A model generated the notes under the pieces. That model did no database searches. It was given only the letters and a program-made list of their open reading frames with translations, and was not told where the DNA came from. A DNA stretch of 64,000 nucleotides from Arthrobacter sp. StoSoilB22 (GTDB lineage: Bacteria; Actinomycetota; Actinomycetes; Actinomycetales; Micrococcaceae), in NCBI RefSeq assembly GCF_019977315.1, contig NZ_AP024652.1:806001-870000 (forward strand). Reading direction: 5' to 3'. How positions within the stretch are numbered: the first letter of the stretch is position 1; each line of letters starts with the position of its first letter. Position numbers and translations under genes: made by a program. Positions 1 through 64,000 of this stretch are shown here, in pieces.

Positions 1-105
1 GACGCCAAGCTGGCGAACACGGAGGTGGAGAACACAGAAGAGATGCGTGCGGCGAACTTCATGCTAACCACTTGTTCCTCCGTTTCCCCACACATGGGAG
101 TATAG
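1..105 (+). pseudogene. 3' fragment of an unidentified, possibly phage gene
   Basis: An open frame enters from the window edge and ends at TAG 103-105. It reads DAKLANTEVENTEEMRAANF followed by less protein-like sequence. The first 20 residues look like real coding sequence of an acidic helical protein. The position at the outer edge of a phage scar suggests a phage structural gene fragment, but I do not recognise the family. Confidence is low because only the end is visible. Confidence 0.25.
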
Positions 106-760
106 GCGCTTCTTTGTCGTACGTTTCATTTGGCCCCTGTCTACTTTTGAGGGCTTCAGGTTGATCGCTTGGGCAGGACGCCCTCTGTGATGGGCGCCCT
201 GCCTCTTTTGGGCTAGCCTCGACCGGCCCTTGCATACTGTGAAGCAGAATCCGCGGCCTTGATGGCGACGTGGCAACCTCCACAGCCACGCCGCGGAACG
301 TGCCGAACACCTGACCGGAATCCATGATCAATGTCCCTGTCATCTGGGTAGGCCCGGAAGCAACAGCAGGAACCGCCGCTACTGACCTCGCAGGAGCAGC
401 AGCCGGCGCGTACTGATAGCCCATTGGGCCAGCGCCGGAATGCAACTGCTTACGGAACTCATACACCCCACCCTGACCGCCCATAGCATCAACATCACTG
501 TCGGGCAGGACGTGCTCACCAGGGGCCAACAGACGAAGCTCAGAATCAATACCCTTTTGCCCGCGGCCAACCACAGCGCCACCAGTAGCCATCGGAGCGA
601 TCTGACCCGGACAGTCAGGATCCGGTCCGCCTTTGATGACACGCTCGTAAGTTTCCTGAATGGTACGGATGGTCAACGTCGAAACCTTGCCATTCAACGC
701 GTTCGCCTTAATCCCCTTGAGGTAAGCGGAGATGTCAACGTTGTCTGGGATACCCAGGGC
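59..760 (-). pseudogene. Remnant of a phage tape-measure protein (C-terminal part only)
   Basis: Reading leftwards from about 760 the frame gives a coherent protein (ALGIPDNVDISAYLKGIKAN, then TLTIRTIQETYERVIKG) with no start codon of its own. It runs through a motif typical of actinophage tape-measure C-termini: GGAVVGRGQKGIDSELRLLA, then PGEHVLP. Beyond about position 260 the reading frame continues to 59, but the composition no longer looks like protein. The 5' part is missing because the sequence joins the tail of an integrase gene on the opposite strand at about 755-762, which is what a large internal prophage deletion would leave. It is a relic and not functional. Confidence 0.6.
171..209 (+). 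terminator. Stem-loop with T-rich tail inside the phage relic
   Basis: GGCAGG (172-177) and GCCC (180-183) pair with GGGC (192-195) and CCTGCC (198-203), followed by TCTTTT. The form is that of an intrinsic terminator on the plus strand. It lies in the low-quality end of the tape-measure remnant and may be the terminator that originally separated phage genes. Confidence 0.35.
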
Positions 761-899
761 CTTACTAGGCCACAGCTCTTCGGCGATGACCTTGGATGTC
801 TACGCAGACCTATTCGACGGCGACCTTGATTCCTTGTCGGACGCTTTAGATCACGCCGTTTCACAATCGACTGTGGGCAAAATGTGGGCAGACGCATAG
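759..899 (+). pseudogene. Phage tyrosine integrase, C-terminal remnant
   Basis: The plus-strand frame ending at TAG 897-899 reads LLGHSSSAMTLDVYADLF and then a tail ending in VGKMWADA. This is the end of a phage tyrosine recombinase: LGHSS is the box II LGH signature and the Tyr of MTLDVYADLF is in the position of the catalytic tyrosine. Everything upstream (the first Arg, HxxR) is gone, since the frame meets TAA at 723-725 and the opposite strand is tape-measure sequence. An integrase end pointing at a tRNA gene 60 bp away is the usual arrangement at the int-proximal attachment site. Confidence 0.75.
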
Positions 900-910
900 C
901 TTGGGCAAAG

Positions 911-955
911 CAAAAGGCCCCGCATCCCTCATAAACAAAGGGAAGCAGGGCCTTT
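911..955 (-). terminator. Intrinsic terminator downstream of tRNA-Ser(CGA)
   Basis: AAAGGCCC near 913-920 pairs with GGGCCTTT near 947-954, with an inner TCCCT/AGGGA pair. Read on the minus strand it is followed by CCTTTTGCTTTG, so it can end transcription from the tRNA. The symmetric arms also allow termination of the plus-strand integrase remnant. The loop region carries the 26-bp sequence shared with 41569-41594. Confidence 0.65.
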
Positions 956-960
956 CTCAT

Positions 961-1050
961 TGGCGGTGACGGTGGGATTTGAACCCACGTTGGCTTTTAC
1001 ACCAAACAACATTTCGAGTGTTGCACCTTCGGCCGCTCGGACACGTCACC
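961..1050 (-). tRNA. tRNA-Ser (anticodon CGA)
   Basis: A 90-nt class II tRNA on the minus strand. The acceptor stem is GGTGACG/CGTCACC, the anticodon stem CAACA/TGTTG encloses CTCGAAA (anticodon CGA, reading UCG), there is a long variable arm, the T-arm loop is TTCAAAT, and CCA is encoded (TGG at 961-963). The 3' end faces the phage relic, so this gene was the attachment site and its 3' end was rebuilt by phage DNA. Structure assigned by eye, but the fit is unambiguous. Confidence 0.95.
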
Positions 1051-1177
1051 AACTGAAATAGGGTACCGGAGTTCAGCCCGGTTCCCCAAAACGAGGCCCC
1101 GCGGACCAGCGGGAAGAGCGAGCCCAAACACGCCCAACTTCCGTCCACAGCGCCCCAACGATAGATTCGTAAGCATC

Positions 1178-2188
1178 ATGACGATTTCGCGGGAGCACGA
1201 ACAAGAACACGAAGCCCACGCCTACTGGGTCACCGAGACGGGCGATGGTGAGCTGCGCCCGGAAGCCCTGCCAGCAAGGCAAGCAGGCGAAGCCCTCGTC
1301 AGAACCCTGTACTCAGGTGTCAGCCGAGGTACGGAGCGCGTGGTCCACGAGGGCCGCGTCCCGGAGCGAGTGGCTGACCTGATGCAGGCACCGCATCAGG
1401 AAGGCGACTTCCCTGGCCCGGTGAAGTACGGCTACCTGAACGTCGGCGTCGTGGAAGAAGGCCCGGATGAGTGGCTAGGGAAAACGGTCTTCACCCTGCA
1501 CCCACACCAGGACCTCTATGTCATCCCTACAGACCAACTGACAGCCATCCCCGATGAAGTCCCTGCGAAACGCGCCGTTCTCACGGGCATCGTTGAGGTG
1601 GCCATCAACGCCCTCTGGGAAGCCGGGCCGAGGCTGGGAGACCGTGTCGCCGTCGTCGGTGGTGGTTTGGTGGGTGGCGTCTTGGCGACGCTCCTGCGGA
1701 AGTATCCGTTGGGCCGCCTGCAGTTGGTGGATGCGGATCCGGAGAAGCGGAAGCTGGCAGAAACCATCAACGTCGACTTCGTCGAACCAGTGAATGCAAA
1801 AAGCGACAACGACATCGTCTTCCATTGCTCCGCCTCCAACGAAGGTCTCAAGCTGAGCCTGCAATTGGCCGGCGATGATTCGGACGTGATCGAACTTTCG
1901 TGGTTTGCGGACAAGGAAGTCACCCTGCCGCTCGGCGAGGATTTCCACGCCCGCAGGCTGAACATCCGCTCCAGCCAGGTGGGCGCCGTGGCCCTGCCCA
2001 GGAGGCACCGGCGAAGCAACGCACAACGCCTCGAGCAAGCTGCAATCGAGCTGACGGATCCGCTCTTCGACACTTTCCTGACCAGTGAATGCTTGTTCCG
2101 GAACCTGCCCACCACACTGACACAACTGTTCGAACGGCCCGGCGGTTTCTGCCACGTGGTCGCCTACCCCCACCCGGAGGATAAATAG
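1178..2188 (+). CDS. MDR-superfamily (zinc-type alcohol dehydrogenase-like) oxidoreductase
   Basis: A 336-aa medium-chain dehydrogenase. Residues 47-54 (SGVSRGTE) resemble the YSxISxGTE segment of MDR proteins of the bacteriochlorophyllide-dehydrogenase/threonine-dehydrogenase-like type, and residues 159-167 (VVGGGLVGG) form the NAD(P) Rossmann glycine motif. I see no structural-zinc Cys cluster, so it may not bind structural zinc. The stop codon touches the next start (2189), and a glycosyltransferase follows, so the three are one transcription unit. Substrate unknown; a reduction of a pterin- or sugar-linked intermediate is conceivable but is inference. Confidence 0.8.
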   Translation: MTISREHEQEHEAHAYWVTETGDGELRPEALPARQAGEALVRTLYSGVSRGTERVVHEGRVPERVADLMQAPHQEGDFPGPVKYGYLNVGVVEEGPDEWLGKTVFTLHPHQDLYVIPTDQLTAIPDEVPAKRAVLTGIVEVAINALWEAGPRLGDRVAVVGGGLVGGVLATLLRKYPLGRLQLVDADPEKRKLAETINVDFVEPVNAKSDNDIVFHCSASNEGLKLSLQLAGDDSDVIELSWFADKEVTLPLGEDFHARRLNIRSSQVGAVALPRRHRRSNAQRLEQAAIELTDPLFDTFLTSECLFRNLPTTLTQLFERPGGFCHVVAYPHPEDK

Positions 2189-2587
2189 ATGTTCAGCTTG
2201 ACCGTCCGACGCCACTTCATGATCGCCCACAGCCTTCCCCGCGAAGCCTTCGGCCCGGCCCAGGGTCTCCACGGCGCCACGTTCGTGGCCGAGGTCACCT
2301 TCCGCCGTCCCAATCTCAATGACGACGCAATCGTCCTGGACATCGGTGCCGCCGGCGGCATCCTTGAGGAGGTGCTCGCGGACCTGAACTACAAGAACCT
2401 GGACGAGCACCCCGCCTTCAAGGGCAAACTCTCCACCACCGAATCGCTCGCGAAGCACATCGCCGACGCCATGGCCACCCAAATCCAGGACACCGCGGAT
2501 GGTCCGGCACTCACCGGCATTGACGTGGTCCTCCGCGAAAACCCTGATGCTTGGGCGGGCTATTCGCTGGAGCTCCCGGTCAAGTAA
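2189..2587 (+). CDS. 6-pyruvoyl-tetrahydropterin synthase / QueD-like protein with altered active site
   Basis: A 132-aa protein of the PTPS/QueD T-fold family, starting directly at the stop of the dehydrogenase gene. The FMIAH segment (His14) and GLHGATF (His28) align with the zinc site of the family, which normally has three His (xAAH and HGH). Here the third His is Ala30, and the catalytic Cys usually a few residues before HGH is absent (AFGPAQGLHG). HGAT-type homologues are, as I recall, common in actinobacteria, so this is a divergent subfamily and not a random mutation. Its product is therefore uncertain: canonical carboxy- or pyruvoyl-tetrahydropterin synthesis should not be assumed. 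Confidence 0.75.
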   Translation: MFSLTVRRHFMIAHSLPREAFGPAQGLHGATFVAEVTFRRPNLNDDAIVLDIGAAGGILEEVLADLNYKNLDEHPAFKGKLSTTESLAKHIADAMATQIQDTADGPALTGIDVVLRENPDAWAGYSLELPVK

Positions 2588-2600
2588 CCCGGTCAAGTAA

Positions 2601-3593
2601 GTGCGCATCCGCTTCCTGGTCCCGGGGAACGTCCGGCACGGCTCCGGCGGCAACAAGTACAACGCCAAGCTCGCCGGGCACCTGTCCGCTTTGGGCGCGG
2701 AAATAGAGACTGTAACGGTCGACGGCGACTGGCCGGTTGGCAGCCTCGCGGACCGGCAACGTTTTGCTGACATGCTCGACGGCGGCACAACAGTGATCGC
2801 CGACGGGCTGGTAGCGAGTGGGGCACCAGAGGCGATCGCTGGTGCCGTAGGTAAAGGGACCCCTGTGTGGATCCTGTCCCACATGGCGTTGGCGGACCAC
2901 CCCGAGCGTGAGGCCAAGGCGTTGGCTGCCGCCACGGGAATCATCTGCCCCAGCGCCCATGCCGCAGCGGAACTGCGAACCAAGCATGGGCAACAGGACA
3001 TCGTCATCGCTACGCCCGGGGCCGACAAAGCAGACCCCGCCAAGGGTTCGCAGCCACCGCATATCGTCGCCGTCGCAGCATTGCTGCCCAATAAGAGCCA
3101 GACACTCTTGGTGGAGGCGCTGAGCGAGATACGTGACGAACCGTGGACAGCAGCCCTCATCGGCTCCAACGACGCTGACCCGAGGTACGCAGCCGAGGTG
3201 AGGGACGCCGTCGAGCATCACGTGCTCCAAGACCGCATCAGCGTCACCGGAGAGTTGACCGGCGAGGCTCTTGAAGATCAGTGGCGCAGGGCTGACCTCA
3301 GTGTCCTTATTTCACGCTCCGAAAGCTATGGAATGGCGGTGTCGGAGTCGTTGGCTCATGGCATCCCCGTGCTTGTGCGGCAGGGGACAGGAGCAGAGGA
3401 AGCCCTGGGTGACACAGGGGCGGGCGCGGCGCTGGATCTGCAGGAAACCGGCCTGCTCACCAACACCCTCAGGAACTGGCTCGCCAACCCCGCACTCCAA
3501 GAGCGTTGGCGCAACAGCGCACTCCGAGCCCGGGACCACCTCCAAGGCTGGGACACCACCGCAGCCACCGTCCTTGAGGCCCTCCAACGCTGA
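2601..3593 (+). CDS. GT4-family glycosyltransferase
   Basis: A 330-aa GT-B fold glycosyltransferase starting with GTG 13 nt after the pterin-synthase-like gene. The donor-binding C-terminal domain carries the EX7E motif (SRSESYGMAVSE, Glu241 and Glu249) followed by a GIPVLV turn, as in family GT4 retaining enzymes. The N-terminus (PGNVRHGSGGNKYN) is the usual glycine-rich acceptor-domain loop. There is no signal peptide or membrane segment, so it acts in the cytoplasm. Its link to the two upstream genes suggests a glycosylated product of the pathway, as known for pterin glycosides elsewhere, but this is inference. Confidence 0.8.
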   Translation: MRIRFLVPGNVRHGSGGNKYNAKLAGHLSALGAEIETVTVDGDWPVGSLADRQRFADMLDGGTTVIADGLVASGAPEAIAGAVGKGTPVWILSHMALADHPEREAKALAAATGIICPSAHAAAELRTKHGQQDIVIATPGADKADPAKGSQPPHIVAVAALLPNKSQTLLVEALSEIRDEPWTAALIGSNDADPRYAAEVRDAVEHHVLQDRISVTGELTGEALEDQWRRADLSVLISRSESYGMAVSESLAHGIPVLVRQGTGAEEALGDTGAGAALDLQETGLLTNTLRNWLANPALQERWRNSALRARDHLQGWDTTAATVLEALQR

Positions 3594-3614
3594 AGCCCTC
3601 CAACGCACTACGAG

Positions 3615-4127
3615 CTAGGGCAACCGGTGTGAAGCGAAAAAGTCCTTGAGCAGGCCCGCGCATTCCTCCTCGCGAACACCCGCGTACACCTCTACCCAGT
3701 GGTTGAGGCGGCGCTCGCGAAGGATATCGAAAACAGACCCTACGGCTCCGGCTTTCTCGTCCCACGCCCCGAACACCACCCGCGGAATCCGGGCCAGGAC
3801 AATTGCCCCGGCACACATGGCGCACGGCTCAAGGGTGACCACCAAGGTGCAATCCTCAAGCCGCCAGCCGTCGCCCGAGCCGCCCGCATCGTGAGCGCGC
3901 TGACGCAGCGCAGCGGCAGCTTCGCGGATGGCCACCACCTCAGCGTGGGCGGTCGGGTCTCCATGAGCCTCCCGTTCGTTGCGGCCAGAACCCAGCACGC
4001 CGCCGTCGGGCCCCAACACCACGGCGCCAATGGGGACGTCGTCAGTTTGCAACGCCAACCGGGCCTCGTCCAGGGCAAGGCCCATCCAGGCCAGGTGATC
4101 TGCGTGATACGGCTCGGTGGCGCTCAT
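3615..4127 (-). CDS. tadA: tRNA-specific adenosine deaminase TadA
   Basis: A 170-aa cytidine/deoxycytidylate-deaminase-fold enzyme. HAE at 61-63 and PCAMC at 101-105 give the zinc ligands and catalytic Glu; the C-terminal half (GAVGSVFDILRERRLNHWVE) matches TadA and not free-base deaminases. It converts A34 of tRNA-Arg(ACG) to inosine; that tRNA is itself encoded at 31600-31673. There is an insertion near residues 80-88 (AGGSGDGW) compared with the usual length of about 150. It is divergent from upp across about 20 bp and converges with the glycosyltransferase gene. Confidence 0.9.
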   Translation of the reverse strand: MSATEPYHADHLAWMGLALDEARLALQTDDVPIGAVVLGPDGGVLGSGRNEREAHGDPTAHAEVVAIREAAAALRQRAHDAGGSGDGWRLEDCTLVVTLEPCAMCAGAIVLARIPRVVFGAWDEKAGAVGSVFDILRERRLNHWVEVYAGVREEECAGLLKDFFASHRLP

Positions 4128-4149
4128 GTCTCAATGATAGTTTTGGGGG

Positions 4150-4785
4150 ATGCGCACACTCGTCGTGGACCACCCGCTGGTCGCTCACAAGCTCACCGTT
4201 CTGCGGGATAAGAACACTCCTTCACCGGTCTTCCGGCAGCTCACTGAAGAACTCGTCACCCTCCTGGCCTATGAAGCCACCCGCGAGGTCAAGACTCAGC
4301 CAGTGGAGATTGAAACCCCCGTCACCACCACCATTGGCACGGCTTTCACCAAGCCCACGCCGCTGGTGGTCCCCATCCTGCGCGCAGGCCTCGGCATGCT
4401 GGAGGGCATGACCAAGCTGGTCCCCACCGCTGAAGTGGGCTTCCTGGGCATGGCCCGGGACGAGGAAACGCTGGACATCATCACGTACGCCGAGCGCCTC
4501 CCCGAGGACCTCACCGGCCGCCAGATCTTTGTCCTGGACCCTATGCTCGCAACTGGCGGCACCTTGCGCGAGGCCATCAAGTTCCTCTTCAAGCGCGGCG
4601 CCTCGGACGTCACCTGCATCTGCCTGCTGGCTGCTCCGGAAGGACTGGCAAAGCTGGAAGAAGAGCTCGCAGACGCCAACGTGAAGGTAGTTCTGGCTTC
4701 CATTGACGAGAAGCTCAACGAGAAGTCGTACATTGTGCCCGGCCTGGGCGACGCCGGCGACCGCCTCTACGGCGTGGCGGGCTAA
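4150..4785 (+). CDS. upp: Uracil phosphoribosyltransferase
   Basis: A 211-aa enzyme converting uracil and PRPP to UMP in pyrimidine salvage. The PRPP loop [11 protein letters not shown] lies near residues 128-138, and the C-terminal [15 protein letters not shown] uracil-binding segment is intact. Length and order match the bacterial family. The sequence before the ATG (ATAGTTTTGGGGG) offers both a −10-like box and a G-rich stretch, so a leaderless or short-leader transcript is likely. Divergent from tadA. Confidence 0.95.
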
Positions 4786-4831
4786 GGGAGCCCCCTACCG
4801 GTTTTCGTCGGGCTTGGTTAGCCTGTGGCGC

Positions 4832-5209
4832 ATGGACTGGAAACTTGAACTGGTATTTGTACCTGTCTCCGACGTCGACCGCGCGAAGGATTTCTACGTA
4901 AACAAGGTTGGTTTCAATGCCGACTTCGATGAGCGTCCCACTGATGGCATCCGCTTCGTTCAGCTGACGCCTCCGGGTTCTGCGTGCTCCATCGCTATCG
5001 GTGAGGGCCTCACCGACGCCCCTCCAGGCTCGGCGCCCAATCTGCAAGTGGTAGTGGCTGACATCAATAAGGCGCATGATCACCTCAAGGCCAACGGTGT
5101 GGATGTTAGCGACGTCGACGTCCAGGATTGGGGCCACTTTGTCTACTTCGCGGACCCTGACGGCAACCAGTGGGCGGTGCAGTACCTGCCTCAGAGGCCC
5201 AACGGCTAA
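4832..5209 (+). CDS. VOC-family (glyoxalase/bleomycin-resistance fold) protein
   Basis: A 125-aa single-domain vicinal-oxygen-chelate protein. It starts MDWKLELVFVPVSDVDRAKD, the typical first βαβββ unit, and ends with GHFVYFADPDGNQWAVQ, where the DPDGN turn and following strand are family hallmarks. The ATG at 4832 is preceded by TAGCCT and 7 nt, so a leaderless start is favoured over an in-frame upstream extension. Substrate cannot be told from sequence. It stands alone between upp and the HAD gene. Confidence 0.85.
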   Translation: MDWKLELVFVPVSDVDRAKDFYVNKVGFNADFDERPTDGIRFVQLTPPGSACSIAIGEGLTDAPPGSAPNLQVVVADINKAHDHLKANGVDVSDVDVQDWGHFVYFADPDGNQWAVQYLPQRPNG

Positions 5210-5254
5210 GTCACACTTCGCCGGGTGGCAGACAGCGTGCGGCAGGATGGAACC

Positions 5255-5947
5255 ATGAGCCATCCTGCCGAACCCGCTCTCCCCGCTGAGACGTCTACGT
5301 TGACCGCCCGCGCCATCCTCTTTGACATGGACGGCACACTGGTTGATTCAACAGCGATCGTGGAGCAGGTGTGGTCCGAGTTCGCCGACCGCTACGGCTT
5401 GGATTTCGACGAGATCCTCCGCACCTCCCACGGCGTCCAAGCCGGCGACACCGTGCGCCGGTACGCGCCCGCCGGTGCTGACTTTGAAGCTTTGACCGCT
5501 GAGCTTGGCGAGATGGAACGGTCCCGGACGGATGGCGTGATCGCCCTCCCCGGCGCGGCAGCCGTGCTGGCCGCGCTGCCCGATGAAGCGATCGCGCTTG
5601 TCACCTCCGCCGACAGCATCCTTGCCGGGATCCGCATGGAGGCGGCCGGGCTCGCCATGCCGTCCACCGCGGTCACCGCCGAGTCAGTCACCCGCGGTAA
5701 GCCGCACCCGGAGGGGTACCTTAAGGCGGCGGCGCTCCTGGGAGCCGACCCGGCCGACGTCGTGGTTTTCGAAGACGCGCCTGCCGGTATTGCGGCGGCC
5801 CGTGCAGCGGGGATGCGGACCGTTGTGGTGGGCAAGGCCGGCGGCGAATTGGAACCGGGCATGTGGCGGATCCCGGACTACACCGCAGTGACGGTCACCG
5901 CAGTAAAGGACGACGACGGCGGGCACCTCCTGACGCTAACGCTCTAA
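5255..5947 (+). CDS. HAD-superfamily sugar-phosphatase-like hydrolase
   Basis: A 230-aa HAD subfamily I phosphatase. Motif I is LFDMDGTLVDS (Asp24, Asp26), motif II is LVTSAD, motif III the Lys of GKPHPE, and motif IV VFEDAPAG. The cap sits between motifs I and II, as in the YfbT/GPP group that hydrolyses small sugar or glycerol phosphates. Start chosen at 5255 because CAGGAT plus 6 nt precedes this ATG; an upstream ATG at 5225 is possible. Precise substrate unknown. Confidence 0.85.
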   Translation: MSHPAEPALPAETSTLTARAILFDMDGTLVDSTAIVEQVWSEFADRYGLDFDEILRTSHGVQAGDTVRRYAPAGADFEALTAELGEMERSRTDGVIALPGAAAVLAALPDEAIALVTSADSILAGIRMEAAGLAMPSTAVTAESVTRGKPHPEGYLKAAALLGADPADVVVFEDAPAGIAAARAAGMRTVVVGKAGGELEPGMWRIPDYTAVTVTAVKDDDGGHLLTLTL

Positions 5948-5998
5948 GGTTTTCTGCCCGGTCTGTTCGGCGCAGTGAAGCGGGCGTAGGCTGTGCGC

Positions 5999-7390
5999 AT
6001 GTCTGCGATGCCGGAGGCGTACGGTGCTGCATTGGAGCGGGCCATGGTCCACGCCGGTGACTGGCTTGCGTCTGTCCCTACCCGTTCTGTCCGTCCTTCC
6101 TCGGATGCCGATCAGGTGGCCGGGAGCATCCTGCCGCGTCTTCCGGCCGGAGCCACTGATGCCGCCGAAGTCATTGATGAGCTCGCCGCACTGGCTGAGC
6201 CCGGGCTCATGGCGATCCAGTCCGGTCGATTCTTTGGGTGGGTGATGGGCGGAACCCTCCCTGCTGCCATGGCCGCCGATTGGCTCGTCTCCGCCTGGGA
6301 CCAGAACACAGGGCTCCGGTTCGCCACCCCCGCCGCCGCCGCGATTGAAGAATCTGCCGCCGCCTGGCTTTTGGACCTCCTGCACCTGCCCGCCACCGCC
6401 GACGTCGGATTCACCACTGGCGCCACCACCGCCAATTTCGTGGGGCTGGCGGCTGGCCGCCAGTACTTAATGGACGAGGCGGGCTGGGATCTGGAGGCTC
6501 TGGGACTTACCGGCGCGCCGCGCATCACAACCTTTGCAGGACGGGAACGGCACGCCGCCGTCGATCTCGCGTTGCGGTACCTGGGCTTGGGCGCATGCGT
6601 TCCGGTAGACGCCGACGACGAGGGCAGGATATTTCCCGATGCCTTGGCCGATGCCATGGATCAGCAGCCGGGGCCATCCTTGGTTTGCCTGCAGGCCGGC
6701 AACCTCCACTCCGGTGCGTTTGATCCCATGGAGGAGGCCATAGCCGTGGCCCACGATCGCGGTGCATGGGTACATGTGGACGGCGCCTTTGGTTTGTGGG
6801 CCGTTGTGAGCCCAACGCTGCGTACCCGGCTGGCCGGTGTTGAGGACGCCGACTCGTGGGCAACGGACGCACACAAAACCCTGAACGTCCCCTACGACTG
6901 TGGCCTGGCAATCGTGGCCCGCCCGGAAGCCTTGAGGCGTGCTTTCAGTGTTCACACCAGTTACCTGATAGCCACTGATGCCGGACCGGGGGACCCTTTC
7001 GAGAAAGTTCCGGAGATGTCCCGCCGCGCCCGCGGCATTCCGGTGTGGGCGGCACTGAGGCAGCTGGGCCGGGACGGCGTGATTTCCATGGTGGACCGTC
7101 TTGCGGCAAATGCCCGTGCTTTGGCTGAAGGACTATCCGCGATCCCGGGAGTGGAAGTGCTTAACGACGTCGTGTTCACGCAGGTCTCCGTGAGTTTCGG
7201 CAGTGACGATCGCACGCACCGCATCACCCAGCGGCTCATGGCCGAGGGCGCGGTGTGGATGTCCGGTTCGTCATGGCGAGGACGTGAGATCCTGCGGATC
7301 TCTGTGAGCAACTGGACCACGGACGCTGGAGATGTGGCCGCGTCCATCGCGGCCGTACGGGGCGCGGTGGAGGCTGAACCGGAGGCGTAG
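5999..7390 (+). CDS. PLP-dependent decarboxylase/aminotransferase-fold enzyme
   Basis: A 463-aa group II PLP enzyme (glutamate/aromatic amino acid decarboxylase fold). VHVDGAFG carries the Asp that binds the pyridine nitrogen and DAHKTLN carries the Schiff-base Lys (about residue 293). The residue after the lysine motif (NVPYDCG) and overall length match actinobacterial decarboxylase-like proteins of unknown substrate. The start at 5999 is favoured by TAGGCT plus 6 nt directly before the ATG; a GTG two codons upstream also exists. It converges on the GT2 gene with a 15-bp gap. Confidence 0.85.
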   Translation: MSAMPEAYGAALERAMVHAGDWLASVPTRSVRPSSDADQVAGSILPRLPAGATDAAEVIDELAALAEPGLMAIQSGRFFGWVMGGTLPAAMAADWLVSAWDQNTGLRFATPAAAAIEESAAAWLLDLLHLPATADVGFTTGATTANFVGLAAGRQYLMDEAGWDLEALGLTGAPRITTFAGRERHAAVDLALRYLGLGACVPVDADDEGRIFPDALADAMDQQPGPSLVCLQAGNLHSGAFDPMEEAIAVAHDRGAWVHVDGAFGLWAVVSPTLRTRLAGVEDADSWATDAHKTLNVPYDCGLAIVARPEALRRAFSVHTSYLIATDAGPGDPFEKVPEMSRRARGIPVWAALRQLGRDGVISMVDRLAANARALAEGLSAIPGVEVLNDVVFTQVSVSFGSDDRTHRITQRLMAEGAVWMSGSSWRGREILRISVSNWTTDAGDVAASIAAVRGAVEAEPEA

Positions 7391-7405
7391 CGCTCTTCGG
7401 AAAGT

Positions 7406-8242
7406 TCAGTGCCGGTGAGGGCCCCGGCCCAGTTCGGCGCGAAGCCCGGCGATGGGAATTGTCCCGCGGCGCAGTTTGCGGGTCAGCCCCGCCAACCCTT
7501 TGAGGTCGGTCAAAAGGGTACGTACGACGTCGACACTTGAGTCGGGATTGTCGCTCCAGTCCACCGGCACCTCATGAATGCGCAGAGCGGAGCGGTCAGC
7601 GATGATCAGCAGTTCGGTGTCGAAAAACCATGCTTCATCGCGGGTGTAGGGGAGCAGCTGGCGGGCGACGTCGGCACGAATGGCTTTGAACCCGCACTCA
7701 GCATCGGAGAAGCGCGCTCCCGTCAGGACGCGCAACAGAAAATTGTAGGCGCGTGCAATGACGTCACGGTGGTGGCTAAATGTCCCGTGCGAAGCCTTTG
7801 CCAGACGCGTGCCGACAGCGAGGTCTGAGTGGCCCGACATCAGCGGGGCCAGAAGAGGAGCCACGGCCGAAAGGTCGAAGGACAGGTCCAGGTCTATATA
7901 GGCAAGCAGCGGTGACGCGGAGGACAACCAGATCTTACGGAGGGAGTTTCCGCGGCCCCTTCGATCAAGACGGACCACCATAAGCTCGGGGAATTCCCTC
8001 GCCAGGCGTTCGGCGATCCGCAGGGTGCCGTCCGTGCTGGCGTTGTCCACCACAGTGATCCGGAAGGTGTGCGGAAGAGTGTCTGCAAGGTGCCCGTGCA
8101 GCCTGCGAAGGTTTTCTTCCAGGCGGACTTCCTCGTTGAACACGGGTATGGCGATGTCCAGGACGGGAGCCAGCGCGGGTGTGCTGGCGGGAGTGCCTTG
8201 CACCGTCCGATGCAGTGCTGGCCGGGGAGCTGTGAGCGTCAT
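7406..8242 (-). CDS. GT2-family glycosyltransferase (dolichol/polyprenol-phosphate sugar synthase type)
   Basis: A 278-aa cytoplasmic GT2 enzyme. Residues 27-40 (VLDIAIPVFNEEVR) and VVDNASTDGT form the nucleotide-sugar site, AYIDLDLSFD is the metal-binding DxD region and GFKAIRADVARQLLP, ending in EAWFFDTELL, is the acceptor-side signature of Alg5/DPG-synthase-like enzymes. No C-terminal membrane segment is present, unlike GtrB types. It probably loads a sugar on a polyprenyl phosphate for envelope glycans. Confidence 0.85.
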   Translation of the reverse strand: MTLTAPRPALHRTVQGTPASTPALAPVLDIAIPVFNEEVRLEENLRRLHGHLADTLPHTFRITVVDNASTDGTLRIAERLAREFPELMVVRLDRRGRGNSLRKIWLSSASPLLAYIDLDLSFDLSAVAPLLAPLMSGHSDLAVGTRLAKASHGTFSHHRDVIARAYNFLLRVLTGARFSDAECGFKAIRADVARQLLPYTRDEAWFFDTELLIIADRSALRIHEVPVDWSDNPDSSVDVVRTLLTDLKGLAGLTRKLRRGTIPIAGLRAELGRGPHRH

Positions 8243-8300
8243 ATATCCAGCATGCGACGGCCGATTATGTGGGCTTTAGGCGGAGGCTGTGACCGCGCTG

Positions 8301-8360
8301 TGAACCATGGGCAGCGCCTGTGAACCACGGGTGGCGCCTGTGAACCACGGGTGGCGCCTG
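8301..8360. repeat. Three tandem 20-bp repeats
   Basis: Three head-to-tail 20-bp units occupy 8301-8320, 8321-8340 and 8341-8360; the second and third are identical (TGAACCACGGGTGGCGCCTG) and the first differs at three positions. They lie upstream of the GT2 gene and after the terminator of the neighbouring gene. No known operator is recognised; replication slippage or a regulator array are both possible. Confidence 0.8.
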
Positions 8361-8364
8361 TAAA

Positions 8365-8437
8365 ACAGCAAAAGCCGCATCCGTTCCCGCCATCCGCTCC
8401 AGTGGGTACTGGGGCGGACGGCGGGAACGGGCGCGGC
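8365..8437 (-). terminator. Long hairpin terminator of the transglycosylase-like gene
   Basis: A strong inverted repeat (CCGTTCCCGCC at about 8379-8389 pairing with GGCGGGAACGG near 8420-8430, with further CCAGT/ACTGG pairing around a GGGT loop). On the minus strand it is followed by GGCTTTTGCTGTTTTAC, giving the T-rich tail of an intrinsic terminator. Confidence 0.75.
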
Positions 8438-8453
8438 AATGAAGCGGTCTGGC

Positions 8454-9317
8454 TTAGTACCAGTTGTTGGCCAAGTGGAAGCCCAGAGCGGCGGACGGGG
8501 ATCCGTAGCGCTCCTTGATGTAGTTCAGGCCCCACTTGATCTGGGTCTGGTAGTTGGTCTGCCAGTCAGCACCAGCGGAGGCCATCTTGCCGGCCGGGAG
8601 GGACTGGACAATGCCATACGCGCCGCTGGAAGCGTTGGTGGCAGTTGTCCTCCAGTTGGATTCCTTCTCCCACAGGGTGTTCAGTGCGGTCATCTCAGCT
8701 GCGCTCCAGCCGTAGTTGCCCAGGATGCTGGCGGCGTAGGCCTTGGCAGCGGCGGGGTCGTCCACGGCTTTCGGGGCGGCTGCGGCAGCTGCAGCTTCCG
8801 CAGCGGCGGCGGCAGCAGCGGCGTCGGCGGCTTGCTTGGCTGCAGCGTCAGCGGCAGCCTTCTCAGCTGCGGCTTGGGCGGCAGCGGCGTCGGCGGCTTG
8901 CTTGGCTGCAGCGTCAGCGGCAGCCTTCTCAGCAGCGGCCTGGTCAGCGGCAGCCTTGTCGGCAGCGGCCTTCTCAGCAGCTGCCTTGTCCGCGGCAGCC
9001 CGGTCAGCTGCGCCCTTGGCGGCGGCAGCATCCAAGGAAGCGGAGATATCAGCTGACTTGTTGGCGCTGACCTGGGCAGCAGCCTGGGTCCCGGCAACGC
9101 GGCTCGCCTCAGGGAGAGTCAACGCGGCGTTTGCGGCGGTTCCGAGCGATGCAACACCCAGTGCGGCTGCTACAACGCCGGCTACGACTGACATGCGGTG
9201 GCCGGACTTACCCTGGCGGGCAGCGTTCTTGAGGACGGACTGCGACTTGGTGAGCGGTGCGTTGTGTTCGTCGCGGTGACGCGCAGAAGGGCGCGTCTGA
9301 TCGTTAAATTCAGACAT
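8454..9317 (-). CDS. Secreted lytic-transglycosylase-like protein (resuscitation/aggregation-promoting-factor type)
   Basis: A 287-aa exported protein. Residues 42-66 form a hydrophobic signal segment ending ANAA. Residues about 95-190 are an Ala/Lys/Asp-rich helical stalk built from AAADKAAAEK-like repeats. The C-terminal 85 residues have the small SLT-type domain (LWEKESNWRTTATN with the catalytic Glu, then SGAYGIVQS) ending in NNWY, as in actinobacterial peptidoglycan-cleaving surface factors. It probably acts in the cell wall during growth. Its mRNA leader carries a c-di-AMP riboswitch, which is typical for such wall hydrolases. Confidence 0.85.
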   Translation of the reverse strand: MSEFNDQTRPSARHRDEHNAPLTKSQSVLKNAARQGKSGHRMSVVAGVVAAALGVASLGTAANAALTLPEASRVAGTQAAAQVSANKSADISASLDAAAAKGAADRAAADKAAAEKAAADKAAADQAAAEKAAADAAAKQAADAAAAQAAAEKAAADAAAKQAADAAAAAAAAEAAAAAAAPKAVDDPAAAKAYAASILGNYGWSAAEMTALNTLWEKESNWRTTATNASSGAYGIVQSLPAGKMASAGADWQTNYQTQIKWGLNYIKERYGSPSAALGFHLANNWY

Positions 9318-9334
9318 GTTGTGTGACCTCTCAG

Positions 9335-9500
9335 CGCCTGCGGAGTTAGCTGTCGGGTTCGGATGAGGTCATCCGGCCGCGCGTCACGCTGCGGCTTCAC
9401 CCCTAGGGCGGCACATTGCCAGGCCCGGAGACTGTGGGTCCCCCGTCTCTGCCTCAAAGAAGAACGGACTCCGGGAAGTGGCAGAGCTCGGCGCATCCCG
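9335..9500 (-). ncRNA. Cyclic di-AMP riboswitch (ydaO/yuaA class)
   Basis: In the leader of the transglycosylase-like gene the minus strand shows the conserved blocks of the ydaO class: GCGCCGAGCTCTGCC early, GGGGGACCC in the middle, GGGGTGAAGC, and the terminal CCGACAGCTAACTCCGCAGG, followed about 15-20 nt later by the ATG. In actinobacteria this riboswitch lowers expression of wall hydrolases when c-di-AMP is high (established for the class). Boundaries are approximate; a covariance-model search for RF00379 would settle them. Confidence 0.85.
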
Positions 9501-9577
9501 GATGTGGGTCCTTGGGGAAACCCACCCTTTCGACGGTACAGGAGGTTTCTTCAGAAGTCACATTTAGGTAACAGAGA

Positions 9578-11125
9578 TCACGATGCCGGTGAGTCGCCTT
9601 GCAGGCTTGCCTGACTCTCTCCGGTGCTTACCGTGGGAAGTCGCAGCGCGAACTCGGTGCGCCCGGGCCTGGACGTCACCTCCACGGTGCCACCATGGGC
9701 GGCAACAATCGAATCCACAATGGAAAGGCCCAGTCCGGAGGTGCCTTCAGAACCCGATCTCGCGGCATCAGCGCGGGCAAAACGGGAGAAGATCCGGCCT
9801 TGGAAATCGACCGGAATGCCCGGGCCGTTGTCCGTCACTGTGACCACTGCGCTGCCATCAGCGGAGAGCATGACGCCTGTTACCACGGTGGTGCCGGGAT
9901 CGGTGTGTTTGCGCGCGTTGGACAGCAGGTTGGCGAGCACCTGGTGCAATTGCGTTACATCGCCGCGGACTGTGACAGGCTCATCGGGGAGCTGGAGGTG
10001 CCAGATGTGATCCGGCGCCATGACCTTCTCATCGCTGACGGTTTCGATCACCAACTGGGTCAGGTCAACGTCCTCGACTTTCACGGGCTGCCCCTCGTCC
10101 AAGCGCGCCAGCAGCAGCAGGTCCTCAACCAGCGTGGTCATGCGCTCCGATTGGCTTTGGACCCTTGCCAGCGACTTGCGGCCATCGTCGGTGAAGGTCT
10201 CGGTCATCCTCAGCAACTCCGTGTAGCCGCGGATCGCGGTGAGCGGTGTGCGGAGTTCGTGTGAGGCATCAGCGACGAACTGACGCACCTTGGTTTCGCT
10301 TTCCTGCCGTGCTTCCAATGCACTGGCGACGTTCTCCAGCATCTGGTTCAGAGCATGGCCAACGCTTCCAACTTCCGTTCCGGGATGAGCGGTCGACGGC
10401 GGTACGCGTACCGCAAGTGCCACCTCCCCGGCGTCGAGGGGGAGGCGCGAAACCTTGGTGGCAACCTCGGAGAGCTGCTCAAGCGGCCGCATGGTCCGCC
10501 GGATGATTACTGTTCCGGCGAGGCCGATCAGTACCAATCCGCCCAACGAAACCAACACCATGGTCCACACCAGCGAGGCCTCGGCGCTTTGCTTGTCCGC
10601 CAAGGGCAGCCCCGTCACGATCACATCACCGTAGGTGTCCACTGCCACCAGCCGGTAGTCACCATTGGACAGGGATCGATCCACCGGCACGTTGTCCTTG
10701 GGGAGCGACAACAGGACCTGCTCATCGGCTGCGGAAAGTGAAACGCGGTTGCCTTGGGCGTCGATGAGCCCCGAACTCCTCACGGTTGAGCCGTCGATCC
10801 TCGCGTTGAGCGTTCCCGCGGCCTGGCCGCGCGCCTCCAGCGGGTCAGGCCTTCCGGAGGGGTTCGTGGGAAAGTTCGACGGCGGCCTGCCGAAGTCGGT
10901 CGCGCGGCTGGACGCCTGCTCCAATTGCCTATCGAGCTGCCTGTTGAAGACCATGTCCATGGACGCGTAGCTGACAATGCCCACGGCTCCGCAGATGGCC
11001 ACCAGGAGCGCCATGGCCACCAGGACCAGGCGTGTCCGCAGGTGCCAGGTGGACGGGTTCAGCCAGCTGCGCTGTGGATTTCCGGGAATACGGGAGCTTT
11101 TGGCCACTCCTGACAGTGTGCTCAA
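9578..11125 (-). CDS. Sensor histidine kinase of a two-component system
   Basis: A 515-aa membrane kinase. TM1 at about 30-53, an extracytoplasmic sensor loop to about 184, TM2 at 185-208, HAMP region 209-265, HisKA with SHELRTPL (His289), N box NLLSNARKHT, G1 DNGPGIP and G2 GTSGLGLSI. Start is TTG at 11125, four bases from the stop of the regulator gene, so the two are translationally coupled. The layout resembles the TrcS/MprB type. The sensed signal is unknown; the neighbouring wall hydrolase suggests envelope stress, which is inference. Confidence 0.9.
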   Translation of the reverse strand: MSTLSGVAKSSRIPGNPQRSWLNPSTWHLRTRLVLVAMALLVAICGAVGIVSYASMDMVFNRQLDRQLEQASSRATDFGRPPSNFPTNPSGRPDPLEARGQAAGTLNARIDGSTVRSSGLIDAQGNRVSLSAADEQVLLSLPKDNVPVDRSLSNGDYRLVAVDTYGDVIVTGLPLADKQSAEASLVWTMVLVSLGGLVLIGLAGTVIIRRTMRPLEQLSEVATKVSRLPLDAGEVALAVRVPPSTAHPGTEVGSVGHALNQMLENVASALEARQESETKVRQFVADASHELRTPLTAIRGYTELLRMTETFTDDGRKSLARVQSQSERMTTLVEDLLLLARLDEGQPVKVEDVDLTQLVIETVSDEKVMAPDHIWHLQLPDEPVTVRGDVTQLHQVLANLLSNARKHTDPGTTVVTGVMLSADGSAVVTVTDNGPGIPVDFQGRIFSRFARADAARSGSEGTSGLGLSIVDSIVAAHGGTVEVTSRPGRTEFALRLPTVSTGESQASLQGDSPAS

Positions 11126-11128
11126 CGC

Positions 11129-11869
11129 CTAGTCCGCTGGCTTGATGACGTACCCGGCGCCACGGATGGTGTGGATCATGGGCGGATGGTTGGCTTCGAT
11201 CTTCTTGCGTAGGTAGGAGATGTACAGTTCCACGATGTTGGCCTGGCCACCGAAGTCGTAGTCCCACACCCGGTCCAGAATCTGGGCTTTGCTGACCACT
11301 CGTTTGGGGTTTTCCATGAGGTAGCGCAAAAGTTCAAACTGGGTGGCGGTGAGCGGGATGTCCTCGCCGGCCCGGGTGACTTCGCGGGTGTCCACGTTCA
11401 GCGTGAGATCTCCCACCACAAGCTCGGCAGTGTCCATGGCCGCCACCCCGGAACGCTGGACCAGACGGTGGAGGCGTAGGAGGACCTCTTCCATGCTGAA
11501 GGGCTTGGTGACGTAGTCGTCCCCTCCGGCGGCGAGCCCAACGATCCGATCCTGTACGGCGTCCTTGGCGGTGAGGAACAGTGCGGGAACTTCCGGGGCG
11601 AAGGTGCGGATGCGATTGAGGACCTCCACGCCGTCGAAGCCGGGCAGCATGACGTCCAGGACCAGCACGTCAGGGCGAAAGTCCTTGGCCAGTTTTACGG
11701 CCCCGGGCCCGTCCCCGGCCACTGCCACGGACCAGCCCGCCATTCGAAGTCCCATGCTCATGAGCTCGGCGAGGCTGGGTTCATCGTCCACCACAAGGGC
11801 GCGGATGGGGGAGCCGTCCGGATGGGAGAGCTGGGGAAGGTTGTTGGTCATGGAGTGCGAGGAGGCCAT
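11129..11869 (-). CDS. OmpR-family response regulator
   Basis: A 246-aa regulator with an N-terminal receiver (VVDDE acidic pocket near 27-30, phosphoacceptor Asp72 in LDVMLPGFDG, then FLTAKD and YVTKPF) and a C-terminal winged helix ending VELYISYLRKKIEA and IRGAGYVIK. ATG 11869 is preceded by GGAG at 7 nt. It is the first gene of the operon with the histidine kinase, and its upstream region is shared with the divergent winged-helix gene at 12494. Confidence 0.92.
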   Translation of the reverse strand: MASSHSMTNNLPQLSHPDGSPIRALVVDDEPSLAELMSMGLRMAGWSVAVAGDGPGAVKLAKDFRPDVLVLDVMLPGFDGVEVLNRIRTFAPEVPALFLTAKDAVQDRIVGLAAGGDDYVTKPFSMEEVLLRLHRLVQRSGVAAMDTAELVVGDLTLNVDTREVTRAGEDIPLTATQFELLRYLMENPKRVVSKAQILDRVWDYDFGGQANIVELYISYLRKKIEANHPPMIHTIRGAGYVIKPAD

Positions 11870-12493
11870 GGGACAACTCTCCGTTCTGCTGGTTAGCCAG
11901 CGCTTTGCCGGTCCTGTGAAGACGCTGTGAACCCAACACTAGCGAGAGAGCTGTTTCTACAGCTTGTAGCAGATTTTTTCGGGAAATTTGTTGAACCGCC
12001 ATTTAGTGTGATTGGACAGCAACTGTTTCAGATCGTGAGATTCCGCCGCATGCCCGTTCGTGGGAACCGACGCGGCACTCTGGCCAGATTCACCGAAGAA
12101 AATTCACATAATGGCGAATATTCCCGGCTGTGGTCGAATGAAATGCCATTCATTTATAGGCCGGGCTGAATTGTGATTTGCGGCACAATAGACCTCAACG
12201 TCTCAAAATGTGGACGGTTCGACGCTTTGTTACTTGCGTGTTGCCATTGTTACGTTGCACACTTCCAATGTGAACAAGAACTCAACAGCACCTGCAGCCG
12301 CAGCAACCTGGCCCAGCGAACCCGCTGGCCATGATGACCGCTGTTGTCGAATGCAAGCCTAACTTTCCACCCCAAGAAGTTTCAGGCATTCGCCCCCTAG
12401 CCCAGCGTTGGGCGCCCCTCCCCAAACTCATTGCGGGGACAATCAGCATTCGAAGCCGCGATGACGGCTATTCACTTTTGAGGTAAGCACTCC
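11870..12493. other. 624-bp divergent intergenic region, AT-rich
   Basis: No convincing protein frame. It holds the promoters of the response regulator (left) and the winged-helix gene (right), is much more AT-rich than its surroundings, and contains a CRP/GlxR-like site at 12170-12189 and two GTTAC words in TTGTTACTTGCG (12228-12239) and CATTGTTACG. GTTAC pairs are used by MtrA-type regulators in actinobacteria, but the spacing here is not canonical. Confidence 0.6.
12170..12189. promoter_or_regulatory. CRP/GlxR-like operator
   Basis: ATTGTGATTTGCGGCACAAT is an inverted repeat with ATTGTG/CACAAT arms. It fits the cAMP-receptor consensus TGTGA-N6-TCACA with one mismatch (GCACA). It is about 300 bp upstream of the winged-helix gene, so a long leader or another start would be needed for direct control. 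Confidence 0.45.
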
Positions 12494-13360
12494 ATGTCAG
12501 TTGCATCTGGATACGTCCACATCTCCGTCCGTAACGCCAACAAGGCAGCGTCAAACGCAGGGCTTCGCCCCGGCTTCGGCAGCCGCCCCGGCTACTCTCC
12601 GGCTCCCCAAGGCGCCGGGCAGCAGGCCCCCGGCTATGTGCCCCAGGGCTACAACCCCAACTCCTACGGCCAGTTGCGCGCAGTCCCCACGGCAGAGCCG
12701 GCACCCATGACTGCACCCACTCCTGTGATTGCCCAGTCGGACAAACTCCGCCCCGTCGCCAACGACAACGTGGCCCGCGGATTTGTCCTGTACATGGGAA
12801 TTGACGAAGAAACTGCTGCCGCTGCAGGAACATCCATCGCCAAGCTCGCCCAGGAAATCCGGGCCTACGCCCAGTCCCTCGTGACCGGCGCGGAAAGCTA
12901 TGCCGCCGTCGCAGTGGCCCCCGCCGGGGCACCCGGGTCAGCCCTCGACGTCGTGCGTTCCACGTTCGGTGACCCCACTGTTGCCGCACGCCAGCGCACC
13001 GAAGCTGCCCGTCCGGCGCCGCAGCAGGAATCCCGTCCGTCCGGCGTGCTGATTGACCTCGCCCGCCGCGAAGTGCACCTGGATGGCGAATCGCTGAACC
13101 TGACGTTCAAGGAATTCGAACTCCTCAACTACCTCGTCGAAAACGGCACCCGCACCGTGGGCCGCGACGAACTGCTTGAGGGACTATGGCGCAACGCCGA
13201 AGAGGTACCCAACGAGCGCACCATCGACGTCCACATCCGGCGTCTCCGCTCCAAGCTCGGCCGCCTCGCCAACACGGTCCGCACGGTCCGCGGCCAGGGC
13301 TACCGTTTCTACGAGCACCCCGAAGTTATTGTCTGGGCCGCTCCGGAATACTCGATCTAA
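12494..13360 (+). CDS. Winged-helix transcriptional regulator without receiver domain
   Basis: A 288-aa protein. Residues 1-95 are low-complexity Gly/Pro/Ala/Gln; residues 96-165 hold a small domain (FVLYMGIDEETAAAAGTSIA) with no acidic pocket or phosphoacceptor Asp; residues about 185-278 are an OmpR/PhoB-type winged helix (LTFKEFELLNYLVENGT, then TIDVHIRRLRSKLG and VRGQGYRFY). It therefore binds DNA like a response regulator but is not phosphorylated in the usual way. RBS GAGG precedes ATG 12494 by about 12 nt. The middle domain may sense something else. Confidence 0.85.
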   Translation: MSVASGYVHISVRNANKAASNAGLRPGFGSRPGYSPAPQGAGQQAPGYVPQGYNPNSYGQLRAVPTAEPAPMTAPTPVIAQSDKLRPVANDNVARGFVLYMGIDEETAAAAGTSIAKLAQEIRAYAQSLVTGAESYAAVAVAPAGAPGSALDVVRSTFGDPTVAARQRTEAARPAPQQESRPSGVLIDLARREVHLDGESLNLTFKEFELLNYLVENGTRTVGRDELLEGLWRNAEEVPNERTIDVHIRRLRSKLGRLANTVRTVRGQGYRFYEHPEVIVWAAPEYSI

Positions 13361-13437
13361 GCACCACGCAGCCCGGGAGAGTACTGGCCTCGGCGGGCGC
13401 CGGCGCTGCGTGCGGTTCTGACCCTCATTGATCTGCC

Positions 13438-13482
13438 AACAGCCCTTGGGCAACCACATCAGGTTGACCAAGGGCTGTTCTC
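13438..13482 (+). terminator. Bidirectional hairpin terminator
   Basis: AACAGCCCTTGG (about 13439-13450) pairs with CCAAGGGCTGTT (about 13467-13478), followed by CTCTTCCC. It lies between the winged-helix gene and the phosphatase gene. Confidence 0.7.
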
Positions 13483-13535
13483 TTCCCAAAGAAGGTCAGG
13501 GAGCCCCAGGAGCCCGCGGCGGATAGGGTTGGGTT

Positions 13536-14060
13536 ATGAGTGACCATCACATTAAGCGCCTGGTGATCATGCGGCATGCCAAGGCTGATTGGCCTACCGG
13601 CGTGCCTGATCATGAGCGCCCCTTGGAGGAGCGCGGGCACCGGGAGGCTCCGCTGGCCGGCAAATGGTTGCTCCAGCAGGGCGTGGTGCCTGACTTCATT
13701 CTGTGCTCGTCAGCATTAAGAACCCGCCAGACCTGCACCTGGGTGTGCGACGAACTGGGCGACAAAGCACCGACGCCCAAACTTGAGGACGGCCTGTACT
13801 CCGCCTCGGCCAACCGCATGTTGACGGTCATCAACCACGTCCCGGACACTGTGACCACACTGATGGTGATCTCGCATATGCCTGGAGTCCAGGATCTGGC
13901 TATGCACTTGGCGTCCCGCGACTCTGACCACGACGCCTATATGGATGCCGCCACCAGGTACCCAACCAGTGCGTTGACGGTGATGGAAACGGAAAAATCG
14001 TGGGCTGAGCTGGACGGGCAGGATGCTCGGCTCACGCACTTCGCGGTTCCCCGCAAGTAG
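13536..14060 (+). CDS. SixA-type phosphohistidine phosphatase / histidine phosphatase family
   Basis: A 174-aa branch-1 histidine phosphatase. RHAKADW (Arg13, His14) is the SixA form of the RHG catalytic motif, CSSALRTRQT supplies the second Arg, and SHMPGVQDL the second His. The family removes phosphate from His residues or small molecules. ATG 13536 follows TAGGGT plus 6 nt, a leaderless promoter pattern. No obvious phosphorelay partner lies beside it. Confidence 0.85.
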   Translation: MSDHHIKRLVIMRHAKADWPTGVPDHERPLEERGHREAPLAGKWLLQQGVVPDFILCSSALRTRQTCTWVCDELGDKAPTPKLEDGLYSASANRMLTVINHVPDTVTTLMVISHMPGVQDLAMHLASRDSDHDAYMDAATRYPTSALTVMETEKSWAELDGQDARLTHFAVPRK

Positions 14061-14121
14061 GTCCTGCGAAATAGCCGCTACGCCTTCGCCGTGCCCACTG
14101 TGTGGCCGTGATCGCTCCTGG

Positions 14122-15039
14122 TCACCCCTGTGGCAGGGGAAGTCCGCCCGCCACCTCGCGAAGCATTCGCACCGCGGTTCGGATGTTGGGGCTGGCGGTC
14201 ATCGTCTTCCGGTACACCACGCCCACGGACCGTTGCTGCACTGGGTTGATCACCGGGATGGCAACCACGCCGGCGGGAAGCGGTGGCCTGCCGAGCCTCG
14301 GAACGAGTGCCACGGCCACGCCTTGTTCCACCATGGCGATGTGGGTGGAGAAGTCGGGATCGTAAACGCGGATATCGGGGACCTTGCCCAGCCCGGCAAA
14401 GATCTGCAGCAATGCTTCGTTGCAGATGGCTCCTGCCGGGGTGCTGATCCAGGTTTCGTTGAGTAGGTCTTCACGCTCGACGGCGGCACTTCCGGAAAGT
14501 GGGTGGGTGCTGTTGACGAGGACATCGGCTTGGTCGATGCAGAGGTCCTCAAGCACCAGGTTCTCCGGGATCACCAAGGGCACCGAGTTCCAGTTATGGA
14601 CAACCGCGAGTTCCGCTTCGCCTGATGCCACTCTTTGTACAGCCTCGCGGGGATCCTCGGCCAGTACGGTGATGTCCAACGCGGAGTGGGCGGTGGCCAT
14701 GCGCCCCAGCATCGGTCCCACCAGGCCTCGGCAGGCTGTGGAAAACGCAACGAGCCTCAGGAGGCCTGAAGGTTTCGCGGGATCGGCCAGCAGTGTGGCT
14801 TGGAGTTCTTCGAGCTCGCCCATGATCCGCCTGCCATAGCCCGCCAAAGCCAGGCCGCGTTCCGTGAGGAGCACCCCCCGGCCATTGCGTTCCAGCACGG
14901 TGACGCCGGTCTGCTTCTCAAGTTTCTTGATTTGCTGCGAAATGGCTGAAGGGCTGAAACCCATGACGTCCGAGGCCGCCACAACTGAGCCGTGCTGTTC
15001 CACGGCCACCAAGGCCCTCAGGGAGGAAATGTCGATCAT
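14122..15039 (-). CDS. LysR-family transcriptional regulator
   Basis: A 305-aa LysR regulator. The N-terminal winged helix (LRALVAVEQHGSVVAASDVM, then GFSPSAISQQIKKLEKQTG) is complete and residues about 90-300 form the periplasmic-binding-like effector domain (LRLVAFSTACRGL, then LAVVHNWNSVPL). It is divergent from an EamA-type exporter gene, the usual arrangement for a LysR regulator controlling its neighbour. The effector is unknown. Confidence 0.9.
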   Translation of the reverse strand: MIDISSLRALVAVEQHGSVVAASDVMGFSPSAISQQIKKLEKQTGVTVLERNGRGVLLTERGLALAGYGRRIMGELEELQATLLADPAKPSGLLRLVAFSTACRGLVGPMLGRMATAHSALDITVLAEDPREAVQRVASGEAELAVVHNWNSVPLVIPENLVLEDLCIDQADVLVNSTHPLSGSAAVEREDLLNETWISTPAGAICNEALLQIFAGLGKVPDIRVYDPDFSTHIAMVEQGVAVALVPRLGRPPLPAGVVAIPVINPVQQRSVGVVYRKTMTASPNIRTAVRMLREVAGGLPLPQG

Positions 15040-15062
15040 GAAGCAAATCTACGCTGTTCCAT

Positions 15063-15074
15063 GTTGAATTCAAC
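15063..15074. promoter_or_regulatory. 12-bp palindrome, candidate LysR operator
   Basis: GTTGAATTCAAC is a perfect palindrome between the divergent lysR and eamA starts. LysR proteins usually bind T-N11-A imperfect palindromes in exactly this position, so it is a candidate operator, seen by eye only. Confidence 0.4.
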
Positions 15075-15111
15075 GCTGGTGCTTCAACCAAAAGAAGGCC
15101 AGAGTGTACGT

Positions 15112-16026
15112 GTGAACCTTCGCCACTCCGCCCTTGCCGTGGTAGTTGCTGTCCTGTGGGGCATCAACTTCGTCGCGATAGACCTCGGCCTGCACACCAA
15201 CGGCAGGGAAGTCCCGCCGCTGCTCTTCGTCGCCATGCGCTTCCTGCTGGTGGTCTTTCCCTTCATCCTGTTCATCCGCAAACCGGACGTGGGCTGGAAG
15301 GCGATTGTCGGCGTCGGGCTCTTCATGAGTGCCGGCCAATTCGGCCTCCTGTACTTGGGCATGGCCTTGGGAATGCCCGCAGGTTTGGCGTCCTTGGTAC
15401 TTCAGGCGCAGGTTCTGTTCACCATTTTGCTGGCGGCGAGGTTCCTCGGTGAGAAGCCGAGCCGCCGCCAATTGGCGGGCGTGGCTCTGGGTATCGCAGG
15501 CTTGGCAGTAGTGGCGTTGGGGCGCAGCGCCGTGGCGCCGGTGCTTCCGCTCATGATTGTCCTGGCCGCGGCGTTGTCCTGGGCGATCGGCAACGTGGTG
15601 GCCCGGCATTCCAAAGCCGCCTCCGGGTTGGGCCTGGTGGTGTGGTCCGGTGCCGTGGTGCCGGTCCCGTTGGCTGGTTTGTCGCTGCTGGTGGACGGGC
15701 CGGGCATCGTGTGGGCCACTCTCACCGACCTGCAGCCCGCCACTATCCTGAGCGCCATCTATACGGCCGTGTTCGCGTCCCTGATTGGCTACGGCATCTG
15801 GAACCGGCTGTTGTCGCTGTACCCGAGCTCCGACGTCGTGCCCTTCACGCTGTTGGTCCCTGTGGTGGGGATGACGGCCGCGTGGCTTGTTTTGAACGAG
15901 ATTCCCACACTGACCGAGATCCTCGGCGGGCTGATCCTCCTCCTGGGAGTTGCCACCGCCGTCCTGGGTGCCGGACGCAAAATCCGCCCGGAAACGGCCG
16001 TTGTGAGGCCCGCTCTGCGCCTATAG
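15112..16026 (+). CDS. EamA/DMT-family transporter
   Basis: A 304-aa ten-helix drug/metabolite exporter with two EamA repeats (first with AVLWGINFVAIDLGLH, second with LAAALSWAIGNVVARHSKAA). GTG 15112 is chosen because the first helix follows at once and AGAAGG lies 12 nt upstream; an in-frame ATG at 15061 would add 17 residues. The last codons (VVRPALRL and stop) lie inside the left arm of a dispersed palindromic repeat (15999-16061), so the C-terminus appears to be repeat-derived. Likely controlled by the divergent LysR gene. Confidence 0.85.
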   Translation: MNLRHSALAVVVAVLWGINFVAIDLGLHTNGREVPPLLFVAMRFLLVVFPFILFIRKPDVGWKAIVGVGLFMSAGQFGLLYLGMALGMPAGLASLVLQAQVLFTILLAARFLGEKPSRRQLAGVALGIAGLAVVALGRSAVAPVLPLMIVLAAALSWAIGNVVARHSKAASGLGLVVWSGAVVPVPLAGLSLLVDGPGIVWATLTDLQPATILSAIYTAVFASLIGYGIWNRLLSLYPSSDVVPFTLLVPVVGMTAAWLVLNEIPTLTEILGGLILLLGVATAVLGAGRKIRPETAVVRPALRL

Positions 16027-16061
16027 ATCCCGCGTAAGCAAGCAGAGCGGGCCCCGCAACG
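15999..16061. repeat. Dispersed palindromic repeat, copy A
   Basis: Left arm 15999-16018 and right arm 16042-16061 are inverted copies (18 of 20 match) of CGTTGTGAGGCCCGCTCTGC. The loop (CTATAGATC...) is unlike the other copies. It overlaps the end of the EamA gene and separates it from the convergent gene at 16078, so it can serve as a bidirectional terminator. Confidence 0.8.
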
Positions 16062-16077
16062 CACGTTCGGAGGTGCG

Positions 16078-16806
16078 TTAGCGCTTCGGGGCCGGCTTGC
16101 GCTGGGCAGAAGCGCTCGACGCCGGCCGCTTGGCTGGCGTTGTTGGCGTACGCGGTGCGGGGCGCTTGACTGCAGGAGCCTTGGTTGCAGTGGGTGGCCG
16201 TGGGGACGAACCAGCCGGACGTTTGACAGGTGTGGCCGGACGGGAAGCTGGTTTGCGGGGCACCGGGGTTCGCTTCACCGGCGTCGAGGGGCGTTTGTGA
16301 GGCGCCGCAGCCCGCGAACCAAACGACGGCACCACTGCTCCGAGGAACAGCACCGCCAGCGTTCCGATGCCGGCTGCCACGGCCAAGTAGAAATAGATGT
16401 CCGAGTCCTGGGTGCTGGCCGGGATGGCCGGGCCGCCCAGTGCACCACTGCCGGCTGGAGCACCGCCGGCTTGAGCACCGCCGGCGGGAGCACTGCCCAG
16501 CGCAGCGGCGTCCTGGCTAAAAGCGATGCCCCACATCCGCAAGAACGCAATGCTGCACCCGATGAACAAGCTGGTGCCCACTGCGCCGAGCAGGATCACC
16601 AGATAGCGTCGGCGGTTGAACACTTGGATCAGGGACGCCAGGTAGCAGATCAGCACGGAGCCCAGGAACAGGTACAACACCAGTTCCTCCAGCACTACTG
16701 CGGCCAGCACTAACAGCCCGAGCGAGACGAACGCGGACACCACCGCAAGCTTCCCGCTGTTCCCCATGTGACGCATGAGGTTAATCATCGCCGACCAAGT
16801 GGCCAC
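16078..16806 (-). CDS. Membrane protein with Lys/Arg/Pro-rich cytoplasmic tail
   Basis: A 242-aa protein of unknown function. Hydrophobic helices lie at about 19-40, 41-62, 70-92 and 136-162; the loop at 97-128 is Gly/Ala/Ser-rich. Residues 170-242 contain repeated KRPxxP/VKR units (SRPATPVKRPAGSS, KAPAVKRPAPRTP), giving a very basic, disordered tail resembling histone-H1-like or nucleic-acid-binding tails. No family recognised. Flanked on both sides by copies of the palindromic repeat. Confidence 0.7.
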   Translation of the reverse strand: MATWSAMINLMRHMGNSGKLAVVSAFVSLGLLVLAAVVLEELVLYLFLGSVLICYLASLIQVFNRRRYLVILLGAVGTSLFIGCSIAFLRMWGIAFSQDAAALGSAPAGGAQAGGAPAGSGALGGPAIPASTQDSDIYFYLAVAAGIGTLAVLFLGAVVPSFGSRAAAPHKRPSTPVKRTPVPRKPASRPATPVKRPAGSSPRPPTATKAPAVKRPAPRTPTTPAKRPASSASAQRKPAPKR

Positions 16807-16836
16807 GCCACGCCGCTTCAGATTCCAATTGCGTAC

Positions 16837-16899
16837 CGTTGCGAGGCCTCCTCTGCAGGGTTCGCGCGGGTTTAGGCCTGCAGAGCGGGCCTCACAACG
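16837..16899. repeat. Dispersed palindromic repeat, copy B
   Basis: Arms CGTTGCGAGGCCTCCTCTGC (16837-16856) and GCAGAGCGGGCCTCACAACG (16880-16899) enclose a loop with AGGGTTCGCGCGGGTTTAGG. It lies between the TetR gene end (16915) and the membrane protein start (16806), both on the minus strand, so it would sit in the TetR 3' UTR. Confidence 0.85.
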
Positions 16900-16914
16900 C
16901 CAGGAGAGGCAGCG

Positions 16915-17574
16915 TTACTTGATGACGTACCCGTGCATGATGGTCATCACGGCCGCAACGCTTTGCTCGCGGGTGCGTTCCGGGTTGTACGTCTGCCGGT
17001 CCAGGCCCACCACGAAGATGGCACCGAAGATCGCCGCCTCCAAAGAACCCCGTGCAATCGATTCGTCCACCTTGTAGCCCGCCGCAACGCTCTCCACAGC
17101 CGAGCCAACCACGGCCAGAAGTTCAGCCCGGAGCTCGGCAAACACGGCACTCCACTCCCCGGGAGTGCGCCAGTTTTCGCTGACCCACAGCCGGGCGAAG
17201 GAGGGGTAGTCGTCCATGAACTCCATGGCCTGCCCCACCATGTTGGTCATGGACTCCAGGGGGTCGTTGCTGTTGCCCCGAACGTCCTGCAGCCGGACCA
17301 GCATGATGTCCACACCGTGCCGCAGCAACTGTGCGATCAGATCGGATTTGCTGCCAAAGTTGTAATAGACCGTTCCCTTGGACACCCCCGCAGCGGCCGC
17401 GATCTCATCCACGGTGACCCCCGCAGCGCCGCGCTCGCCGATCAGCTCCATGGAGGCCTCGAACAGGCGCTGCTTGGTGGCGTTGGTGCGGCCGGGACGT
17501 AGTTTTTTCCCGGCAGGGCCTGATTCGCCTCCCTGGGACTCGGCGGCGGAAGGGACCGGCTCGGTGGTGCTCAT
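16915..17574 (-). CDS. TetR-family regulator of the YhgE operon
   Basis: A 219-aa TetR protein. After a disordered N-terminus, the HTH spans about 33-78 (FEASMELIGERGAAGVTVDE, then AAGVSKGTVYYNFGSKSDLI). The rest is an all-helical ligand domain. Start ATG at 17572-17574 overlaps the YhgE stop (ATGA), so it is the last gene of a three-gene operon. A perfect palindrome at 20470-20485 inside the operon promoter is its probable operator, which gives autorepression of the unit. Confidence 0.88.
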   Translation of the reverse strand: MSTTEPVPSAAESQGGESGPAGKKLRPGRTNATKQRLFEASMELIGERGAAGVTVDEIAAAAGVSKGTVYYNFGSKSDLIAQLLRHGVDIMLVRLQDVRGNSNDPLESMTNMVGQAMEFMDDYPSFARLWVSENWRTPGEWSAVFAELRAELLAVVGSAVESVAAGYKVDESIARGSLEAAIFGAIFVVGLDRQTYNPERTREQSVAAVMTIMHGYVIK

Positions 17575-19607
17575 ACTGCAATCTCCGGCTTCAGCGTCTT
17601 GAGGGTCCACATCTTGTGCTTGCGGACGGCTAGCGTTGACAGTGCCGCTCCCAGCAAAGTGTATCCAAGCAGACCCAGTACGGTGGGCCAGATCATGCTG
17701 AGGTCACCACCGTAGATCAGGTGTCGCATGCCGGTGACCACGTATCCCATGGGCAGGACCTCATGCACAACATGGAGCGGCATGGGGGTGGTCTGCCACG
17801 GGAACGTTCCGCCCGAGGAAACGAGCTGCAGCACCAACAGGATCAGAACCACGAACTTGCCGGGAGTTCCCATGAGCGCCACGATGCCTTGAATGATCGC
17901 GCTGAACGCCATCACGGCCGCCAGCATGAACAGCCACATTCCGATGGGATGCGCGGGGTTGAGGCCCAGGCCGAGGTCAACCACCAGGGTGAGGATGGTG
18001 GCTTGCAGCACCGAGACGACGAAGAACGGCAGCCAGCCTCCGACGGCGATTTTCCAGGCGGGGGCGTTCGAGGCCAAGGCCCGTTGGGTGATGGGCCGCA
18101 TGGCCTGGACCAGCATGAACACGCCGATCCAGAGGGCCAGGGTCAGGAAGAAGGGTGCCAGCCCGGCGCCATAGGATCCGGCCTTGGCCTGGGACACGTT
18201 GTCCACGGCCACCGGGTCCGCGATCACCTTGGACACACTGTTCTTTTGCTCATCGTTGGGGTTGGGGATGTCTCCTGCGCCCTTCGCAAGCTCGGTGGCC
18301 AGGGTATGTGACCCATCGGATGCGGTCACTGCGCCGCTGGCGAGCTGGCCTGCACCGTCGTCCAGTTGGTGGGCACCGTCGTCGAGCTTGGCAGCGCCGT
18401 CCAAGGCGGTCTGCTGCCCGGCAGCCAACGTTGATGCGCCCGCGTTCAGCTGCCCGGCCCCGTCGGCGGCTTTCGAGATCGCGTCGGTCAGCGCTGGTGT
18501 GGCGGCGGCGAGCTTGGCTGCGCCTGCGCTCACAGCGGCTGAACCGTCGGAGAGCTGCTGGATTTTGGCGGCGTCCCCGGAAATCTTTGCCTTCGCATCG
18601 GTGACGGGGCCTGACGCTGCTGCGGCATCAAAGTCTGCCAGGACCTTGTCTGCCTGCTCCTGCGTCAGCACACCGGCCGTGACCAGCCGCGCGTTCGATT
18701 CGACCACGCGGTTGCGGAGGCCCTTATCTGCCGCTTCGAGCTGCCCGACGACGTCCTGGACTTTCGCGTTCTGCTCGGCGTTTCCGGCGGCTACTTGAGC
18801 CGCGCCATCAGCGAGTTTCTGCGAATCCGTTGGAAGGGTAGCGGTCTTGTTCCTGAGCTCCGTGAGGCCGGAACTGAGCTGGCCGGCACCGGTGTTCAGC
18901 TGTACGGCTCCATCGCGCAACTGGGTCTGCCCGGCCACGAGTTGGTCCGCGCCGGTAACCAGCTGGGTGGTGCCGGTGTGCAGTGTCGCGGCGCCGTCAC
19001 TGAGTTTGCCAACGCCCGTGGCCAGCTCCGTGGCGCCGTCGGCGGCCTTCACAATGGAGGCGTGGATGGTGCCGAAGCCCGTGAGGAGCTGGTTGGCGGT
19101 TTCCTCGCCCACTTCCTTGGCCACCGTTGAATGCACGGCCGTTGTGAGCTTGTCCACGATGGTGCTCAGCAAGTAGTTGTTGGCATCGTTGGTGGTGACG
19201 TGCAGCATGGCCTGGTTGGCGGCGTCGAAACTCCCGGGGGAGACCAGGTTGGAGGAGAAATCCTTGGGGATGCGCAGGGCGAAGGCGTACTCACCCGTGC
19301 GAACGCCAGCATCTGCATCCTCGGCGCTGGACACCTGCTTCCAGTTGAAAACGTGGCCCTCAACCAGGCTGTCTGCCACCTTTTTGCCGGCCTGGAGTTC
19401 CGTGCCGTCTTTTGAGGTGGCACCCGTGTCTTCAACCACCAAGGCGGCGTCGATCTGGTTCAGGTTGCCGTACGGATCCCAGTTCGCGTAAAGGTACACG
19501 GCACCGTACAGCAACGGGACCATGGTCAGGGCGAGGATGGTCAGCTTGGGCAGGAGCCCGCCGGTCATGCGCTTGAGTTCGGAGCGGGCCAGCCGCAGAA
19601 CAGTCAC
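17571..19607 (-). CDS. YhgE/Pip-family membrane protein (ABC-2-like)
   Basis: A 678-aa protein of the YhgE/Pip (phage infection protein) family. One N-terminal helix (about 20-42), a large extracellular domain of about 450 residues, and five to six C-terminal helices (about 500-665). The extracellular part contains many GAxxLxxGAxQL-type repeats (for example LSDGAATLHTGTTQLVTGAD), predicted to form long helical hairpins. Start GTG 19607 overlaps the ABC-like gene stop (GTGA). The family is thought to export or shed envelope material, and in some phages serves as receptor; the actual substrate is unknown. Confidence 0.88.
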   Translation of the reverse strand: MTVLRLARSELKRMTGGLLPKLTILALTMVPLLYGAVYLYANWDPYGNLNQIDAALVVEDTGATSKDGTELQAGKKVADSLVEGHVFNWKQVSSAEDADAGVRTGEYAFALRIPKDFSSNLVSPGSFDAANQAMLHVTTNDANNYLLSTIVDKLTTAVHSTVAKEVGEETANQLLTGFGTIHASIVKAADGATELATGVGKLSDGAATLHTGTTQLVTGADQLVAGQTQLRDGAVQLNTGAGQLSSGLTELRNKTATLPTDSQKLADGAAQVAAGNAEQNAKVQDVVGQLEAADKGLRNRVVESNARLVTAGVLTQEQADKVLADFDAAAASGPVTDAKAKISGDAAKIQQLSDGSAAVSAGAAKLAAATPALTDAISKAADGAGQLNAGASTLAAGQQTALDGAAKLDDGAHQLDDGAGQLASGAVTASDGSHTLATELAKGAGDIPNPNDEQKNSVSKVIADPVAVDNVSQAKAGSYGAGLAPFFLTLALWIGVFMLVQAMRPITQRALASNAPAWKIAVGGWLPFFVVSVLQATILTLVVDLGLGLNPAHPIGMWLFMLAAVMAFSAIIQGIVALMGTPGKFVVLILLVLQLVSSGGTFPWQTTPMPLHVVHEVLPMGYVVTGMRHLIYGGDLSMIWPTVLGLLGYTLLGAALSTLAVRKHKMWTLKTLKPEIAV

Positions 19608-20425
19608 TTTGCAGTCCTTTGAAGGTTTTCGGATTCAGTGTGGGCAGCGGGTTTGAGGGCTGCGGATGTTTCGGGTGCCGGTTCGGCCGCGTGCTTGGCC
19701 TTGGGTTCGTCCGCTGTTTGGGGTTCGACGGCGGTTGCCGGCTCGGGCCGGGTGGCCTGCGGTGCGGCGGGCGTGGGTTCCACCTCCGGTTCAGGGGGAT
19801 GCGTCACTGAGTTTCCGATCACCGCAGCGGCTCCGGTCCAGTTCTCCGGGAGGGCACCCACGACGGCGACGACGGCAAGCGGCCGCCCGGCGTCGGACGC
19901 CAATGCCTGAAGCCGGGGCAACCAAGCCGCGGGATCGGCACTGTGGCGGTCAGGGGAGTCCACTACAAGGAGGTCCGTGGCTGGATCAGCCAAGGCCAGC
20001 GCGGTGAGGAGTTCCAAGCGGCGGGCGGCCGGAATTTGTTCTATCCAGAGGCCGGCGATGTCTTCAAAGCTGTTGACCTTCAGCCACGGTTTACTCAGCA
20101 GTGCGCCGCGGTATCGCCGGGGAATCAGGGAGAGGTCCTCGGTGACGAGGTCGCGGACGCTGAGGTGTTGCTCGGGTTCGTTGACGCCGGGAGAGTCCAC
20201 CAAGGCGCTGGCGAGGCGGATCTTCTTGGTCTTGGTGGTGTTGTCCCAGCTGAGGACGCCGTTGCTTGGCTTCATGCGGCCGCTCAAAGCCAACGCCAAA
20301 GCTGTCCGCTGGTCCTGGCCCTCTCCGGCGACGAGCAGGAGTTCGCCGCGGCGGACTTGAAGTGACGTTGCCGGGAGGAGATCGTCCCGGCGGCCGTTGA
20401 TCTGAAGTTGCTGTACGGACAGCAC
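19604..20425 (-). CDS. Degenerate ABC-ATPase-like protein paired with YhgE
   Basis: A 273-aa protein with the N-terminal layout of an ABC ATPase (VRRGELLLVAGEGQDQRTAL). The Walker A position reads GEGQDQRT instead of GxxxxGK(S/T), the Walker B position reads LLVVDSPD without the catalytic Glu, and no LSGGQ signature is visible. Residues about 205-273 are Pro/Glu/Ala-rich and disordered. It probably does not hydrolyse ATP in the usual way. First gene of the operon (GTG start), directly upstream of YhgE. Confidence 0.75.
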   Translation of the reverse strand: MLSVQQLQINGRRDDLLPATSLQVRRGELLLVAGEGQDQRTALALALSGRMKPSNGVLSWDNTTKTKKIRLASALVDSPGVNEPEQHLSVRDLVTEDLSLIPRRYRGALLSKPWLKVNSFEDIAGLWIEQIPAARRLELLTALALADPATDLLVVDSPDRHSADPAAWLPRLQALASDAGRPLAVVAVVGALPENWTGAAAVIGNSVTHPPEPEVEPTPAAPQATRPEPATAVEPQTADEPKAKHAAEPAPETSAALKPAAHTESENLQRTAK

Positions 20426-20459
20426 AATGAAGCCTTTCGCAGAAATGGTGTCTGCTGAA

Positions 20460-20488
20460 AGTCTAACTAAACTGACTGGTCAGTTCAA
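20460..20488 (-). promoter_or_regulatory. Promoter and TetR operator of the YhgE operon
   Basis: On the minus strand, TTGAAC (20483-20488) and TAGACT (20460-20465) are a −35/−10 pair with a 17-bp spacer. The spacer and flanks contain the perfect inverted repeat AACTGACTGGTCAGTT (20470-20485). A repressor bound there would block RNA polymerase. The TetR gene at the end of the operon is the obvious candidate binder. Confidence 0.75.
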
Positions 20489-20496
20489 ATAGAAAT

Positions 20497-21954
20497 TTAG
20501 AGCCCGTACTTTTCCAGGAGCCGCAGCCAAACCTCGCTGATGGTGGGGTAGGAAGGAACGGCATGCCACAGCCGGTCCAACGGCACCTCGCCCACGATCG
20601 CAATGGTTGCGGAATGAAGGAGTTCCGCAACGCCCGGACCCACGAAAGTAGCTCCCAGGATGACCTTCCTGTCCTCATCAACCACTATCTGGGCCCAGCC
20701 TTTGTAGTCGGGGGAGTGCAACTGCGAGCCGGAAACGTTGATGGGGAGTTCCACGCCCGTGACATTCTTGCCCTGCAGCAGGGCCTGCTCCAGGCTCGGG
20801 CCAACCGAGGCAACCTCAGGATCTGTAAACACCACGCTCGGAACTGCGTGGTCGTTTGCCGTGTGGGCCCACGGGCTCCACGGTTTGGGTGTCCCGACGA
20901 GTTTGCCGTTAGCCCTTGCGACGATTGCGTCACCGGTTGCACGCGCCTCATATTTACCCTGATGGGTCAGGAGCACCTTGCCGGCCGCGTCCCCGGCGGC
21001 GTAAAGCCACAGTCCGCTGGTGCCATCGCTGGCAGGGCCTTCCACCAAGCCGCTGGCATCCGTTGTGAGTCGAAGGGGTTTGCTGTCCTGTGCTTCAACG
21101 CCAACATTTTCCAGGCCCAGATTGGCCAGGGCGGGGTGCCGCCCGGAGGCAACCAGGACTTTATCGGCCGTGAGCGACTTGCCGTCGAACCTGACTGTCA
21201 CGGAGCCGTCGTCGTTCTCCTCCGTTTTCTCCACGTCGGTGTGGACATGAACAGCCACCCCGTCGGCGCGAAGCCCGGCCAGCACCAGGTTGGCGGCTTC
21301 CTCCGGATAGCTGCTCAGTAGTCGACCGCGGGCGATGAGGGTGACGTCCGAGCCGAGGCGCGCGAACGCCTGCGCCATCTCCACCCCTGCCACACCACCA
21401 CCCAGGACCACAAAGCGCTTTGGGGCTTCCTTGGCCGCCGTGGCGCCGCGGGTAGTCCAGAAAGGTACGTCGCTCAGGCCGTCAATGTCCGGGATGGTGG
21501 GAGTTGACCCCGTAGCGACCACCACGGCATGGTGGGCTTTGAGCGCGTAACTGTTGCCATCGAGTCCATCCACCTGGACCTCGCGGGGACCAGTAATTCG
21601 GCCCCTGCCACGGATCAACTCGATCCCGGCGCTGTCCAGCCATTCAACCTGGCTGCCGTCCTGCCAATTATTGGTGAACCAGTCCCTGTGCTTAAGGGCA
21701 GCCCCGGCATCCACGGTTCCAGTAATCGCCTCTTTGGCTCCGGGCACCACTTGGGCGGCGTGGAGCACGTTACCCGGACGGAGGAGCGCCTTGGAAGGGA
21801 TGCAAGCCCAGTAGGAACACTCGCCGCCCACTAGCTCGCTCTCGATGATCACCGCCGTCAGCCCGCCACGGACCACACGGTCCGCCACGTTTTCTCCAAC
21901 GGCGCCCGCGCCGATCACGATTACATCGAATTCCCGGGAGCTCTCGGCAGTCAT
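20497..21954 (-). CDS. Pyridine-nucleotide-disulfide oxidoreductase family protein
   Basis: A 485-aa flavoprotein with FAD motif VIGAGAVGENVADR, redox pair Cys46/Cys51 in GGECSYWACIPSKALL, NAD(P) motif VVLGGGVAGVEMAQAFARLG and second FAD motif LWLYAAGDAAG. The family normally has HxHPT at the C-terminus, whose His is the proton shuttle for disulfide reduction; here the region reads HAVPSYPTISE, so the His is at best displaced. It may thus act on a quinone or another acceptor instead of a dithiol substrate. Standalone gene, followed by a triple palindromic repeat upstream. Confidence 0.85.
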   Translation of the reverse strand: MTAESSREFDVIVIGAGAVGENVADRVVRGGLTAVIIESELVGGECSYWACIPSKALLRPGNVLHAAQVVPGAKEAITGTVDAGAALKHRDWFTNNWQDGSQVEWLDSAGIELIRGRGRITGPREVQVDGLDGNSYALKAHHAVVVATGSTPTIPDIDGLSDVPFWTTRGATAAKEAPKRFVVLGGGVAGVEMAQAFARLGSDVTLIARGRLLSSYPEEAANLVLAGLRADGVAVHVHTDVEKTEENDDGSVTVRFDGKSLTADKVLVASGRHPALANLGLENVGVEAQDSKPLRLTTDASGLVEGPASDGTSGLWLYAAGDAAGKVLLTHQGKYEARATGDAIVARANGKLVGTPKPWSPWAHTANDHAVPSVVFTDPEVASVGPSLEQALLQGKNVTGVELPINVSGSQLHSPDYKGWAQIVVDEDRKVILGATFVGPGVAELLHSATIAIVGEVPLDRLWHAVPSYPTISEVWLRLLEKYGL

Positions 21955-21981
21955 GGGGAAAGCCTACAACCGCTCCCTGCG

Positions 21982-22173
21982 CGTTGTGAGGCCCGTTCTG
22001 CAGGGTTTGCGTGGGGTTTAGGGCGCAGAGCAGGCCTCGCAACGTAGGGCTCTTGGTTTGTGAGGCCCGTTCTGCAGGGTTTGCGTGGGGTTTAGGGTGC
22101 AGAGCAGGCCTCGCAACGTAGGGCTCTTGGTTTGTGAGGCCCGCTTTGCAGGGTTTGCGTGGGGTTTGCAGGG
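21982..22173. repeat. Dispersed palindromic repeat, tandem copies C1-C3
   Basis: Three copies in tandem with a period of 74-75 bp: 21982-22044, 22057-22118 and a truncated 22131-22173, separated by a 12-bp TAGGGCTCTTGG spacer. Arms are of the form TTGTGAGGCCCGTTCTGCAG and CAGAGCAGGCCTCGCAACG. The third copy runs straight into the nanE stop. The array lies between nanE (3' end) and the oxidoreductase start, both on the minus strand. Confidence 0.9.
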
Positions 22174-22860
22174 CTACGCGTGCATCGCGCCCTTGAACCA
22201 GCCCGTAATCGACGCCGGGTGGGTGATCGCGGTACCAACAACCACGGCAAAGGCACCCGCCTCGAGGGCTTGGCGGGCGTGGGCCGGGGTATAAATGCGG
22301 CCCTCCGCGATGAGTGGCTTGCCCAAGTCCGCAGACGCGATCTGCTCCAGAAGCTCCAAGTCCGGACCGTCAGTCTTGGCGCGCTCGCCGGTGTAGCCGG
22401 ACAACGTGGTGCCAATGAGGTCCGCACCCGCTTCGACCGCCGCCACTGCGTCATCGAACGAACCACAATCGGCCATCACCAGCGCATGGGATTCTGCATG
22501 GATACCGGCAACAGTGGCGGCCAAGGACAACCCATCCGGACGGGCCCGCCGCGTTCCATCGATCGCCACCAAATGAGCCCCCGCATTGGCAACGGCCAAG
22601 GCATGGCGAAGGGTGGGGGTGATGAAAACGCCGTCATGGCCGTCTTTCCAAAGACCAATAACAGGGACCTCGACGGCGGCACGAGCGAACTGCACGTCGG
22701 CCAAACCTTGGACGCGGATCGCCGCAGCGCCACCGATGACGGCGGAGGCCGCTACTTGTCCCGTGGTCCGGGGATCGCGCATGGGCTCGCCGGGGTAGGC
22801 CTGGCAGGAGACGATCAACTGAGAGCGGAGAGCTTCGAGGCTTTCGGGGGTGAGAATCAT
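22174..22860 (-). CDS. nanE: N-acetylmannosamine-6-phosphate 2-epimerase
   Basis: A 228-aa TIM-barrel enzyme converting ManNAc-6-P to GlcNAc-6-P, the third step of sialic acid breakdown. Family signatures are LIVSCQAYPGEPMRDP, IRVQGLADV, VIGLWKDGHDGVFITPT, VAIDGTRRARPDG and the C-terminal PLIAEGRIYTPAHARQALEA. It is the last gene of the operon, 22 bp after nanK. Its product would enter amino-sugar metabolism through NagA/NagB encoded elsewhere. Confidence 0.92.
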   Translation of the reverse strand: MILTPESLEALRSQLIVSCQAYPGEPMRDPRTTGQVAASAVIGGAAAIRVQGLADVQFARAAVEVPVIGLWKDGHDGVFITPTLRHALAVANAGAHLVAIDGTRRARPDGLSLAATVAGIHAESHALVMADCGSFDDAVAAVEAGADLIGTTLSGYTGERAKTDGPDLELLEQIASADLGKPLIAEGRIYTPAHARQALEAGAFAVVVGTAITHPASITGWFKGAMHA

Positions 22861-22882
22861 GGTGTCTGCCTTTACTTACGGA

Positions 22883-23872
22883 CTACTTAAGAACGAGTTT
22901 CGCGGCGCCAACAATGGCAGCGGTGTTGCCGAGGCGTGCCCGAACAACGGGCACAGAAACCAGTGGTGTCAGCAGTTCTCTGCGTAGCGCCGTCTCCATG
23001 GGCTTCCACCAGAGTTCGCCGGCGTCGGCCAACCCACCGGAGATCACCACGGTTTCAGGGTCAAGGATGTTGATGAGCCCGCCCACGGCCTGGCCAGCGG
23101 CGGAAGCGCCGACGTCAATGGCGCGCAAGGCGGCGGTGCGGTCACCAGCGGTGGCAGCGCCAGCACCGCCGTCGTGAGCTGAAGCGGCCAGAGCGAACAC
23201 GCCACGAGTGTCCAAAACCTCACTGGAAGAACCGCCAAACCGCAGGAAGGCCTCATACATCGCGGGGCCTGAAGCTATGGCCTCGACGTGCCCGGCCGAA
23301 CCGCAAACACAAGGCAACGGAAGACCATCGGAAACCGCCAAAGGCGAGGCGAAATGCCCCACGTGCCCGCCAACAAAACGGTGCCCCAGAACAGGCGAAC
23401 CATCCAGCACGAAGCTCCCGCCCACGCCGGTCCCGAACGCCACCATGAGCGAACTTGAGGATCCGGCAGCCGCGCCGAGCCAGGCTTCACCGAGGGCATG
23501 GGCGTGAACGTCATTGACGGCCCGCACGGAGGTGGCTGGAAGCGAAAGACGGGATGAAAGCCCCGAAACAAGCGAAGTCCCTGCCCAGCCTTGAATCGCG
23601 TCGGTCGCAGACACCACGGTCCCAGCAACAGCGTCAATGACCCCAGCGGAGCCGACGCCGACGCCGGAGACTGACATTCCGGCGTCGGCAGCGCGCTCCA
23701 CCAAACCCGTGATCAGCGCAGCGGTGGCATCGAGGATCGCTTCGCCACCGGCCCGGTTCAACGTCGGAATGGTGTCCGACATCAACACCTCGCCAGAAGA
23801 GGAGACAACCCCGGCGGCGGTTTTGGTGCCGCCGAGGTCAACGCCGATCACGTGGGTCATGGAAGCCGTCAT
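22883..23872 (-). CDS. nanK: ROK-family N-acetylmannosamine kinase
   Basis: A 329-aa ROK kinase. The ATP loop is VIGVDLGGTKTAAGVV, the sugar site includes AVNDVHAHALGEAWLG, and the zinc motif is GHVGH plus the CVCGSAGHVE cysteine cluster. In this context it phosphorylates ManNAc made by the lyase. The start could also be the second ATG (23860), since the six-base gap to nanA leaves little room for an RBS. Assignment to ManNAc rather than glucose comes from the neighbours. Confidence 0.88.
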   Translation of the reverse strand: MTASMTHVIGVDLGGTKTAAGVVSSSGEVLMSDTIPTLNRAGGEAILDATAALITGLVERAADAGMSVSGVGVGSAGVIDAVAGTVVSATDAIQGWAGTSLVSGLSSRLSLPATSVRAVNDVHAHALGEAWLGAAAGSSSSLMVAFGTGVGGSFVLDGSPVLGHRFVGGHVGHFASPLAVSDGLPLPCVCGSAGHVEAIASGPAMYEAFLRFGGSSSEVLDTRGVFALAASAHDGGAGAATAGDRTAALRAIDVGASAAGQAVGGLINILDPETVVISGGLADAGELWWKPMETALRRELLTPLVSVPVVRARLGNTAAIVGAAKLVLK

Positions 23873-23878
23873 GGAAGC

Positions 23879-24796
23879 TTAGACCAGCCCGTTCCGCTCC
23901 AGAATTTCGCGGATCGCGGCAGTCTCGGAATCGTTCAAGGACAGCATCGGCGAGCTCATGGTGTTGGACTCGATCACGCCCATCACCTGCAGCGCGGTCT
24001 TGAACGCACCCAGACCAGCGGCTCCGCCGGACACGCGTCCGTTGGGGGCGTAGACGATCTCGAAGACGTCGGCCAGACGGTCCTGTTCACGGGCCGCCGC
24101 AGCCCAGTCGCCAGCCTGTGCGGCGTCGAACAGGCGGCGGTAGCCGGCCGGATCAACGTTGCCGAGGCCCGGAACAACGCCCTGCGCGCCGCCCAGGAGA
24201 GCGCCGTCCACCACAACTTCGTGACCGGTGAAGATGTCGAAGTTGGGGATGTCCTTGGCTGCGAGGAGCAGCTGGCGGAAGGAAACGTCGTCGCCGGAGG
24301 AGTCCTTGACGCCGGCAATGACACCGTCGCGGCCGAGGCCGACCAGAAGGTCGGTAGGCAGTTTGAAGTGCGTGCGGACCGGAACGTCGTAGGCGAAGAT
24401 GGGCTTCTCGATGGCGGCGTGGATGCTGCGGAAGTGCGTTTCGGTCTCCGCGGCGTTGCCGATGGCGTAGTACATGGACGTGACCACGATCGCGTCAGCG
24501 CCGAGGTCAACCACCTTGCGGGCTTCCTCGATCACGCGGTGGGTGGTCTGCTCGTTGGCGCCCACGATCAGCGGGACTGCTCCGGCGTTGGCGTCGGCGA
24601 TGGTGGAGACCACCAGCTCACGCTCATCGTTGGTGAGGTAGGGGACTTCGCCGGAGGAGCCCAGGACGAAGAGGCCGGACACACCGCCGTCGATCAGGTG
24701 CTTGGTGACGTTTTTCAGCGACGCGGTGTCGATGCTGCCGTCTGCGTGGCGGGGGGTGATGACCGGGGGGATGACGCCCTGGAACTGAGTGGACAC
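23879..24796 (-). CDS. nanA: N-acetylneuraminate lyase (DapA/NAL superfamily)
   Basis: A 305-aa class I aldolase: GSSGE (47-51) binds the pyruvyl carboxylate, Tyr136 (AYDVPVRT) and Lys164 (AGVKDSSGD) are the catalytic pair. Start GTG 24796 has GGAG at 6 nt; a longer frame upstream lacks family similarity. On sequence alone dihydrodipicolinate synthase or another DapA-like aldolase is possible, but adjacency to nanK and nanE makes a sialic acid lyase most likely. Product: ManNAc and pyruvate. Confidence 0.85.
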   Translation of the reverse strand: MSTQFQGVIPPVITPRHADGSIDTASLKNVTKHLIDGGVSGLFVLGSSGEVPYLTNDERELVVSTIADANAGAVPLIVGANEQTTHRVIEEARKVVDLGADAIVVTSMYYAIGNAAETETHFRSIHAAIEKPIFAYDVPVRTHFKLPTDLLVGLGRDGVIAGVKDSSGDDVSFRQLLLAAKDIPNFDIFTGHEVVVDGALLGGAQGVVPGLGNVDPAGYRRLFDAAQAGDWAAAAREQDRLADVFEIVYAPNGRVSGGAAGLGAFKTALQVMGVIESNTMSSPMLSLNDSETAAIREILERNGLV

Positions 24797-24833
24797 AGAA
24801 TTCTCCGTTGTTTGTAGCTTGTGAGGGGAAAAA

Positions 24834-25640
24834 CTAGATGTGAAGCAGGCTGGGCGCGGCGCCCAGCAGCTTCTTGGTGTAGTCGTTGCTCGGGTTGTCG
24901 AAGACCTGCGCGGCTGAGCCCTGTTCGACGATCTTGCCGAAGTACATGACGCAGATACGGTCCGAGACATAGCGGACGGTCTGGATGTCGTGCGAGATGA
25001 ACACCATGCCCAGGTTCAGCTGGGTTTTCAGGTCGGACAGAAGGTTCAGGACCTGCGCACGGACGGAGACGTCCAGCGCCGACGTCGGCTCGTCGGCCAC
25101 GATGATGTCCGGGTCCAAAGCCAACGCGCGGGCGATCGCCACGCGCTGGCGCTGGCCGCCGGAAACCTGCGACGGCGTCACTTCGGCTGCCGATTGCGGC
25201 AAGCCAACCAGGGCCAAGAGTTCCTTGACCTTGGCGGCGCGGGAAGCAGCGTTGCCGATCCCATGAATCTGAAGGGGATCAGTGAGGATGTCCTGGATGG
25301 TCATGCGGGGGTTCAGTGCCGTCGCCGGGTCCTGGAAGACCACGGAGACGGAGCGGCCAAACTGCTTGCGCATGGCCGCGTTCCGCTTGATGGCCGGCTT
25401 TCCGTGGAACAAAACCTTGCCCGACGTCGGCGGCTGAAGTCCCACGAGGACCGAAGCAAGCGTGGACTTGCCGCAGCCGGACTCACCCACGATGCCCACG
25501 GTTTCGCCGCGGCTGATGGTGAAGTCCACGCCGTCCACGGCCTTGACGATGTTCGGACGGAACAGGCCACCGGTCCGTGCATGGTGGTAGACCTTGACGT
25601 CCTTGAGCTCGATGACGGGCTTGCCGGTCGATTCACTCAT
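24834..25640 (-). CDS. Oligopeptide-type ABC transporter ATPase (DppF/OppF-like)
   Basis: A 268-aa ATPase with Walker [10 protein letters not shown], signature [15 protein letters not shown], Walker [15 protein letters not shown] and the H-loop FISHD. It has the C-terminal region typical of peptide-family ATPases ([20 protein letters not shown]). It overlaps the stop of the fused permease-ATPase gene by 4 bp. In this operon it would energise uptake of sialic acid or a sialo-compound across the membrane. Confidence 0.92.
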
Positions 25641-27757
25641 TTCGCATCCTCCTTCAGATGGCTCGCCCAGTAGTGGTCGGCATCGTCACCGTTCGCCGAG
25701 GAAACCGAAGAGACGGCGGTGAGGACCAGTTTCTGGTGGGGATCGGCGTCGGGTCGCAGTGAGCGGGCCGCGAAGCGGTCGCCCGTGGCGAAGTCCCGCG
25801 GGGACGGAACAGTGCCGGGGATCTGGTGGAGGCGAACAGCGTCGGCCTCGATGGACAGCACCGCACCGAGGAGGCCACGGGTGTACTCGTGCTTGGGGTT
25901 CTGAAGAAGCTCGGAAGCCCGTGCGGATTCCACCACTTGGCCGGCGTACATCACCGTGATGCGGTGTGCCAGCGAGGCCACCAGGGCGAGGTCGTGGCTG
26001 ACGAAAACCATGGCGAAGCCGAGTTGTTCACGCAGTTCGTTGAGAAGGTCCACAACCTGCTTCTGGACAGTGACGTCCAGGGCGGTGGTGGGCTCATCGG
26101 CAACAACGATCTTGGGCGAACGGGACAGCGCCATAGCGATCAGCACGCGTTGGCGCTGGCCGCCGGAGAGCTCGTGCGGGTAGCTGGCGAGGGTCCGCAC
26201 TGGATCCAGTTTCACCATTTCCAGCAGCTCTGCGGGCGTCTTGCGGCCGCCGCGCTTGGTGAGCTGCTCCAGCTGGTCCTTGATTTTCATGGACGGGTTC
26301 AGGGAGCTCAACGCGTCCTGGTAGACCATGGCGATCTGTTCGCCCCGGAGGCCCTCGTAGGCCTTCGGGTTGCTGTGCTTGGTTGCGGAGTCCAGGAGCT
26401 CCTTGCCATCGAACTTGATGGAGCCGGTGACTTGGGCAGTCTTGGGCAGCAGCCCCATCACGGCCAGGGAAGTGATGGACTTGCCACAACCGGATTCGCC
26501 CACCAGGCCCATGGTTTCGCCCTCGCGGACGGTGAAGGAGACGTTGTCCACAATCGCGATGTCGCCGAAGCGCCCCGGGAACCGGATGGAGAGGTCTTTC
26601 ACCTCGAGCACGTTTCGCGCTTCGGGAGAAACCTGCGGGAGGCGGTCGGTGCGCTTCGCTTCGATTGCTGCCAGGAGTTCCAGTTCGCGGTCCAGGAGAA
26701 GGTGCGGGTTGGCGGCGGCCAGCTTCATGTCGGTGAGGACGGCTGAGGAGCCAGCCCCGGAAGTGACGCCGTCAGCGGAAGCCGCCATGACGCCGTCGAG
26801 CTCGTGTGCCTCAACCACAGAGGGCTGGGCAACGGAGGTGGCAACCTCGGCATCGACAGCAACGGCTGCGGAGGATCCGTCGTCGTCCTTTACTACCGGT
26901 GCGCGGCGGAGCTTCGGATTGACCATGGCGTCGGTGAGGCCCTCGGCCAGGATGTTCAGTGACAGCACGGTCAAGAGGATGGTGAGGCCGGCGAAGGTAG
27001 TGGCCCACCAGCCGCCGGACAGGACCAGGTTGCGGCCGTAGGAGATCACGTTGCCCCAGGAAGGAGCGGGGTCCTGCACGCCGGCGCCCAGGAAGGACAA
27101 CGAGGCTTCGAGGATGATGGCGTCGGCCACCATGACAGTGGCGAACACCAGCACGGGGGCGGCGGTGTTGCGGACGATGTGCTTGACCAGGATGTAGAAG
27201 CGGCCGGCTCCGATCACGCGCTCGGCACGGACGTAGTCTTCGCCGTACTGTGCCAGCACGTTGGCACGGACCACGCGGGCCAGCTGGGGGGTGTAAATGA
27301 TGGCGATCGCGATGATGATGGTGGGCACCGAGTTACCGAACGCTGCCAACAGCACGGCTGCCAGGGCGATGCCGGGGAATGCCATGAGGATGTCCATGAG
27401 CCGCATGATGATCTCGTTCACGGACTTGCTGGAGGTGGCCGCGAACGAACCGAGGAGCGCTCCGGCCAAGATGGCCAGGGCAACAGCGCCCAGACCGATC
27501 ATCAGCGACGACTGTGCGCCAAACAGGAGCCGGGAGAAGATGTCACGGCCCAGGCGGTCGGTGCCAAAGAAGTGTTCGGCGCCGGGCGGCGTGGCCGGGA
27601 TGAAGGTCTCCAGAGGATCGTGCGGAGCGATGACCGGCGCGAAGATCGCTGCCAGGACAATCACCATGAGGAAGACCAGGGCGATACGGGAGCCCCAGGG
27701 CAGGGCCTTGAAACGAATGCCCGGGGCACTTAGCCGTTCTGCGAGCTTGCTGCGCAT
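25637..27757 (-). CDS. Fused ABC permease (DppC-like) and ATPase (DppD-like)
   Basis: A 706-aa fusion. Residues 1-290 are a DppC-type permease with six helices (first about 24-47) and the EAA loop (RAERVIGAGRFYILVKHIVR). Residues about 290-370 are an Ala/Val/Asp-rich linker. Residues about 375-690 are a complete ATPase with [41 protein letters not shown] and FVSHDLALV. Two genes normally separate in Dpp/Opp operons are joined here with no frame defect. It works with the DppB-like permease and the DppF-like ATPase. Confidence 0.92.
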   Translation of the reverse strand: MRSKLAERLSAPGIRFKALPWGSRIALVFLMVIVLAAIFAPVIAPHDPLETFIPATPPGAEHFFGTDRLGRDIFSRLLFGAQSSLMIGLGAVALAILAGALLGSFAATSSKSVNEIIMRLMDILMAFPGIALAAVLLAAFGNSVPTIIIAIAIIYTPQLARVVRANVLAQYGEDYVRAERVIGAGRFYILVKHIVRNTAAPVLVFATVMVADAIILEASLSFLGAGVQDPAPSWGNVISYGRNLVLSGGWWATTFAGLTILLTVLSLNILAEGLTDAMVNPKLRRAPVVKDDDGSSAAVAVDAEVATSVAQPSVVEAHELDGVMAASADGVTSGAGSSAVLTDMKLAAANPHLLLDRELELLAAIEAKRTDRLPQVSPEARNVLEVKDLSIRFPGRFGDIAIVDNVSFTVREGETMGLVGESGCGKSITSLAVMGLLPKTAQVTGSIKFDGKELLDSATKHSNPKAYEGLRGEQIAMVYQDALSSLNPSMKIKDQLEQLTKRGGRKTPAELLEMVKLDPVRTLASYPHELSGGQRQRVLIAMALSRSPKIVVADEPTTALDVTVQKQVVDLLNELREQLGFAMVFVSHDLALVASLAHRITVMYAGQVVESARASELLQNPKHEYTRGLLGAVLSIEADAVRLHQIPGTVPSPRDFATGDRFAARSLRPDADPHQKLVLTAVSSVSSANGDDADHYWASHLKEDAK

Positions 27758-27760
27758 GAG

Positions 27761-28717
27761 CTATACCGTCCTGATTCGGGGGTTGATGAGCAGGTAAAGG
27801 AGGTCCACCACAATGTTCACCAGAACAAAGGTGACCGAGATGGTGAGCACCACGCCCTGGACAAGGTTGACGTCCAGGTTGGTGATGCCGTTGAGGATCA
27901 GTTGGCCCATGCCGGGCAGGGCGAAAATCATTTCAATCACGACGGCGCCACCCAGCAAGTAGCCCACGCGGAGTCCCAGCACGGTCACCGGGGTGACGAG
28001 CGCGTTGCGGAGGACGTTCTTGGAGACCACCTCGCGGTAAGGGACACCGTTGCCGATGGCGGTGCGGACGTAGTCGCGGTCCAGCTCTTCAACCATCGAG
28101 GTGCGGACCACGCGGATCAGGGACGCTGAGACCGGGATGCCGAGGGCGAGTGCCGGGAGGGCCATCGAGTTGAGCCAACCGCCAAAGCCGGATTCCGGCG
28201 TCGCAATTCCGCCTGAGGGGAACATCGGGTTCTCGCCCAGAGCGAACCACTGGATGAGCAGGATGCCGAGCCAGAATGACGGCGTAGCAATCGCGGCGAT
28301 GGAGAAGACGCGGACCAGCTGGTCCTGCCATTTGTCGCGGTACAGGGCGCCCATGATGCCGAAGGCCAGGGAGAGCACGATCGCAATGAGGACGCCAAGG
28401 AAGGTGAGTTGAAGGGTCAGAGGGAACGCCGAGGCGATCATGGACGCCACCGACTTGGCCGGTGGTGTGGTGACCCCGAGGTCGAACTGCAGGAGCTTGC
28501 CGAGGAATCGGAAGTACTGCAGGACCAGGGGGTCGTTCAGGCCATTGTCCTGGCGGTACTGCTGCTTGGCTTCTTCGCTGGCGCCATCGCCGAGGGCGGA
28601 GCTTGCCTGATCGCCGGGAGCGGCCTGCAGGACGAGGAAGACGAGCAACGTAATGCCCAGGATCATCAATGGCAATGCTGCAAGTCTGCGGCCTAGCAAA
28701 CGCAATATGGTGACCAA
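27761..28717 (-). CDS. Oligopeptide-type ABC permease (DppB-like)
   Basis: A 318-aa permease with an N-terminal helix at about 12-32 and five more helices, the EAA segment DRDYVRTAIGNGVPYREVVS, and the C-terminus TVSFVLVNIVVDLLY-type helix ending NPRIRTV. Start is TTG 28717 because GGAG lies 6 nt upstream and the protein then begins just before the first helix. The upstream frame extension is inside a palindromic repeat (28739-28799) and is rejected. Stop is 3 bp from the fused gene. Confidence 0.9.
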   Translation of the reverse strand: MVTILRLLGRRLAALPLMILGITLLVFLVLQAAPGDQASSALGDGASEEAKQQYRQDNGLNDPLVLQYFRFLGKLLQFDLGVTTPPAKSVASMIASAFPLTLQLTFLGVLIAIVLSLAFGIMGALYRDKWQDQLVRVFSIAAIATPSFWLGILLIQWFALGENPMFPSGGIATPESGFGGWLNSMALPALALGIPVSASLIRVVRTSMVEELDRDYVRTAIGNGVPYREVVSKNVLRNALVTPVTVLGLRVGYLLGGAVVIEMIFALPGMGQLILNGITNLDVNLVQGVVLTISVTFVLVNIVVDLLYLLINPRIRTV

Positions 28718-28738
28718 TGTATTCTCCGGTTGATCTGG

Positions 28739-28799
28739 TTGGGAGGCCCGCTCTGCAGGGTTTTTGGGGGTTAAACCCTGCAGAGCGGGCCTCACAACG
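28739..28799. repeat. Dispersed palindromic repeat, copy D
   Basis: The most symmetric copy: GGCCCGCTCTGCAGGGTTT (28745-28763) and AAACCCTGCAGAGCGGGCC (28773-28791), with a short loop. It lies between the binding-protein gene and the permease genes of the same operon, where a strong stem can protect or terminate the upstream mRNA and so lower permease expression relative to the binding protein. Confidence 0.9.
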
Positions 28800-28810
28800 C
28801 GAAGGGTTGC

Positions 28811-30433
28811 TTAGGCTGTGCGTCCGACGTCGACGAAGGACAAGCCGGTGGTGGGCAGGGGCTGGAAGCCGTTGAGCTTCTTTTCATCCCATGCGCTGGG
28901 CAATTGGCGGTGGAAGACCGGGTACAGGGGAACTTCGTCCGAAACCATGTCCACGATTTCACTCACGATCTTCTTGGCTTCCTCACCTGAAGCCTGCGAG
29001 CCCTTGTTCATGAGCTCCTGCAGCTTGGTACGCTCCGGCGTGGTCCAGAAGGCGCGCTTGTCCATCCATGTTGCACCCGAGTAGAACCAGCTCAAGAGGA
29101 GGTCCGCGTCGTTACCGAAAACGGAGGGATCGCCGGGAGCTGCGACCACGGAGAAATCACCCTTGCCAACGCGGTCGCTGTACAAAGCGCCGGACTGGAG
29201 GCTCTTGACGGTGACCTTGACTCCAGGGATCTTGTTCCAGGATTCGAGGATCAGCGGCGCAACATCCTTCACCCAGGCGGTGTCCGTTGTGAGGAGTTCG
29301 AATTCGAGACTGGTGACGCCGGCCTGCTTCAGGAGTTCCTCAGCCTTGGACGTATCGAAGCCGTAGACGTTCTTGGCCTTGACGTAATCCGGATGGCCTT
29401 CCTGGAAGTAGGACGTGGCAGCCTTGGCGTTGCCGAACAGGGCCTTCTTAATGATGGCTTCCTTGTCCATGCCGTAGTGCAGGGCCTGACGGACCAGCTT
29501 GTTGTCGAACGGTGCCTTGGCGCAGTTGAACATGAGGAACAGCAGGCCGAAGGACTGGACGGACTCCACCTTGACCTTGGACTTCAGCCCGTCAACGTCC
29601 AGGTAGGGTACGTCTTCGATCGCCTGGACGCGTCCGGACTGCACAGCGGTGACACGGGCGGCGGCATCTGAGAGCAACAACCAGTTCATCCCCTTGGCCA
29701 ATGCCGGCTTGGGGCCGTTGTAGTCAGCGAATGCTTCGAACACGATCTTGTCATCCTTGACCGCCGAAACGAGCTTATAGGGGCCGGAGCCCACTGGCTT
29801 GGCATCGAAGGCTTTCAGGTCGGTGGCCAGCGCCTTGGGCACAATCTTGACTACCGAGATGCGGGGCCCGAAGCCGGGGAAGGCGTACTTCAGAGTGAAC
29901 TCAACCGTCTTCTCGTCCAGCGGCTTGACGTCCTGGATGAAGGGAATGAACTGGGAGAACAGGGACTTGTTGGCCGGATCCATCACGCGGGTGAAGGAGA
30001 AAGCGACGTCCTCGGTGGTGACGGGGGAGCCATCATGGAACTTGGCACCCTCGCGAATGGTCACCTGGTAGGTGGTGTCGTTGACCTTCTTGGGGTCTGC
30101 GGCAGCCAAAGCGTTGTACGGCTGACGCGTGGCGGGGTGCAGTTCGATGAGGCCTTCGAAGATGTGCAGGTTGGCGGCCATAGGGGTGGCGCCGGAGGAG
30201 CTCAGCGGGTCAAAACCCGTGGAGAGTGCGTAGGAGATGCCTGCCTCGATGATGAGGTCCTTGTTGACCGCAGCCGTGTTGGTGGTGGTGCCCGTGGTGG
30301 TGCTGGCAGCGCCGCCGCACGCAGAAAGGGTTGCCGTGAAGGCGGCTGCTGCACCAACTGCGCCGCTTAGCTTCAGGAAGTTCCGGCGGCTGGCGTCATT
30401 GACCAGCGGCAGGCTGTGGATCGTCTTGCTCAT
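28811..30433 (-). CDS. Extracellular solute-binding protein family 5 (lipoprotein)
   Basis: A 540-aa binding protein of the DppA/OppA family. Start ATG 30433 has GGTGAGG 6 nt upstream. Residues 15-45 combine a Tat-like [10 protein letters not shown] motif with a lipobox (TLSACG), so it is probably folded before export and lipid-anchored. Family motifs such as [20 protein letters not shown] and [11 protein letters not shown] are present. It delivers substrate to the downstream permeases. Placement with nanA-nanK-nanE suggests sialic acid uptake, as in actinobacterial and H. ducreyi Sat systems of the same ABC family. Confidence 0.9.
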
Positions 30434-30464
30434 AGGGTGCCTCACCATTCGCGTTTCGTGGGTT

Positions 30465-30485
30465 ATCGGATGTAGGACGTCCGAT
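30465..30485. promoter_or_regulatory. Candidate GntR/NanR operator 1
   Basis: ATCGGATGTAGGACGTCCGA(T) is an inverted repeat with arms ATCGGATGT and ACGTCCGAT (8 of 9 pair), 30 bp upstream of the binding-protein start. Its right half recurs at 30607-30617 near the regulator gene, the expected pattern for a local regulator controlling both divergent units. Confidence 0.5.
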
Positions 30486-30606
30486 GCTCGTATGGAAACT
30501 GTAAGGGCGGTCACAACGGAACGTCAAGTGGGGGATTTCCGGCTGCGGCCGGCGCGGAAGGGAATTCTCAGGGAGGAATCCGGTAGCACAGCTATCGGGG
30601 AGGTGG

Positions 30607-30617
30607 GACATCCGATA
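30607..30617. promoter_or_regulatory. Candidate GntR/NanR operator 2 (half site)
   Basis: GGACATCCGAT matches 10 of 11 bases of the right half of the 30465-30485 repeat. A TATCGG lies 14 bp to its left at about 30592-30597. It is about 105 bp before the regulator start. Confidence 0.4.
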
Positions 30618-30720
30618 TTGTATGCTGCGAGTAAGTCATTCTGCGGTGGGCACTAAGCTCGCCTCAATATTAACACCGCACCGCCTTCTCATAGGGTGGC
30701 GCATTGGCAAGGAGAGCGCC

Positions 30721-31449
30721 ATGACAACTTCCGGTGTAGTTCCGCAAGCGCGGTTCAGTGCACAGGCCCGGCTGCGTGCTTTGCAGTCGGACATTATGGA
30801 ATTGATCCTTGAGCGTGAGCTCGAGGCGGGCGATCCATTGCCCACGGAGAGCGAGCTTTCCGGGGCACTCGGCGTAGGGCGTAATACGCTCCGCGAATCC
30901 CTCAAAGTTCTTCAGGCGCTTGGTGTCATTGAAATCCGTCATGGCTTCGGCATGTTCGTGGCGCCGAGTAACTTCGATGCCCTGGCCGACGGGCTGACCT
31001 TCCGAGGGCGCCTTTCACTCCGACACCAAGGCCTTGAAGCCCTGCAGCTGGTGGACGTGCGCCAAGCCCTGGAATCCGGGCTGATTGGCTCCTCCATGGA
31101 TGTCATGACCAAAGAGCAGCTCGCCTCCATCGAAGAAGCCGTGAAGCAGATGGAAGAACTCGCCGCCGCCGGCGAGAATTTTGTTGCCGCGGACGCTGAG
31201 TTCCACCGCCGTCTGTTTGAACCCCTCAACAACGAGCTCCTGATCAACCTGATGGGCGTCTTCTGGAAGGTGTACCGGAAGATCCACGTGGAGATCGGAC
31301 CGGGCAATGAGGACCTGGCGAAAACTGCCGCCATGCACCGCAGCATCTACGCCGCGGTCGCAGCCGGGGACAAAGTCTCGGCGTCCGAACTGCTCAATCG
31401 CCACTTCGATGGCATCCGTCGCCGCATCAGTGAAGCGGTGGGCGACTAA
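30721..31449 (+). CDS. GntR-family (FadR/FCD subfamily) regulator, probably of sialic acid genes
   Basis: A 242-aa regulator. The N-terminal winged helix (ELEAGDPLPTESELSGALGV, then GRNTLRESLKVLQALGVIEI) is followed by an FCD ligand domain (DVRQALESGLIG, then FHRRLFEPLNN and MHRSIYAAVAAGD with the metal-binding His residues). AAGGAG lies 6 nt before ATG 30721. Divergent orientation to the transporter-nan operon and the shared motif in the gap point to local control, as for NanR proteins. Confidence 0.88.
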   Translation: MTTSGVVPQARFSAQARLRALQSDIMELILERELEAGDPLPTESELSGALGVGRNTLRESLKVLQALGVIEIRHGFGMFVAPSNFDALADGLTFRGRLSLRHQGLEALQLVDVRQALESGLIGSSMDVMTKEQLASIEEAVKQMEELAAAGENFVAADAEFHRRLFEPLNNELLINLMGVFWKVYRKIHVEIGPGNEDLAKTAAMHRSIYAAVAAGDKVSASELLNRHFDGIRRRISEAVGD

Positions 31450-31460
31450 CGGACTTAACC

Positions 31461-31509
31461 GCAAGGGCCGCCGTCGTACTTCTTTGAAAAGTACGACGGC
31501 GGCCCTTGC
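31461..31509 (+). terminator. Hairpin terminator after the GntR gene
   Basis: A 21-bp stem: GCAAGGGCCGCCGTCGTACTT (31461-31481) pairs with its near-perfect complement ending CGGCCCTTGC at 31509, with a short CTTTGAA loop. Followed by TGTTTCTG. Strong intrinsic terminator. Confidence 0.85.
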
Positions 31510-31554
31510 TGTTTCTGCGTTCGGGTCACCGGCCGCTTACTGAGGTCAGCCGGG

Positions 31555-31597
31555 CATAAAAAAGACCCGCACAGGCGAACCGGTGCGGGTCTTCATC
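31555..31597 (-). terminator. Terminator of tRNA-Arg
   Basis: On the minus strand AAGACCCGCAC and GTGCGGGTCTT pair around a 10-nt loop and are followed by TTTT, directly after the tRNA 3' end. Confidence 0.85.
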
Positions 31598-31599
31598 TG

Positions 31600-31673
<74 letters not shown>

Positions 31674-31957
31674 ATTTCATGTGATTCTCGGCGGTCTGTT
31701 TCTCTGACCCCCTCGAACCTCAATAAACTTTACAGAAGTTCATGTGAAGTTCCAAATCGAAAAGCTGTAATCTGCGCAACTAGACCGGTCTAGGTGACCT
31801 TCGTCACTTAATTCTAGCCTTCTCGATCCTCAAACCCTGATTTCTAGCGGTTTTCGCCCTACGCCTCTGTGGATGTCCGATGTCTGACAGCGGATTGGTC
31901 TGGTCCGCGGCCCCTATCGTTTAGGACACACCACTGAACCCGAGGAAGGGAACCGCA
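31674..31957. other. Promoter region between tRNA-Arg and pckG
   Basis: No gene is seen. The region is AT-rich to about 31770 and then holds two adjacent inverted repeats at 31780-31808, described separately. The pckG start has GAGGAAGGGAA 5 nt upstream. Confidence 0.6.
31780..31808. promoter_or_regulatory. Adjacent palindromes upstream of pckG, one CRP/GlxR-like
   Basis: CTAGACCGGTCTAG (31780-31793) is a perfect 14-bp palindrome. It abuts GGTGACCTTCGTCACT (31793-31808), which matches GTGA-N6-TCAC of the CRP/GlxR consensus. Both lie about 150 bp before the pckG start, a reasonable place for carbon-source control of gluconeogenesis. Confidence 0.5.
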
Positions 31958-33784
31958 ATGGGCGATCTGGCGCGACTGCCGCTGCTTGAGAAGGCACCTA
32001 CTACGCATGCACGCCTTCTGGCCTGGGTTGAGGAAGTTGCCGAGCTGACTCAGCCGGACCGCATCCACTGGGTTGATGGCAGCGAAGCAGAAAATAAGAA
32101 GCTCACCGACGAACTGGTCGAGGCCGGCACGCTGAAGCGTCTGAACCCGGAAACGTTCCCGAATTCCTTCGCGGCGTTCTCCGACCCCGCTGACGTTGCC
32201 CGTGTGGAGGAACAAACCTTCATCTGCTCCGAGAATGAGCGCGATGCAGGCTTCACCAACAACTGGATGGCCCCGGCCGAAATGAAGCAGAAGCTGCGCG
32301 GACTGTTCGCCGGCTCCATGCGCGGCCGCACCATGTACGTCATTCCGTTCGTCATGGGCCACCTGGATGCCGAGGACCCGAAGTTTGGCGTCGAGATCAC
32401 CGACTCCGCCTACGTTGTTGCCTCCATGCGCATCATGGCCCGAATCGGTACGGACGTCCTGGATCGCATCACGCAGACCGACGCTTTCTTCGTACCTGCC
32501 CTCCACTCACTGGGCGCCCCGCTGGAAGCCGGCCAGGAAGACGTTGCATGGCCGTGCAACACCGACAAGTGGATTGTGCACTTCCCGGAAGAGCGCTCCA
32601 TCTGGTCCTTCGGATCGGGCTACGGCGGAAACGCCCTGCTGGGTAAGAAGTGCTACGCGCTGCGCATCGCCTCGGTGATGGCCCGCGACGAAGGCTGGCT
32701 GGCCGAGCACATGCTCATCCTCAAGCTGACCTCCCCGGAGCAGAAGACCTACTACATCTCCGCTGCCTTCCCGTCCGCTTGTGGCAAGACCAACCTTGCG
32801 TTGCTCGACCCCACCATCAAGGGCTGGAAGGTTGAGACCCTAGGTGACGACATCACCTGGATGCGCTTCGGCAAGGAAGGTGAGCTCCGCGCCGTCAACC
32901 CCGAGGCCGGCCTGTTCGGCGTCGCTCCCGGCACTGGCTGGGGCACCAACCCCAACGCCATGCGTGCCATCGCCAAGGGCAACAGCATCTTCACCAACGT
33001 GGCCCTGACTGACGACGGTGGCGTCTGGTGGGAAGGTATGACCGAGGAAACTCCGGCACACCTGACCGACTGGCGCGGTGAGTCCTGGACTCCGGACTCG
33101 GACAAGCCTGCCGCCCACCCGAACTCCCGATTCTGCACGCCGATTGACCAGATCGACATGCTGGCCGAAGAGTACTTCAGCCCCGAAGGCGTGGAGCTGT
33201 CCGCGATCCTGTTCGGCGGCCGCCGCAAGACCACCATTCCGCTGGTCACCGAGGCCCGCAACTGGTCCAACGGCATTTTCATGGGATCCACCCTGTCCTC
33301 CGAAACCACGGCTGCTGCCGCGGGTGCCGTTGGTGTGGTCCGCCGCGACCCCATGGCCATGCTGCCGTTCATCGGCTACGACGCAGGTGACTACCTGAAC
33401 CACTGGGTGAACCTGTCTGCCAAGGCTAACCCGGAGCGGCTGCCCAAGATCTTCCTGGTCAACTGGTTCCGTCGCACGGCTGAAGGCGGCTTCGCCTGGC
33501 CTGGCTTCGGAGACAACGCCCGTGTGCTCAAGTGGGCCATCGAGCGCCTCGAAGGTAAGGCCGACGCCGTGGAGACCCCCATCGGCTTCGTGCCGACCGG
33601 CGAATCCATCGATCTTGAGGGCCTGGACATGACCCCGGCTGAGGTCGAGTCTGCCGTTCGCGTCGACCCCGAAGAGTGGGCAACCGAACTGGCGTCCATC
33701 GAGGAATGGTTCGCTAACTTCGGCGAATCCCTCCCGGCGGCGCTCCAGTCCGAGCTGGACGGTCTCAAGACCCGTCTGGGCTAG
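31958..33784 (+). CDS. pckG: Phosphoenolpyruvate carboxykinase (GTP)
   Basis: A 608-aa GTP-dependent PEPCK, full length for the actinobacterial family. The P-loop region reads [13 protein letters not shown]; other hallmarks are [12 protein letters not shown], the mobile-loop Arg segment [12 protein letters not shown] and [19 protein letters not shown]. It converts oxaloacetate to PEP at the gluconeogenic entry point, in the cytoplasm. Good RBS (GAGGAAGGG). Single-gene unit ending in a strong hairpin. Confidence 0.97.
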
Positions 33785-33817
33785 ACCTCTTAGGAACAAC
33801 GGCGTTCTTAAGTGAAC

Positions 33818-33868
33818 GACGACGGCCCGTCACCTTTCGTATGAAAGGTGGCGGGCCGCCGTCGTGCT
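33818..33868 (+). terminator. Hairpin terminator of pckG
   Basis: ACGACGGC and TCACCTTTC pair with GAAAGGTG and GCCGTCGT around a GTAT loop, with GC-rich middle pairing. The stem is over 20 bp; the T-tail is weak, but the position 35-80 bp after pckG fits. Confidence 0.75.
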
Positions 33869-33922
33869 GTCAGGGAAGCCGTGCTGTCAGCCAAAGCCGT
33901 GCTGGGGCTTAGGCCGTGTGGC

Positions 33923-35080
33923 TTAGCTGGCGAGCCAAACGTCCGGACCGAACACTTCGTAATGAATGCGTGTGGCCGGAATCCCGGCGTCGATCGCTTC
34001 GTCGCGGATCTTCTTCATGAAGGGGAGCGGTCCGCAAAGATAAAGCGAAGCATCGGCGGGCATGTCCACTTCGCGCAGTGACATGAAACCCTGGGCGGCC
34101 GAGGCGTGCGGTGTTTCGAGCCAGAGCTTCAGATCAGCGTTGATGGTGGCGGCGTCAGCCTTCATCTGGCCGCTGAGTGCCCAGTTCTCCATAGTTTTCT
34201 CAGCATGAAGGACCAGGACCTGCCGGTCGGTGCCTGTTTGCGCGAGAGCCCGCAGGATTGACGCCGTGGGGGTGCAGCCAATGCCCGCCGATGCCAGAAT
34301 GACCGGGCTATCTCCTTCTTTAAGGGTGATTTCGCCGTATGGGTTGGAGATCTCAAGGACGTCGCCAGGTTCGACGCCGGTGTGCAGGGCGGTGGATACC
34401 TCACCGCCGTCGTTCAGCTTGGTGGTGAAGACCCTGCGTGTGCCCGTGTCACCGGACAGTGAATATTGGCGCACTTGGCGGAGGCCGTCGGGAAGCTGGA
34501 CCTTGACGCTGACGTACTGACCAGGTTTTGCCGCCGTCACCGGAGTTTGGTCGGCCGGTTCCAGGGTGAATGTCATGGCATCCGTGCCCGCAGGCTCCTT
34601 GCTGGTCACGCGCCAGGGCATCCACATTTTGTCATTGGCCTGAGCGGCGTAGAGATCCTTTTCAAGCTTGATCAGGGCATCTGCCATGAGCCAGTAGACC
34701 TCTGTCCATGCTTCCGCAATTTCCGGAGTGATGACCTCGGACAAGTCCGCGGCGATGGCTGCGAAGAGGTGCTCGTAGACCACTCCGTACTGATCCTCCG
34801 TGATCCCCAAGGATGCGTGCTTGTGGGCAATCCGGGAAAGTACCTTTTCGGGGAGTGTGTCCGGGTTATTGATGAGGTGGGTCGCGAAGGCCGCGATGCT
34901 TCCGGCGAGTGCCCGCTGCTGATCTCCTGAGCGCTGGTTGGATCGGCTGAAGAGTCCATCGAGCAATTCGGGGTGTGCTGCAAAGAGCCGATTGTAGAAA
35001 TCGACGGTGATCGTGCCAATCCGTGAGCCGACCAAGGGCAAAGTAGCTTCGATGATGGGGCGGGACTTTTCCGAGAGCAT
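33923..35080 (-). CDS. hmp: Flavohaemoglobin (nitric oxide dioxygenase)
   Basis: A 385-aa protein. Residues 1-140 are a globin (proximal His in IAHKHASLGI, distal Tyr/Gln region TVDFYNRLF); residues 150-260 bind FAD (RQYSLSGD) and 265-385 NAD (ILASAGIGCTPTASILRAL, then YLCGPLPFMKKIRDEAI). It oxidises NO to nitrate with O2 and NAD(P)H. The gene lies 172 bp downstream of nsrR on the same strand, with its own AT-rich promoter. NO control by NsrR is likely. Confidence 0.95.
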   Translation of the reverse strand: MLSEKSRPIIEATLPLVGSRIGTITVDFYNRLFAAHPELLDGLFSRSNQRSGDQQRALAGSIAAFATHLINNPDTLPEKVLSRIAHKHASLGITEDQYGVVYEHLFAAIAADLSEVITPEIAEAWTEVYWLMADALIKLEKDLYAAQANDKMWMPWRVTSKEPAGTDAMTFTLEPADQTPVTAAKPGQYVSVKVQLPDGLRQVRQYSLSGDTGTRRVFTTKLNDGGEVSTALHTGVEPGDVLEISNPYGEITLKEGDSPVILASAGIGCTPTASILRALAQTGTDRQVLVLHAEKTMENWALSGQMKADAATINADLKLWLETPHASAAQGFMSLREVDMPADASLYLCGPLPFMKKIRDEAIDAGIPATRIHYEVFGPDVWLAS

Positions 35081-35119
35081 GGTTCTCCTGGTGTAGGGGC
35101 CGGTAACCCGAGGGTATAT

Positions 35120-35142
35120 AAGTATTTGTAATGCGTATATTT
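35120..35142. promoter_or_regulatory. Candidate NsrR operator in the hmp promoter
   Basis: A 23-bp AT-rich imperfect inverted repeat (AAGTATTTG ... CGTATATTT) lies 40-60 bp before the hmp start. Its size and AAnTAT-N11-ATAnTT form resemble NsrR sites (AAGATGCATTT type), but match to the consensus is partial. Confidence 0.4.
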
Positions 35143-35251
35143 ATATCTCAAGTTCTACACTGCGTAGAAGAGTTGTGCAAACTGGATTCTTTCCGCTCGG
35201 GCAGGCCGAAGCGGGACCTACGGGAAAGGGGCTTACTAGCCCCGTTACCAG

Positions 35252-35722
35252 CTACGGTTGCGTCGCCGGTGTCCTGAACTCCGGGCGCAATCCGATGGAC
35301 TGGAACACCGGGATCATCTGGCGAGCATGGGGGAGGGAAGCAATGACCACGGAATCCAGCTCCGTGTAGAACGCTTCCCTGGCCCGGTTCATCGCATGCC
35401 GCAGGCCGCACTCATTGATAAGCGGGCAATTCTTGGTGGGGGATTGGCACTCCGCCGGATCCTGCCGGCTGTCCAAATGCCGAAGGACTTCGCCGACTGT
35501 GGCCCTCCGCCCCGACTCATTGAGCCGGGAGCCGCCCAACCGGCCCCGTTCAACGTCGATATAACCCAGTGCACGCAAGCGAACCATAGCCTTGCTGACA
35601 TGGTTGTACGGCGTTCCCACGGCATCGGCCACCGCTTGGGTGGTCAGCAGTGTGCCCTCAGGGGCCGCGGCCAACACCATGATGGCGCGAAGGCTGACAT
35701 CTGCGAAGGCGTTGATTTTCAT
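35252..35722 (-). CDS. nsrR: Rrf2-family NO-responsive repressor
   Basis: A 156-aa Rrf2 protein. The winged helix (TTQAVADAVGTPYNHVSKAM, then LGGSRL) is complete and three cysteines, Cys92, Cys99 and Cys105 (ECQSPTKNCPLINEC), occupy the Fe-S ligand positions of NsrR. NO destroys the cluster and releases repression (established for NsrR). Its neighbour hmp is the classical target. I infer NsrR over other Rrf2 types from the cysteine spacing and the neighbour. Confidence 0.88.
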   Translation of the reverse strand: MKINAFADVSLRAIMVLAAAPEGTLLTTQAVADAVGTPYNHVSKAMVRLRALGYIDVERGRLGGSRLNESGRRATVGEVLRHLDSRQDPAECQSPTKNCPLINECGLRHAMNRAREAFYTELDSVVIASLPHARQMIPVFQSIGLRPEFRTPATQP

Positions 35723-35744
35723 GGGATCAGCTCACGGGTAAGGT

Positions 35745-36200
35745 CTAGTCCACCCAAATGGATGGTTCGTGGGTATCTGGCTCCATGGCGCTAAAAGCAA
35801 AACCGTCCACTGTGGGAACGTACGGAATTATTGCCGCACGGACTTCCCCGTCCCTGTGCTCGGCTGCACCATGAATGCCATCAGATCCATGATCCGGCAG
35901 GTTGACGTCACTCACAACAGCCACGGCCTTGAATTCGTCACGGCCCTGGCGCAGCAATCCCTGGATGTCGGCCAACATCTGACCGGCATCCACGTCGCCG
36001 TTTTCGTCCGGCTCGCCGGGGGCGATCATCACTAGCCGTAGCTCGTCGTCATTCGACAGCGTGACGCCGAACGGAAAGAAACCACCGTTCTGCTGGATGT
36101 GCTCCTGTGCTGTGCCTAATGCTGTGCCCAGCGTCTCGCGGAGTTCGCGGTCCTGGACCGACTCGTCGTCGCCGGCTGCGCTGGTGGGCTGTTCGCTCAT
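35745..36200 (-). CDS. Hypothetical protein, 151 aa
   Basis: An acidic soluble protein (MSEQPTSAAGDDESVQDREL start). Core segments FFPFGVTLSNDDELRLVMIA and EFKAVAVVSDVNLPDHGSDG suggest a compact α/β fold conserved in actinobacteria, but I do not recognise the function. Start at ATG 36200, 8 bp after the phosphomannomutase stop; the longer frame upstream lies in the mutase gene and is rejected. It is co-transcribed with the mutase. Confidence 0.75.
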   Translation of the reverse strand: MSEQPTSAAGDDESVQDRELRETLGTALGTAQEHIQQNGGFFPFGVTLSNDDELRLVMIAPGEPDENGDVDAGQMLADIQGLLRQGRDEFKAVAVVSDVNLPDHGSDGIHGAAEHRDGEVRAAIIPYVPTVDGFAFSAMEPDTHEPSIWVD

Positions 36201-36208
36201 GCTGGTGC

Positions 36209-37627
36209 CTAGGCCCGGACCAGAGCCAGGACGCGGTCGCGGATCTTTTCCATGGTTGCCTGATCCTTGGCTTCTGCATTCAGGCGCAGGAAGGGCTCCG
36301 TGTTGGACGGGCGGAGGTTGAACCACCAGCTGCCGTCCTTGGCTGTGAACGTGCTGCCGTCCATGTGGTCGATGTCGATGTCTTCGGTTTGGAAGTCGAT
36401 GCGAACACGTTCGACTGCGCCGGCCTTGTCCTCGATCTCGGAGTTGATCTCACCGGAAGAGACGTAGGGCTCGTATTGGCGGCCGAGCTCCGAGAGCGGA
36501 CCGTCTTGCTCACCCAAGGCGGCGAGGACGTGCATGGCGGCAAGCATGCCGGTGTCAGCGTTCCAGAAATCCCGGAAGTAGAAGTGTGCGGAGTGCTCCC
36601 CGCCGAACACGGCGCCTTCCTCGGCCATGACAGCCTTGATGAAGGAGTGTCCAACGCGGGTCCGCACGGCACGGCCTCCATCCTTGGCCACGAGCTCGGG
36701 CACGGCTTTGGAGGTGAGGAGGTTGTGGATGATCACCGGAGTCTCCTCACCCGCAGCCTGTGCGCGGGCGATCTCACGGCGTGCCACCATGCCGGTGATC
36801 GCAGACGGAGAAACGGGCTCGCCCTTCTCGTCAATGACAAAGCAGCGGTCCGCGTCGCCGTCGAACGCGAGGCCGATATCCGCGCCGTGCTTGACGACAG
36901 CGGCCTGCAGGTCGCGCAGGTTTTCCGGCTCCAGGGGGTTGGCCGGGTGGTTCGGGAACGAGCCATCGAGTTCAAAGTACAGGGGAACGATTTCGAAGGG
37001 CAGCGCCGGGAGGAGTTTGTCGCCGAGTACTGCCGGGGTGGTAAGGCCGGCCATGCCGTTGCCAGCATCCACCACGATCTTCAAGGGACGGGATCCGGAA
37101 AGGTCAACGAGCTTCCGCAGGTACTCGGAGTAGTCCTTCAGGACGTCGTGGACGCCGATCTCGCCGCGGGTGGCTGCCGCGGGGATAATGCCGGTATTCA
37201 GGTACTGCTCAGCAAGGGTCTGAATTTCCTTGAGCCCGCTCTCTGAAGAGATGGGCTGGGCACCGGCCTTGGACATCTTGATCCCGTTGTACGCGGCGGG
37301 GTTGTGACTGGCGGTAAACGTTGCGCCGGCAGCGTTCAAGGCCCCGCAAGCGTAGTAGAGCTCGTCGGTTGAGATGAGGTCCAGCAACTGAACGTTCGCG
37401 CCACGCGTGGCGGCACCATTGGCAAAGGCTTGGCTGAACTCAGGGGAGGAGGGGCGCATGTCGCCGCCAACCAGTACCGTTTCACCTTCCAAGCCCAGGA
37501 CGTCGATGAAGGCAGCGCCGACGGCCTCGACGATTTCAGCCGTGATGGTTTCCCCCACGATGCCCCGGACGTCGTACGCCTTGAAGGAAGCCGAGAGGTC
37601 GAATGTCTTGTTCTGCTCGCTAGTCAC
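36209..37627 (-). CDS. manB: Phosphomannomutase/phosphoglucomutase
   Basis: A 472-aa α-D-phosphohexomutase. The phosphoserine loop is TASHNPAAYNGIKMS, the metal loop DGDADRCF, the sugar loop GGEHSAHFYFRDFW and the phosphate loop RPSNTEPFLRL. It interconverts Man-6-P/Man-1-P (and glucose forms) for GDP-mannose and wall glycans. Start GTG 37627 is favoured because TAGGAT plus 7 nt precedes it (leaderless pattern) and family similarity begins with TFDLSASFKAYDVRG. An upstream frame to 37702 is rejected. Confidence 0.92.
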   Translation of the reverse strand: MTSEQNKTFDLSASFKAYDVRGIVGETITAEIVEAVGAAFIDVLGLEGETVLVGGDMRPSSPEFSQAFANGAATRGANVQLLDLISTDELYYACGALNAAGATFTASHNPAAYNGIKMSKAGAQPISSESGLKEIQTLAEQYLNTGIIPAAATRGEIGVHDVLKDYSEYLRKLVDLSGSRPLKIVVDAGNGMAGLTTPAVLGDKLLPALPFEIVPLYFELDGSFPNHPANPLEPENLRDLQAAVVKHGADIGLAFDGDADRCFVIDEKGEPVSPSAITGMVARREIARAQAAGEETPVIIHNLLTSKAVPELVAKDGGRAVRTRVGHSFIKAVMAEEGAVFGGEHSAHFYFRDFWNADTGMLAAMHVLAALGEQDGPLSELGRQYEPYVSSGEINSEIEDKAGAVERVRIDFQTEDIDIDHMDGSTFTAKDGSWWFNLRPSNTEPFLRLNAEAKDQATMEKIRDRVLALVRA

Positions 37628-37752
37628 GGGCTCAATCCTACTGTGGCAACGCAGTTCGGGTTGAACCTGCACACGGGACCTGTGGATAGTGTTTGTCCAC
37701 ATAGCAGGGCAACCGGGTTCTGGCTGTCAGGGTCGGCTGGAATACTTGGTTG

Positions 37753-39918
37753 ATGGCCAACAACTCTCCAATCGCTGCCGTTTCCGTGCAATCCCCTACT
37801 CATCAGCAGGCGCTGGCGTGCCTTCGTGAGCTGGTGGGCCACCCCGAAGCGCAGTTCCATGACGGACAGTATGAAGCCATCGAGGCCTTGGTGGACGCGG
37901 GCCGCCGGGCTTTGGTGGTTCAGCGCACCGGTTGGGGTAAGTCAGCCGTTTACTTCGTGGCGTCATTGCTGCTGCGTCGGCGCGGTGCAGGACCAACGCT
38001 CATTGTCTCGCCCTTGCTTGCCCTGATGCGCGACCAAGTGGCCGCTGCAGCCCGGGCCGGGGTGCGGGCCGTCGCCATCAACTCCGCGAACGCCCTGGAA
38101 TGGGATACGGTGCTGGCCCAGCTGGCCGCGGACGAGGTAGATGTCCTACTTGTCTCCCCGGAACGGCTCACCAACCCTTCCTTCAGGGAGAACCAGCTAC
38201 CGGAGCTCATCCGTCGGACCGGCCTCCTGGTGATTGACGAGGCTCACTGCATTTCGGACTGGGGACACGACTTCCGCCCTGATTACCGGCGCATTGCAGA
38301 CCTCATTGCCCAATTGCCGGACTCTGTTCCAGTCCTGGCCACCACGGCCACCGCCAATTCCAGGGTGGTTCATGACATCGAGGAACAGTTGGGTGCGGGG
38401 GTGCTTACCATCCGTGGCGCGCTGGGCCGCGAATCACTGCGACTCGGTGTCCTGACGCTGCCCGACTCCCGGGACCGTCTCGGATGGCTCCTGACACATC
38501 TTGCCGACATGCCCGGAAGCGGCATTATCTACACGCTCACTGTCTCGGCAGCAGAGGACACTGCGCGGCTCCTTGCGGAGGCCGGACACAACGTCCTGTC
38601 CTACACGGGACGAACGGACCCCTCAGACCGGGAGCGCGCCGAGCAACTGCTCAAGGACAACCAAGTGAAAGCCCTCGTGGCCACTTCAGCACTGGGCATG
38701 GGCTTCGACAAACCTGATCTGGGTTTCGTGATCCACCTGGGTGCTCCGTCTTCTCCGGTTGCCTATTACCAACAGGTGGGCCGCGCAGGCCGTGGCGCAG
38801 CCAACGCGGATGTCCTGCTACTGCCGGGGTCCGAAGACCGCGAAATCTGGCAGTATTTCGCTACAGCGTCCATGCCGTCGGCCGAGAAAGCCGGCGCCGT
38901 GCTGAGCGTACTGGGGGAGGCCGGGTCCGCCCTTTCCACGGTCGCTCTGGAAGCCCGTGTAGACCTCCGCCGAACACCATTGGAGTTGCTCCTCAAAGTC
39001 CTGGCGGTTGATGGCGCCGTGGAACGTGTTGGGGGTGGTTGGCGATCCACCGGCATGCCGTGGAACTACGACGCCGAGCGCTATGCGCGTATCGCCGAGG
39101 CCCGGGTGGACGAGCAGGATTCCATGGTGATCTACCAGGACACAGCCGGCTGCCGCATGGAGTTCATCACCTCCGTCCTGGATGACGAAACAGCTGCCGC
39201 TTGCGGCCGCTGCGACAACTGCGCCGGGCGTTGGTTCCCCGTGGATGTGGCGGCTTCGGCGGCCGATGCAGCGGGTCAAACTCTTCGGCGCGCGGGCATA
39301 GCCGTTGAGCCTCGCCTTCAATGGCCCAGCGGAATGGACCGGCTGGGCGTGGCGGTCAAAGGAAAGATCAAGCCGGATGAGAGCGTCTCCGAGGGGCGGA
39401 TCCTTGCCAGGCTTACCGACCTTGGTTGGGGCGGTGCGTTGAGGGAGTTGTTCGCCGCTGGGGCTCCGGACCGCGCCGTGGATCCTGCCATGCTGCAGGC
39501 CTGCGTCCACGTCCTGCGCGAGTGGTCGGGTGCCGAAGGCGGAACTCCATGGAGCGGCGTCGGGCGGCCCGCGGCAGTGGTCAGCATCCCGTCCAGGAGC
39601 AAGCCCCTGCTGGTTGAGTCCTTGGCACAGGGAATTGCCGGGATAGGACGGATGCCTTACCTGGGCCAGTTGCAGCCGCACCACGGAGGCCCAACCGGTG
39701 CGCGTGGCGGCAACAGCGCCTACAGGTTGGCCGGTGTGTGGGACCGCCTCGTTGTGGGTCCCGAACTCGCCCAGGCGTTGGCTGGTACGGGAGGGCAGCC
39801 CGTGTTGCTGGTAGACGACATCGTTGACAGCCGCTGGACCATGACCGTATCGGCCCGTGCCTTGCGCCAAGCCGGCGTGAGCGCCGTGCTCCCGCTGGCT
39901 CTGGCTCAGGCGGGCTAG
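37753..39918 (+). CDS. recQ: RecQ-family DNA helicase with C-terminal phosphoribosyltransferase-like domain
   Basis: A 721-aa protein. Residues 1-340 are the helicase core (Walker A RTGWGKSA, DEAHC, motif VI QQVGRAGRGAA), about 345-500 the RecQ zinc region with cysteines in GCRMEFI and ACGRCDNCAG, and residues about 640-721 a type I PRTase fold with a PRPP loop (VLLVDDIVDSRWTMTVSARA). No HRDC domain is seen; the PRTase-like domain takes its place. Start ATG follows AATACT plus 6 nt. It probably unwinds recombination or stalled-fork substrates; the role of the PRTase part is unknown. Confidence 0.9.
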   Translation: MANNSPIAAVSVQSPTHQQALACLRELVGHPEAQFHDGQYEAIEALVDAGRRALVVQRTGWGKSAVYFVASLLLRRRGAGPTLIVSPLLALMRDQVAAAARAGVRAVAINSANALEWDTVLAQLAADEVDVLLVSPERLTNPSFRENQLPELIRRTGLLVIDEAHCISDWGHDFRPDYRRIADLIAQLPDSVPVLATTATANSRVVHDIEEQLGAGVLTIRGALGRESLRLGVLTLPDSRDRLGWLLTHLADMPGSGIIYTLTVSAAEDTARLLAEAGHNVLSYTGRTDPSDRERAEQLLKDNQVKALVATSALGMGFDKPDLGFVIHLGAPSSPVAYYQQVGRAGRGAANADVLLLPGSEDREIWQYFATASMPSAEKAGAVLSVLGEAGSALSTVALEARVDLRRTPLELLLKVLAVDGAVERVGGGWRSTGMPWNYDAERYARIAEARVDEQDSMVIYQDTAGCRMEFITSVLDDETAAACGRCDNCAGRWFPVDVAASAADAAGQTLRRAGIAVEPRLQWPSGMDRLGVAVKGKIKPDESVSEGRILARLTDLGWGGALRELFAAGAPDRAVDPAMLQACVHVLREWSGAEGGTPWSGVGRPAAVVSIPSRSKPLLVESLAQGIAGIGRMPYLGQLQPHHGGPTGARGGNSAYRLAGVWDRLVVGPELAQALAGTGGQPVLLVDDIVDSRWTMTVSARALRQAGVSAVLPLALAQAG

Positions 39919-40047
39919 TACAGCTAGGGTTCGCCCCACCTGTAGAACTACGTCATGTTGTGATCGCTCCCACTCTGCGTCTATAGGATCGAGCAAACAC
40001 GCCTGCTTCCCCGTCGCAGGTCACCAGCCAGATCTTGGACCGGAGCC

Positions 40048-41478
40048 ATGAGCACAAAACCCAACACCGACGTCGGAGCGGCAAACGAAACCAGCTGGCG
40101 GCCGCGCCTGGCCCTGTTGGTTGCGGCAACGTTCTTCATGGAGTTCCTCGACGGCACCATCCTTACCACTGCTATCCCCAGCATCGCCTCGGACTTCAGG
40201 GTGGCGCCAGCGGACATCAACATCACCATGACCGCCTATTTAGTGACCGTGGCCATGGGCATCCCTTTGAGCAGTTGGCTTGCCGAGCGGTTCGGCGCCC
40301 GCAGGATCTTCTGTCTGGCGATATCGGTATTCACCGTTGCCTCCTTGCTCTGCGCCATCAGCTCGGACTTGACCATGCTGACTCTTAGCCGCGTTGCCCA
40401 GGGCATGGGCGGAGCCATGATGGTTCCCGTGGGAACTCTGGTGGTCCTGAGGGGCACCCCCAAATCGGAGCTCCTCCGCGCCACCGCATATCTGGTTTGG
40501 CCTGGCCTGCTGGCTCCGGTCCTGGCACCGATGGTGGGCGGCGCACTGACCACGTTCCTGTCATGGCACTGGATCTTCATCATCAATGTCCCTTTGGGCC
40601 TTGCCGCCTTCCTTGCAGCGCTCAGGTTGGTGCCGCGAACAACGTTTGACGCCAAGCGCCGCCTCGACTGGTTCGGGCTTCTCCTCACCACACTTGGCGT
40701 GGGCGCCCTGGTGGTGGGGCTGGAGACCTTGGGAGGGCACGCGTCCAATGTGCTTGCTGTGGTGGTGGTCGCCGCTGGGGTGCTGTCCTTGGCGGGGGCA
40801 GTCTGGTGGATGAGGAAAGCCAGCGTTCCCCTGTTCAACCTCAGCGTCTTTGGCACCAGGACTTTCAGGGCTACCTCCACGGGTGGGTTTATCTACCGGT
40901 TGACCATCAGTTCGGTCCCGTTCTTGTTGCCCTTGATGTTCCAGGACGGATTTGGCTGGGACCCGCTGAAGGCAGGGGTGATGGTGGCGGCGGTTTTCGT
41001 GGGCAACATCGGGATCAAACCGGCCACCACGCCTCTGATCAGGCGCTTCGGGTTCAAACCAGTACTCGTTTTCGCATCCTTTGCCTCCGCGGTGACCTTC
41101 GCGTTGTGCGCCTTCCTGGATGCCCAAACACCCGAGCCGTTGATATTCACGCTGCTGCTGTTCAGCGGTGCGTTCCGCTCCATCGGCTTCTCCGCCTACG
41201 CTTCGGTGCAGTACGCGGACATCATCCCCGGTCAGTTGCCCTCAGCCAATGCCATCTCCGCAACGCTTGTTCAGTTGGCGGCGGCAGCAGGCATCGCGGT
41301 GGGCGCCCTGTTTCTGCGTCTGTTCGAAACCACGCAGGTGTTCGGGCCCGATCACGTGGCGGCCTACAAGGGGGCGTTCATTGCCATGGCGGTCCTGATG
41401 CTGATCAGCACAGTGGACAGCCTGACCCTTCACCGTCACGCCGGGGCCGAGGTCAGCGGCGGAGCAAAGCGCAATTAA
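40048..41478 (+). CDS. MFS transporter, DHA2 (14-TM drug exporter) type
   Basis: A 476-aa multi-helix transporter. MEFLDGTILTTAIPSIA is the DHA2 motif D1 and PLSSWLAERFGARRIFCLA the MFS motif A; RVAQGMGGAMMVPVG is motif B-like. About 13-14 hydrophobic segments can be counted. It would export drugs or metabolites by proton antiport. It stands alone, ends just before the terminator and attachment site of the prophage, and is therefore the last chromosomal gene on this side. Confidence 0.88.
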   Translation: MSTKPNTDVGAANETSWRPRLALLVAATFFMEFLDGTILTTAIPSIASDFRVAPADINITMTAYLVTVAMGIPLSSWLAERFGARRIFCLAISVFTVASLLCAISSDLTMLTLSRVAQGMGGAMMVPVGTLVVLRGTPKSELLRATAYLVWPGLLAPVLAPMVGGALTTFLSWHWIFIINVPLGLAAFLAALRLVPRTTFDAKRRLDWFGLLLTTLGVGALVVGLETLGGHASNVLAVVVVAAGVLSLAGAVWWMRKASVPLFNLSVFGTRTFRATSTGGFIYRLTISSVPFLLPLMFQDGFGWDPLKAGVMVAAVFVGNIGIKPATTPLIRRFGFKPVLVFASFASAVTFALCAFLDAQTPEPLIFTLLLFSGAFRSIGFSAYASVQYADIIPGQLPSANAISATLVQLAAAAGIAVGALFLRLFETTQVFGPDHVAAYKGAFIAMAVLMLISTVDSLTLHRHAGAEVSGGAKRN

Positions 41479-41482
41479 ACGC

Positions 41483-41514
41483 AAAAGGTCCCGGTTCGAA
41501 AACCGGGACCAATT
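41483..41514 (-). terminator. Terminator of the interrupted tRNA (and of the MFS gene)
   Basis: GGTCCCGGTT and AACCGGGACC pair around CGAA (41487-41510). On the minus strand the stem is followed by TTTTGC, so it belonged to the tRNA whose 3' end lies at 41516-41540; on the plus strand it ends the MFS transcript. Confidence 0.8.
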
Positions 41515-41515
41515 C

Positions 41516-41540
41516 GCGGAGACGGGGGGATTTGAACCCC
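41516..41540 (-). other. attL: 3' fragment of a tRNA gene (probably tRNA-Ser)
   Basis: On the minus strand this reads a T-arm (GGGGTTCAAATCCCC) and the 3' half of an acceptor stem (CGTCTCCG), with a tRNA-type terminator next to it, but there is no tRNA body: the sequence diverges after 41540 into prophage DNA. This is the displaced 3' end left when a phage integrates into a tRNA gene. The full tRNA should be at the far prophage end, outside the window. GGAGACG acceptors are typical of tRNA-Ser. Confidence 0.75.
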
Positions 41541-41751
41541 ATTTCTTGAACCCACTCAATGGTCCGTTATCCCTTACAAATAAAGGGAAGTAGGCGGATT
41601 GGAACCGGATTATCGAAACCGCAGAAACAGCATGATCGGGGGTGATTCGACCCTACTTCCCCCCAGTGGGGGGAGGTTGTCAGGCGTGTTGTGACCGCAA
41701 AGGTACTAGCACGCCATAGCCATAGCGCTGGGTTATCTGGACAATGGGGTG

Positions 41752-41967
41752 ATGGTGTACTTTCCACGATTTCGGACAAGTCAGGACACCACATGCGGCG
41801 AGTGCGGGAAGCCGATAATCGAGATCTATACGCCAACGCCGACGTTTGAGGGTGGTGGCGGGCGTGGCGAAGAAGAGCCTGTGTATGGCCCGTACCAATG
41901 CAGTAACGCAAGCTGCCCGAACCGTTTCCCACCAAAGAACTATCGCTGGTGGATCGTAAACACATAG
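41752..41967 (+). CDS. Small zinc-ribbon protein at the prophage edge
   Basis: A 71-aa protein with CGEC near residue 15 and CSNASC near residue 52, a Cys4 zinc-ribbon-like arrangement around a Gly-rich loop. GACAAT plus 6 nt precedes ATG 41752; a GTG one codon upstream is also possible. Function unknown; probably a moron gene expressed from the prophage independently of the lytic genes. Confidence 0.55.
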   Translation: MVYFPRFRTSQDTTCGECGKPIIEIYTPTPTFEGGGGRGEEEPVYGPYQCSNASCPNRFPPKNYRWWIVNT

Positions 41968-41979
41968 GTGGGCGTGGCC

Positions 41980-42351
41980 CTACTCTGGTAGAAACCCGGG
42001 CGGACGCTTACCCCACTGGACTGAGCGGAGCCACTCAGGGCAGCGGTTGTACTCGTCGATGTCCCATTCGGAGTTGGTCACCGGCCGGACTTTCTCGCGG
42101 GATAGCCAGGCGGTGAGGCTAACTTTGTCGTCGTCGTACCATTGGACGCTGATTTGGGTTTTGTTCCACTGCGTGGCCTCGGCATAGACGGCAACTGTTC
42201 CACCGGCCTTCAGCGGGACTTGAGCGTGCACCTTTGGGTAGTGGCCCAACTCCCATGAACGGATGTCCTCGTGCGGCCCCACGCGCTCTGGATGGGTGAA
42301 CTCGTACGTGGCGCCATCGAGCAAGAACGACGTCGGGGGATAGGTCGGCAT
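41980..42351 (-). CDS. Hypothetical prophage protein, 123 aa
   Basis: Soluble protein rich in Trp (SVQWYDDDKVSLTAWLSREK and PEWLRSVQWGKRPPG). Start ATG 42351 is favoured by CATGAT plus 6 nt; an in-frame ATG further up overlaps the neighbouring gene. No family recognised. Its 3' end converges with the zinc-ribbon gene. Confidence 0.6.
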   Translation of the reverse strand: MPTYPPTSFLLDGATYEFTHPERVGPHEDIRSWELGHYPKVHAQVPLKAGGTVAVYAEATQWNKTQISVQWYDDDKVSLTAWLSREKVRPVTNSEWDIDEYNRCPEWLRSVQWGKRPPGFLPE

Positions 42352-42385
42352 CCCACCATCATGCCAAGCGAAATAGGATGGTCCG

Positions 42386-42532
42386 GTGGAAGTAACGATC
42401 ACCATCCAAAACGCCGAAGGCGAACAAGGCACAGTCAGCGCCGTCGGCAAGGACTACGAGGCTGCACTGGCTGATGCCCGGGCGGTGGTTCCGGAAGGCT
42501 GCATCCAGCTCAACATCCGAACCGACGCCTAG
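42386..42532 (+). CDS. Hypothetical 48-aa prophage protein
   Basis: Too short for most gene callers. It reads MEVTITIQNAEGEQGTVSAV and then an acidic helix (DYEAALADARAVVPE) and QLNIRTDA. GTG 42386 lies 6 nt after TAGGAT, a good leaderless promoter. The pattern of one β-strand pair plus one helix resembles small phage regulators, but no homologue is known to me. Divergent from the 41980 gene. Confidence 0.55.
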   Translation: MEVTITIQNAEGEQGTVSAVGKDYEAALADARAVVPEGCIQLNIRTDA

Positions 42533-42539
42533 GGGACGA

Positions 42540-42572
42540 CAAAACCCCCACCCTCCGAAGAGAGTGGGGGTC
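42540..42572 (-). terminator. Intrinsic terminator
   Basis: CCCCCAC and GTGGGGG arms (with CTCT/AGGG inner bases) followed on the minus strand by TTTTGT; it ends the gene at 42584-42877 and can also stop the plus-strand 48-aa gene. Confidence 0.8.
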
Positions 42573-42583
42573 CTGCGCTTTTG

Positions 42584-42877
42584 TTAGGACTCTTTGCTGA
42601 AGAGGCGTTTGTGAACCTCCGCCTCGCGCTGTGCATACTGGTCCGCCGTGTACGTGTTTGGTGGGCGCTGGCCAGGACCTTCCCAGGTGATGGCGGGCGG
42701 CCACTGGACATTCTTGGCATGCAGCAAGATCGACCCGAGATGTTCCGCGCACACGACGAGGCTTGTGTCATAGACCCGCTCAACAACGAAAGGTCCGGGC
42801 GCATTACAGAAGGTGGATCCGTCCGGGCCATCCGTGTACGCCATGCATTCTGGCGAATTCTCTCTAGTGATTTCCAT
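42584..42877 (-). CDS. Hypothetical prophage protein, 97 aa, Cys/His-containing
   Basis: Starts MEITRENSPECMAYTDGPDG and contains TFCNAPGPFVVE and LVVCAEHLGSILLH; three Cys and a His could bind zinc. ATG 42877 follows TAGGCT plus 7 nt on the minus strand, so leaderless initiation is likely and the longer frame to 42919 is disfavoured. Divergent from the zinc-finger gene at 42954. Confidence 0.6.
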   Translation of the reverse strand: MEITRENSPECMAYTDGPDGSTFCNAPGPFVVERVYDTSLVVCAEHLGSILLHAKNVQWPPAITWEGPGQRPPNTYTADQYAQREAEVHKRLFSKES

Positions 42878-42953
42878 GCTGGCGAGCCTACCTTGGCTGG
42901 TCCTGTTACGCAGGGGCACAGTACCGGTCTTATGTTGCCCCTATACTTCTCGC

Positions 42954-43130
42954 ATGGGGATACTTCCGATTGACCGCATCCGCGCATGGTGGACTGGTAT
43001 GACAACTCCGGGCATCCGTTGCGCTTGGTGCCGCGAGGACCGACTGACATTCAAGTCATCGGGTGGCTATCACTACTGCTCCGAGGCTTGCGCTACAGCC
43101 GACGCTGAGGATCAGCGGGCTTCGTTCTAA
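42954..43130 (+). CDS. Small zinc-finger protein, 58 aa
   Basis: Reads MGILPIDRIRAWWTGMTTPG followed by CAWC and HYCSEAC: a CxxC...CxxxC finger of MYM/FLZ-like appearance that could chelate one zinc. TATACT ends 6 nt before ATG 42954, an excellent leaderless −10. Its 3' end is 8 bp from the convergent tail-fibre gene. Role unknown. Confidence 0.6.
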   Translation: MGILPIDRIRAWWTGMTTPGIRCAWCREDRLTFKSSGGYHYCSEACATADAEDQRASF

Positions 43131-43138
43131 GCAGCAAC

Positions 43139-44575
43139 CTAGCTAATGGTTTCAACCTTGAAGTCGTCCACTGCGAACACCGCGCCGGTTGGGCGCAAGA
43201 TGCCCGCGTAGGCAGATGCTGCGGCAGACGCCGTGGTTACGGATGCCACCTTCACGCCATTGACGTAGAGGCTGTGCGCCGTCCCCGATGAGCGAATAGC
43301 CACCACATCCCCAGCGACAATCGGGAACCTGGCAGTCAACTCCGTACCTGTCGAAATTGAGACAGTTGAGTCAGTCCCGATCCTGGCGTAGATCTGGCTC
43401 GAAGTAGCTAGCGCGGCGCGTCGCGAGATCAGGTTCAGGTCCGCGACAGTCGGGACTTCCTTGACCTTCACAGATACCTGGACGTTGGGCGTCGTAACCG
43501 CGACACCATAGAAGCGCGAGAACGTGTCTGCTCCGTTACGCAGAACACCAGAGGACACCACCATCGATGTGCTCGTGGTTGACGATGTCTCCCACGCCTT
43601 GGCGGTTCCGCCAAGCAGCGCGTCAGTGGAACGTCCAAAGATCGTTCCATCGGTTCCAGTGAAGGTGTCCGATGTGAGGGTAGTCAGCGTCACCACAGGG
43701 TCCGGGGCGGGGGCCGAAAACCGGGCAGGAGGCAGGAACCCAAGCCCATCTTTCACGAACTGCGCAAACAAAGCGTGCCCATCCGCAAGCAGATGCGCCA
43801 AGTCTGCATCCCTGATCCCAAACGGGTCGCTGCCAGGAATCCCAATAGCGGCGAACTCATCGTTGATGTCGAGGAAAGCGACGTTCTTCGGGTCCTCATC
43901 TGCGATTTCGATAAGGACATCCCGGTACGCGGACCACGGCGCGATTGGGACGGCCGTAGGAGACTCAGTCTGGAACTGGTGGATCAGCAGGTGCACAAGC
44001 GGCCCCGGCGTGTCAGCGTTTAGCTGGGCGATGCGGCTCTGCAACCGGGTCTTGTAGTTACTCAGAGTGACTGATCCCGCGTAGTCGTTTGAGCCAACCG
44101 AGTGGACAATCAGCGCTGGGTTCAATGATGCAACCTGAGGGCCGGTGGTATCCGTGATGTAGGTCCCCGCTGATGCCCCAGAGATGCCCATATTCACAAG
44201 GTGAATGCCCGGTGTGGTGGGCGGGGCCGCAAGGGCTTCCGCAAGGGTCAACGGAGTTGCTTGAGCCAACCCACTGGCCATTGGGAACGCCTCTGCGAGC
44301 ATGACACCGAATCGGGTGAACCACCGGGCCGGGATCGTGCCTGACTTACTCCCGGCCATGGTTGAGGAACCAGCGCCGATTACGATAACTGGCGCCGTCT
44401 CTCTGCGGAGCAGCGCGGCCTTGAAGATGCTAAGCGCGGCGAGCCTGTTCTTTGCACCCGCTTCTGATTTGAGGGCATAAGTGGCATTAAGTGCCGTGTC
44501 TTGTAGTCGGTCTGGGATGTGCTTGTTGAAGATCTTGCCGGACCCGTCAAGCGACGGGACTTTCTTGATAGCCAT
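43139..44575 (-). CDS. Tail fibre/tip protein with SGNH-hydrolase (esterase) domain
   Basis: A 478-aa protein. Residues 1-60 resemble phage fibre attachment sequence (GSGKIFNKHIPDRLQ). Residues about 62-285 are an SGNH/GDSL hydrolase: block I GAGSS (68-71), Gly block NMGISGAS, Asn block HSVGSNDY, and the Asp/His block ending ADGHALF. Residues 295-478 are a β-rich jelly-roll-like module with TFTGTDGT and VDDFKVETIS. It probably removes acyl groups from surface glycans during adsorption. The last tail gene of the module. Confidence 0.85.
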   Translation of the reverse strand: MAIKKVPSLDGSGKIFNKHIPDRLQDTALNATYALKSEAGAKNRLAALSIFKAALLRRETAPVIVIGAGSSTMAGSKSGTIPARWFTRFGVMLAEAFPMASGLAQATPLTLAEALAAPPTTPGIHLVNMGISGASAGTYITDTTGPQVASLNPALIVHSVGSNDYAGSVTLSNYKTRLQSRIAQLNADTPGPLVHLLIHQFQTESPTAVPIAPWSAYRDVLIEIADEDPKNVAFLDINDEFAAIGIPGSDPFGIRDADLAHLLADGHALFAQFVKDGLGFLPPARFSAPAPDPVVTLTTLTSDTFTGTDGTIFGRSTDALLGGTAKAWETSSTTSTSMVVSSGVLRNGADTFSRFYGVAVTTPNVQVSVKVKEVPTVADLNLISRRAALATSSQIYARIGTDSTVSISTGTELTARFPIVAGDVVAIRSSGTAHSLYVNGVKVASVTTASAAASAYAGILRPTGAVFAVDDFKVETIS

Positions 44576-44590
44576 AGCGGGTGGCTCCTA

Positions 44591-45091
44591 TCAGGCGGTG
44601 ATGAGCAGGGCGTCAGCGTCAGCAGGATCCACGGCAATGGAACCATCAGACTTGGTGGTGAAAACGAGGGTGTCGGCGTCGGTCGGGTCGAGCGCCACGC
44701 CGCCGCCGGCGGCCGCGAGTGCAGCCAACTCGGCGGCAGCTTGAGCGGCTGCTGCGTTGGAAGCGGAATTTGACGCGGCGGCTTCCGCGCCCTGCGCAGC
44801 TTCCCGCGCTGATACTGCCTCGTCACGCACGCCTTGGAAGCTCGGCTTGGCGACCTTCAAGCCGCCGCCGGACATCTTCACTTGAGGGGAAGTGGTCACG
44901 AATGGCGGTACGAAGGCGTCAGCACTGGACGTGAGCGGGTTCGGTAGGGGCAGCCCGTTCAAGTCCTTCAGCGCCAGCGGGGTGCTCTCACTCTCGTCGT
45001 TCACGTCATAGATAGTGACCGCCGAGTTGGCCGCCCGCTGGAATGTGAACGGGTCAGCGACGAGCTCCGATTCGTACGTGTAGTCAGCCAT
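44591..45091 (-). CDS. Tail fibre/collar-type protein with Ala-rich coiled region
   Basis: A 166-aa protein. N-terminal β part (MADYTYESELVADPFTFQRA), then a heptad-like Ala/Glu-rich helix (about 90-125), and a C-terminal pair of near repeats, GVALDPTDADTLVFTTK and SIAVDPADADALLITA. The layout of a trimeric coiled coil with short β tips suits an adhesin accessory protein. Its ATG overlaps the RBS-proximal end of the holin-like gene upstream. Confidence 0.65.
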   Translation of the reverse strand: MADYTYESELVADPFTFQRAANSAVTIYDVNDESESTPLALKDLNGLPLPNPLTSSADAFVPPFVTTSPQVKMSGGGLKVAKPSFQGVRDEAVSAREAAQGAEAAASNSASNAAAAQAAAELAALAAAGGGVALDPTDADTLVFTTKSDGSIAVDPADADALLITA

Positions 45092-45469
45092 TTATCCTCC
45101 AGGCTCGGCGCGGTGATCTGGGCCGTCGGTCTTGTCGACGTCGGTTGCGGATTGGATGGCGCCAGTGACGCCGAGTTTCTTCCAGGCTTCGCGGTACGCA
45201 GTGCCCGCGACGATGAATACGAGCAGCACTGCGGCGATCCACCCAACGACACTGAACAGTCCGTTGAGCCAGACCCAGACACCAGCCACAGCGACATAGA
45301 AAAGGAATGCAACGATGGACTGCTTGCGGGCGGACCATCGCGTCTGCTGAATGACCGCGATGACCGGCGGCGCAAAGAACGCCACGGCCATCAGCCACAG
45401 GATAGGAGTGCCTAATTCCGCCAGCGCCTTGAGCGCTGCGGGGTCCAGCCCGGGAACAGTGGGGGTCAT
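45092..45469 (-). CDS. Holin-like membrane protein
   Basis: A 125-aa protein with three hydrophobic helices at about 20-40, 50-70 and 72-90 and a charged C-terminus (TDVDKTDGPDHRAEPGG), the usual form of a phage holin. It lies beside the M23 lysin gene within the lysis cassette. A second multi-helix protein (46452-46835) could be the alternative holin or antiholin. Confidence 0.65.
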   Translation of the reverse strand: MTPTVPGLDPAALKALAELGTPILWLMAVAFFAPPVIAVIQQTRWSARKQSIVAFLFYVAVAGVWVWLNGLFSVVGWIAAVLLVFIVAGTAYREAWKKLGVTGAIQSATDVDKTDGPDHRAEPGG

Positions 45470-45472
45470 GGC

Positions 45473-45850
45473 TTAGCCCTCCTTCGTGATCGGGCTGATT
45501 TCGAATGACGGCATGTTGTCCGCGATTGCCCGCTCGATCCGGTCGTAGTCAATGACCACAGCGGCGCCCGTTGCGGTGGCTGCAAGGATTTGCTGCAGGA
45601 TGGCACGGTCTGCGCGTTGGTTCGCCTCGATCCGGGCAAGCGCCTGCGCGTTGAAAGCAAGCTGCCCATAGGCGCTGGTCTTGTACTTGCCCCAATCGAT
45701 TTGCGGGTTCCAAAGGGCATCGACTGGCATCTTCTCGATCTGCTGTTCGATGGACAGCCCGCCCTTCATCTGCGGGCCGCCCTCCACCAGCGCTTCAGGG
45801 GTGAACCTCAAGTAGCGTTCGTTACTCATACCTTCGGGAAGTTTGCTCAT
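45473..45850 (-). CDS. Hypothetical lysis-cassette protein, 125 aa
   Basis: Soluble protein; N-terminus MSKLPEGMSNERYLRFTPEA, long helix in the second half (AFNAQALARIEANQRADRAI), no membrane segment. AAGGA precedes ATG 45850. It sits between lysin and holin in many related phages, but I do not know its function. Confidence 0.7.
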   Translation of the reverse strand: MSKLPEGMSNERYLRFTPEALVEGGPQMKGGLSIEQQIEKMPVDALWNPQIDWGKYKTSAYGQLAFNAQALARIEANQRADRAILQQILAATATGAAVVIDYDRIERAIADNMPSFEISPITKEG

Positions 45851-45861
45851 GGTCTTTTCCT

Positions 45862-46455
45862 TTACGGGAGGGGAATTCCGAGATTGACCAGCACCAACTG
45901 GTCCGGGGTGTAAATGGGCGCCGGTACTGTTTCACCGGCGGACTCGAGGGCGGCGGACTCAAAGAGCTCTTCCGGGTTGCTGCGGCCGTAGTAACGGCTA
46001 TTCAGCACGTAGCCATCACGCAGGATCTCAAAGTGAAGATGCGCGGCCACAGAAGCGCCCGTCGAACCCGACAGGCCGATAACCTGCCCCTCAGTCACCC
46101 ACTGGTCCTTGCTGACCTTCGCGCCACCATCGAGGCAATGGCCATAGATTCCGATGAACGAGCCGTGATCGATCACGTACCCGTAGCCGAAGAAGCTGGG
46201 CAGGATCCACCACGGGTTATCCGCGTACGTCCCGCCGAGCCAGCCCACGTGCAGGACCTTCCCAGAAGTGACCGCGTAGATCTTGGACCCAGACCGTGCG
46301 CCGTAGTCCTGCCCCGTGTGCCCGTCAGGCTGGTAGTTGCCGTACAGCCACACGTAATAGCCCATGCCTGAGTTGGGGTTCGAGTTCGCCACCACACCCG
46401 CGGTCGCTCCGTCGCCGAAATCTTGCGTCAGGGGAGCGTCTACTGGTCGCCTCAT
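45862..46455 (-). CDS. M23-family peptidase, probable endolysin
   Basis: A 197-aa zinc metallopeptidase with HTGQDYG (HxxxD) and HLHFEI (HxH), plus the GYVIDHGSFIGIYGHC strand typical of M23 LytM domains. No signal peptide, so release through a holin fits. Start ATG 46455 overlaps the preceding stop (ATGA 46452-46455); the longer upstream frame is rejected. It would cut peptide cross-links during lysis. Confidence 0.88.
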   Translation of the reverse strand: MRRPVDAPLTQDFGDGATAGVVANSNPNSGMGYYVWLYGNYQPDGHTGQDYGARSGSKIYAVTSGKVLHVGWLGGTYADNPWWILPSFFGYGYVIDHGSFIGIYGHCLDGGAKVSKDQWVTEGQVIGLSGSTGASVAAHLHFEILRDGYVLNSRYYGRSNPEELFESAALESAGETVPAPIYTPDQLVLVNLGIPLP

Positions 46456-46835
46456 TTGCTGTCCTTCCGCTGTGCCCAGTCCGCGTTGATTCGGAGCTGG
46501 AAGAACAGGATGGCCAGGCGGACGGCGGCCACCAGAACGGCGCTGTAAATCACAAGGCGGAAGATCTCCCGCAACGGGGTCGCGCCGAATAGCGCACTCG
46601 TGATGATCAGGATGAACAATGACGCCAGCGAACCGAGCAGCATCATGAGTGCCCGGCCCGTGCGGGTACGCCACCAGTCCGGCGCTGTAACCCAATAGAT
46701 GATCGGCAACGCAACCCAGAACGAACCAGCGATGTAGCCGATGTACAGGCCCGGAATGCCAAGCACCCCGTAAACGGTCAGGGCGGCTGCGGCTACCAAG
46801 GATCCGATAATGCCTCTGATGATGGTCCTCTTCAC
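46452..46835 (-). CDS. Four-helix membrane protein of the lysis region
   Basis: A 127-aa protein with helices at about 7-24, 27-49, 63-83 and 92-112, short loops and a basic end (RINADWAQRKDSK). Overlaps both neighbours by 4 bp. Could be a holin partner or part of tail-related membrane functions; not certain. Confidence 0.65.
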   Translation of the reverse strand: MKRTIIRGIIGSLVAAAALTVYGVLGIPGLYIGYIAGSFWVALPIIYWVTAPDWWRTRTGRALMMLLGSLASLFILIITSALFGATPLREIFRLVIYSAVLVAAVRLAILFFQLRINADWAQRKDSK

Positions 46836-47080
46836 GTGGCCCCTCCCAACTTTCTGACGATTGATGCTTCGATGGCCGGCGCGAACCCGTTACGGATGTT
46901 CACCTGGCGGAGTTCAGAGACCACCTGAGTTGCTTGGACACGTTGTTCTTGTGCGGCCCGGTGCGTTTCCATGGCATGCTCAAGTGCGGCCTCAGCGTCC
47001 GTGTTGTCCACGGGCTCCATCGCGGGCACGTGCCACTCGGCAGCTTTGTTACGTAGCTTCGCGAACCACACGGGCAACAC
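46832..47080 (-). CDS. Small hypothetical phage protein, 82 aa
   Basis: Predicted mostly helical (EAALEHAMETHRAAQEQRVQ heptad region) with no membrane segment. GTG 47080 overlaps the upstream gene by 32 bp; a GTG at 47071 is an alternative start. Similar short helical proteins are frequent between tail and lysis genes of actinophages. Confidence 0.6.
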   Translation of the reverse strand: MLPVWFAKLRNKAAEWHVPAMEPVDNTDAEAALEHAMETHRAAQEQRVQATQVVSELRQVNIRNGFAPAIEASIVRKLGGAT

Positions 47081-47375
47081 CCCCAGCCGCGTTATCCTGA
47101 ATCGCGGTCATGACATGTGCGGAGAACTTCGCAGTCTCAATGAGGTCACCGTTGGTCTTGGCCAGCTCACTGTTGGTTTGATTGGCGAGGTTCGCCGCGG
47201 ACTGCCACAGGTCCCGCTGCTTCACAACTTCGGCATTGTGGTCACGAAGCTCCCGTACCATCTCCGTATGAGCAGCGCGGGTGACCAGCCGATGCGTGAA
47301 CACCAGATAAAACACAGCCAGCGTCGCGGCCACCGGGGATGCGAGCCCCACAACTGCAGGGATTCCATCAATCAC
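47049..47375 (-). CDS. Membrane-anchored coiled-coil phage protein, 108 aa
   Basis: One hydrophobic helix (GLASPVAATLAVFYLVF) followed by a long helix (EMVRELRDHNAEVVKQRDLW), an anchored coiled-coil layout. Start GTG 47375 overlaps the previous TGA (GTGA), the tightest coupling; GTG 47384 is possible. Function unknown; a lysis-associated (spanin-like or holin-like) role is a guess. Confidence 0.6.
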   Translation of the reverse strand: MIDGIPAVVGLASPVAATLAVFYLVFTHRLVTRAAHTEMVRELRDHNAEVVKQRDLWQSAANLANQTNSELAKTNGDLIETAKFSAHVMTAIQDNAAGGVARVVREAT

Positions 47376-48352
47376 AGATTCCACCCCAGTCCGCTGAGCG
47401 GGAACACCATCTCGCCGACAGCCTGCTCGGGAACATTCACGCGGAAGCTCACCCGGATCTCGCCACCTGGCGTGGCCCACATTTGGCACTGCCACAAGCC
47501 AACGATCGTTTGAGGGAACGGGTCACTCTTGACCTTCGGCGCGTATGCCTTATCGAAGGTTGCGATGATGTACGCCGTCTTCGCGTCGTACTTGATGGGG
47601 ACTTTGTTGGCTATACCACCTTCCAAAGCGGCACGCTGGCCGACTCGAGTGACGGCCGCGTCCTTCACCGGCTCGTTGAGGTGGGTTGCCATCTGTCGGT
47701 AGTCGCCGATCAGGGCCAGTGGTGACGGGCCTCGCGTAACGCCCCCGACTGCTACCCAGCCAGGAGTGTCGTTCTCACCCAGCACTCGTTGCCACTGCGT
47801 ATCGCCAACAGTGACCATGGAGCCGACCTGATTGAGGTACTGGCACACCAGAATGTCTTTGGCGTAGATGCCACCGTTGGATGCCCAGCAGCGAAGATCG
47901 ACCACGTCGTCCGGTTGGGTCTGGTTTTCCTTGATCGCCACCAGCGCGATGGGCTGCTCGTCGATTTGTCCGGGGCCGGTTACGCGCGACCCGGAAACGG
48001 CGCGAGTGGAGCCTCCGGGGATAATGACGAACTTTGAGACGCCAGCAGTGGGAGTCCAGTCACGGCGGACCGCCACGGTATCCCAGCGGACGCCAGATGC
48101 CGACGGCGGGAATTGAAGAGTTTCGTTGCCGTCGGTCTCGTCTGTGATGCCGCAGCCCCAGCCACTGCCTTGAGCGATTGAGACTGTTCGGTCTGCGTTG
48201 GCGACGATGCTGACCTTCCAGTCGCCGGGTCCGCTGACTCCGTAGCGTGCGGAGCCGATAGGGGAGTCGGAGTGCGCGTCGCCCCATGCATCTTCGTTGT
48301 AGGGATTCAAAGCGGTTGTGTCATAGCCGTGGCTGATGAACTGCACAGGCAT
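47372..48352 (-). CDS. Minor tail protein, 326 aa
   Basis: β-rich protein with N-terminal MPVQFISHGYDTTALNPYNE and GSGWGCGITDETDG. It follows the Gp37-like tail protein with a 1-bp TGATG overlap and precedes the lysis genes, a place taken by upper baseplate or tip proteins in actinophage tails. Specific role unknown. Confidence 0.7.
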   Translation of the reverse strand: MPVQFISHGYDTTALNPYNEDAWGDAHSDSPIGSARYGVSGPGDWKVSIVANADRTVSIAQGSGWGCGITDETDGNETLQFPPSASGVRWDTVAVRRDWTPTAGVSKFVIIPGGSTRAVSGSRVTGPGQIDEQPIALVAIKENQTQPDDVVDLRCWASNGGIYAKDILVCQYLNQVGSMVTVGDTQWQRVLGENDTPGWVAVGGVTRGPSPLALIGDYRQMATHLNEPVKDAAVTRVGQRAALEGGIANKVPIKYDAKTAYIIATFDKAYAPKVKSDPFPQTIVGLWQCQMWATPGGEIRVSFRVNVPEQAVGEMVFPLSGLGWNL

Positions 48353-49479
48353 CAGATGAGCTCCTGGTTCCGCACGCCCTTAGCGAGGGCGGCAAGTCGC
48401 TGCGCAACGATGCGCGCAGGCTGGTTGGAAATTTCCCCGATGGAGGGTTGGATGCTCGCGTAATCCTTGGAGACCCAGTTGAGGGTGACTTCGCGGATGG
48501 TCTCTGTCATGAGGATCCCGTTGCCCAGGTTCACCGGGACTCGGTCGCCCTCCGTGAACCCGCCGGGCCCGTACTGGAAGATGCCCGTGCCGACTAGGTC
48601 GAGGGAGATCCCGTTCTTGGCGGCAGTTTCGGTGAGCGTCTCGCGGCCGCGATCGTCCATGACGTCTGAGGAGTCGTTATCGCGTGCGTCCCGGAAAACT
48701 TCAGCGCGCATGCCGAACTGGGATTCGCGGGCGGCATCGATGATTTGCCGGAAGTTGCGTTCAGTGCCCTCGCCCTGCCCGCCTATGACGACGCGTGAGC
48801 TCTCCGGCCGCGTCTTTGTCCACGACGCCTTCTTCAGGGTGCGGCCCTTGACCGAGAGTTTCCGTGGGTACAGTTGCGGCTCGTAAACATCCAGCACGAG
48901 CCCAGAGCCGATCTGCCGAACCGTCACGCCGATCCCGGCCGCATCCATGGCCGGGAACATCTTGTCGGCCAGCGGGTGCATCCGGAGAGGCACCCCGCCT
49001 GGCACGACTTCGCCGCGGTGCAGATTCGGGGCAACCGACAGGCCGGGGATGGCCAGCCGCGTGATGCCGTTCTCTGTTATAGCGGTCTTGATGATCGTTT
49101 CCGCGTCGCCCGTGTACGTCCGATACTCGGCGGCGGTCTGGTTGGAGATGGGCGAGCCTGGCACCTGCCAGCCGAGGATGTCCCGGAGGATCCGGAAATC
49201 GTCCTCAACAGTGAAGGTCACCTGTCCCGAGACGCCGTCAGTTTCGCCTGCCTCGCTTACGATGGGGCCTGAGATGAGGTGTCGGCCCTTGAACTTGACC
49301 TTCAGCCTGGTGCCATCGGTCATCAACTCAGGTAGCCTCTCGTGCGCCAAAGGAACGGTGATGTTCAGAGTGGATACGAGGTTGTGCCGGACCGTTGCCG
49401 AGAGTGCTGAAGGATTACCGATCTGGCACCGGAACTGCCGGTCCTTGTCATAAACGGAGACTCGGAAGATGCTCACCAT
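48352..49479 (-). CDS. Gp37-like tail protein (Siphovirus ReqiPepy6 Gp37 family)
   Basis: A 375-aa protein with the features of the actinophage Gp37-like family: N-terminal FRVSVYDKDRQFRCQIG strand set, VPLAHERLPELMTDGTRLKV, and a C-terminal RVPVNLGNGILMTETIREVT segment. It forms part of the tail hub or tip. Located between the distal tail protein and another minor tail protein, the standard position. Confidence 0.8.
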   Translation of the reverse strand: MVSIFRVSVYDKDRQFRCQIGNPSALSATVRHNLVSTLNITVPLAHERLPELMTDGTRLKVKFKGRHLISGPIVSEAGETDGVSGQVTFTVEDDFRILRDILGWQVPGSPISNQTAAEYRTYTGDAETIIKTAITENGITRLAIPGLSVAPNLHRGEVVPGGVPLRMHPLADKMFPAMDAAGIGVTVRQIGSGLVLDVYEPQLYPRKLSVKGRTLKKASWTKTRPESSRVVIGGQGEGTERNFRQIIDAARESQFGMRAEVFRDARDNDSSDVMDDRGRETLTETAAKNGISLDLVGTGIFQYGPGGFTEGDRVPVNLGNGILMTETIREVTLNWVSKDYASIQPSIGEISNQPARIVAQRLAALAKGVRNQELI

Positions 49480-50450
49480 GGCCTCCGATACAAGGTCGGG
49501 AGATAGGCCTCCACAACGCCGGTGCCAGCGAGCGTCAGCGAGAGAGGAACTTGCGACCCAGATGGCACCGGGGGGAAGTCAGCTTCCCCGAGGTCTGCCG
49601 AACGGTCCTCAGGGTTGACCATGTCTTCGCCAATAACCCGCTCGGACGGCTTCTTGCCCTCCGCGCCGGGGGCCACGTCGTACAAGGTGGCGCCAATGCG
49701 GTCAGGATCAGACTCGATCACCAAGCACTTGTTGGCGCCGATAGGGAATGGCACATCGACGATCAGGTCCCCAACGCCAACTGATGCGGTGGTGGTTTCA
49801 CCGTCGATGAACCAGCGAGCGTATGACTCTTCGTCGCCAGGGTTGTCTATCCGCGCCGATGAGATGTCCGCGCCAGAGCCGATGTTGAAAAGGTGCGGCC
49901 CGTTCGGCTCGAAGAACGGAGCGTACTCGCTGTTCTTCCAAGACCGGACAACAGGGTCACCCATCCAGAACGGCTGTTCTGCGACAAAGTTGATGCCGTA
50001 CGTTTGCCAGCCGTACCGGACCGGATCGTAATCGATGCTGTGATCGCCGTCGTCCCGGAAGCGGAGCTCGATGGAACGACGCTTGCCGTCAGGATGCTGC
50101 ACTTCCCAGATGCCCGTGTCTTTGGGGTCCATGCCTTGCCAGAAAGCCCGATCCCGCTCGACCCAGGCCTCAGAACCACCGTCGTGGAAGATATGGATCG
50201 GCCAGAAAGCGCTACGGTCCAGAACCGAAATACCTTCGTGCCGGGATCCTGCGACCGCCGGCGCCTCGGTTGCGTGCCGTTCCGTAGTGATCGAACCAAG
50301 GCCACGCACGCCCGGCATCAGGAACAGACCTGATGCCGGGCTGGTGAGCGGCCACGTGACACCCTTAGCGGTCCACGTCATTCGGAGCCTCGTCCACGGA
50401 CTCACCGCGGGAAGCGGCGGCCGGTACGGGGTCGCGTAACTGATGCCCAT
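49473..50450 (-). CDS. Distal tail (Dit-like) protein
   Basis: A 325-aa protein directly after the tape-measure gene, where Dit proteins lie. N-terminal β domain, then HIFHDGGSEAWVERDRAFWQ and PDGKRRSIELRFRDDGDHSI, and a C-terminal β module rich in acidic residues. It would connect the tail tube to the tip. Overlaps the next gene by 7 bp. Confidence 0.78.
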   Translation of the reverse strand: MGISYATPYRPPLPAVSPWTRLRMTWTAKGVTWPLTSPASGLFLMPGVRGLGSITTERHATEAPAVAGSRHEGISVLDRSAFWPIHIFHDGGSEAWVERDRAFWQGMDPKDTGIWEVQHPDGKRRSIELRFRDDGDHSIDYDPVRYGWQTYGINFVAEQPFWMGDPVVRSWKNSEYAPFFEPNGPHLFNIGSGADISSARIDNPGDEESYARWFIDGETTTASVGVGDLIVDVPFPIGANKCLVIESDPDRIGATLYDVAPGAEGKKPSERVIGEDMVNPEDRSADLGEADFPPVPSGSQVPLSLTLAGTGVVEAYLPTLYRRPW

Positions 50451-50458
50451 TGAGCTCC

Positions 50459-53400
50459 TTAGCGGTGAACCGCCAGCGCGTCACGCTGCGATGTTTCGAT
50501 GAGTCGGACTGCTTCGTGCTCGTCACGGACGTGCAACTGCCCGATCTGGACAGCCGGACGGTCATGACCTCGCCTTGTCGCGAGGCTGTACATCGCTTCC
50601 CATTGCTTCGGGTTGAGGATGTATTCCGGCTGCCGGGTACGGTTGACCACCTGCGACAACCCAGGAGGCAGAATGCCGCCCTGATCGTGCAGGTAAGGCA
50701 GCCCAGTCGAGCCGATACCGTCGTCCTTGCCACCTTGACCAGTAACGAATGCGACGGCGCCGTCCAGGATCTTCTTGCCAGCACCGATGGCCATGTCCGC
50801 GAACATGCCATCATCCGGGAATGCCTTCTTGAACTGGTCCACAAGGCCGTCCACGATTCCGGCGATCGGGTTCCAACCTGCGGAACCTGCCTCGCCGCCG
50901 CCGTCCAAATACTCGGCCGGGTTCACGTAGCTCGGCCACCCACCGTTCATCACCATGTAGTGCAGGTGATTGCCGGTGGAGTTACCTGTGGAACCGACCT
51001 CGCCGATCTTCGATCCGCCGGTGACCATCTGGCCCAGCTTCACGGCGAACTTGGAAAGGTGCGCGTACCACGTTTGCAACCCGTTCGGGTGGTCGATGTG
51101 GATCTCGTTGCCGCCGCCGTAGGAGGACCATCCAGCAGAAGACACACGGCCCGGACCGGCAGCACGGATGGGAGTACCACCCGCAGCTGCGAAGTCGATG
51201 CCGTTGTGCCCGCTGTGGAAGGGCTGAGATACGACACTGCCTGGCAGAGGGTGAATCAGGCCGCCCTTAGCTCGGCCCGGGTGGAATCCCGATGCCATGA
51301 GCTGTCGAACGGCGCCGACGCCCTTATTGCCTGCGGCGTTGAGCATGTCAATGAACCCTCGACCGGCGCCGCGAACGACCTCCGGAACGAGCACACCCTC
51401 ACCGGGCCGCATAGGGGTAAGCACGGTGTCCCGCTTGCGCGCTTCGTACCCCGGCAACACGCCACCCCTAGAGAAACCCGGGGGCAGGGAGACTCGAGGC
51501 AGCTCCGCCAAACCAAGGGACTTACCGATGGTGTTCAGCCCGTTGATCAGGCCATCGTTGATGACCGTATCGACTACGAACTTGACCGGGTCCTTCGCGA
51601 TATCCTGCAGCTTCTCCCAAGCGGTCTTTATGAAACCGACCCCGTCTTCAAAGGCTTTCGGGATCGTTTTCGTTATGAAATCGCCAAGGACGTCGAAAAC
51701 TGGCTTGATGACGTTTTCCCAGACCCATTTGATTACCGCGCCGATAGCATCGAACTGAGGCTTGATGACGTTCTCGTAGAGCCAGACGAAGGCCGGTCCG
51801 AGGACGTTGTTCAGCACCCAAACGAGGCCGTCAAAAATCGGTTTGATGATGACCGTCCACCAAGCCGAAATCAGCGCTCCGATAAATCCGAACACCGGCT
51901 TGATGACTTTTTCGTAAAGCCAGACGAACGCTGGCGCTATGACTTTCTCGATCACGGCACCGAGCAGCTGGAAAATGTAGCTCGTCGCCGTCCACCAGGC
52001 GCCGACGACGAGGCTGATCCCCTCGAAAACGGGGCGAATGATATTTTCGTAGAGCCACGTAAAAACGGCTCCGACGACGGCGAAGACCTGCTGAATTATT
52101 GGCATCGCCGTGTTCTGGAACCAGTCGACCACCGCGGCTACGGCGACCTGTATGGCGGCCCACACGTTCTGTACGATCTGCTGCCCCAGCTCGGTTTGGG
52201 TGAAGAACCAAACCAGACCAGCGACGACGAGCCCGATGGCGGTGATGATCCACATGCCGGGGAACGCCTTGATGCTGTTGTTCCAAAGCCACTGCGCAGC
52301 GGTAACGATTTTTGTTGCCGTCGCCCAGCCGGCCATGGCGATTCGCTGAATATTGCCCGCGGCCGTTAATGCAGCCGAAGCCGCACGCGTAGCCACGAAG
52401 GCGCCAATCAGGAGGCCAAGAACAGCAGGACTGCCAGCGATGGCCACCAGCAGCGGATCGAACACAGACAGCAGGGTGGCGACACTTGAAGCGAAGAAGG
52501 AGAAGACCTGAATCAGGCTTGGCCCGACTTTCTCCGTGATCGGCGCAAGGGCCGAAAGGAAGGCTCCGAAGGCTCCGGTCAGTCCAGGGAGCAGCGGAAC
52601 AATTTCCCCTACCCCGCGCTGCACGGCCTCCATGAAGATCTTCAGCCCGGCCCCGAACTCAGGGTTCGACAAAGCCGTGAACACGCCACCAGTGAAGGTG
52701 CCCGCGATCTCGCCACCCAGCCGCAAGAAGTCAGCAAAGGCCGTGGCCCCGTTCTTGAACGCTTCACCGATGGGACCCAGCGCCGCCAGGAGGCCTTGCG
52801 AACCAGCCTCCGCGCCAGCGAATATCGTTGACATGGTCGTCTGGAAAACAGGGCCCTGCATGACCGTCTCGATATTGCGGAGTGCCGCTGCCATGCCGCT
52901 CAGAGTCGATACGGCGCCGCCGGTTTCAGCCGCTTGATTCAGTGCAGAGAAAATTCCGGCCACCGAACCACCGATGGACCAGAGATCCTTGAATCCCTGA
53001 ATTCCGTTGTCGATCCACGTAGCGAGCCGACCGTCAGCAGCGGCTGCCTGAATGAAGTCATTGAAGCGTGTAGCGATGTCAGCGATCGCCGTAGCGAGGC
53101 GCGGCATGTAATCCATGCCGACCTGGCCGAGGGTCACGAATGAGGTCACTACAGGCTCAATTGCCCGGTTCAGGATGGTCGTGCTTGTAGCCACACCCAT
53201 CAGCAGGGATTCGAGCACTCCGCCGTCGAGCGAAGTTTCGAGGGCCCGCATGAAGATCTGCGCTCCGGAACCCAGTGCAGACGCGATCGCGCCTACGCCA
53301 GTTGCCAGCTGGGGCATCACAGAACCAGCCAGAGAAAGCAGAGGTGCGGCGAACCCCGTGAAGAAGTTCTCCTGCGCGATCCTCCGGATCTGCCCAAGCT

Positions 53401-55228
53401 GTTCCTTGACGGCCAGCAGGGCCCGTGCGGACTCTTGCGCTGCAGGGGTGAGCTTGCCCATCGCATCGGCCGACTTTTGGCCGGACTGCGATGCCGTGTC
53501 GGCCTGCTGCATCTGAACCCGTTCTAGGTTCCGGTGAGCCTGCTCCACGGCGCGGGCAGCATCTACCTGCGACTTCTGCGCCTGCTCAGTTGCGTCCTGA
53601 ATGGCGAGCTGCGCGTCAGCGATCCGCTTGGCGCCGTCCTGCTCCTGCTTGAGGACTTCTGCTTGAGCTTCCTTACGGGCTTCGATGGCGTCTGTCTGCG
53701 CTTGCCGGGCGTCAGCCAGGCGCTGCTCAGCGTCAAGGACCTTCTCGTTACTGGCCTGTGCTTCCTCCTGCGCCTTGACTTGCTCGTCACGAAGATCCAG
53801 CACAGCGCGCTTGGCGTCCTCATCAGCCGCCATCGACTTCGCAACGTTGTTCTCCAACTGCGCGAGAACAGCATCCGAGGACTTCGGGTTGCTGGCAGCT
53901 TTGTCGTACGCTTCGATCGCGCGCTGGTGAGCCAATGCCGTGTCAGTTGCTTTGAGGTTGGCAGCCTCGAGAGATCGGCCGACAGTTTCGACCTTCTTGG
54001 CTGCATCCTCACGCGCCTTGACCAGATCGCGCTGGGCTTCGATGACATCGCGGGCAGCTTTCGCCTCGTCCCGCTCGGCCATTTCCACTGCCTTCGCGGC
54101 GGCCTTCTGTGCTTCGGCAGCTGCCAGCGTGACTTCCTGCAGGCTGCGCTTGGCATCCGAGACGCGACGTGCAGCCTGCACCTGGGCATCAGCAGCGTTT
54201 TCCTCCGCCACGGTGATGGCCTGCATGGCGTCCTCAACAGCCATGGCAGCCAGGCGCGGATTCGCGGTAGAGACGCTGCTCGCGCCTTCCAGAGCTGTCT
54301 TCAGCGCTTCGCCCACGCCAGAGAACGCGGACACGAGCACGCCAGCACCGGCACCGATGGCCATAAGGCCGGCCGGCACGAGTGCCGCCACACCAGCGAG
54401 AGAACTGAGGGATGCTGCGAACGTGATGACGTTGCCGGACGCGCCCAGCACGGCGGCACCGACAGCGCCAGCGGCAGGAGTGATGGCAGAGAGCCCGCCA
54501 ACGACGCCAATAAATGCTTGTGTGAATGCCCGGCCGCCGCGGGTACCTTCCCGTGCGACGTCCTGCGCCATCTTGGACAGGTCCACGCGGATCCGGTCAG
54601 AGTCGCGCCGGATACCCGTGACAAGGTTGCCAAGCGGGCTTCCCTTGAATGCGCTAGTCAGCCTGGCGGCCAACGTGTTGGCGCTGCGGCCGGTGCGCTC
54701 GGATTCCTCCGTCACCCGCTTGAGATGGGTTTCGAGTTCAACCGATGCTGCAGAGGACTTGCTCTGCGCGTCACCAAGGTTCAGCGTTGCTTTGGCCAGG
54801 GCATGCTCAGCGACTTCACGACGGTCCGTTGCGTCAGCTGCGCGGTGCCGGATGACGCTCAGCTTCTCTTCCGCAGCAGCGATCTGAGACGCCTTAGCGT
54901 TCCCGTTGTCGCGGACTTCCTGAAGCTTGAGCTCCGCCACGCGCAGCTCGCCAAGAGCCTTGGACTCGGTCGCCGAGGCGGCGGCCAGTTTCGCCTTGGA
55001 AGCCGAGAGGCTGGTTTCAGCCTGAGTGGCAGCCTTGGTCAGGCGTGACACCTCAGCTTCAAGCCCTGCAGTTTCCGCCGAGAATCCGGCCGCCATTCCG
55101 GCACCCATGTCCTTGCCAGCAGCGCGTCCGGCCTTCGTGAACAACGGGCCTACGCGCTTGGCGACTTCCCGCTGCACCCCTGTGAAAATCGGCTTCACAA
55201 GCACTTCCGCGATACCGATTACGGACAT
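50459..55228 (-). CDS. Tape-measure protein with internal M23 peptidase
   Basis: A 1589-aa protein that sets tail length. Residues about 40-190 and 330-590 are long coiled coils rich in Ala, Glu and Lys; hydrophobic stretches lie at about 240-305 and 950-1020. Residues about 1020-1200 hold Trp-rich repeats (AFVWLYEKVIKPVF and variants). Residues about 1325-1450 are an M23 LytM peptidase with HNGID (about 1341-1345) and HLHY (about 1425), which could open peptidoglycan on entry. The C-terminus returns to a helical, GILPPG-containing end. Confidence 0.92.
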   Translation of the reverse strand: MSVIGIAEVLVKPIFTGVQREVAKRVGPLFTKAGRAAGKDMGAGMAAGFSAETAGLEAEVSRLTKAATQAETSLSASKAKLAAASATESKALGELRVAELKLQEVRDNGNAKASQIAAAEEKLSVIRHRAADATDRREVAEHALAKATLNLGDAQSKSSAASVELETHLKRVTEESERTGRSANTLAARLTSAFKGSPLGNLVTGIRRDSDRIRVDLSKMAQDVAREGTRGGRAFTQAFIGVVGGLSAITPAAGAVGAAVLGASGNVITFAASLSSLAGVAALVPAGLMAIGAGAGVLVSAFSGVGEALKTALEGASSVSTANPRLAAMAVEDAMQAITVAEENAADAQVQAARRVSDAKRSLQEVTLAAAEAQKAAAKAVEMAERDEAKAARDVIEAQRDLVKAREDAAKKVETVGRSLEAANLKATDTALAHQRAIEAYDKAASNPKSSDAVLAQLENNVAKSMAADEDAKRAVLDLRDEQVKAQEEAQASNEKVLDAEQRLADARQAQTDAIEARKEAQAEVLKQEQDGAKRIADAQLAIQDATEQAQKSQVDAARAVEQAHRNLERVQMQQADTASQSGQKSADAMGKLTPAAQESARALLAVKEQLGQIRRIAQENFFTGFAAPLLSLAGSVMPQLATGVGAIASALGSGAQIFMRALETSLDGGVLESLLMGVATSTTILNRAIEPVVTSFVTLGQVGMDYMPRLATAIADIATRFNDFIQAAAADGRLATWIDNGIQGFKDLWSIGGSVAGIFSALNQAAETGGAVSTLSGMAAALRNIETVMQGPVFQTTMSTIFAGAEAGSQGLLAALGPIGEAFKNGATAFADFLRLGGEIAGTFTGGVFTALSNPEFGAGLKIFMEAVQRGVGEIVPLLPGLTGAFGAFLSALAPITEKVGPSLIQVFSFFASSVATLLSVFDPLLVAIAGSPAVLGLLIGAFVATRAASAALTAAGNIQRIAMAGWATATKIVTAAQWLWNNSIKAFPGMWIITAIGLVVAGLVWFFTQTELGQQIVQNVWAAIQVAVAAVVDWFQNTAMPIIQQVFAVVGAVFTWLYENIIRPVFEGISLVVGAWWTATSYIFQLLGAVIEKVIAPAFVWLYEKVIKPVFGFIGALISAWWTVIIKPIFDGLVWVLNNVLGPAFVWLYENVIKPQFDAIGAVIKWVWENVIKPVFDVLGDFITKTIPKAFEDGVGFIKTAWEKLQDIAKDPVKFVVDTVINDGLINGLNTIGKSLGLAELPRVSLPPGFSRGGVLPGYEARKRDTVLTPMRPGEGVLVPEVVRGAGRGFIDMLNAAGNKGVGAVRQLMASGFHPGRAKGGLIHPLPGSVVSQPFHSGHNGIDFAAAGGTPIRAAGPGRVSSAGWSSYGGGNEIHIDHPNGLQTWYAHLSKFAVKLGQMVTGGSKIGEVGSTGNSTGNHLHYMVMNGGWPSYVNPAEYLDGGGEAGSAGWNPIAGIVDGLVDQFKKAFPDDGMFADMAIGAGKKILDGAVAFVTGQGGKDDGIGSTGLPYLHDQGGILPPGLSQVVNRTRQPEYILNPKQWEAMYSLATRRGHDRPAVQIGQLHVRDEHEAVRLIETSQRDALAVHR

Positions 55229-55248
55229 GGGATACCTCGAATCTCTAT

Positions 55249-56024
55249 TCAGATGTCTGTGGCGTCAAAGCCGAACTGGCCTATAAAGTCCTCAGTCCAT
55301 TGCCTGTCAAGGTCCGCTAGGGCCCGGTCAATCTCAGTTCGTGGTCCGGGGAATGGGGCCTCTTCGGAAGGCTTGCCGCCGGCCACCGCTATGGATGTTT
55401 GGCGCAGGCTCTTGACCGCGTGAAGGATTTCCCGGAGAAGATGTGCGTTCAGGTCAAACTCGGAAACGCGAGGCGCCCACTCGCCCTTGGGCTTCGGCTG
55501 CGAGGCGATGTGTTGCGCGTACTCTTTGTCGTTGACTATTGCCTCGTTGAGCCTGCAAGCGCTGGGCAGCATGTCGATCAGGTCGAGCAATGCCACCCAG
55601 CGCCCGTTGGCGTACCACTCCGCAAGATCCACGCCGGGATACTCATGTGCGAGATCGGCGCGGATCTGCGGGCGGAAACGCTCTATCAGCCCTCGGAGGC
55701 GTTGCCTTCCCCCGCGGTGCCGTAAATGTCCTCGTAGTACCGGACCGCTCGGCGCATCACGGTTGAGAGTTCGATGACCGAGAGCTTCTCAGCCTTCAGC
55801 GCATCGGCGTCCTCGAGCGACAGCCACGTACGGATGACCTTCCAGTTCGTGGCGTTCTGGTTGAGGCGGCCGAAGATGCTCTCCGCTTCCGAAGACTCCA
55901 TCGCGTAGAGGTCCGGGAAGGTGATGACCTTCGAGTTCGACAGGCCTACCTTGAGGACCTCGGCCTTGACGATTTCCTTACGGACGCCGGCAATTGAAAA
56001 CTGGATGTTCGGTGAATCAGTCAT
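55249..56024 (-). CDS. Frameshift fusion of the tail assembly chaperones (G-T type)
   Basis: The second tail-chaperone frame (ends 55249) is open well upstream of its GTG at 55632, in the −1 frame relative to the first chaperone. A G-GGG-GAA heptamer at 55713-55707, near the end of the first frame, allows a −1 slip; the shifted product then reads RGLIERFRPQIRADLAHEYP and continues into DLAEWYANGRWVALLDLIDM. This is the lambda G/GT arrangement. Total about 258 aa. The GTG-initiated short form may not be made. Confidence 0.85.
55686..56024 (-). CDS. Tail assembly chaperone (G-like)
   Basis: A 112-aa protein starting at ATG 56024 with GGAGG 9 nt upstream. It has segments IVKAEVLKVGLSNSKVITFP and IFGRLNQNATNWKVIRTWLS of the actinophage chaperone family and ends at TGA 55686. 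It binds tape-measure protein during tail assembly. Its last codons contain the slippery heptamer used for the longer product. Confidence 0.85.
   Translation of the reverse strand: MTDSPNIQFSIAGVRKEIVKAEVLKVGLSNSKVITFPDLYAMESSEAESIFGRLNQNATNWKVIRTWLSLEDADALKAEKLSVIELSTVMRRAVRYYEDIYGTAGEGNASEG
55707..55713 (-). other. Programmed −1 frameshift site
   Basis: G GGG GAA, read in the chaperone frame (codons GCG GGG GAA), with the −1 frame open for 150 codons downstream and the zero frame ending 6 codons later. The site is 19-27 bases upstream of the zero-frame stop, as in other phage G/T pairs. Confidence 0.75.
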
Positions 56025-56055
56025 TTCTTGTTACCTCCGGGTGGTGGTGGTTGGT

Positions 56056-56229
56056 TTACTTGGCAGGCTTGGGGGAAGGTGCAGGCGTCTCGACGCGTGC
56101 GGCATCCGTTTCACGGACGGCAGCGGTGCGCGCCTTCTGTTCGGTGAAGCCCTCGGCACGCAACCGGGCGGCTTCGCCAGGCACGGACGTCTCGACGGCC
56201 AGACCCTCTTTGTTGGTAAATCGGGGCAT
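56056..56229 (-). CDS. Small tail-region protein, 57 aa
   Basis: Reads MPRFTNKEGLAVETSVPGEA, a basic helix (LRAEGFTEQKARTAAVRETD) and a Pro/Lys end (APSPKPAK). ATG 56229 has AGGAG 6 nt upstream. Lies between the major tail protein and the chaperone, where actinophages often encode a short head-tail or tail-related protein. Confidence 0.7.
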   Translation of the reverse strand: MPRFTNKEGLAVETSVPGEAARLRAEGFTEQKARTAAVRETDAARVETPAPSPKPAK

Positions 56230-56313
56230 GTCTCGCTCCTAAGATCACGGGTGGGAAAGGTTTGAAGCGAGCCGCGCCATCACCACCCGGAAAGATGGCG
56301 CGGCCCGCGGTCA

Positions 56314-56982
56314 TTACGGGGTTTCCGGCGTGAAACCCGTGACGGTCTTGTGCTTCACAGCACCCGCACCGCCCATGTAGTGCCGGACCGGCGCGCCGAT
56401 CTCGGTGTCAGTGAAGACGTCGAGGGTGACCGGGGCCGTTACCGGGTCACTGGAGCCCCACGTCTGGGAGTCGGTGGAAGCGAGCTTGACGATCCCGTAG
56501 CCGCGGCCAAGGATCCAGTTCTCAGCGGCGGGACCGTCGGAGCCGATGATCAGCAGACGGTATTCCTGACCAACGGGGAGCTCGGGTTCGTCAAAGACAA
56601 CCTCGCCGGTCGTCGCGTCCTGCGTGGTCGCGGTCAGGTCCGTGCCGTAGGTGAGTTCCAGCATGTGCCGGCGGCCGGTCTCCAACGGGGTGAAGGTGAT
56701 GGAGCGGGCGACCTCGGTAACGTCCGAGCGTGCGGGCCCGGCGTAACCGAACGCGCTCACATCTTCCTTGGACACGTCACGGCCGAAGTTGTAGCCGTCA
56801 GGCGTGACCATACCGACGGGCAGCCAACCGGCCACCTTGAGGTCGATCAATGCACCAACACCCGTAAAGAGCGAATCGGGCAGATCGACGGTCGTGGGAG
56901 CCAGGAAAGCAACAGCCTTCTGAATCTTCCGAATAAGCGCGCGCTCGTCAGCATCCTGGCGGATAGTGTCAAAAGTTGGCAT
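56314..56982 (-). CDS. Major tail protein
   Basis: A 222-aa protein forming the tail tube. Features: DSLFTGVGALIDLKVAGWLP near the start, and a β-sandwich with ITFTPLETGRRHMLELTYGT and PAAENWILGRGYGIVKLAST. RBS GAAAGGGG upstream. Order after the tail terminator and before chaperones is the standard one. Confidence 0.88.
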   Translation of the reverse strand: MPTFDTIRQDADERALIRKIQKAVAFLAPTTVDLPDSLFTGVGALIDLKVAGWLPVGMVTPDGYNFGRDVSKEDVSAFGYAGPARSDVTEVARSITFTPLETGRRHMLELTYGTDLTATTQDATTGEVVFDEPELPVGQEYRLLIIGSDGPAAENWILGRGYGIVKLASTDSQTWGSSDPVTAPVTLDVFTDTEIGAPVRHYMGGAGAVKHKTVTGFTPETP

Positions 56983-57035
56983 GGCAAATAACCCCTTTCA
57001 AGGGCTCAGGTTTTTGGTGAATCCCCATCGGGGGT

Positions 57036-57443
57036 CTAGTTGATGGGCCTTGAAGTGATCAGCAGGGTTGCCAAGGCCCGATTCAGGGTGTCCGACTGAT
57101 ATGGCACGTCATCGGGGGTGCCGTCGCAGGTGATGCTGTCGAAATATCCGGAAGGAGTTTCGATGTCTTCGCCGCAAACGAGCGCCACGATCGACTCGAG
57201 GACGTTAACGGCTTGCTCGCCGGGCGCGTACACCTCAACCGTTCGACGCTCGACCCTGTCGATGTAACCCTGAGTACCGCCGCTGCCGTAGATGTGGGCG
57301 ATGGGGAACGGGCCCTGCAGAGATCCGCGCTCATCCGCCTGCAGGTGGTAGAAGGCCAGGACGGTTGCGCCGTCGTGGACGCTCCCATCAATCAGGTCGA
57401 AAAGGCCAGCCTTTGAATCAGGAAAAACGAGGGCATCGCTCAT
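57036..57443 (-). CDS. Tail terminator (tail completion) protein
   Basis: A 135-aa protein with GYIDRVERRTVEVYAPGEQA and TLNRALATLLITSRPIN, the pattern of the λ gpU-like fold in actinophages. Placed between the neck protein and the major tail protein. It caps the growing tail tube. Confidence 0.75.
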   Translation of the reverse strand: MSDALVFPDSKAGLFDLIDGSVHDGATVLAFYHLQADERGSLQGPFPIAHIYGSGGTQGYIDRVERRTVEVYAPGEQAVNVLESIVALVCGEDIETPSGYFDSITCDGTPDDVPYQSDTLNRALATLLITSRPIN

Positions 57444-57718
57444 TTACGCCTCACCTTCATGGCCGCCGCGACGCGTAGAAGAACGCCGTCACGCCAGTCA
57501 CGCCAGTGAGCTTCAGACTCGCGAACCACAGCGCCTGCGCGCCTTTCGTTGGCCCAGCCTGCCGTAACCGTCGTACTCTCCGCCTCATAGGTGGAGTCGC
57601 CAACGGCGTTCGCATTGCCGGCCATGCGCTTGGCCGCTTCCAGCGTTGCCGCGCCCATCTCCGGAGACTGCGCGAGCTTGCGGAGGCCGAAGTCGTCAGC
57701 TTTGTACTTGACGGTCAT
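57440..57718 (-). CDS. HK97-gp10-like neck/tail-joining protein
   Basis: A 92-aa protein starting MTVKYKADDFGLRKLAQSPE; helix-rich with ERRAGAVVRESEAHWRDWRD, as in the small head-tail joining proteins. ATG 57718 overlaps the previous stop (ATGA), so the longer upstream frame is not used. Confidence 0.7.
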   Translation of the reverse strand: MTVKYKADDFGLRKLAQSPEMGAATLEAAKRMAGNANAVGDSTYEAESTTVTAGWANERRAGAVVRESEAHWRDWRDGVLLRVAAAMKVRRK

Positions 57719-58050
57719 CCAGCCTCCAACCCAACCTCGACACCGAGCGGCCATTCCTTGGGGCGGCCGTCAACGGACCAGTCACCCGCCATGCGAGCAC
57801 CAGCGGGAACCCGGATGCGGTCAGTCGTTCGGAACCGGAATTCGGGATCAGGATCCCGGTAGAGATACACCTCGGAATCCGCGACATCCGAATTGTCAAC
57901 GGGATCATTCATCAGCCGAGGACCAATCAAACAGTCCTTGATCGGAATCTCCTCATCCGGCCGCGGGTTCCCCTTCGGGTCGCGGCCGCCATTCCGAAGA
58001 ACAACGACGTCCACCCGCCAGGACTTCGGGAATCTCTTCACGATGCCCAT
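57715..58050 (-). CDS. Head-tail stopper-type protein
   Basis: A 111-aa β-rich protein (MGIVKRFPKSWRVDVVVLRN, then SEVYLYRDPDPEFRFRTTDR). Position after the head-tail adaptor and overlap with the next gene suit a stopper (SPP1 gp16-like). Function by order and fold, not by a motif. Confidence 0.7.
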   Translation of the reverse strand: MGIVKRFPKSWRVDVVVLRNGGRDPKGNPRPDEEIPIKDCLIGPRLMNDPVDNSDVADSEVYLYRDPDPEFRFRTTDRIRVPAGARMAGDWSVDGRPKEWPLGVEVGLEAG

Positions 58051-58051
58051 C

Positions 58052-58447
58052 TCAGCCTCCCGGGTGAATCGTCCAAGCCTTGGCCTTCGGTCGGGACCTG
58101 CCCAGAAGCCGCTTATCAGCAGCTGTCAGGTACAGGGCATCGTCAGGGTTCGCTATCTTGCCGCCCATGGTGAACGGGCCGGCCCCTACTTGGAACGACT
58201 CCGTACCAGCCGGCGGCGCGTTCTCGTCGCGAGGTTCCAAAGCACGCTTGACCATGCGGCAAACAACGAGCTTCGGAACATCGCTGTCGAGCGAGCCTCC
58301 AGCGATCCGGGCATCAAGGTCGGGGTACAGGCCGCGAACTTCAACGGAAGCTTCGTGAAGCTTCTGCTGAGCTTCCGATTCATCCTCAGCAGGGAGCGCC
58401 GACCAGTGCTCTTTCAGGTCCTCAAGGGACGCGTAGTCGGCAGCCAT
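58052..58447 (-). CDS. Head-tail adaptor (connector) protein
   Basis: A 131-aa helical protein (ASLEDLKEHWSALPAEDESE, then LVVCRMVKRALEPRDE, ALYLTAADKRLLGRSR). It matches the actinophage Gp15/Gp19-like head-to-tail adaptor family in form and position. Confidence 0.78.
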   Translation of the reverse strand: MAADYASLEDLKEHWSALPAEDESEAQQKLHEASVEVRGLYPDLDARIAGGSLDSDVPKLVVCRMVKRALEPRDENAPPAGTESFQVGAGPFTMGGKIANPDDALYLTAADKRLLGRSRPKAKAWTIHPGG

Positions 58448-58449
58448 AG

Positions 58450-58791
58450 CTACTGCTTCCGCGGACGGCCGCGACGTGCGGGAGCCGGAGCCGTGAAGTC
58501 GGGAGCGTCATCGGACGCCTTCGAGGCTTCATCAGCAGCATCGGATGCGTCGCCGCTGTCACCAGCGCCGGCGTCCTCCGAGTCGCCATCAGCCTTTCCC
58601 TCATCACCAGCAGGCGCGTCAGACGCACCAGTGAAGTCAGAAGCGTCAGCGGACACGTCTTTCGCTTCAGGTTCGAGGACATGGTCCCCAACCAGATCGA
58701 TCGCCCACTCGGGAACGTCATCGCCGGGCCCAAAGTTCGCAGGCTGATATTCGGGGTTCATGAGAGCGACGTGCGTAGAGAATTTCGGCAT
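58450..58791 (-). CDS. Acidic low-complexity head-region protein, 113 aa
   Basis: N-terminal 45 residues look folded (MNPEYQPANFGPGDDVPEWA), then a long Asp/Ala/Ser-rich tract and a short basic end (ARRGRPRKQ). RBS GAAAGG present. Located directly after the capsid gene. Could be a head accessory protein; no family recognised. Confidence 0.65.
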   Translation of the reverse strand: MPKFSTHVALMNPEYQPANFGPGDDVPEWAIDLVGDHVLEPEAKDVSADASDFTGASDAPAGDEGKADGDSEDAGAGDSGDASDAADEASKASDDAPDFTAPAPARRGRPRKQ

Positions 58792-58854
58792 TGTCGATCC
58801 TTTCGCTCAAGTATGGGATGGGGCGCAACCGGAGCCGCGCCCCATCAGTTGGTG

Positions 58855-59874
58855 CTAGAGGACCTTGGCCGCCAGCGAGAGGTTGGCATTGGCCAGCACC
58901 GGCAGAGCGATGGCGTCAGACTCGACGGTCGCAATGTGCGGGATCGAGGTCGCCTTGTGAGCTCCCACGACCACGCCAGGCTGCTCGACGTCGGCCAGCT
59001 CGTAGTCCGACTCCTGCGAGGTCAGGGTCTGACCCCAGAAGGTGCCACCCAGTTCGGAGTCGCCTTCCATCGGGTTGACCGGGGCCGGAAGCAAGAGCAG
59101 CTTGTCGTCAGACAGCACGCGACCGCCCGAGGTCCGGCGGTCATAGACCGTGACCGGAGGGACGTCTGCGGCGATGAGGTAATCGCGGACCTCGCTGGCG
59201 ATCGCCGGACGCGAAGCTCCGCCAACCAACGTGGTCTTGAACTGGTCGCCCGCCGCCAGAGCGGTCATGACGCGGCCAGAGGTAACAATCGCTCCCGGAG
59301 CCTGACCATCATTAGTCGCCTTGTAGGTGGCGATCAGCGTCTGGAGGTAAGTCAGTCGGTCCACGGAAGACGTGGTCCACAGCTGAGCGGCTGTCAGGGT
59401 GTGGCCTGCGGTGCGACCGAAGTCGTCATCGAAGATCACGTTGCCCTGGTTGACGGTGGCCTTGCCGGTTTCCAGTACAGTGCCACGAAGGCGCTCGATG
59501 CGGTCCGCGATGGCCTTGGCAACATTCTTGGCCTCCTTGAGGATGCTATTGCGCAGCACCTCATCAGACGCATTACGCGCGCGCAGCTGGTCATACTCGG
59601 AGATGATGCGCTTCTGACCGAGGGGCAGCATCTCCAGCGTGACGCGCTGACCGCTGACGCCACCGGCGATCTCCGGCTCCGCGTCGAAAGCGCGGAAGGA
59701 CGCTTCAGCGACGAGGCCAGCCTGGCCCTTCACGAAACGAACAGTGATGTCGTTCACGAATGTGTTGGGCAGCCATGGGGCGAGGGAGGCCTGGTTTACT
59801 TCCAGATCCTCAAGGGCCGTGCGGACGTAGCCGGTCAGCTCGGCGGGAGTGATGAGATCAATCCAAAGTGCCAT
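58855..59874 (-). CDS. Major capsid protein (gpE-like, HK97 fold)
   Basis: A 339-aa protein: MALWIDLITPAELTGYVRTA at the start, LPLGQKRIISEYDQLRARNA and a C-terminal TLTSQESDYELADVEQPGVV with VGAHK, all of the actinophage E-type capsid family. Preceded by a strong GAAAGGGGG RBS. Forms the icosahedral shell with the scaffold and decoration proteins just upstream. Confidence 0.9.
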   Translation of the reverse strand: MALWIDLITPAELTGYVRTALEDLEVNQASLAPWLPNTFVNDITVRFVKGQAGLVAEASFRAFDAEPEIAGGVSGQRVTLEMLPLGQKRIISEYDQLRARNASDEVLRNSILKEAKNVAKAIADRIERLRGTVLETGKATVNQGNVIFDDDFGRTAGHTLTAAQLWTTSSVDRLTYLQTLIATYKATNDGQAPGAIVTSGRVMTALAAGDQFKTTLVGGASRPAIASEVRDYLIAADVPPVTVYDRRTSGGRVLSDDKLLLLPAPVNPMEGDSELGGTFWGQTLTSQESDYELADVEQPGVVVGAHKATSIPHIATVESDAIALPVLANANLSLAAKVL

Positions 59875-59890
59875 GAGTCATCCCCCTTTC

Positions 59891-60277
59891 TTAGACGAAG
59901 ACGATGGTGGTAGCGGAAAGCTTTGCCGCGGCGGCGGGCTTCGTGAATGCGATCGGCAGGTTCGCGGTCTTGACGCGGCCGTGATCGAAGAGCGGCACCG
60001 GGAAGTCAGACGTGCCGACAACCTTCTGGTCCGTGAGTACGAAGCCTGCGAGGATGCCGGCGCCAGTCACGGTGCCCTCGGTGGCGACGTAGGGGACCAG
60101 CAGGTCATCGACTTCAGCGACGGCCGTTCCGGACGGGATGTAGCCGTCCGGGTAGTGGGTGTTGGCAGTGAAGGCGGAGATGTCCAGCATGGCGGTCCGT
60201 GCGTTGTTGATCGCGTGTTCGGAACCGACCCAGGACATGTTGCCGCTGCCGAAAGATTCGGTAGTCAGACGAGGCAT
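59891..60277 (-). CDS. Head decoration protein
   Basis: A 128-aa protein; residues 50-90 (VAEVDDLLVPYVATEGTVTG, then AGILAGFVLTD) carry the λ gpD-like family pattern. Located between scaffold and capsid genes. It stabilises the shell after expansion. Confidence 0.8.
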   Translation of the reverse strand: MPRLTTESFGSGNMSWVGSEHAINNARTAMLDISAFTANTHYPDGYIPSGTAVAEVDDLLVPYVATEGTVTGAGILAGFVLTDQKVVGTSDFPVPLFDHGRVKTANLPIAFTKPAAAAKLSATTIVFV

Positions 60278-60289
60278 GGTGAGCCCTTT

Positions 60290-60922
60290 CTAGGAGGTTT
60301 TCTTGTGTTTCTGCTCGTATAGCTCACGGCCAGCCGCGAGCGAGCCTCCTGCAGCGTTTCCGCCGCCGGAGCGGTTGCCCGATGGGGGCACCGGATCATT
60401 CTTTGGAGCTTTTCCCTCAGCTGCCGCGGCAAGCTCTGCAATGGCCTTTGCCGACTCGGCGTAGCTGTTCGCGTCCGTGCCGTACACGAGGTGCTGGTAT
60501 TTCTTGGGCACGGAGTGCTCAGCGATTGCGACCAGGCGGGCGTTGGTCTTCTCCAGCTCTGTGGCTCGCTCAGCGTTGGCCTTCGCTTCACGTTGCGCCT
60601 TCTCGATGTCGGACAGTTTGGCTGCCTCGATGTCATCAAGATCCTTCTGGAGCTTGGCGGCTTTCGCTGCTTCCGCATCAGCTCGTGCACGCTCCGCCTT
60701 GAGTGCTTTCAAACCCTCGGCACGCAGAGGTTCGTCGTCATCTCCGGCCGGGTCGCCCGGCGTAGGATCTGTGACTGGCGCAGGCGGCGGGGGAGTCTGC
60801 GGATCCGCATCGGGATTGACTCGCATAACGGCGTCACCGAACTGTGCCCGGCGGTACGCGAACAGGGCCGTCAGGCCGCCCGGAGCGGTGATGTCAATGC
60901 CGTGGGGGAATGGTTTGCTCAA
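60290..60922 (-). CDS. Scaffolding protein
   Basis: A 210-aa protein with a Pro-rich linker (QTPPPPAPVTDP), a long helical coiled coil (about 75-135, AERARADAEAAKAAKLQKDL), and a short basic C-terminus (REL YEQKHKKTS), as in phage scaffolds. Start TTG 60922 is chosen because GAAGGAG lies 8 nt upstream; a GTG at 60955 would place the RBS inside the gene. Confidence 0.85.
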   Translation of the reverse strand: MSKPFPHGIDITAPGGLTALFAYRRAQFGDAVMRVNPDADPQTPPPPAPVTDPTPGDPAGDDDEPLRAEGLKALKAERARADAEAAKAAKLQKDLDDIEAAKLSDIEKAQREAKANAERATELEKTNARLVAIAEHSVPKKYQHLVYGTDANSYAESAKAIAELAAAAEGKAPKNDPVPPSGNRSGGGNAAGGSLAAGRELYEQKHKKTS

Positions 60923-60991
60923 GGGAAATGCTCCTTCGTGAATGCCGCATCGCACGGCGAATAACCCTGCCCGCGTCGCACGGAAGGGAAC

Positions 60992-61735
60992 TTAGTGGGA
61001 GTGGACTCCGTCAGTGACGAAGTTCGGGAACTCGCGGCGCATGGCAGCAGCGATGTCCTTCATGTCCGGGGAGCCAGCAGAGTCGCGGGCTACTTGATAC
61101 ATGTCGTAGAAGTCATCCGGCAGGTAGCCCGGCGGGTAGTCGTCGCCGGCGCGCAGCGGAACAGCCTGGCAATCGCAGTCGCCGTGGTATTCCTCGCCGT
61201 CCTCGCGAATCGTGGCGGAGGACTCGGAGAAGTAGACGGCGTCCCGGGACGCGAGGATGAGGCACCACGAGCATGTGGTGGCACCAGTTGGAACCCGCGC
61301 CCAGGCGACGCCTTCACGGTCGGCATTCCACGCAACCGTGTTTCGCCCGAACTGCTTGACGTATTTGTCACTGGCCATCGACATGCCTGAGAGTGCTGAT
61401 TCAGGGTTCGGGGTCCACAGCTTCCCAGCAAAGAACCGGACCGTGTCCTCAACCTGCTTTGCAACAACCGCCGGCGTCGGAGGCAGGGCAGCTGCAAACC
61501 GGCCCGTCTCACCAGCCTCAGCCAGCAGATCGTCGTACCACTCCATAGCGAGAGCGGCAGCAATCTGCCCATACTCGGCCACCAGAACAGGGACGAACTC
61601 CAACAAGGCATCGCGAGCGGCTTCAGGACGGGACATGTTCAACGTCGCGAAGAACGCTGACAACTCATTGGTTGCCAGCTTCGACAACCCGGAGCTCGCC
61701 GCACGGAAGGCCTCGATGGACTCGCGCGCGACCAC
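60992..61735 (-). CDS. MuF-like minor head / capsid morphogenesis protein
   Basis: A 247-aa protein. The C-terminal half has the MuF pattern: TGATTCSWCLILASRDAVYF and YHGDCDCQAVP, with Cys/His pairs. Starts 2 bp after the portal stop (GTG 61735). It is injected or head-internal in many phages. The N-terminus is helical. Confidence 0.82.
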   Translation of the reverse strand: MVARESIEAFRAASSGLSKLATNELSAFFATLNMSRPEAARDALLEFVPVLVAEYGQIAAALAMEWYDDLLAEAGETGRFAAALPPTPAVVAKQVEDTVRFFAGKLWTPNPESALSGMSMASDKYVKQFGRNTVAWNADREGVAWARVPTGATTCSWCLILASRDAVYFSESSATIREDGEEYHGDCDCQAVPLRAGDDYPPGYLPDDFYDMYQVARDSAGSPDMKDIAAAMRREFPNFVTDGVHSH

Positions 61736-61737
61736 GG

Positions 61738-63168
61738 CTAGGCGTCCTGCGTCTCGCCAGGCTGACTGAACACCGGTGTAGCCGAGGACCTAGCCGCAGC
61801 TACCAAGGCGCTGAGCTTATTGCCCGCTTCCTTCTTAGCCCGGTGGTTGTTCATGCGCTCGATTTGCCGTTTCTCCAAACCGTAGACCTCCATAGCCACC
61901 TCGGGGTCGCCGTCCGGGAAGGTCTGTGTGAACTTCAAACCGGCGTCAGCCTGAGCAGCCTTCGACGTCGTACCCGGATCCATGAAGTGCGCGGACAGGC
62001 CCCGAAGCTCTGCTTCCATGGCAGGCGTCCATTCGCCGTACCTCACAGCCAAGACGTTCCGGGCCAAGTCGACACGGGACATGCCGATGCTTGGCAACTC
62101 GGCCTCAACGACCGATACGAGGTCTGCTTCGTTCGCCCGGATGGCGTCAGCCGATGATGGATTGTCATGGATGATGCCGAGATAGCCCACGGGGATGGAC
62201 GTTTCGCTAGACACCATCAAGCCGATGCCCTTGAGCATCTCGCCGTGCGGCTGGAAAGTCGCCTGCGACAACTGCTGCAGAGTCGGCTTGACCAGATCGC
62301 CAGTTTCCTCATCTCGCGTGTTGGGGAGTGCCCACACGCCGCCGATCAATGCATCAAGAGGCGAAATGCGCTTACCGTCCGCGTCAAGGAAGTGCTCTTC
62401 CTCGGCGCCCAGCAGGGCCCGTTGAGGTGCGCCGTAGAACTCGGCGTTGACCTCTTGCCGCAACATCGTGCGCACAGCCATGTCCGTGAAGCCCATCAGA
62501 GGGCGTGTGATGCGGGAGTACCCAAAGGGCCGCTCGAGTGAACGCCCCCAAACGTAAGGGGTGCAGGTGACACGATTCGGCACACCAACGTAGACCTTCG
62601 TAACGAGCCACTCGTTCTTGAGGTACTGAAGCCTCAAAGTCTCGCCCGGCAGGTAAAGAAGGGCTTCCCACCGGCCAACCAACTCCAAAGCCTGAGTGAC
62701 ACGGTTCGTTCGGGTGTCAATTTCCGCCGTTGCTTCCAGCGCGGTCCGAGCGGCCACGATGATCTCAGGCTCGCCAGCGGCTTCATCGCCAGGTGTCACA
62801 AAAACGAATGACACCGAATGCTGAAGAGAAGCCTCGATTGCCATGCGCTCGACGGCAGCAAAATAGTTCTCGCCAAAAATCTCTTCAAGCTCGCTGAGCA
62901 TCTTGGACTGGCGAGGGAGGGTGAAGCCGTCCGGCCGAACCCTGCGGGACGGAACCTTCACGGCCTTGTTCGGCCAGCCCAGAACGACAGCGAAGTCCCT
63001 CATATGCGGAGGGATCGAAAACCCGATCTTGTCCAGCCGCTTCTTCGAATCGTTGTACGACGTCCGCAGCTGGTTCCGGTCGCGCTTCTTACGGATCAGG
63101 CGGAGCATGCGCTGAAACGTAAGAGACTCCGACTCTGTCAGGGGGCGGGCTACGTCAAGTGAAGCCAA
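61738..63168 (-). CDS. Portal protein (SPP1 gp6-like)
   Basis: A 476-aa portal: helical stem and clip with RMAIEASLQHSVSFVFVTPG, crown-side GRSLERPFGYSRITRPLMGF, and IPVGYLGIIHDNPSSADAIR. Start TTG 63168 is favoured by a perfect AGGAGG 8 nt upstream (63177-63182, overlapping the terminase stop); a GTG at 63177 would leave no RBS. Forms the DNA-packaging ring. Confidence 0.88.
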   Translation of the reverse strand: MASLDVARPLTESESLTFQRMLRLIRKKRDRNQLRTSYNDSKKRLDKIGFSIPPHMRDFAVVLGWPNKAVKVPSRRVRPDGFTLPRQSKMLSELEEIFGENYFAAVERMAIEASLQHSVSFVFVTPGDEAAGEPEIIVAARTALEATAEIDTRTNRVTQALELVGRWEALLYLPGETLRLQYLKNEWLVTKVYVGVPNRVTCTPYVWGRSLERPFGYSRITRPLMGFTDMAVRTMLRQEVNAEFYGAPQRALLGAEEEHFLDADGKRISPLDALIGGVWALPNTRDEETGDLVKPTLQQLSQATFQPHGEMLKGIGLMVSSETSIPVGYLGIIHDNPSSADAIRANEADLVSVVEAELPSIGMSRVDLARNVLAVRYGEWTPAMEAELRGLSAHFMDPGTTSKAAQADAGLKFTQTFPDGDPEVAMEVYGLEKRQIERMNNHRAKKEAGNKLSALVAAARSSATPVFSQPGETQDA

Positions 63169-63180
63169 GCAGGCCACCTC

Positions 63181-64000
63181 CTAGAAAACGATCGCGCCGC
63201 GCTTCTTCAGAGAAGACTTGACGATACGGCGGGCAAACTTTTTAGCGCCGAAATGGGCGCACGTAACTGCAACTGTGGGAGCGAGGTCAGCGTCCAGGGT
63301 GTCCTTGTTCCACTTGAACGAGCCAGGACGGTTCTTGATCGGGTCCTTGACGACGTGCTTGGCAGAATTGTCGAGGTGTTCCTGCCCGAAGTGCCTTATG
63401 GCTGGATGCTTCTCAACGGCTTCGTACACTCCCGCGCACGCTTGCGTGTACTCGCTGGAGCTCAGAATGAAGACCTTCATCTTCTTCGCCTTGAGTAGCG
63501 GCTCCAACAGATCCCGGCACGGCGAAAGAGCATCGATAACGATCGGGATGCGACGCTTGGCCCGCTCCCACAACCACTCCACCAAGGCCGTCGTTCCGCG
63601 CTCATCAAAAGGCGCATCAGCAGCCAACTCAAGGTAAATGTCGTCGTCATCCGTGAACTGCGAAACACCGATGGAGACCTTCGTGCGCTCTGGGTTCATG
63701 TCGACGCCGTAAGAGGCGATCTGCCAATCCGGATCAGGGTCGTCGATCGCTAGGTCATCCCACTTTGTGAATGCCTTCTTGCCAGCCTCTGTCGGCGTCG
63801 GCCACATGTTCAGGCGCTCTCGAGCGTAAGACCGCGGGGAGAACTCGTTGAGCTCATCCTCGATTGTCTCCATGGAGATGCGAATACCGAGGGCAGGGTT
63901 CGCGTCAGACGCGTTAGTCAGGTCGCGCACAAAGACGGCCAGTTCGGTTTCGTCCATTTTGTCGACGTCGCCTCGGGCGGAGTGCTCGACCCATGCTGCA
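63181..64000 (-). CDS. Terminase large subunit, C-terminal part (cut by the window edge)
   Basis: The frame is open to position 64000, giving at least 273 residues (AAWVEHSARGDVDKMDETEL onward). This is the nuclease half: GVDMNPERTKVSIGV with the first catalytic Asp, VIDALSPCRDLLEPLL the second, and downstream H/D residues. The ATPase domain lies outside the window. The protein cuts and packages DNA with the portal. Confidence 0.85.
   Translation of the reverse strand, partial: AAWVEHSARGDVDKMDETELAVFVRDLTNASDANPALGIRISMETIEDELNEFSPRSYARERLNMWPTPTEAGKKAFTKWDDLAIDDPDPDWQIASYGVDMNPERTKVSIGVSQFTDDDDIYLELAADAPFDERGTTALVEWLWERAKRRIPIVIDALSPCRDLLEPLLKAKKMKVFILSSSEYTQACAGVYEAVEKHPAIRHFGQEHLDNSAKHVVKDPIKNRPGSFKWNKDTLDADLAPTVAVTCAHFGAKKFARRIVKSSLKKRGAIVF

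Follow-up and report, generated by a model that had tools for sequence, protein, structure and literature searches.

A probable lysogenic-conversion slot beside the tail esterase gene of a temperate Arthrobacter prophage

We propose that a cluster of tiny genes at the edge of an Arthrobacter prophage belongs to a lysogenic-conversion slot of a temperate siphophage. Judged from sequence, this is the most likely explanation in view of a survey of the slot in relatives, a DNA element common to many of them, the points at which homology breaks and the fit of the genes to leaderless promoters, and we give it a probability of about two in three. Genes B and C would form the fixed edge of the slot, as two divergent leaderless genes adjoining the attachment site, and the replaceable segment would extend from the terminator of C to the 5' end of the tail gene, with its cargo opposing the late operon. 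Such cargo would often be driven by the common promoter element, which would make expression possible in a lysogen whose late genes are silent. Sister phages often have a surface-type enzyme as cargo, which would probably alter the polysaccharide recognised by the phage's own tail esterase and so exclude superinfection; here the cargo would consist of E, standing behind the element in the enzyme's place, together with D, both small metal-finger-like proteins. Against this reading counts the small number of clear relatives of three of the genes: one of A, one of D and four of E.

The window, that is, the whole stretch of 64,000 nucleotides that was analysed, covers C1:806001-870000 of a 4.55-Mb chromosome (Table 1). 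The 25-base end of tRNA-Ser that forms the attR core is repeated inside an intact tRNA-Ser(gct) gene (898265-898354), so that the prophage would measure ~50.8 kb and reach up to C1:898290. From the core inwards the att side matches phage Bauer (41516-41674, 77%) and contig L080 (41516-41672, 86%), and at the far end lie an integrase-like ORF (896615-897769) and small regulator-like ORFs, all named by reading the ORFs. The five-ORF cluster is placed between the att remnant and a tail gene with a GDSL esterase domain; in related phages the slot or B region lies between structural genes and integrase, and in the integrated prophage the integrase-like ORF is the one at the far end. Elsewhere in the window, PHROG matches place an M23 peptidase-like stretch near the C-terminus of the tape-measure protein (50459-55228), and a separate M23 gene occupies 45862-46695.

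Table 1. Features of the slot region, in window coordinates.
Feature	Position	Strand	Description	Matches and remarks
attR core	41516..41540	-	tRNA-Ser 3' remnant	25/25 identical to C1:898266-898290
Gene A	41752..41967	+	71 aa (72 if GTG 41749), zinc-ribbon-like	variable, between B and att
Gene B	41980..42351	-	123 aa, predicted SH3/Tudor-like barrel, conserved anchor	55 phage records
B/C gap	42352..42385	.	34 bp	divergent -10s: B CATGAT (minus), C TAGGAT (plus)
Gene C	42386..42532	+	48 aa, predicted beta-beta-alpha-beta	66% in Kumotta, MargaretKali
Hairpin terminator	~42544..42571	.	between C and D	folding energy; relatives' homology stops about here
Gene D	42584..42877	-	97 aa, Cys/His-rich, taken as cargo	42% relative (A7) in G151
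Slot element and predicted promoter of E	42903..42948	+	GGGGCACAGTACCGGTCTTATG ... TATACT	
Gene E	42954..43130	+	58 aa, CxxC-x15-CxxxC, zinc-finger-like, taken as cargo	four clear relatives
Tail gene	43139..44575	-	GDSL esterase domain	Pfam Lipase_GDSL_2 9.2e-10; phrog_28054 7e-30

A sequence-only reading of this DNA had described five alternating-strand genes of 48-123 aa within 1.4 kb, with leaderless promoters and their own terminator, and its sizes and span are correct: the five ORFs, which we regard as real or probable genes, alternate from plus to minus across 41749-43130. As a simple -10 rule we required a hexamer 5-8 nt before the start with A at position 2, T at position 6 and at least 4 of 6 matches to TATAAT, or alternatively TAnnnT. 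By this rule all five starts carry a box (A GACAAT, B CATGAT, C TAGGAT, D TAGGCT, E TATACT), compared with a background of 720 of 29,723 ATG/GTG codons (2.4%) and of 4 among 214 late-strand genes. The start of A was picked post hoc, since ATG 41752 passes and GTG 41749 fails, and the box of D has 3 of 6 matches and fails under a stricter rule. With these two reservations, the promoter claim holds at the level of sequence, and all five ORFs fit predicted leaderless promoters of their own, apart from the late operon. A sigma-70 scan with -35 boxes returned no promoter (0.7 expected), and a palindrome-like motif of the B/C gap was set aside as not above chance (4 window matches, all at sites other than the gap, with 4.13 expected). 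The terminator hairpin between C and D is well supported, at -33.3 kcal/mol (z -6.3) on the minus strand facing D and -23.1 kcal/mol (z -2.8) on the plus strand facing C.

None of the five proteins reaches the cut-off of any Pfam or NCBIfam family, Pfam fingers included, and their top PHROG match is that of E to an HNH family (0.0053), spanning the finger of E only. The earlier statement that none belongs to a recognised family is thus right for curated libraries, but B, and also C, are common in relatives, so the absent family reflects a gap in the libraries and not rarity. The suggestion of anti-phage morons found no backing: PADLOC gave no family for the five proteins at E <= 1 and no match at E <= 0.01 among ten cargo proteins of relatives.

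Gene B is the most widely conserved of the cluster. Its relatives in phage records are all from Arthrobacter and each cover at least 80% of B; a further eight occur in named genome contigs, again all Arthrobacter. Of 16 family genomes with a match to B, the 13 other than G000, G137 and G009 have E 2e-10 to 9e-4 at 28-36% identity and were left out of the survey; the relative in G086 is clearly related by profile. With pN/pS of 0.19-0.28 against six relatives, B is under purifying selection. A -10 box precedes the start of B in 26 of 31 loci, or 28 of 31 once two start coordinates are corrected, a count in which the duplicate pair L088 and L099 appears twice; an additional B locus (L094) fails the rule. 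The hexamers themselves vary (CATGAT, TATATT, TAGCAT, TACGAT), mostly at a constant distance of 6-7 nt. In Kumotta (L003) the annotated start of gp27, the B relative, seems too late, and starting from a GTG further upstream, which CATGAT precedes by 6 nt, yields a family-like N-terminus. In G151 two similar B-like proteins of ~100 aa lie near the relative of D (L048 10111-10413 and 14531-14833); one of them was compared with B and showed weak similarity (hhalign probability 68). B is flanked or adjoined by two tyrosine integrases in L004, L006, L098, L099, L100 and L102; double integrases are noted in PMC13097055.

This proximity bears on an alternative, possible though in our judgement unlikely, in which B and C form an integration or lysogeny control module, B aiding attP-linked recombination or regulation and A, D and E being passengers. 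In the 12 named phages whose B region was read, no more than about three genes separate B from an integrase, and in Bauer, Isolde, Constance and Zucker B has an integrase on either side. The AF2 model of B (pLDDT 82.7), a small SH3/Tudor-like barrel with two helices, has DNA-binding PWWP and retroviral integrase C-terminal domains among its neighbours, all at Z <= 5.5. These structural matches are weak, however, the best having Z 5.5 and none reaching Foldseek E <= 0.001, and in QuinnAvery, according to PMC13097055, no protein gene separates the two integrases. Moreover, tblastn finds B in only 4 of 10 five-kb stretches fetched with the slot element described below, which means that element and B are separable, and most of the six stretches without B nevertheless have an integrase in view.

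Gene C adjoins B in G137, L060, L062, L063, L064, L068, L085 and L086. In Kumotta and MargaretKali the C-strand carries no annotated gene at the C homologue. Genes of 47 aa annotated beside B in Kukla, EvePickles, BrayBeast and TripleJ are C-like, as far as their place and weak similarity indicate (31-34% identity over 35 aa in Kukla, BrayBeast and EvePickles; 24% in TripleJ). C has pN/pS of 0.34-0.64 and a confident AF2 model (pLDDT 93.2); a fold search with it returned weak matches, none at E <= 0.001, and nothing was built on them. A -10 box is present in 10 of 19 C-family members (11 of 19 with L057 corrected, 12 of 20 with L053 added), and seven of the failures have CAAGAT in the box position. 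L041, counted there from a wrong start coordinate, passes from the right one as well.

Small genes paired side by side, with PIN and RES proteins in or next to the slots of relatives, might also call to mind a toxin-antitoxin pair, formed by B and C or by D and E. We consider this improbable: both pairs are divergent, with separate predicted promoters and no operon, none of the proteins matches a toxin family in Pfam, NCBIfam, PADLOC or PHROG, and by tblastn there is no C beside B in, for example, L061, L065, L066 and L071.

Genes A, D and E are far less widespread. The zinc-finger-like Cys patterns that had been claimed for two or three of the genes are borne out, with CxxC...CxxxxC in A, CxxC...CxxxC in E and, in D, C...C...CxxH, and we regard all three proteins as zinc-finger-like, metal binding being predicted. 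A has a single relative, of 44% identity (A8), found by tblastn in L064 in the matching place and orientation (pN/pS 0.53), and none in the phage collection or in 244 other genomes of the family; one 13-residue match in viral contig L069 was discarded. For D the one clear relative is that in G151, which has no recognisable tail context and for which pN/pS is rough, the alignment having extended beyond the relative's stop codon; TAnnnT stands 7 nt upstream of the start in both. A candidate in G136 was dropped (E 6.7e-4, internal stop). Relatives of E lie near a GDSL-type tail gene or fragment (L049, L051), beside a short SGNH-like ORF under the Pfam cut-off (L052) and beside an AT3 acyltransferase (L050), and seven residues (I9, C23, C26, C42, C46, D50, Q54) are invariant in 5 of 5 sequences. 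Candidates in G130 (two internal stops) and G040 (E 3.1e-4) were rejected. Neither D nor E has a match in the phage collection or the viral contigs.

That relatives of A, D and E are so few, and that a codon-usage gene caller leaves A and E uncalled, could point to chance ORFs within non-coding prophage DNA. For B and C, conserved and with pN/pS below 0.65, this is already refuted. In the other three the Cys/His ligand positions are retained (four Cys of E in 5 of 5 sequences; A 2 of 2; D 2 of 2), as mostly is the upstream -10 box (A 2 of 2, start choice included; E 4 of 5), and we hold the chance explanation for the whole cluster to be very improbable.

The breaks in homology define the slot. 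In a DNA comparison of the window with ten distinct relatives (L081 repeats L070), homology spans B and C and ends at 42,501-42,572 in 8 of 10, L083 and L087 ending earlier. It resumes at 44,460-44,807 in six, further on in three and never in L078, the interval 44,460-44,807 corresponding to the first codons of the tail gene or to the preceding gene. By these break points, the relatives compared have other DNA in place of D, E and almost the whole tail gene, and the sole match inside the replaced segment is the slot element, in G137. D is placed here between terminator and element, unlike the order in G137. We infer that the replaced segment moves as one unit. The flanks are kept and the content differs between relatives, as both the break points and the cargo survey indicate, and B and C are, on this comparison, the predicted conserved edge of the slot and not its cargo. 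The idea that this is a typical place for lysogenic-conversion genes or morons is supported for exchangeable genes that oppose the late operon, but not for B and C.

Searching related prophages for cargo in the same slot, as had been suggested, revealed surface-type enzymes on the strand opposing the tail genes in 16 of 30 other phages or prophages, by Pfam cut-off or record annotation. They occur in the contigs or genomes G137, L062, L065, L067, L085 and L086 and in the phages Peas, TripleJ, Bauer, Shoya, Isolde, Kukla, Seahorse, Constance, AbbyDaisy and EvePickles, and comprise GDSL/SGNH esterases, lipases and hydrolases as well as AT3 and other acyltransferases, glycosyl- and rhamnosyltransferases and a C5-epimerase. 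Left out of the 16 were L060, with a Wzy_C protein above the cut-off on the late strand, and Zucker, with Wzy_C below it. The remaining loci (A. ipis (L046), L061, L063, L064, L066, L068, L071, L093, L094, Kumotta, Sarge and BrayBeast) contain PIN or RES proteins, membrane or HTH proteins of small size and proteins without a family, the slot of Sarge being empty by annotation. In L046 (8539-8943) and L068 (5381-5809) the place that A has here, att-side of B, is taken by PIN-domain (VapC-like) proteins, and a 428-aa PIN_8 protein lies in the slot of L066 (3615-4901; Pfam E 1.2e-55; no PADLOC match at E <= 0.01).

Duplicates in the contig set (L078-L084, L087 and L095, which repeat contigs from L060-L068; L070, equal to L081 over the compared part; L063 and L081, one contig) and same-phage pairs (L088/Constance, L090/TripleJ, L091/Peas, L092/Eileen, L110/Maja, L111/Peas) were counted once in the 30-locus survey. 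L074-L077 were excluded because their matches were short or no tail gene was visible. The loci are related phages and as such non-independent samples.

The slot element, of ~40 bp and with the consensus TTnnnGnnGGGGAACTTAACCGGTCTTATGGnGCCCTA, lies upstream of E here and just beyond the terminator of C in several relatives. Its 41-base copy from Peas (L091) occurs in 36 phage records (duplicate accessions included), all Arthrobacter, at one site each, on the minus strand throughout and at ~22.7-27.6 kb; a 66-base query made from the window's copy has no match in the phages. An exact 19-base pattern is present in 3 of 245 family genomes, once each and with a B gene in all three, and the reversed pattern has no match among the results listed. 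In viral contigs the pattern occurs in 72, 29 of which match the 23-base consensus at 20 or more positions; the count of -10 spacing took only those 29, and some of the other 43 may be chance. The element is usually single-copy and marks the slot. Kumotta has no copy in the 38 kb examined.

The genes next to the element agree with the cargo survey. In ten phages fetched by it (Peas seen whole through L091, the QuinnAvery stretch cut) the element faces genes that include an esterase, lipase, acetyltransferase, hydrolase or membrane protein, and the gene group converges on the tail gene in the nine phages with a tail gene in view or following. Among 28 distinct viral contigs found by the pattern, a downstream gene was called in 13; the first ORF was scanned in ten of these (omitting two ORFs below 90 aa and the L067 repeat), and eight of the ten exceeded Pfam cut-offs (GDSL 4, AT3 3, Wzy_C 1, the last being Maja). 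Cargo in the slot was thus also seen in phages and contigs retrieved by the element. For the other 15 of 28, gene calling gave nothing on the same strand over a distance of 2.5 kb, in some cases because the contig stops short.

Whether the element works chiefly as a promoter can be judged from its spacing. A -10-like hexamer lies 16-18 nt past the element core in 17 of 37 distinct copies, against 1.9 expected, with a sharp peak at 17-18 nt (20 of 37 have no box at 16-18 nt), and in 11 of 46 distinct sequences start codons follow 6-8 nt after the -10 box, 29-31 nt from the anchor. Both regularities speak against a mainly recombinational role, in which the element would be an anchor for swapping modules of tail enzyme and cargo and not a promoter, an option we treat as tentative and rather less probable than its opposite. 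In its favour, the element sits at the slot border, and in L116, L118, L126, L133, L138 and L177 it abuts the stop codon of a convergent gene with no called cargo, an arrangement not explained by a pure promoter. In QuinnAvery (L192), furthermore, a partial (2501-2526) and a full (~3585) copy flank the inserted reverse genes gp36-37, which look as if they had come in at the element. Taken together, the -10 spacing and the six stop-abutting contigs lead us to regard the element as a predicted promoter in many phages and perhaps also as the crossover anchor of the segment.

Within the lysogenic-conversion reading, modification of surface sugars by the usual cargo is suggested by the enzyme families found, and such a surface change would be the purpose of the slot, given expression in the lysogen. 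D and E are short proteins that match no enzyme family, so their place of action would be the cytoplasm and their target host surface genes or an incoming phage; a regulatory or exclusion role for either is a guess. A more far-reaching proposal, which we advance as speculation and think doubtful, is that the shared promoter and exchange element docks a swappable tail sugar-ester enzyme together with an opposing counter-gene, which would let receptor use and self-exclusion evolve jointly, in a single cassette; here the 58-aa zinc-finger protein would replace the enzyme and block the receptor by way of host surface genes.

In summary, a vague guess about tiny genes has become a defined and searchable cargo slot, made up of a conserved gene pair, an element of which a phage usually has one copy, and a replaceable segment in which tail enzyme and cargo are joined. 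With the element as a handle, conversion genes can be listed throughout the Arthrobacter phages, even those whose small size kept them out of annotations, and one can ask whether phages exchange receptor enzyme and self-exclusion gene together. A narrow literature search returned no paper for the string AACCGGTCTTAT and none on the slot.

The kind of slot is already known and the present one is a new example; we found no report of the common element. Serotype-converting phages, for example those of Salmonella and Shigella, carry O-acetyltransferases. The slot resembles them in having acyltransferases or esterases as prophage cargo next to a receptor-modifying tail enzyme, and differs in its Arthrobacter hosts and in that this prophage has a pair of small metal-finger-like proteins in the enzyme's stead. 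With the defence hotspots of P2-like phages and P4-like satellites (PMC9122126) the slot shares exchangeable cargo at fixed places in the phage genome; the proteins tested here, however, have no known defence family, and the replaced segment takes in nearly all of the tail enzyme gene. Closest in print (PMC6426596) are central genes that actinobacteriophages express in the lysogen, such as gp30/gp31 of Sbash and those of the cluster N mycobacteriophages, for which RNA-seq and plating demonstrate lysogenic expression and heterotypic defence. What the two cases have in common is a position between the structural genes and the integrase, with small groups of variable genes near the middle of the genome; whereas expression and defence are established there, the Arthrobacter slot is known from sequence, and the cargo of its relatives is often a surface-type enzyme.
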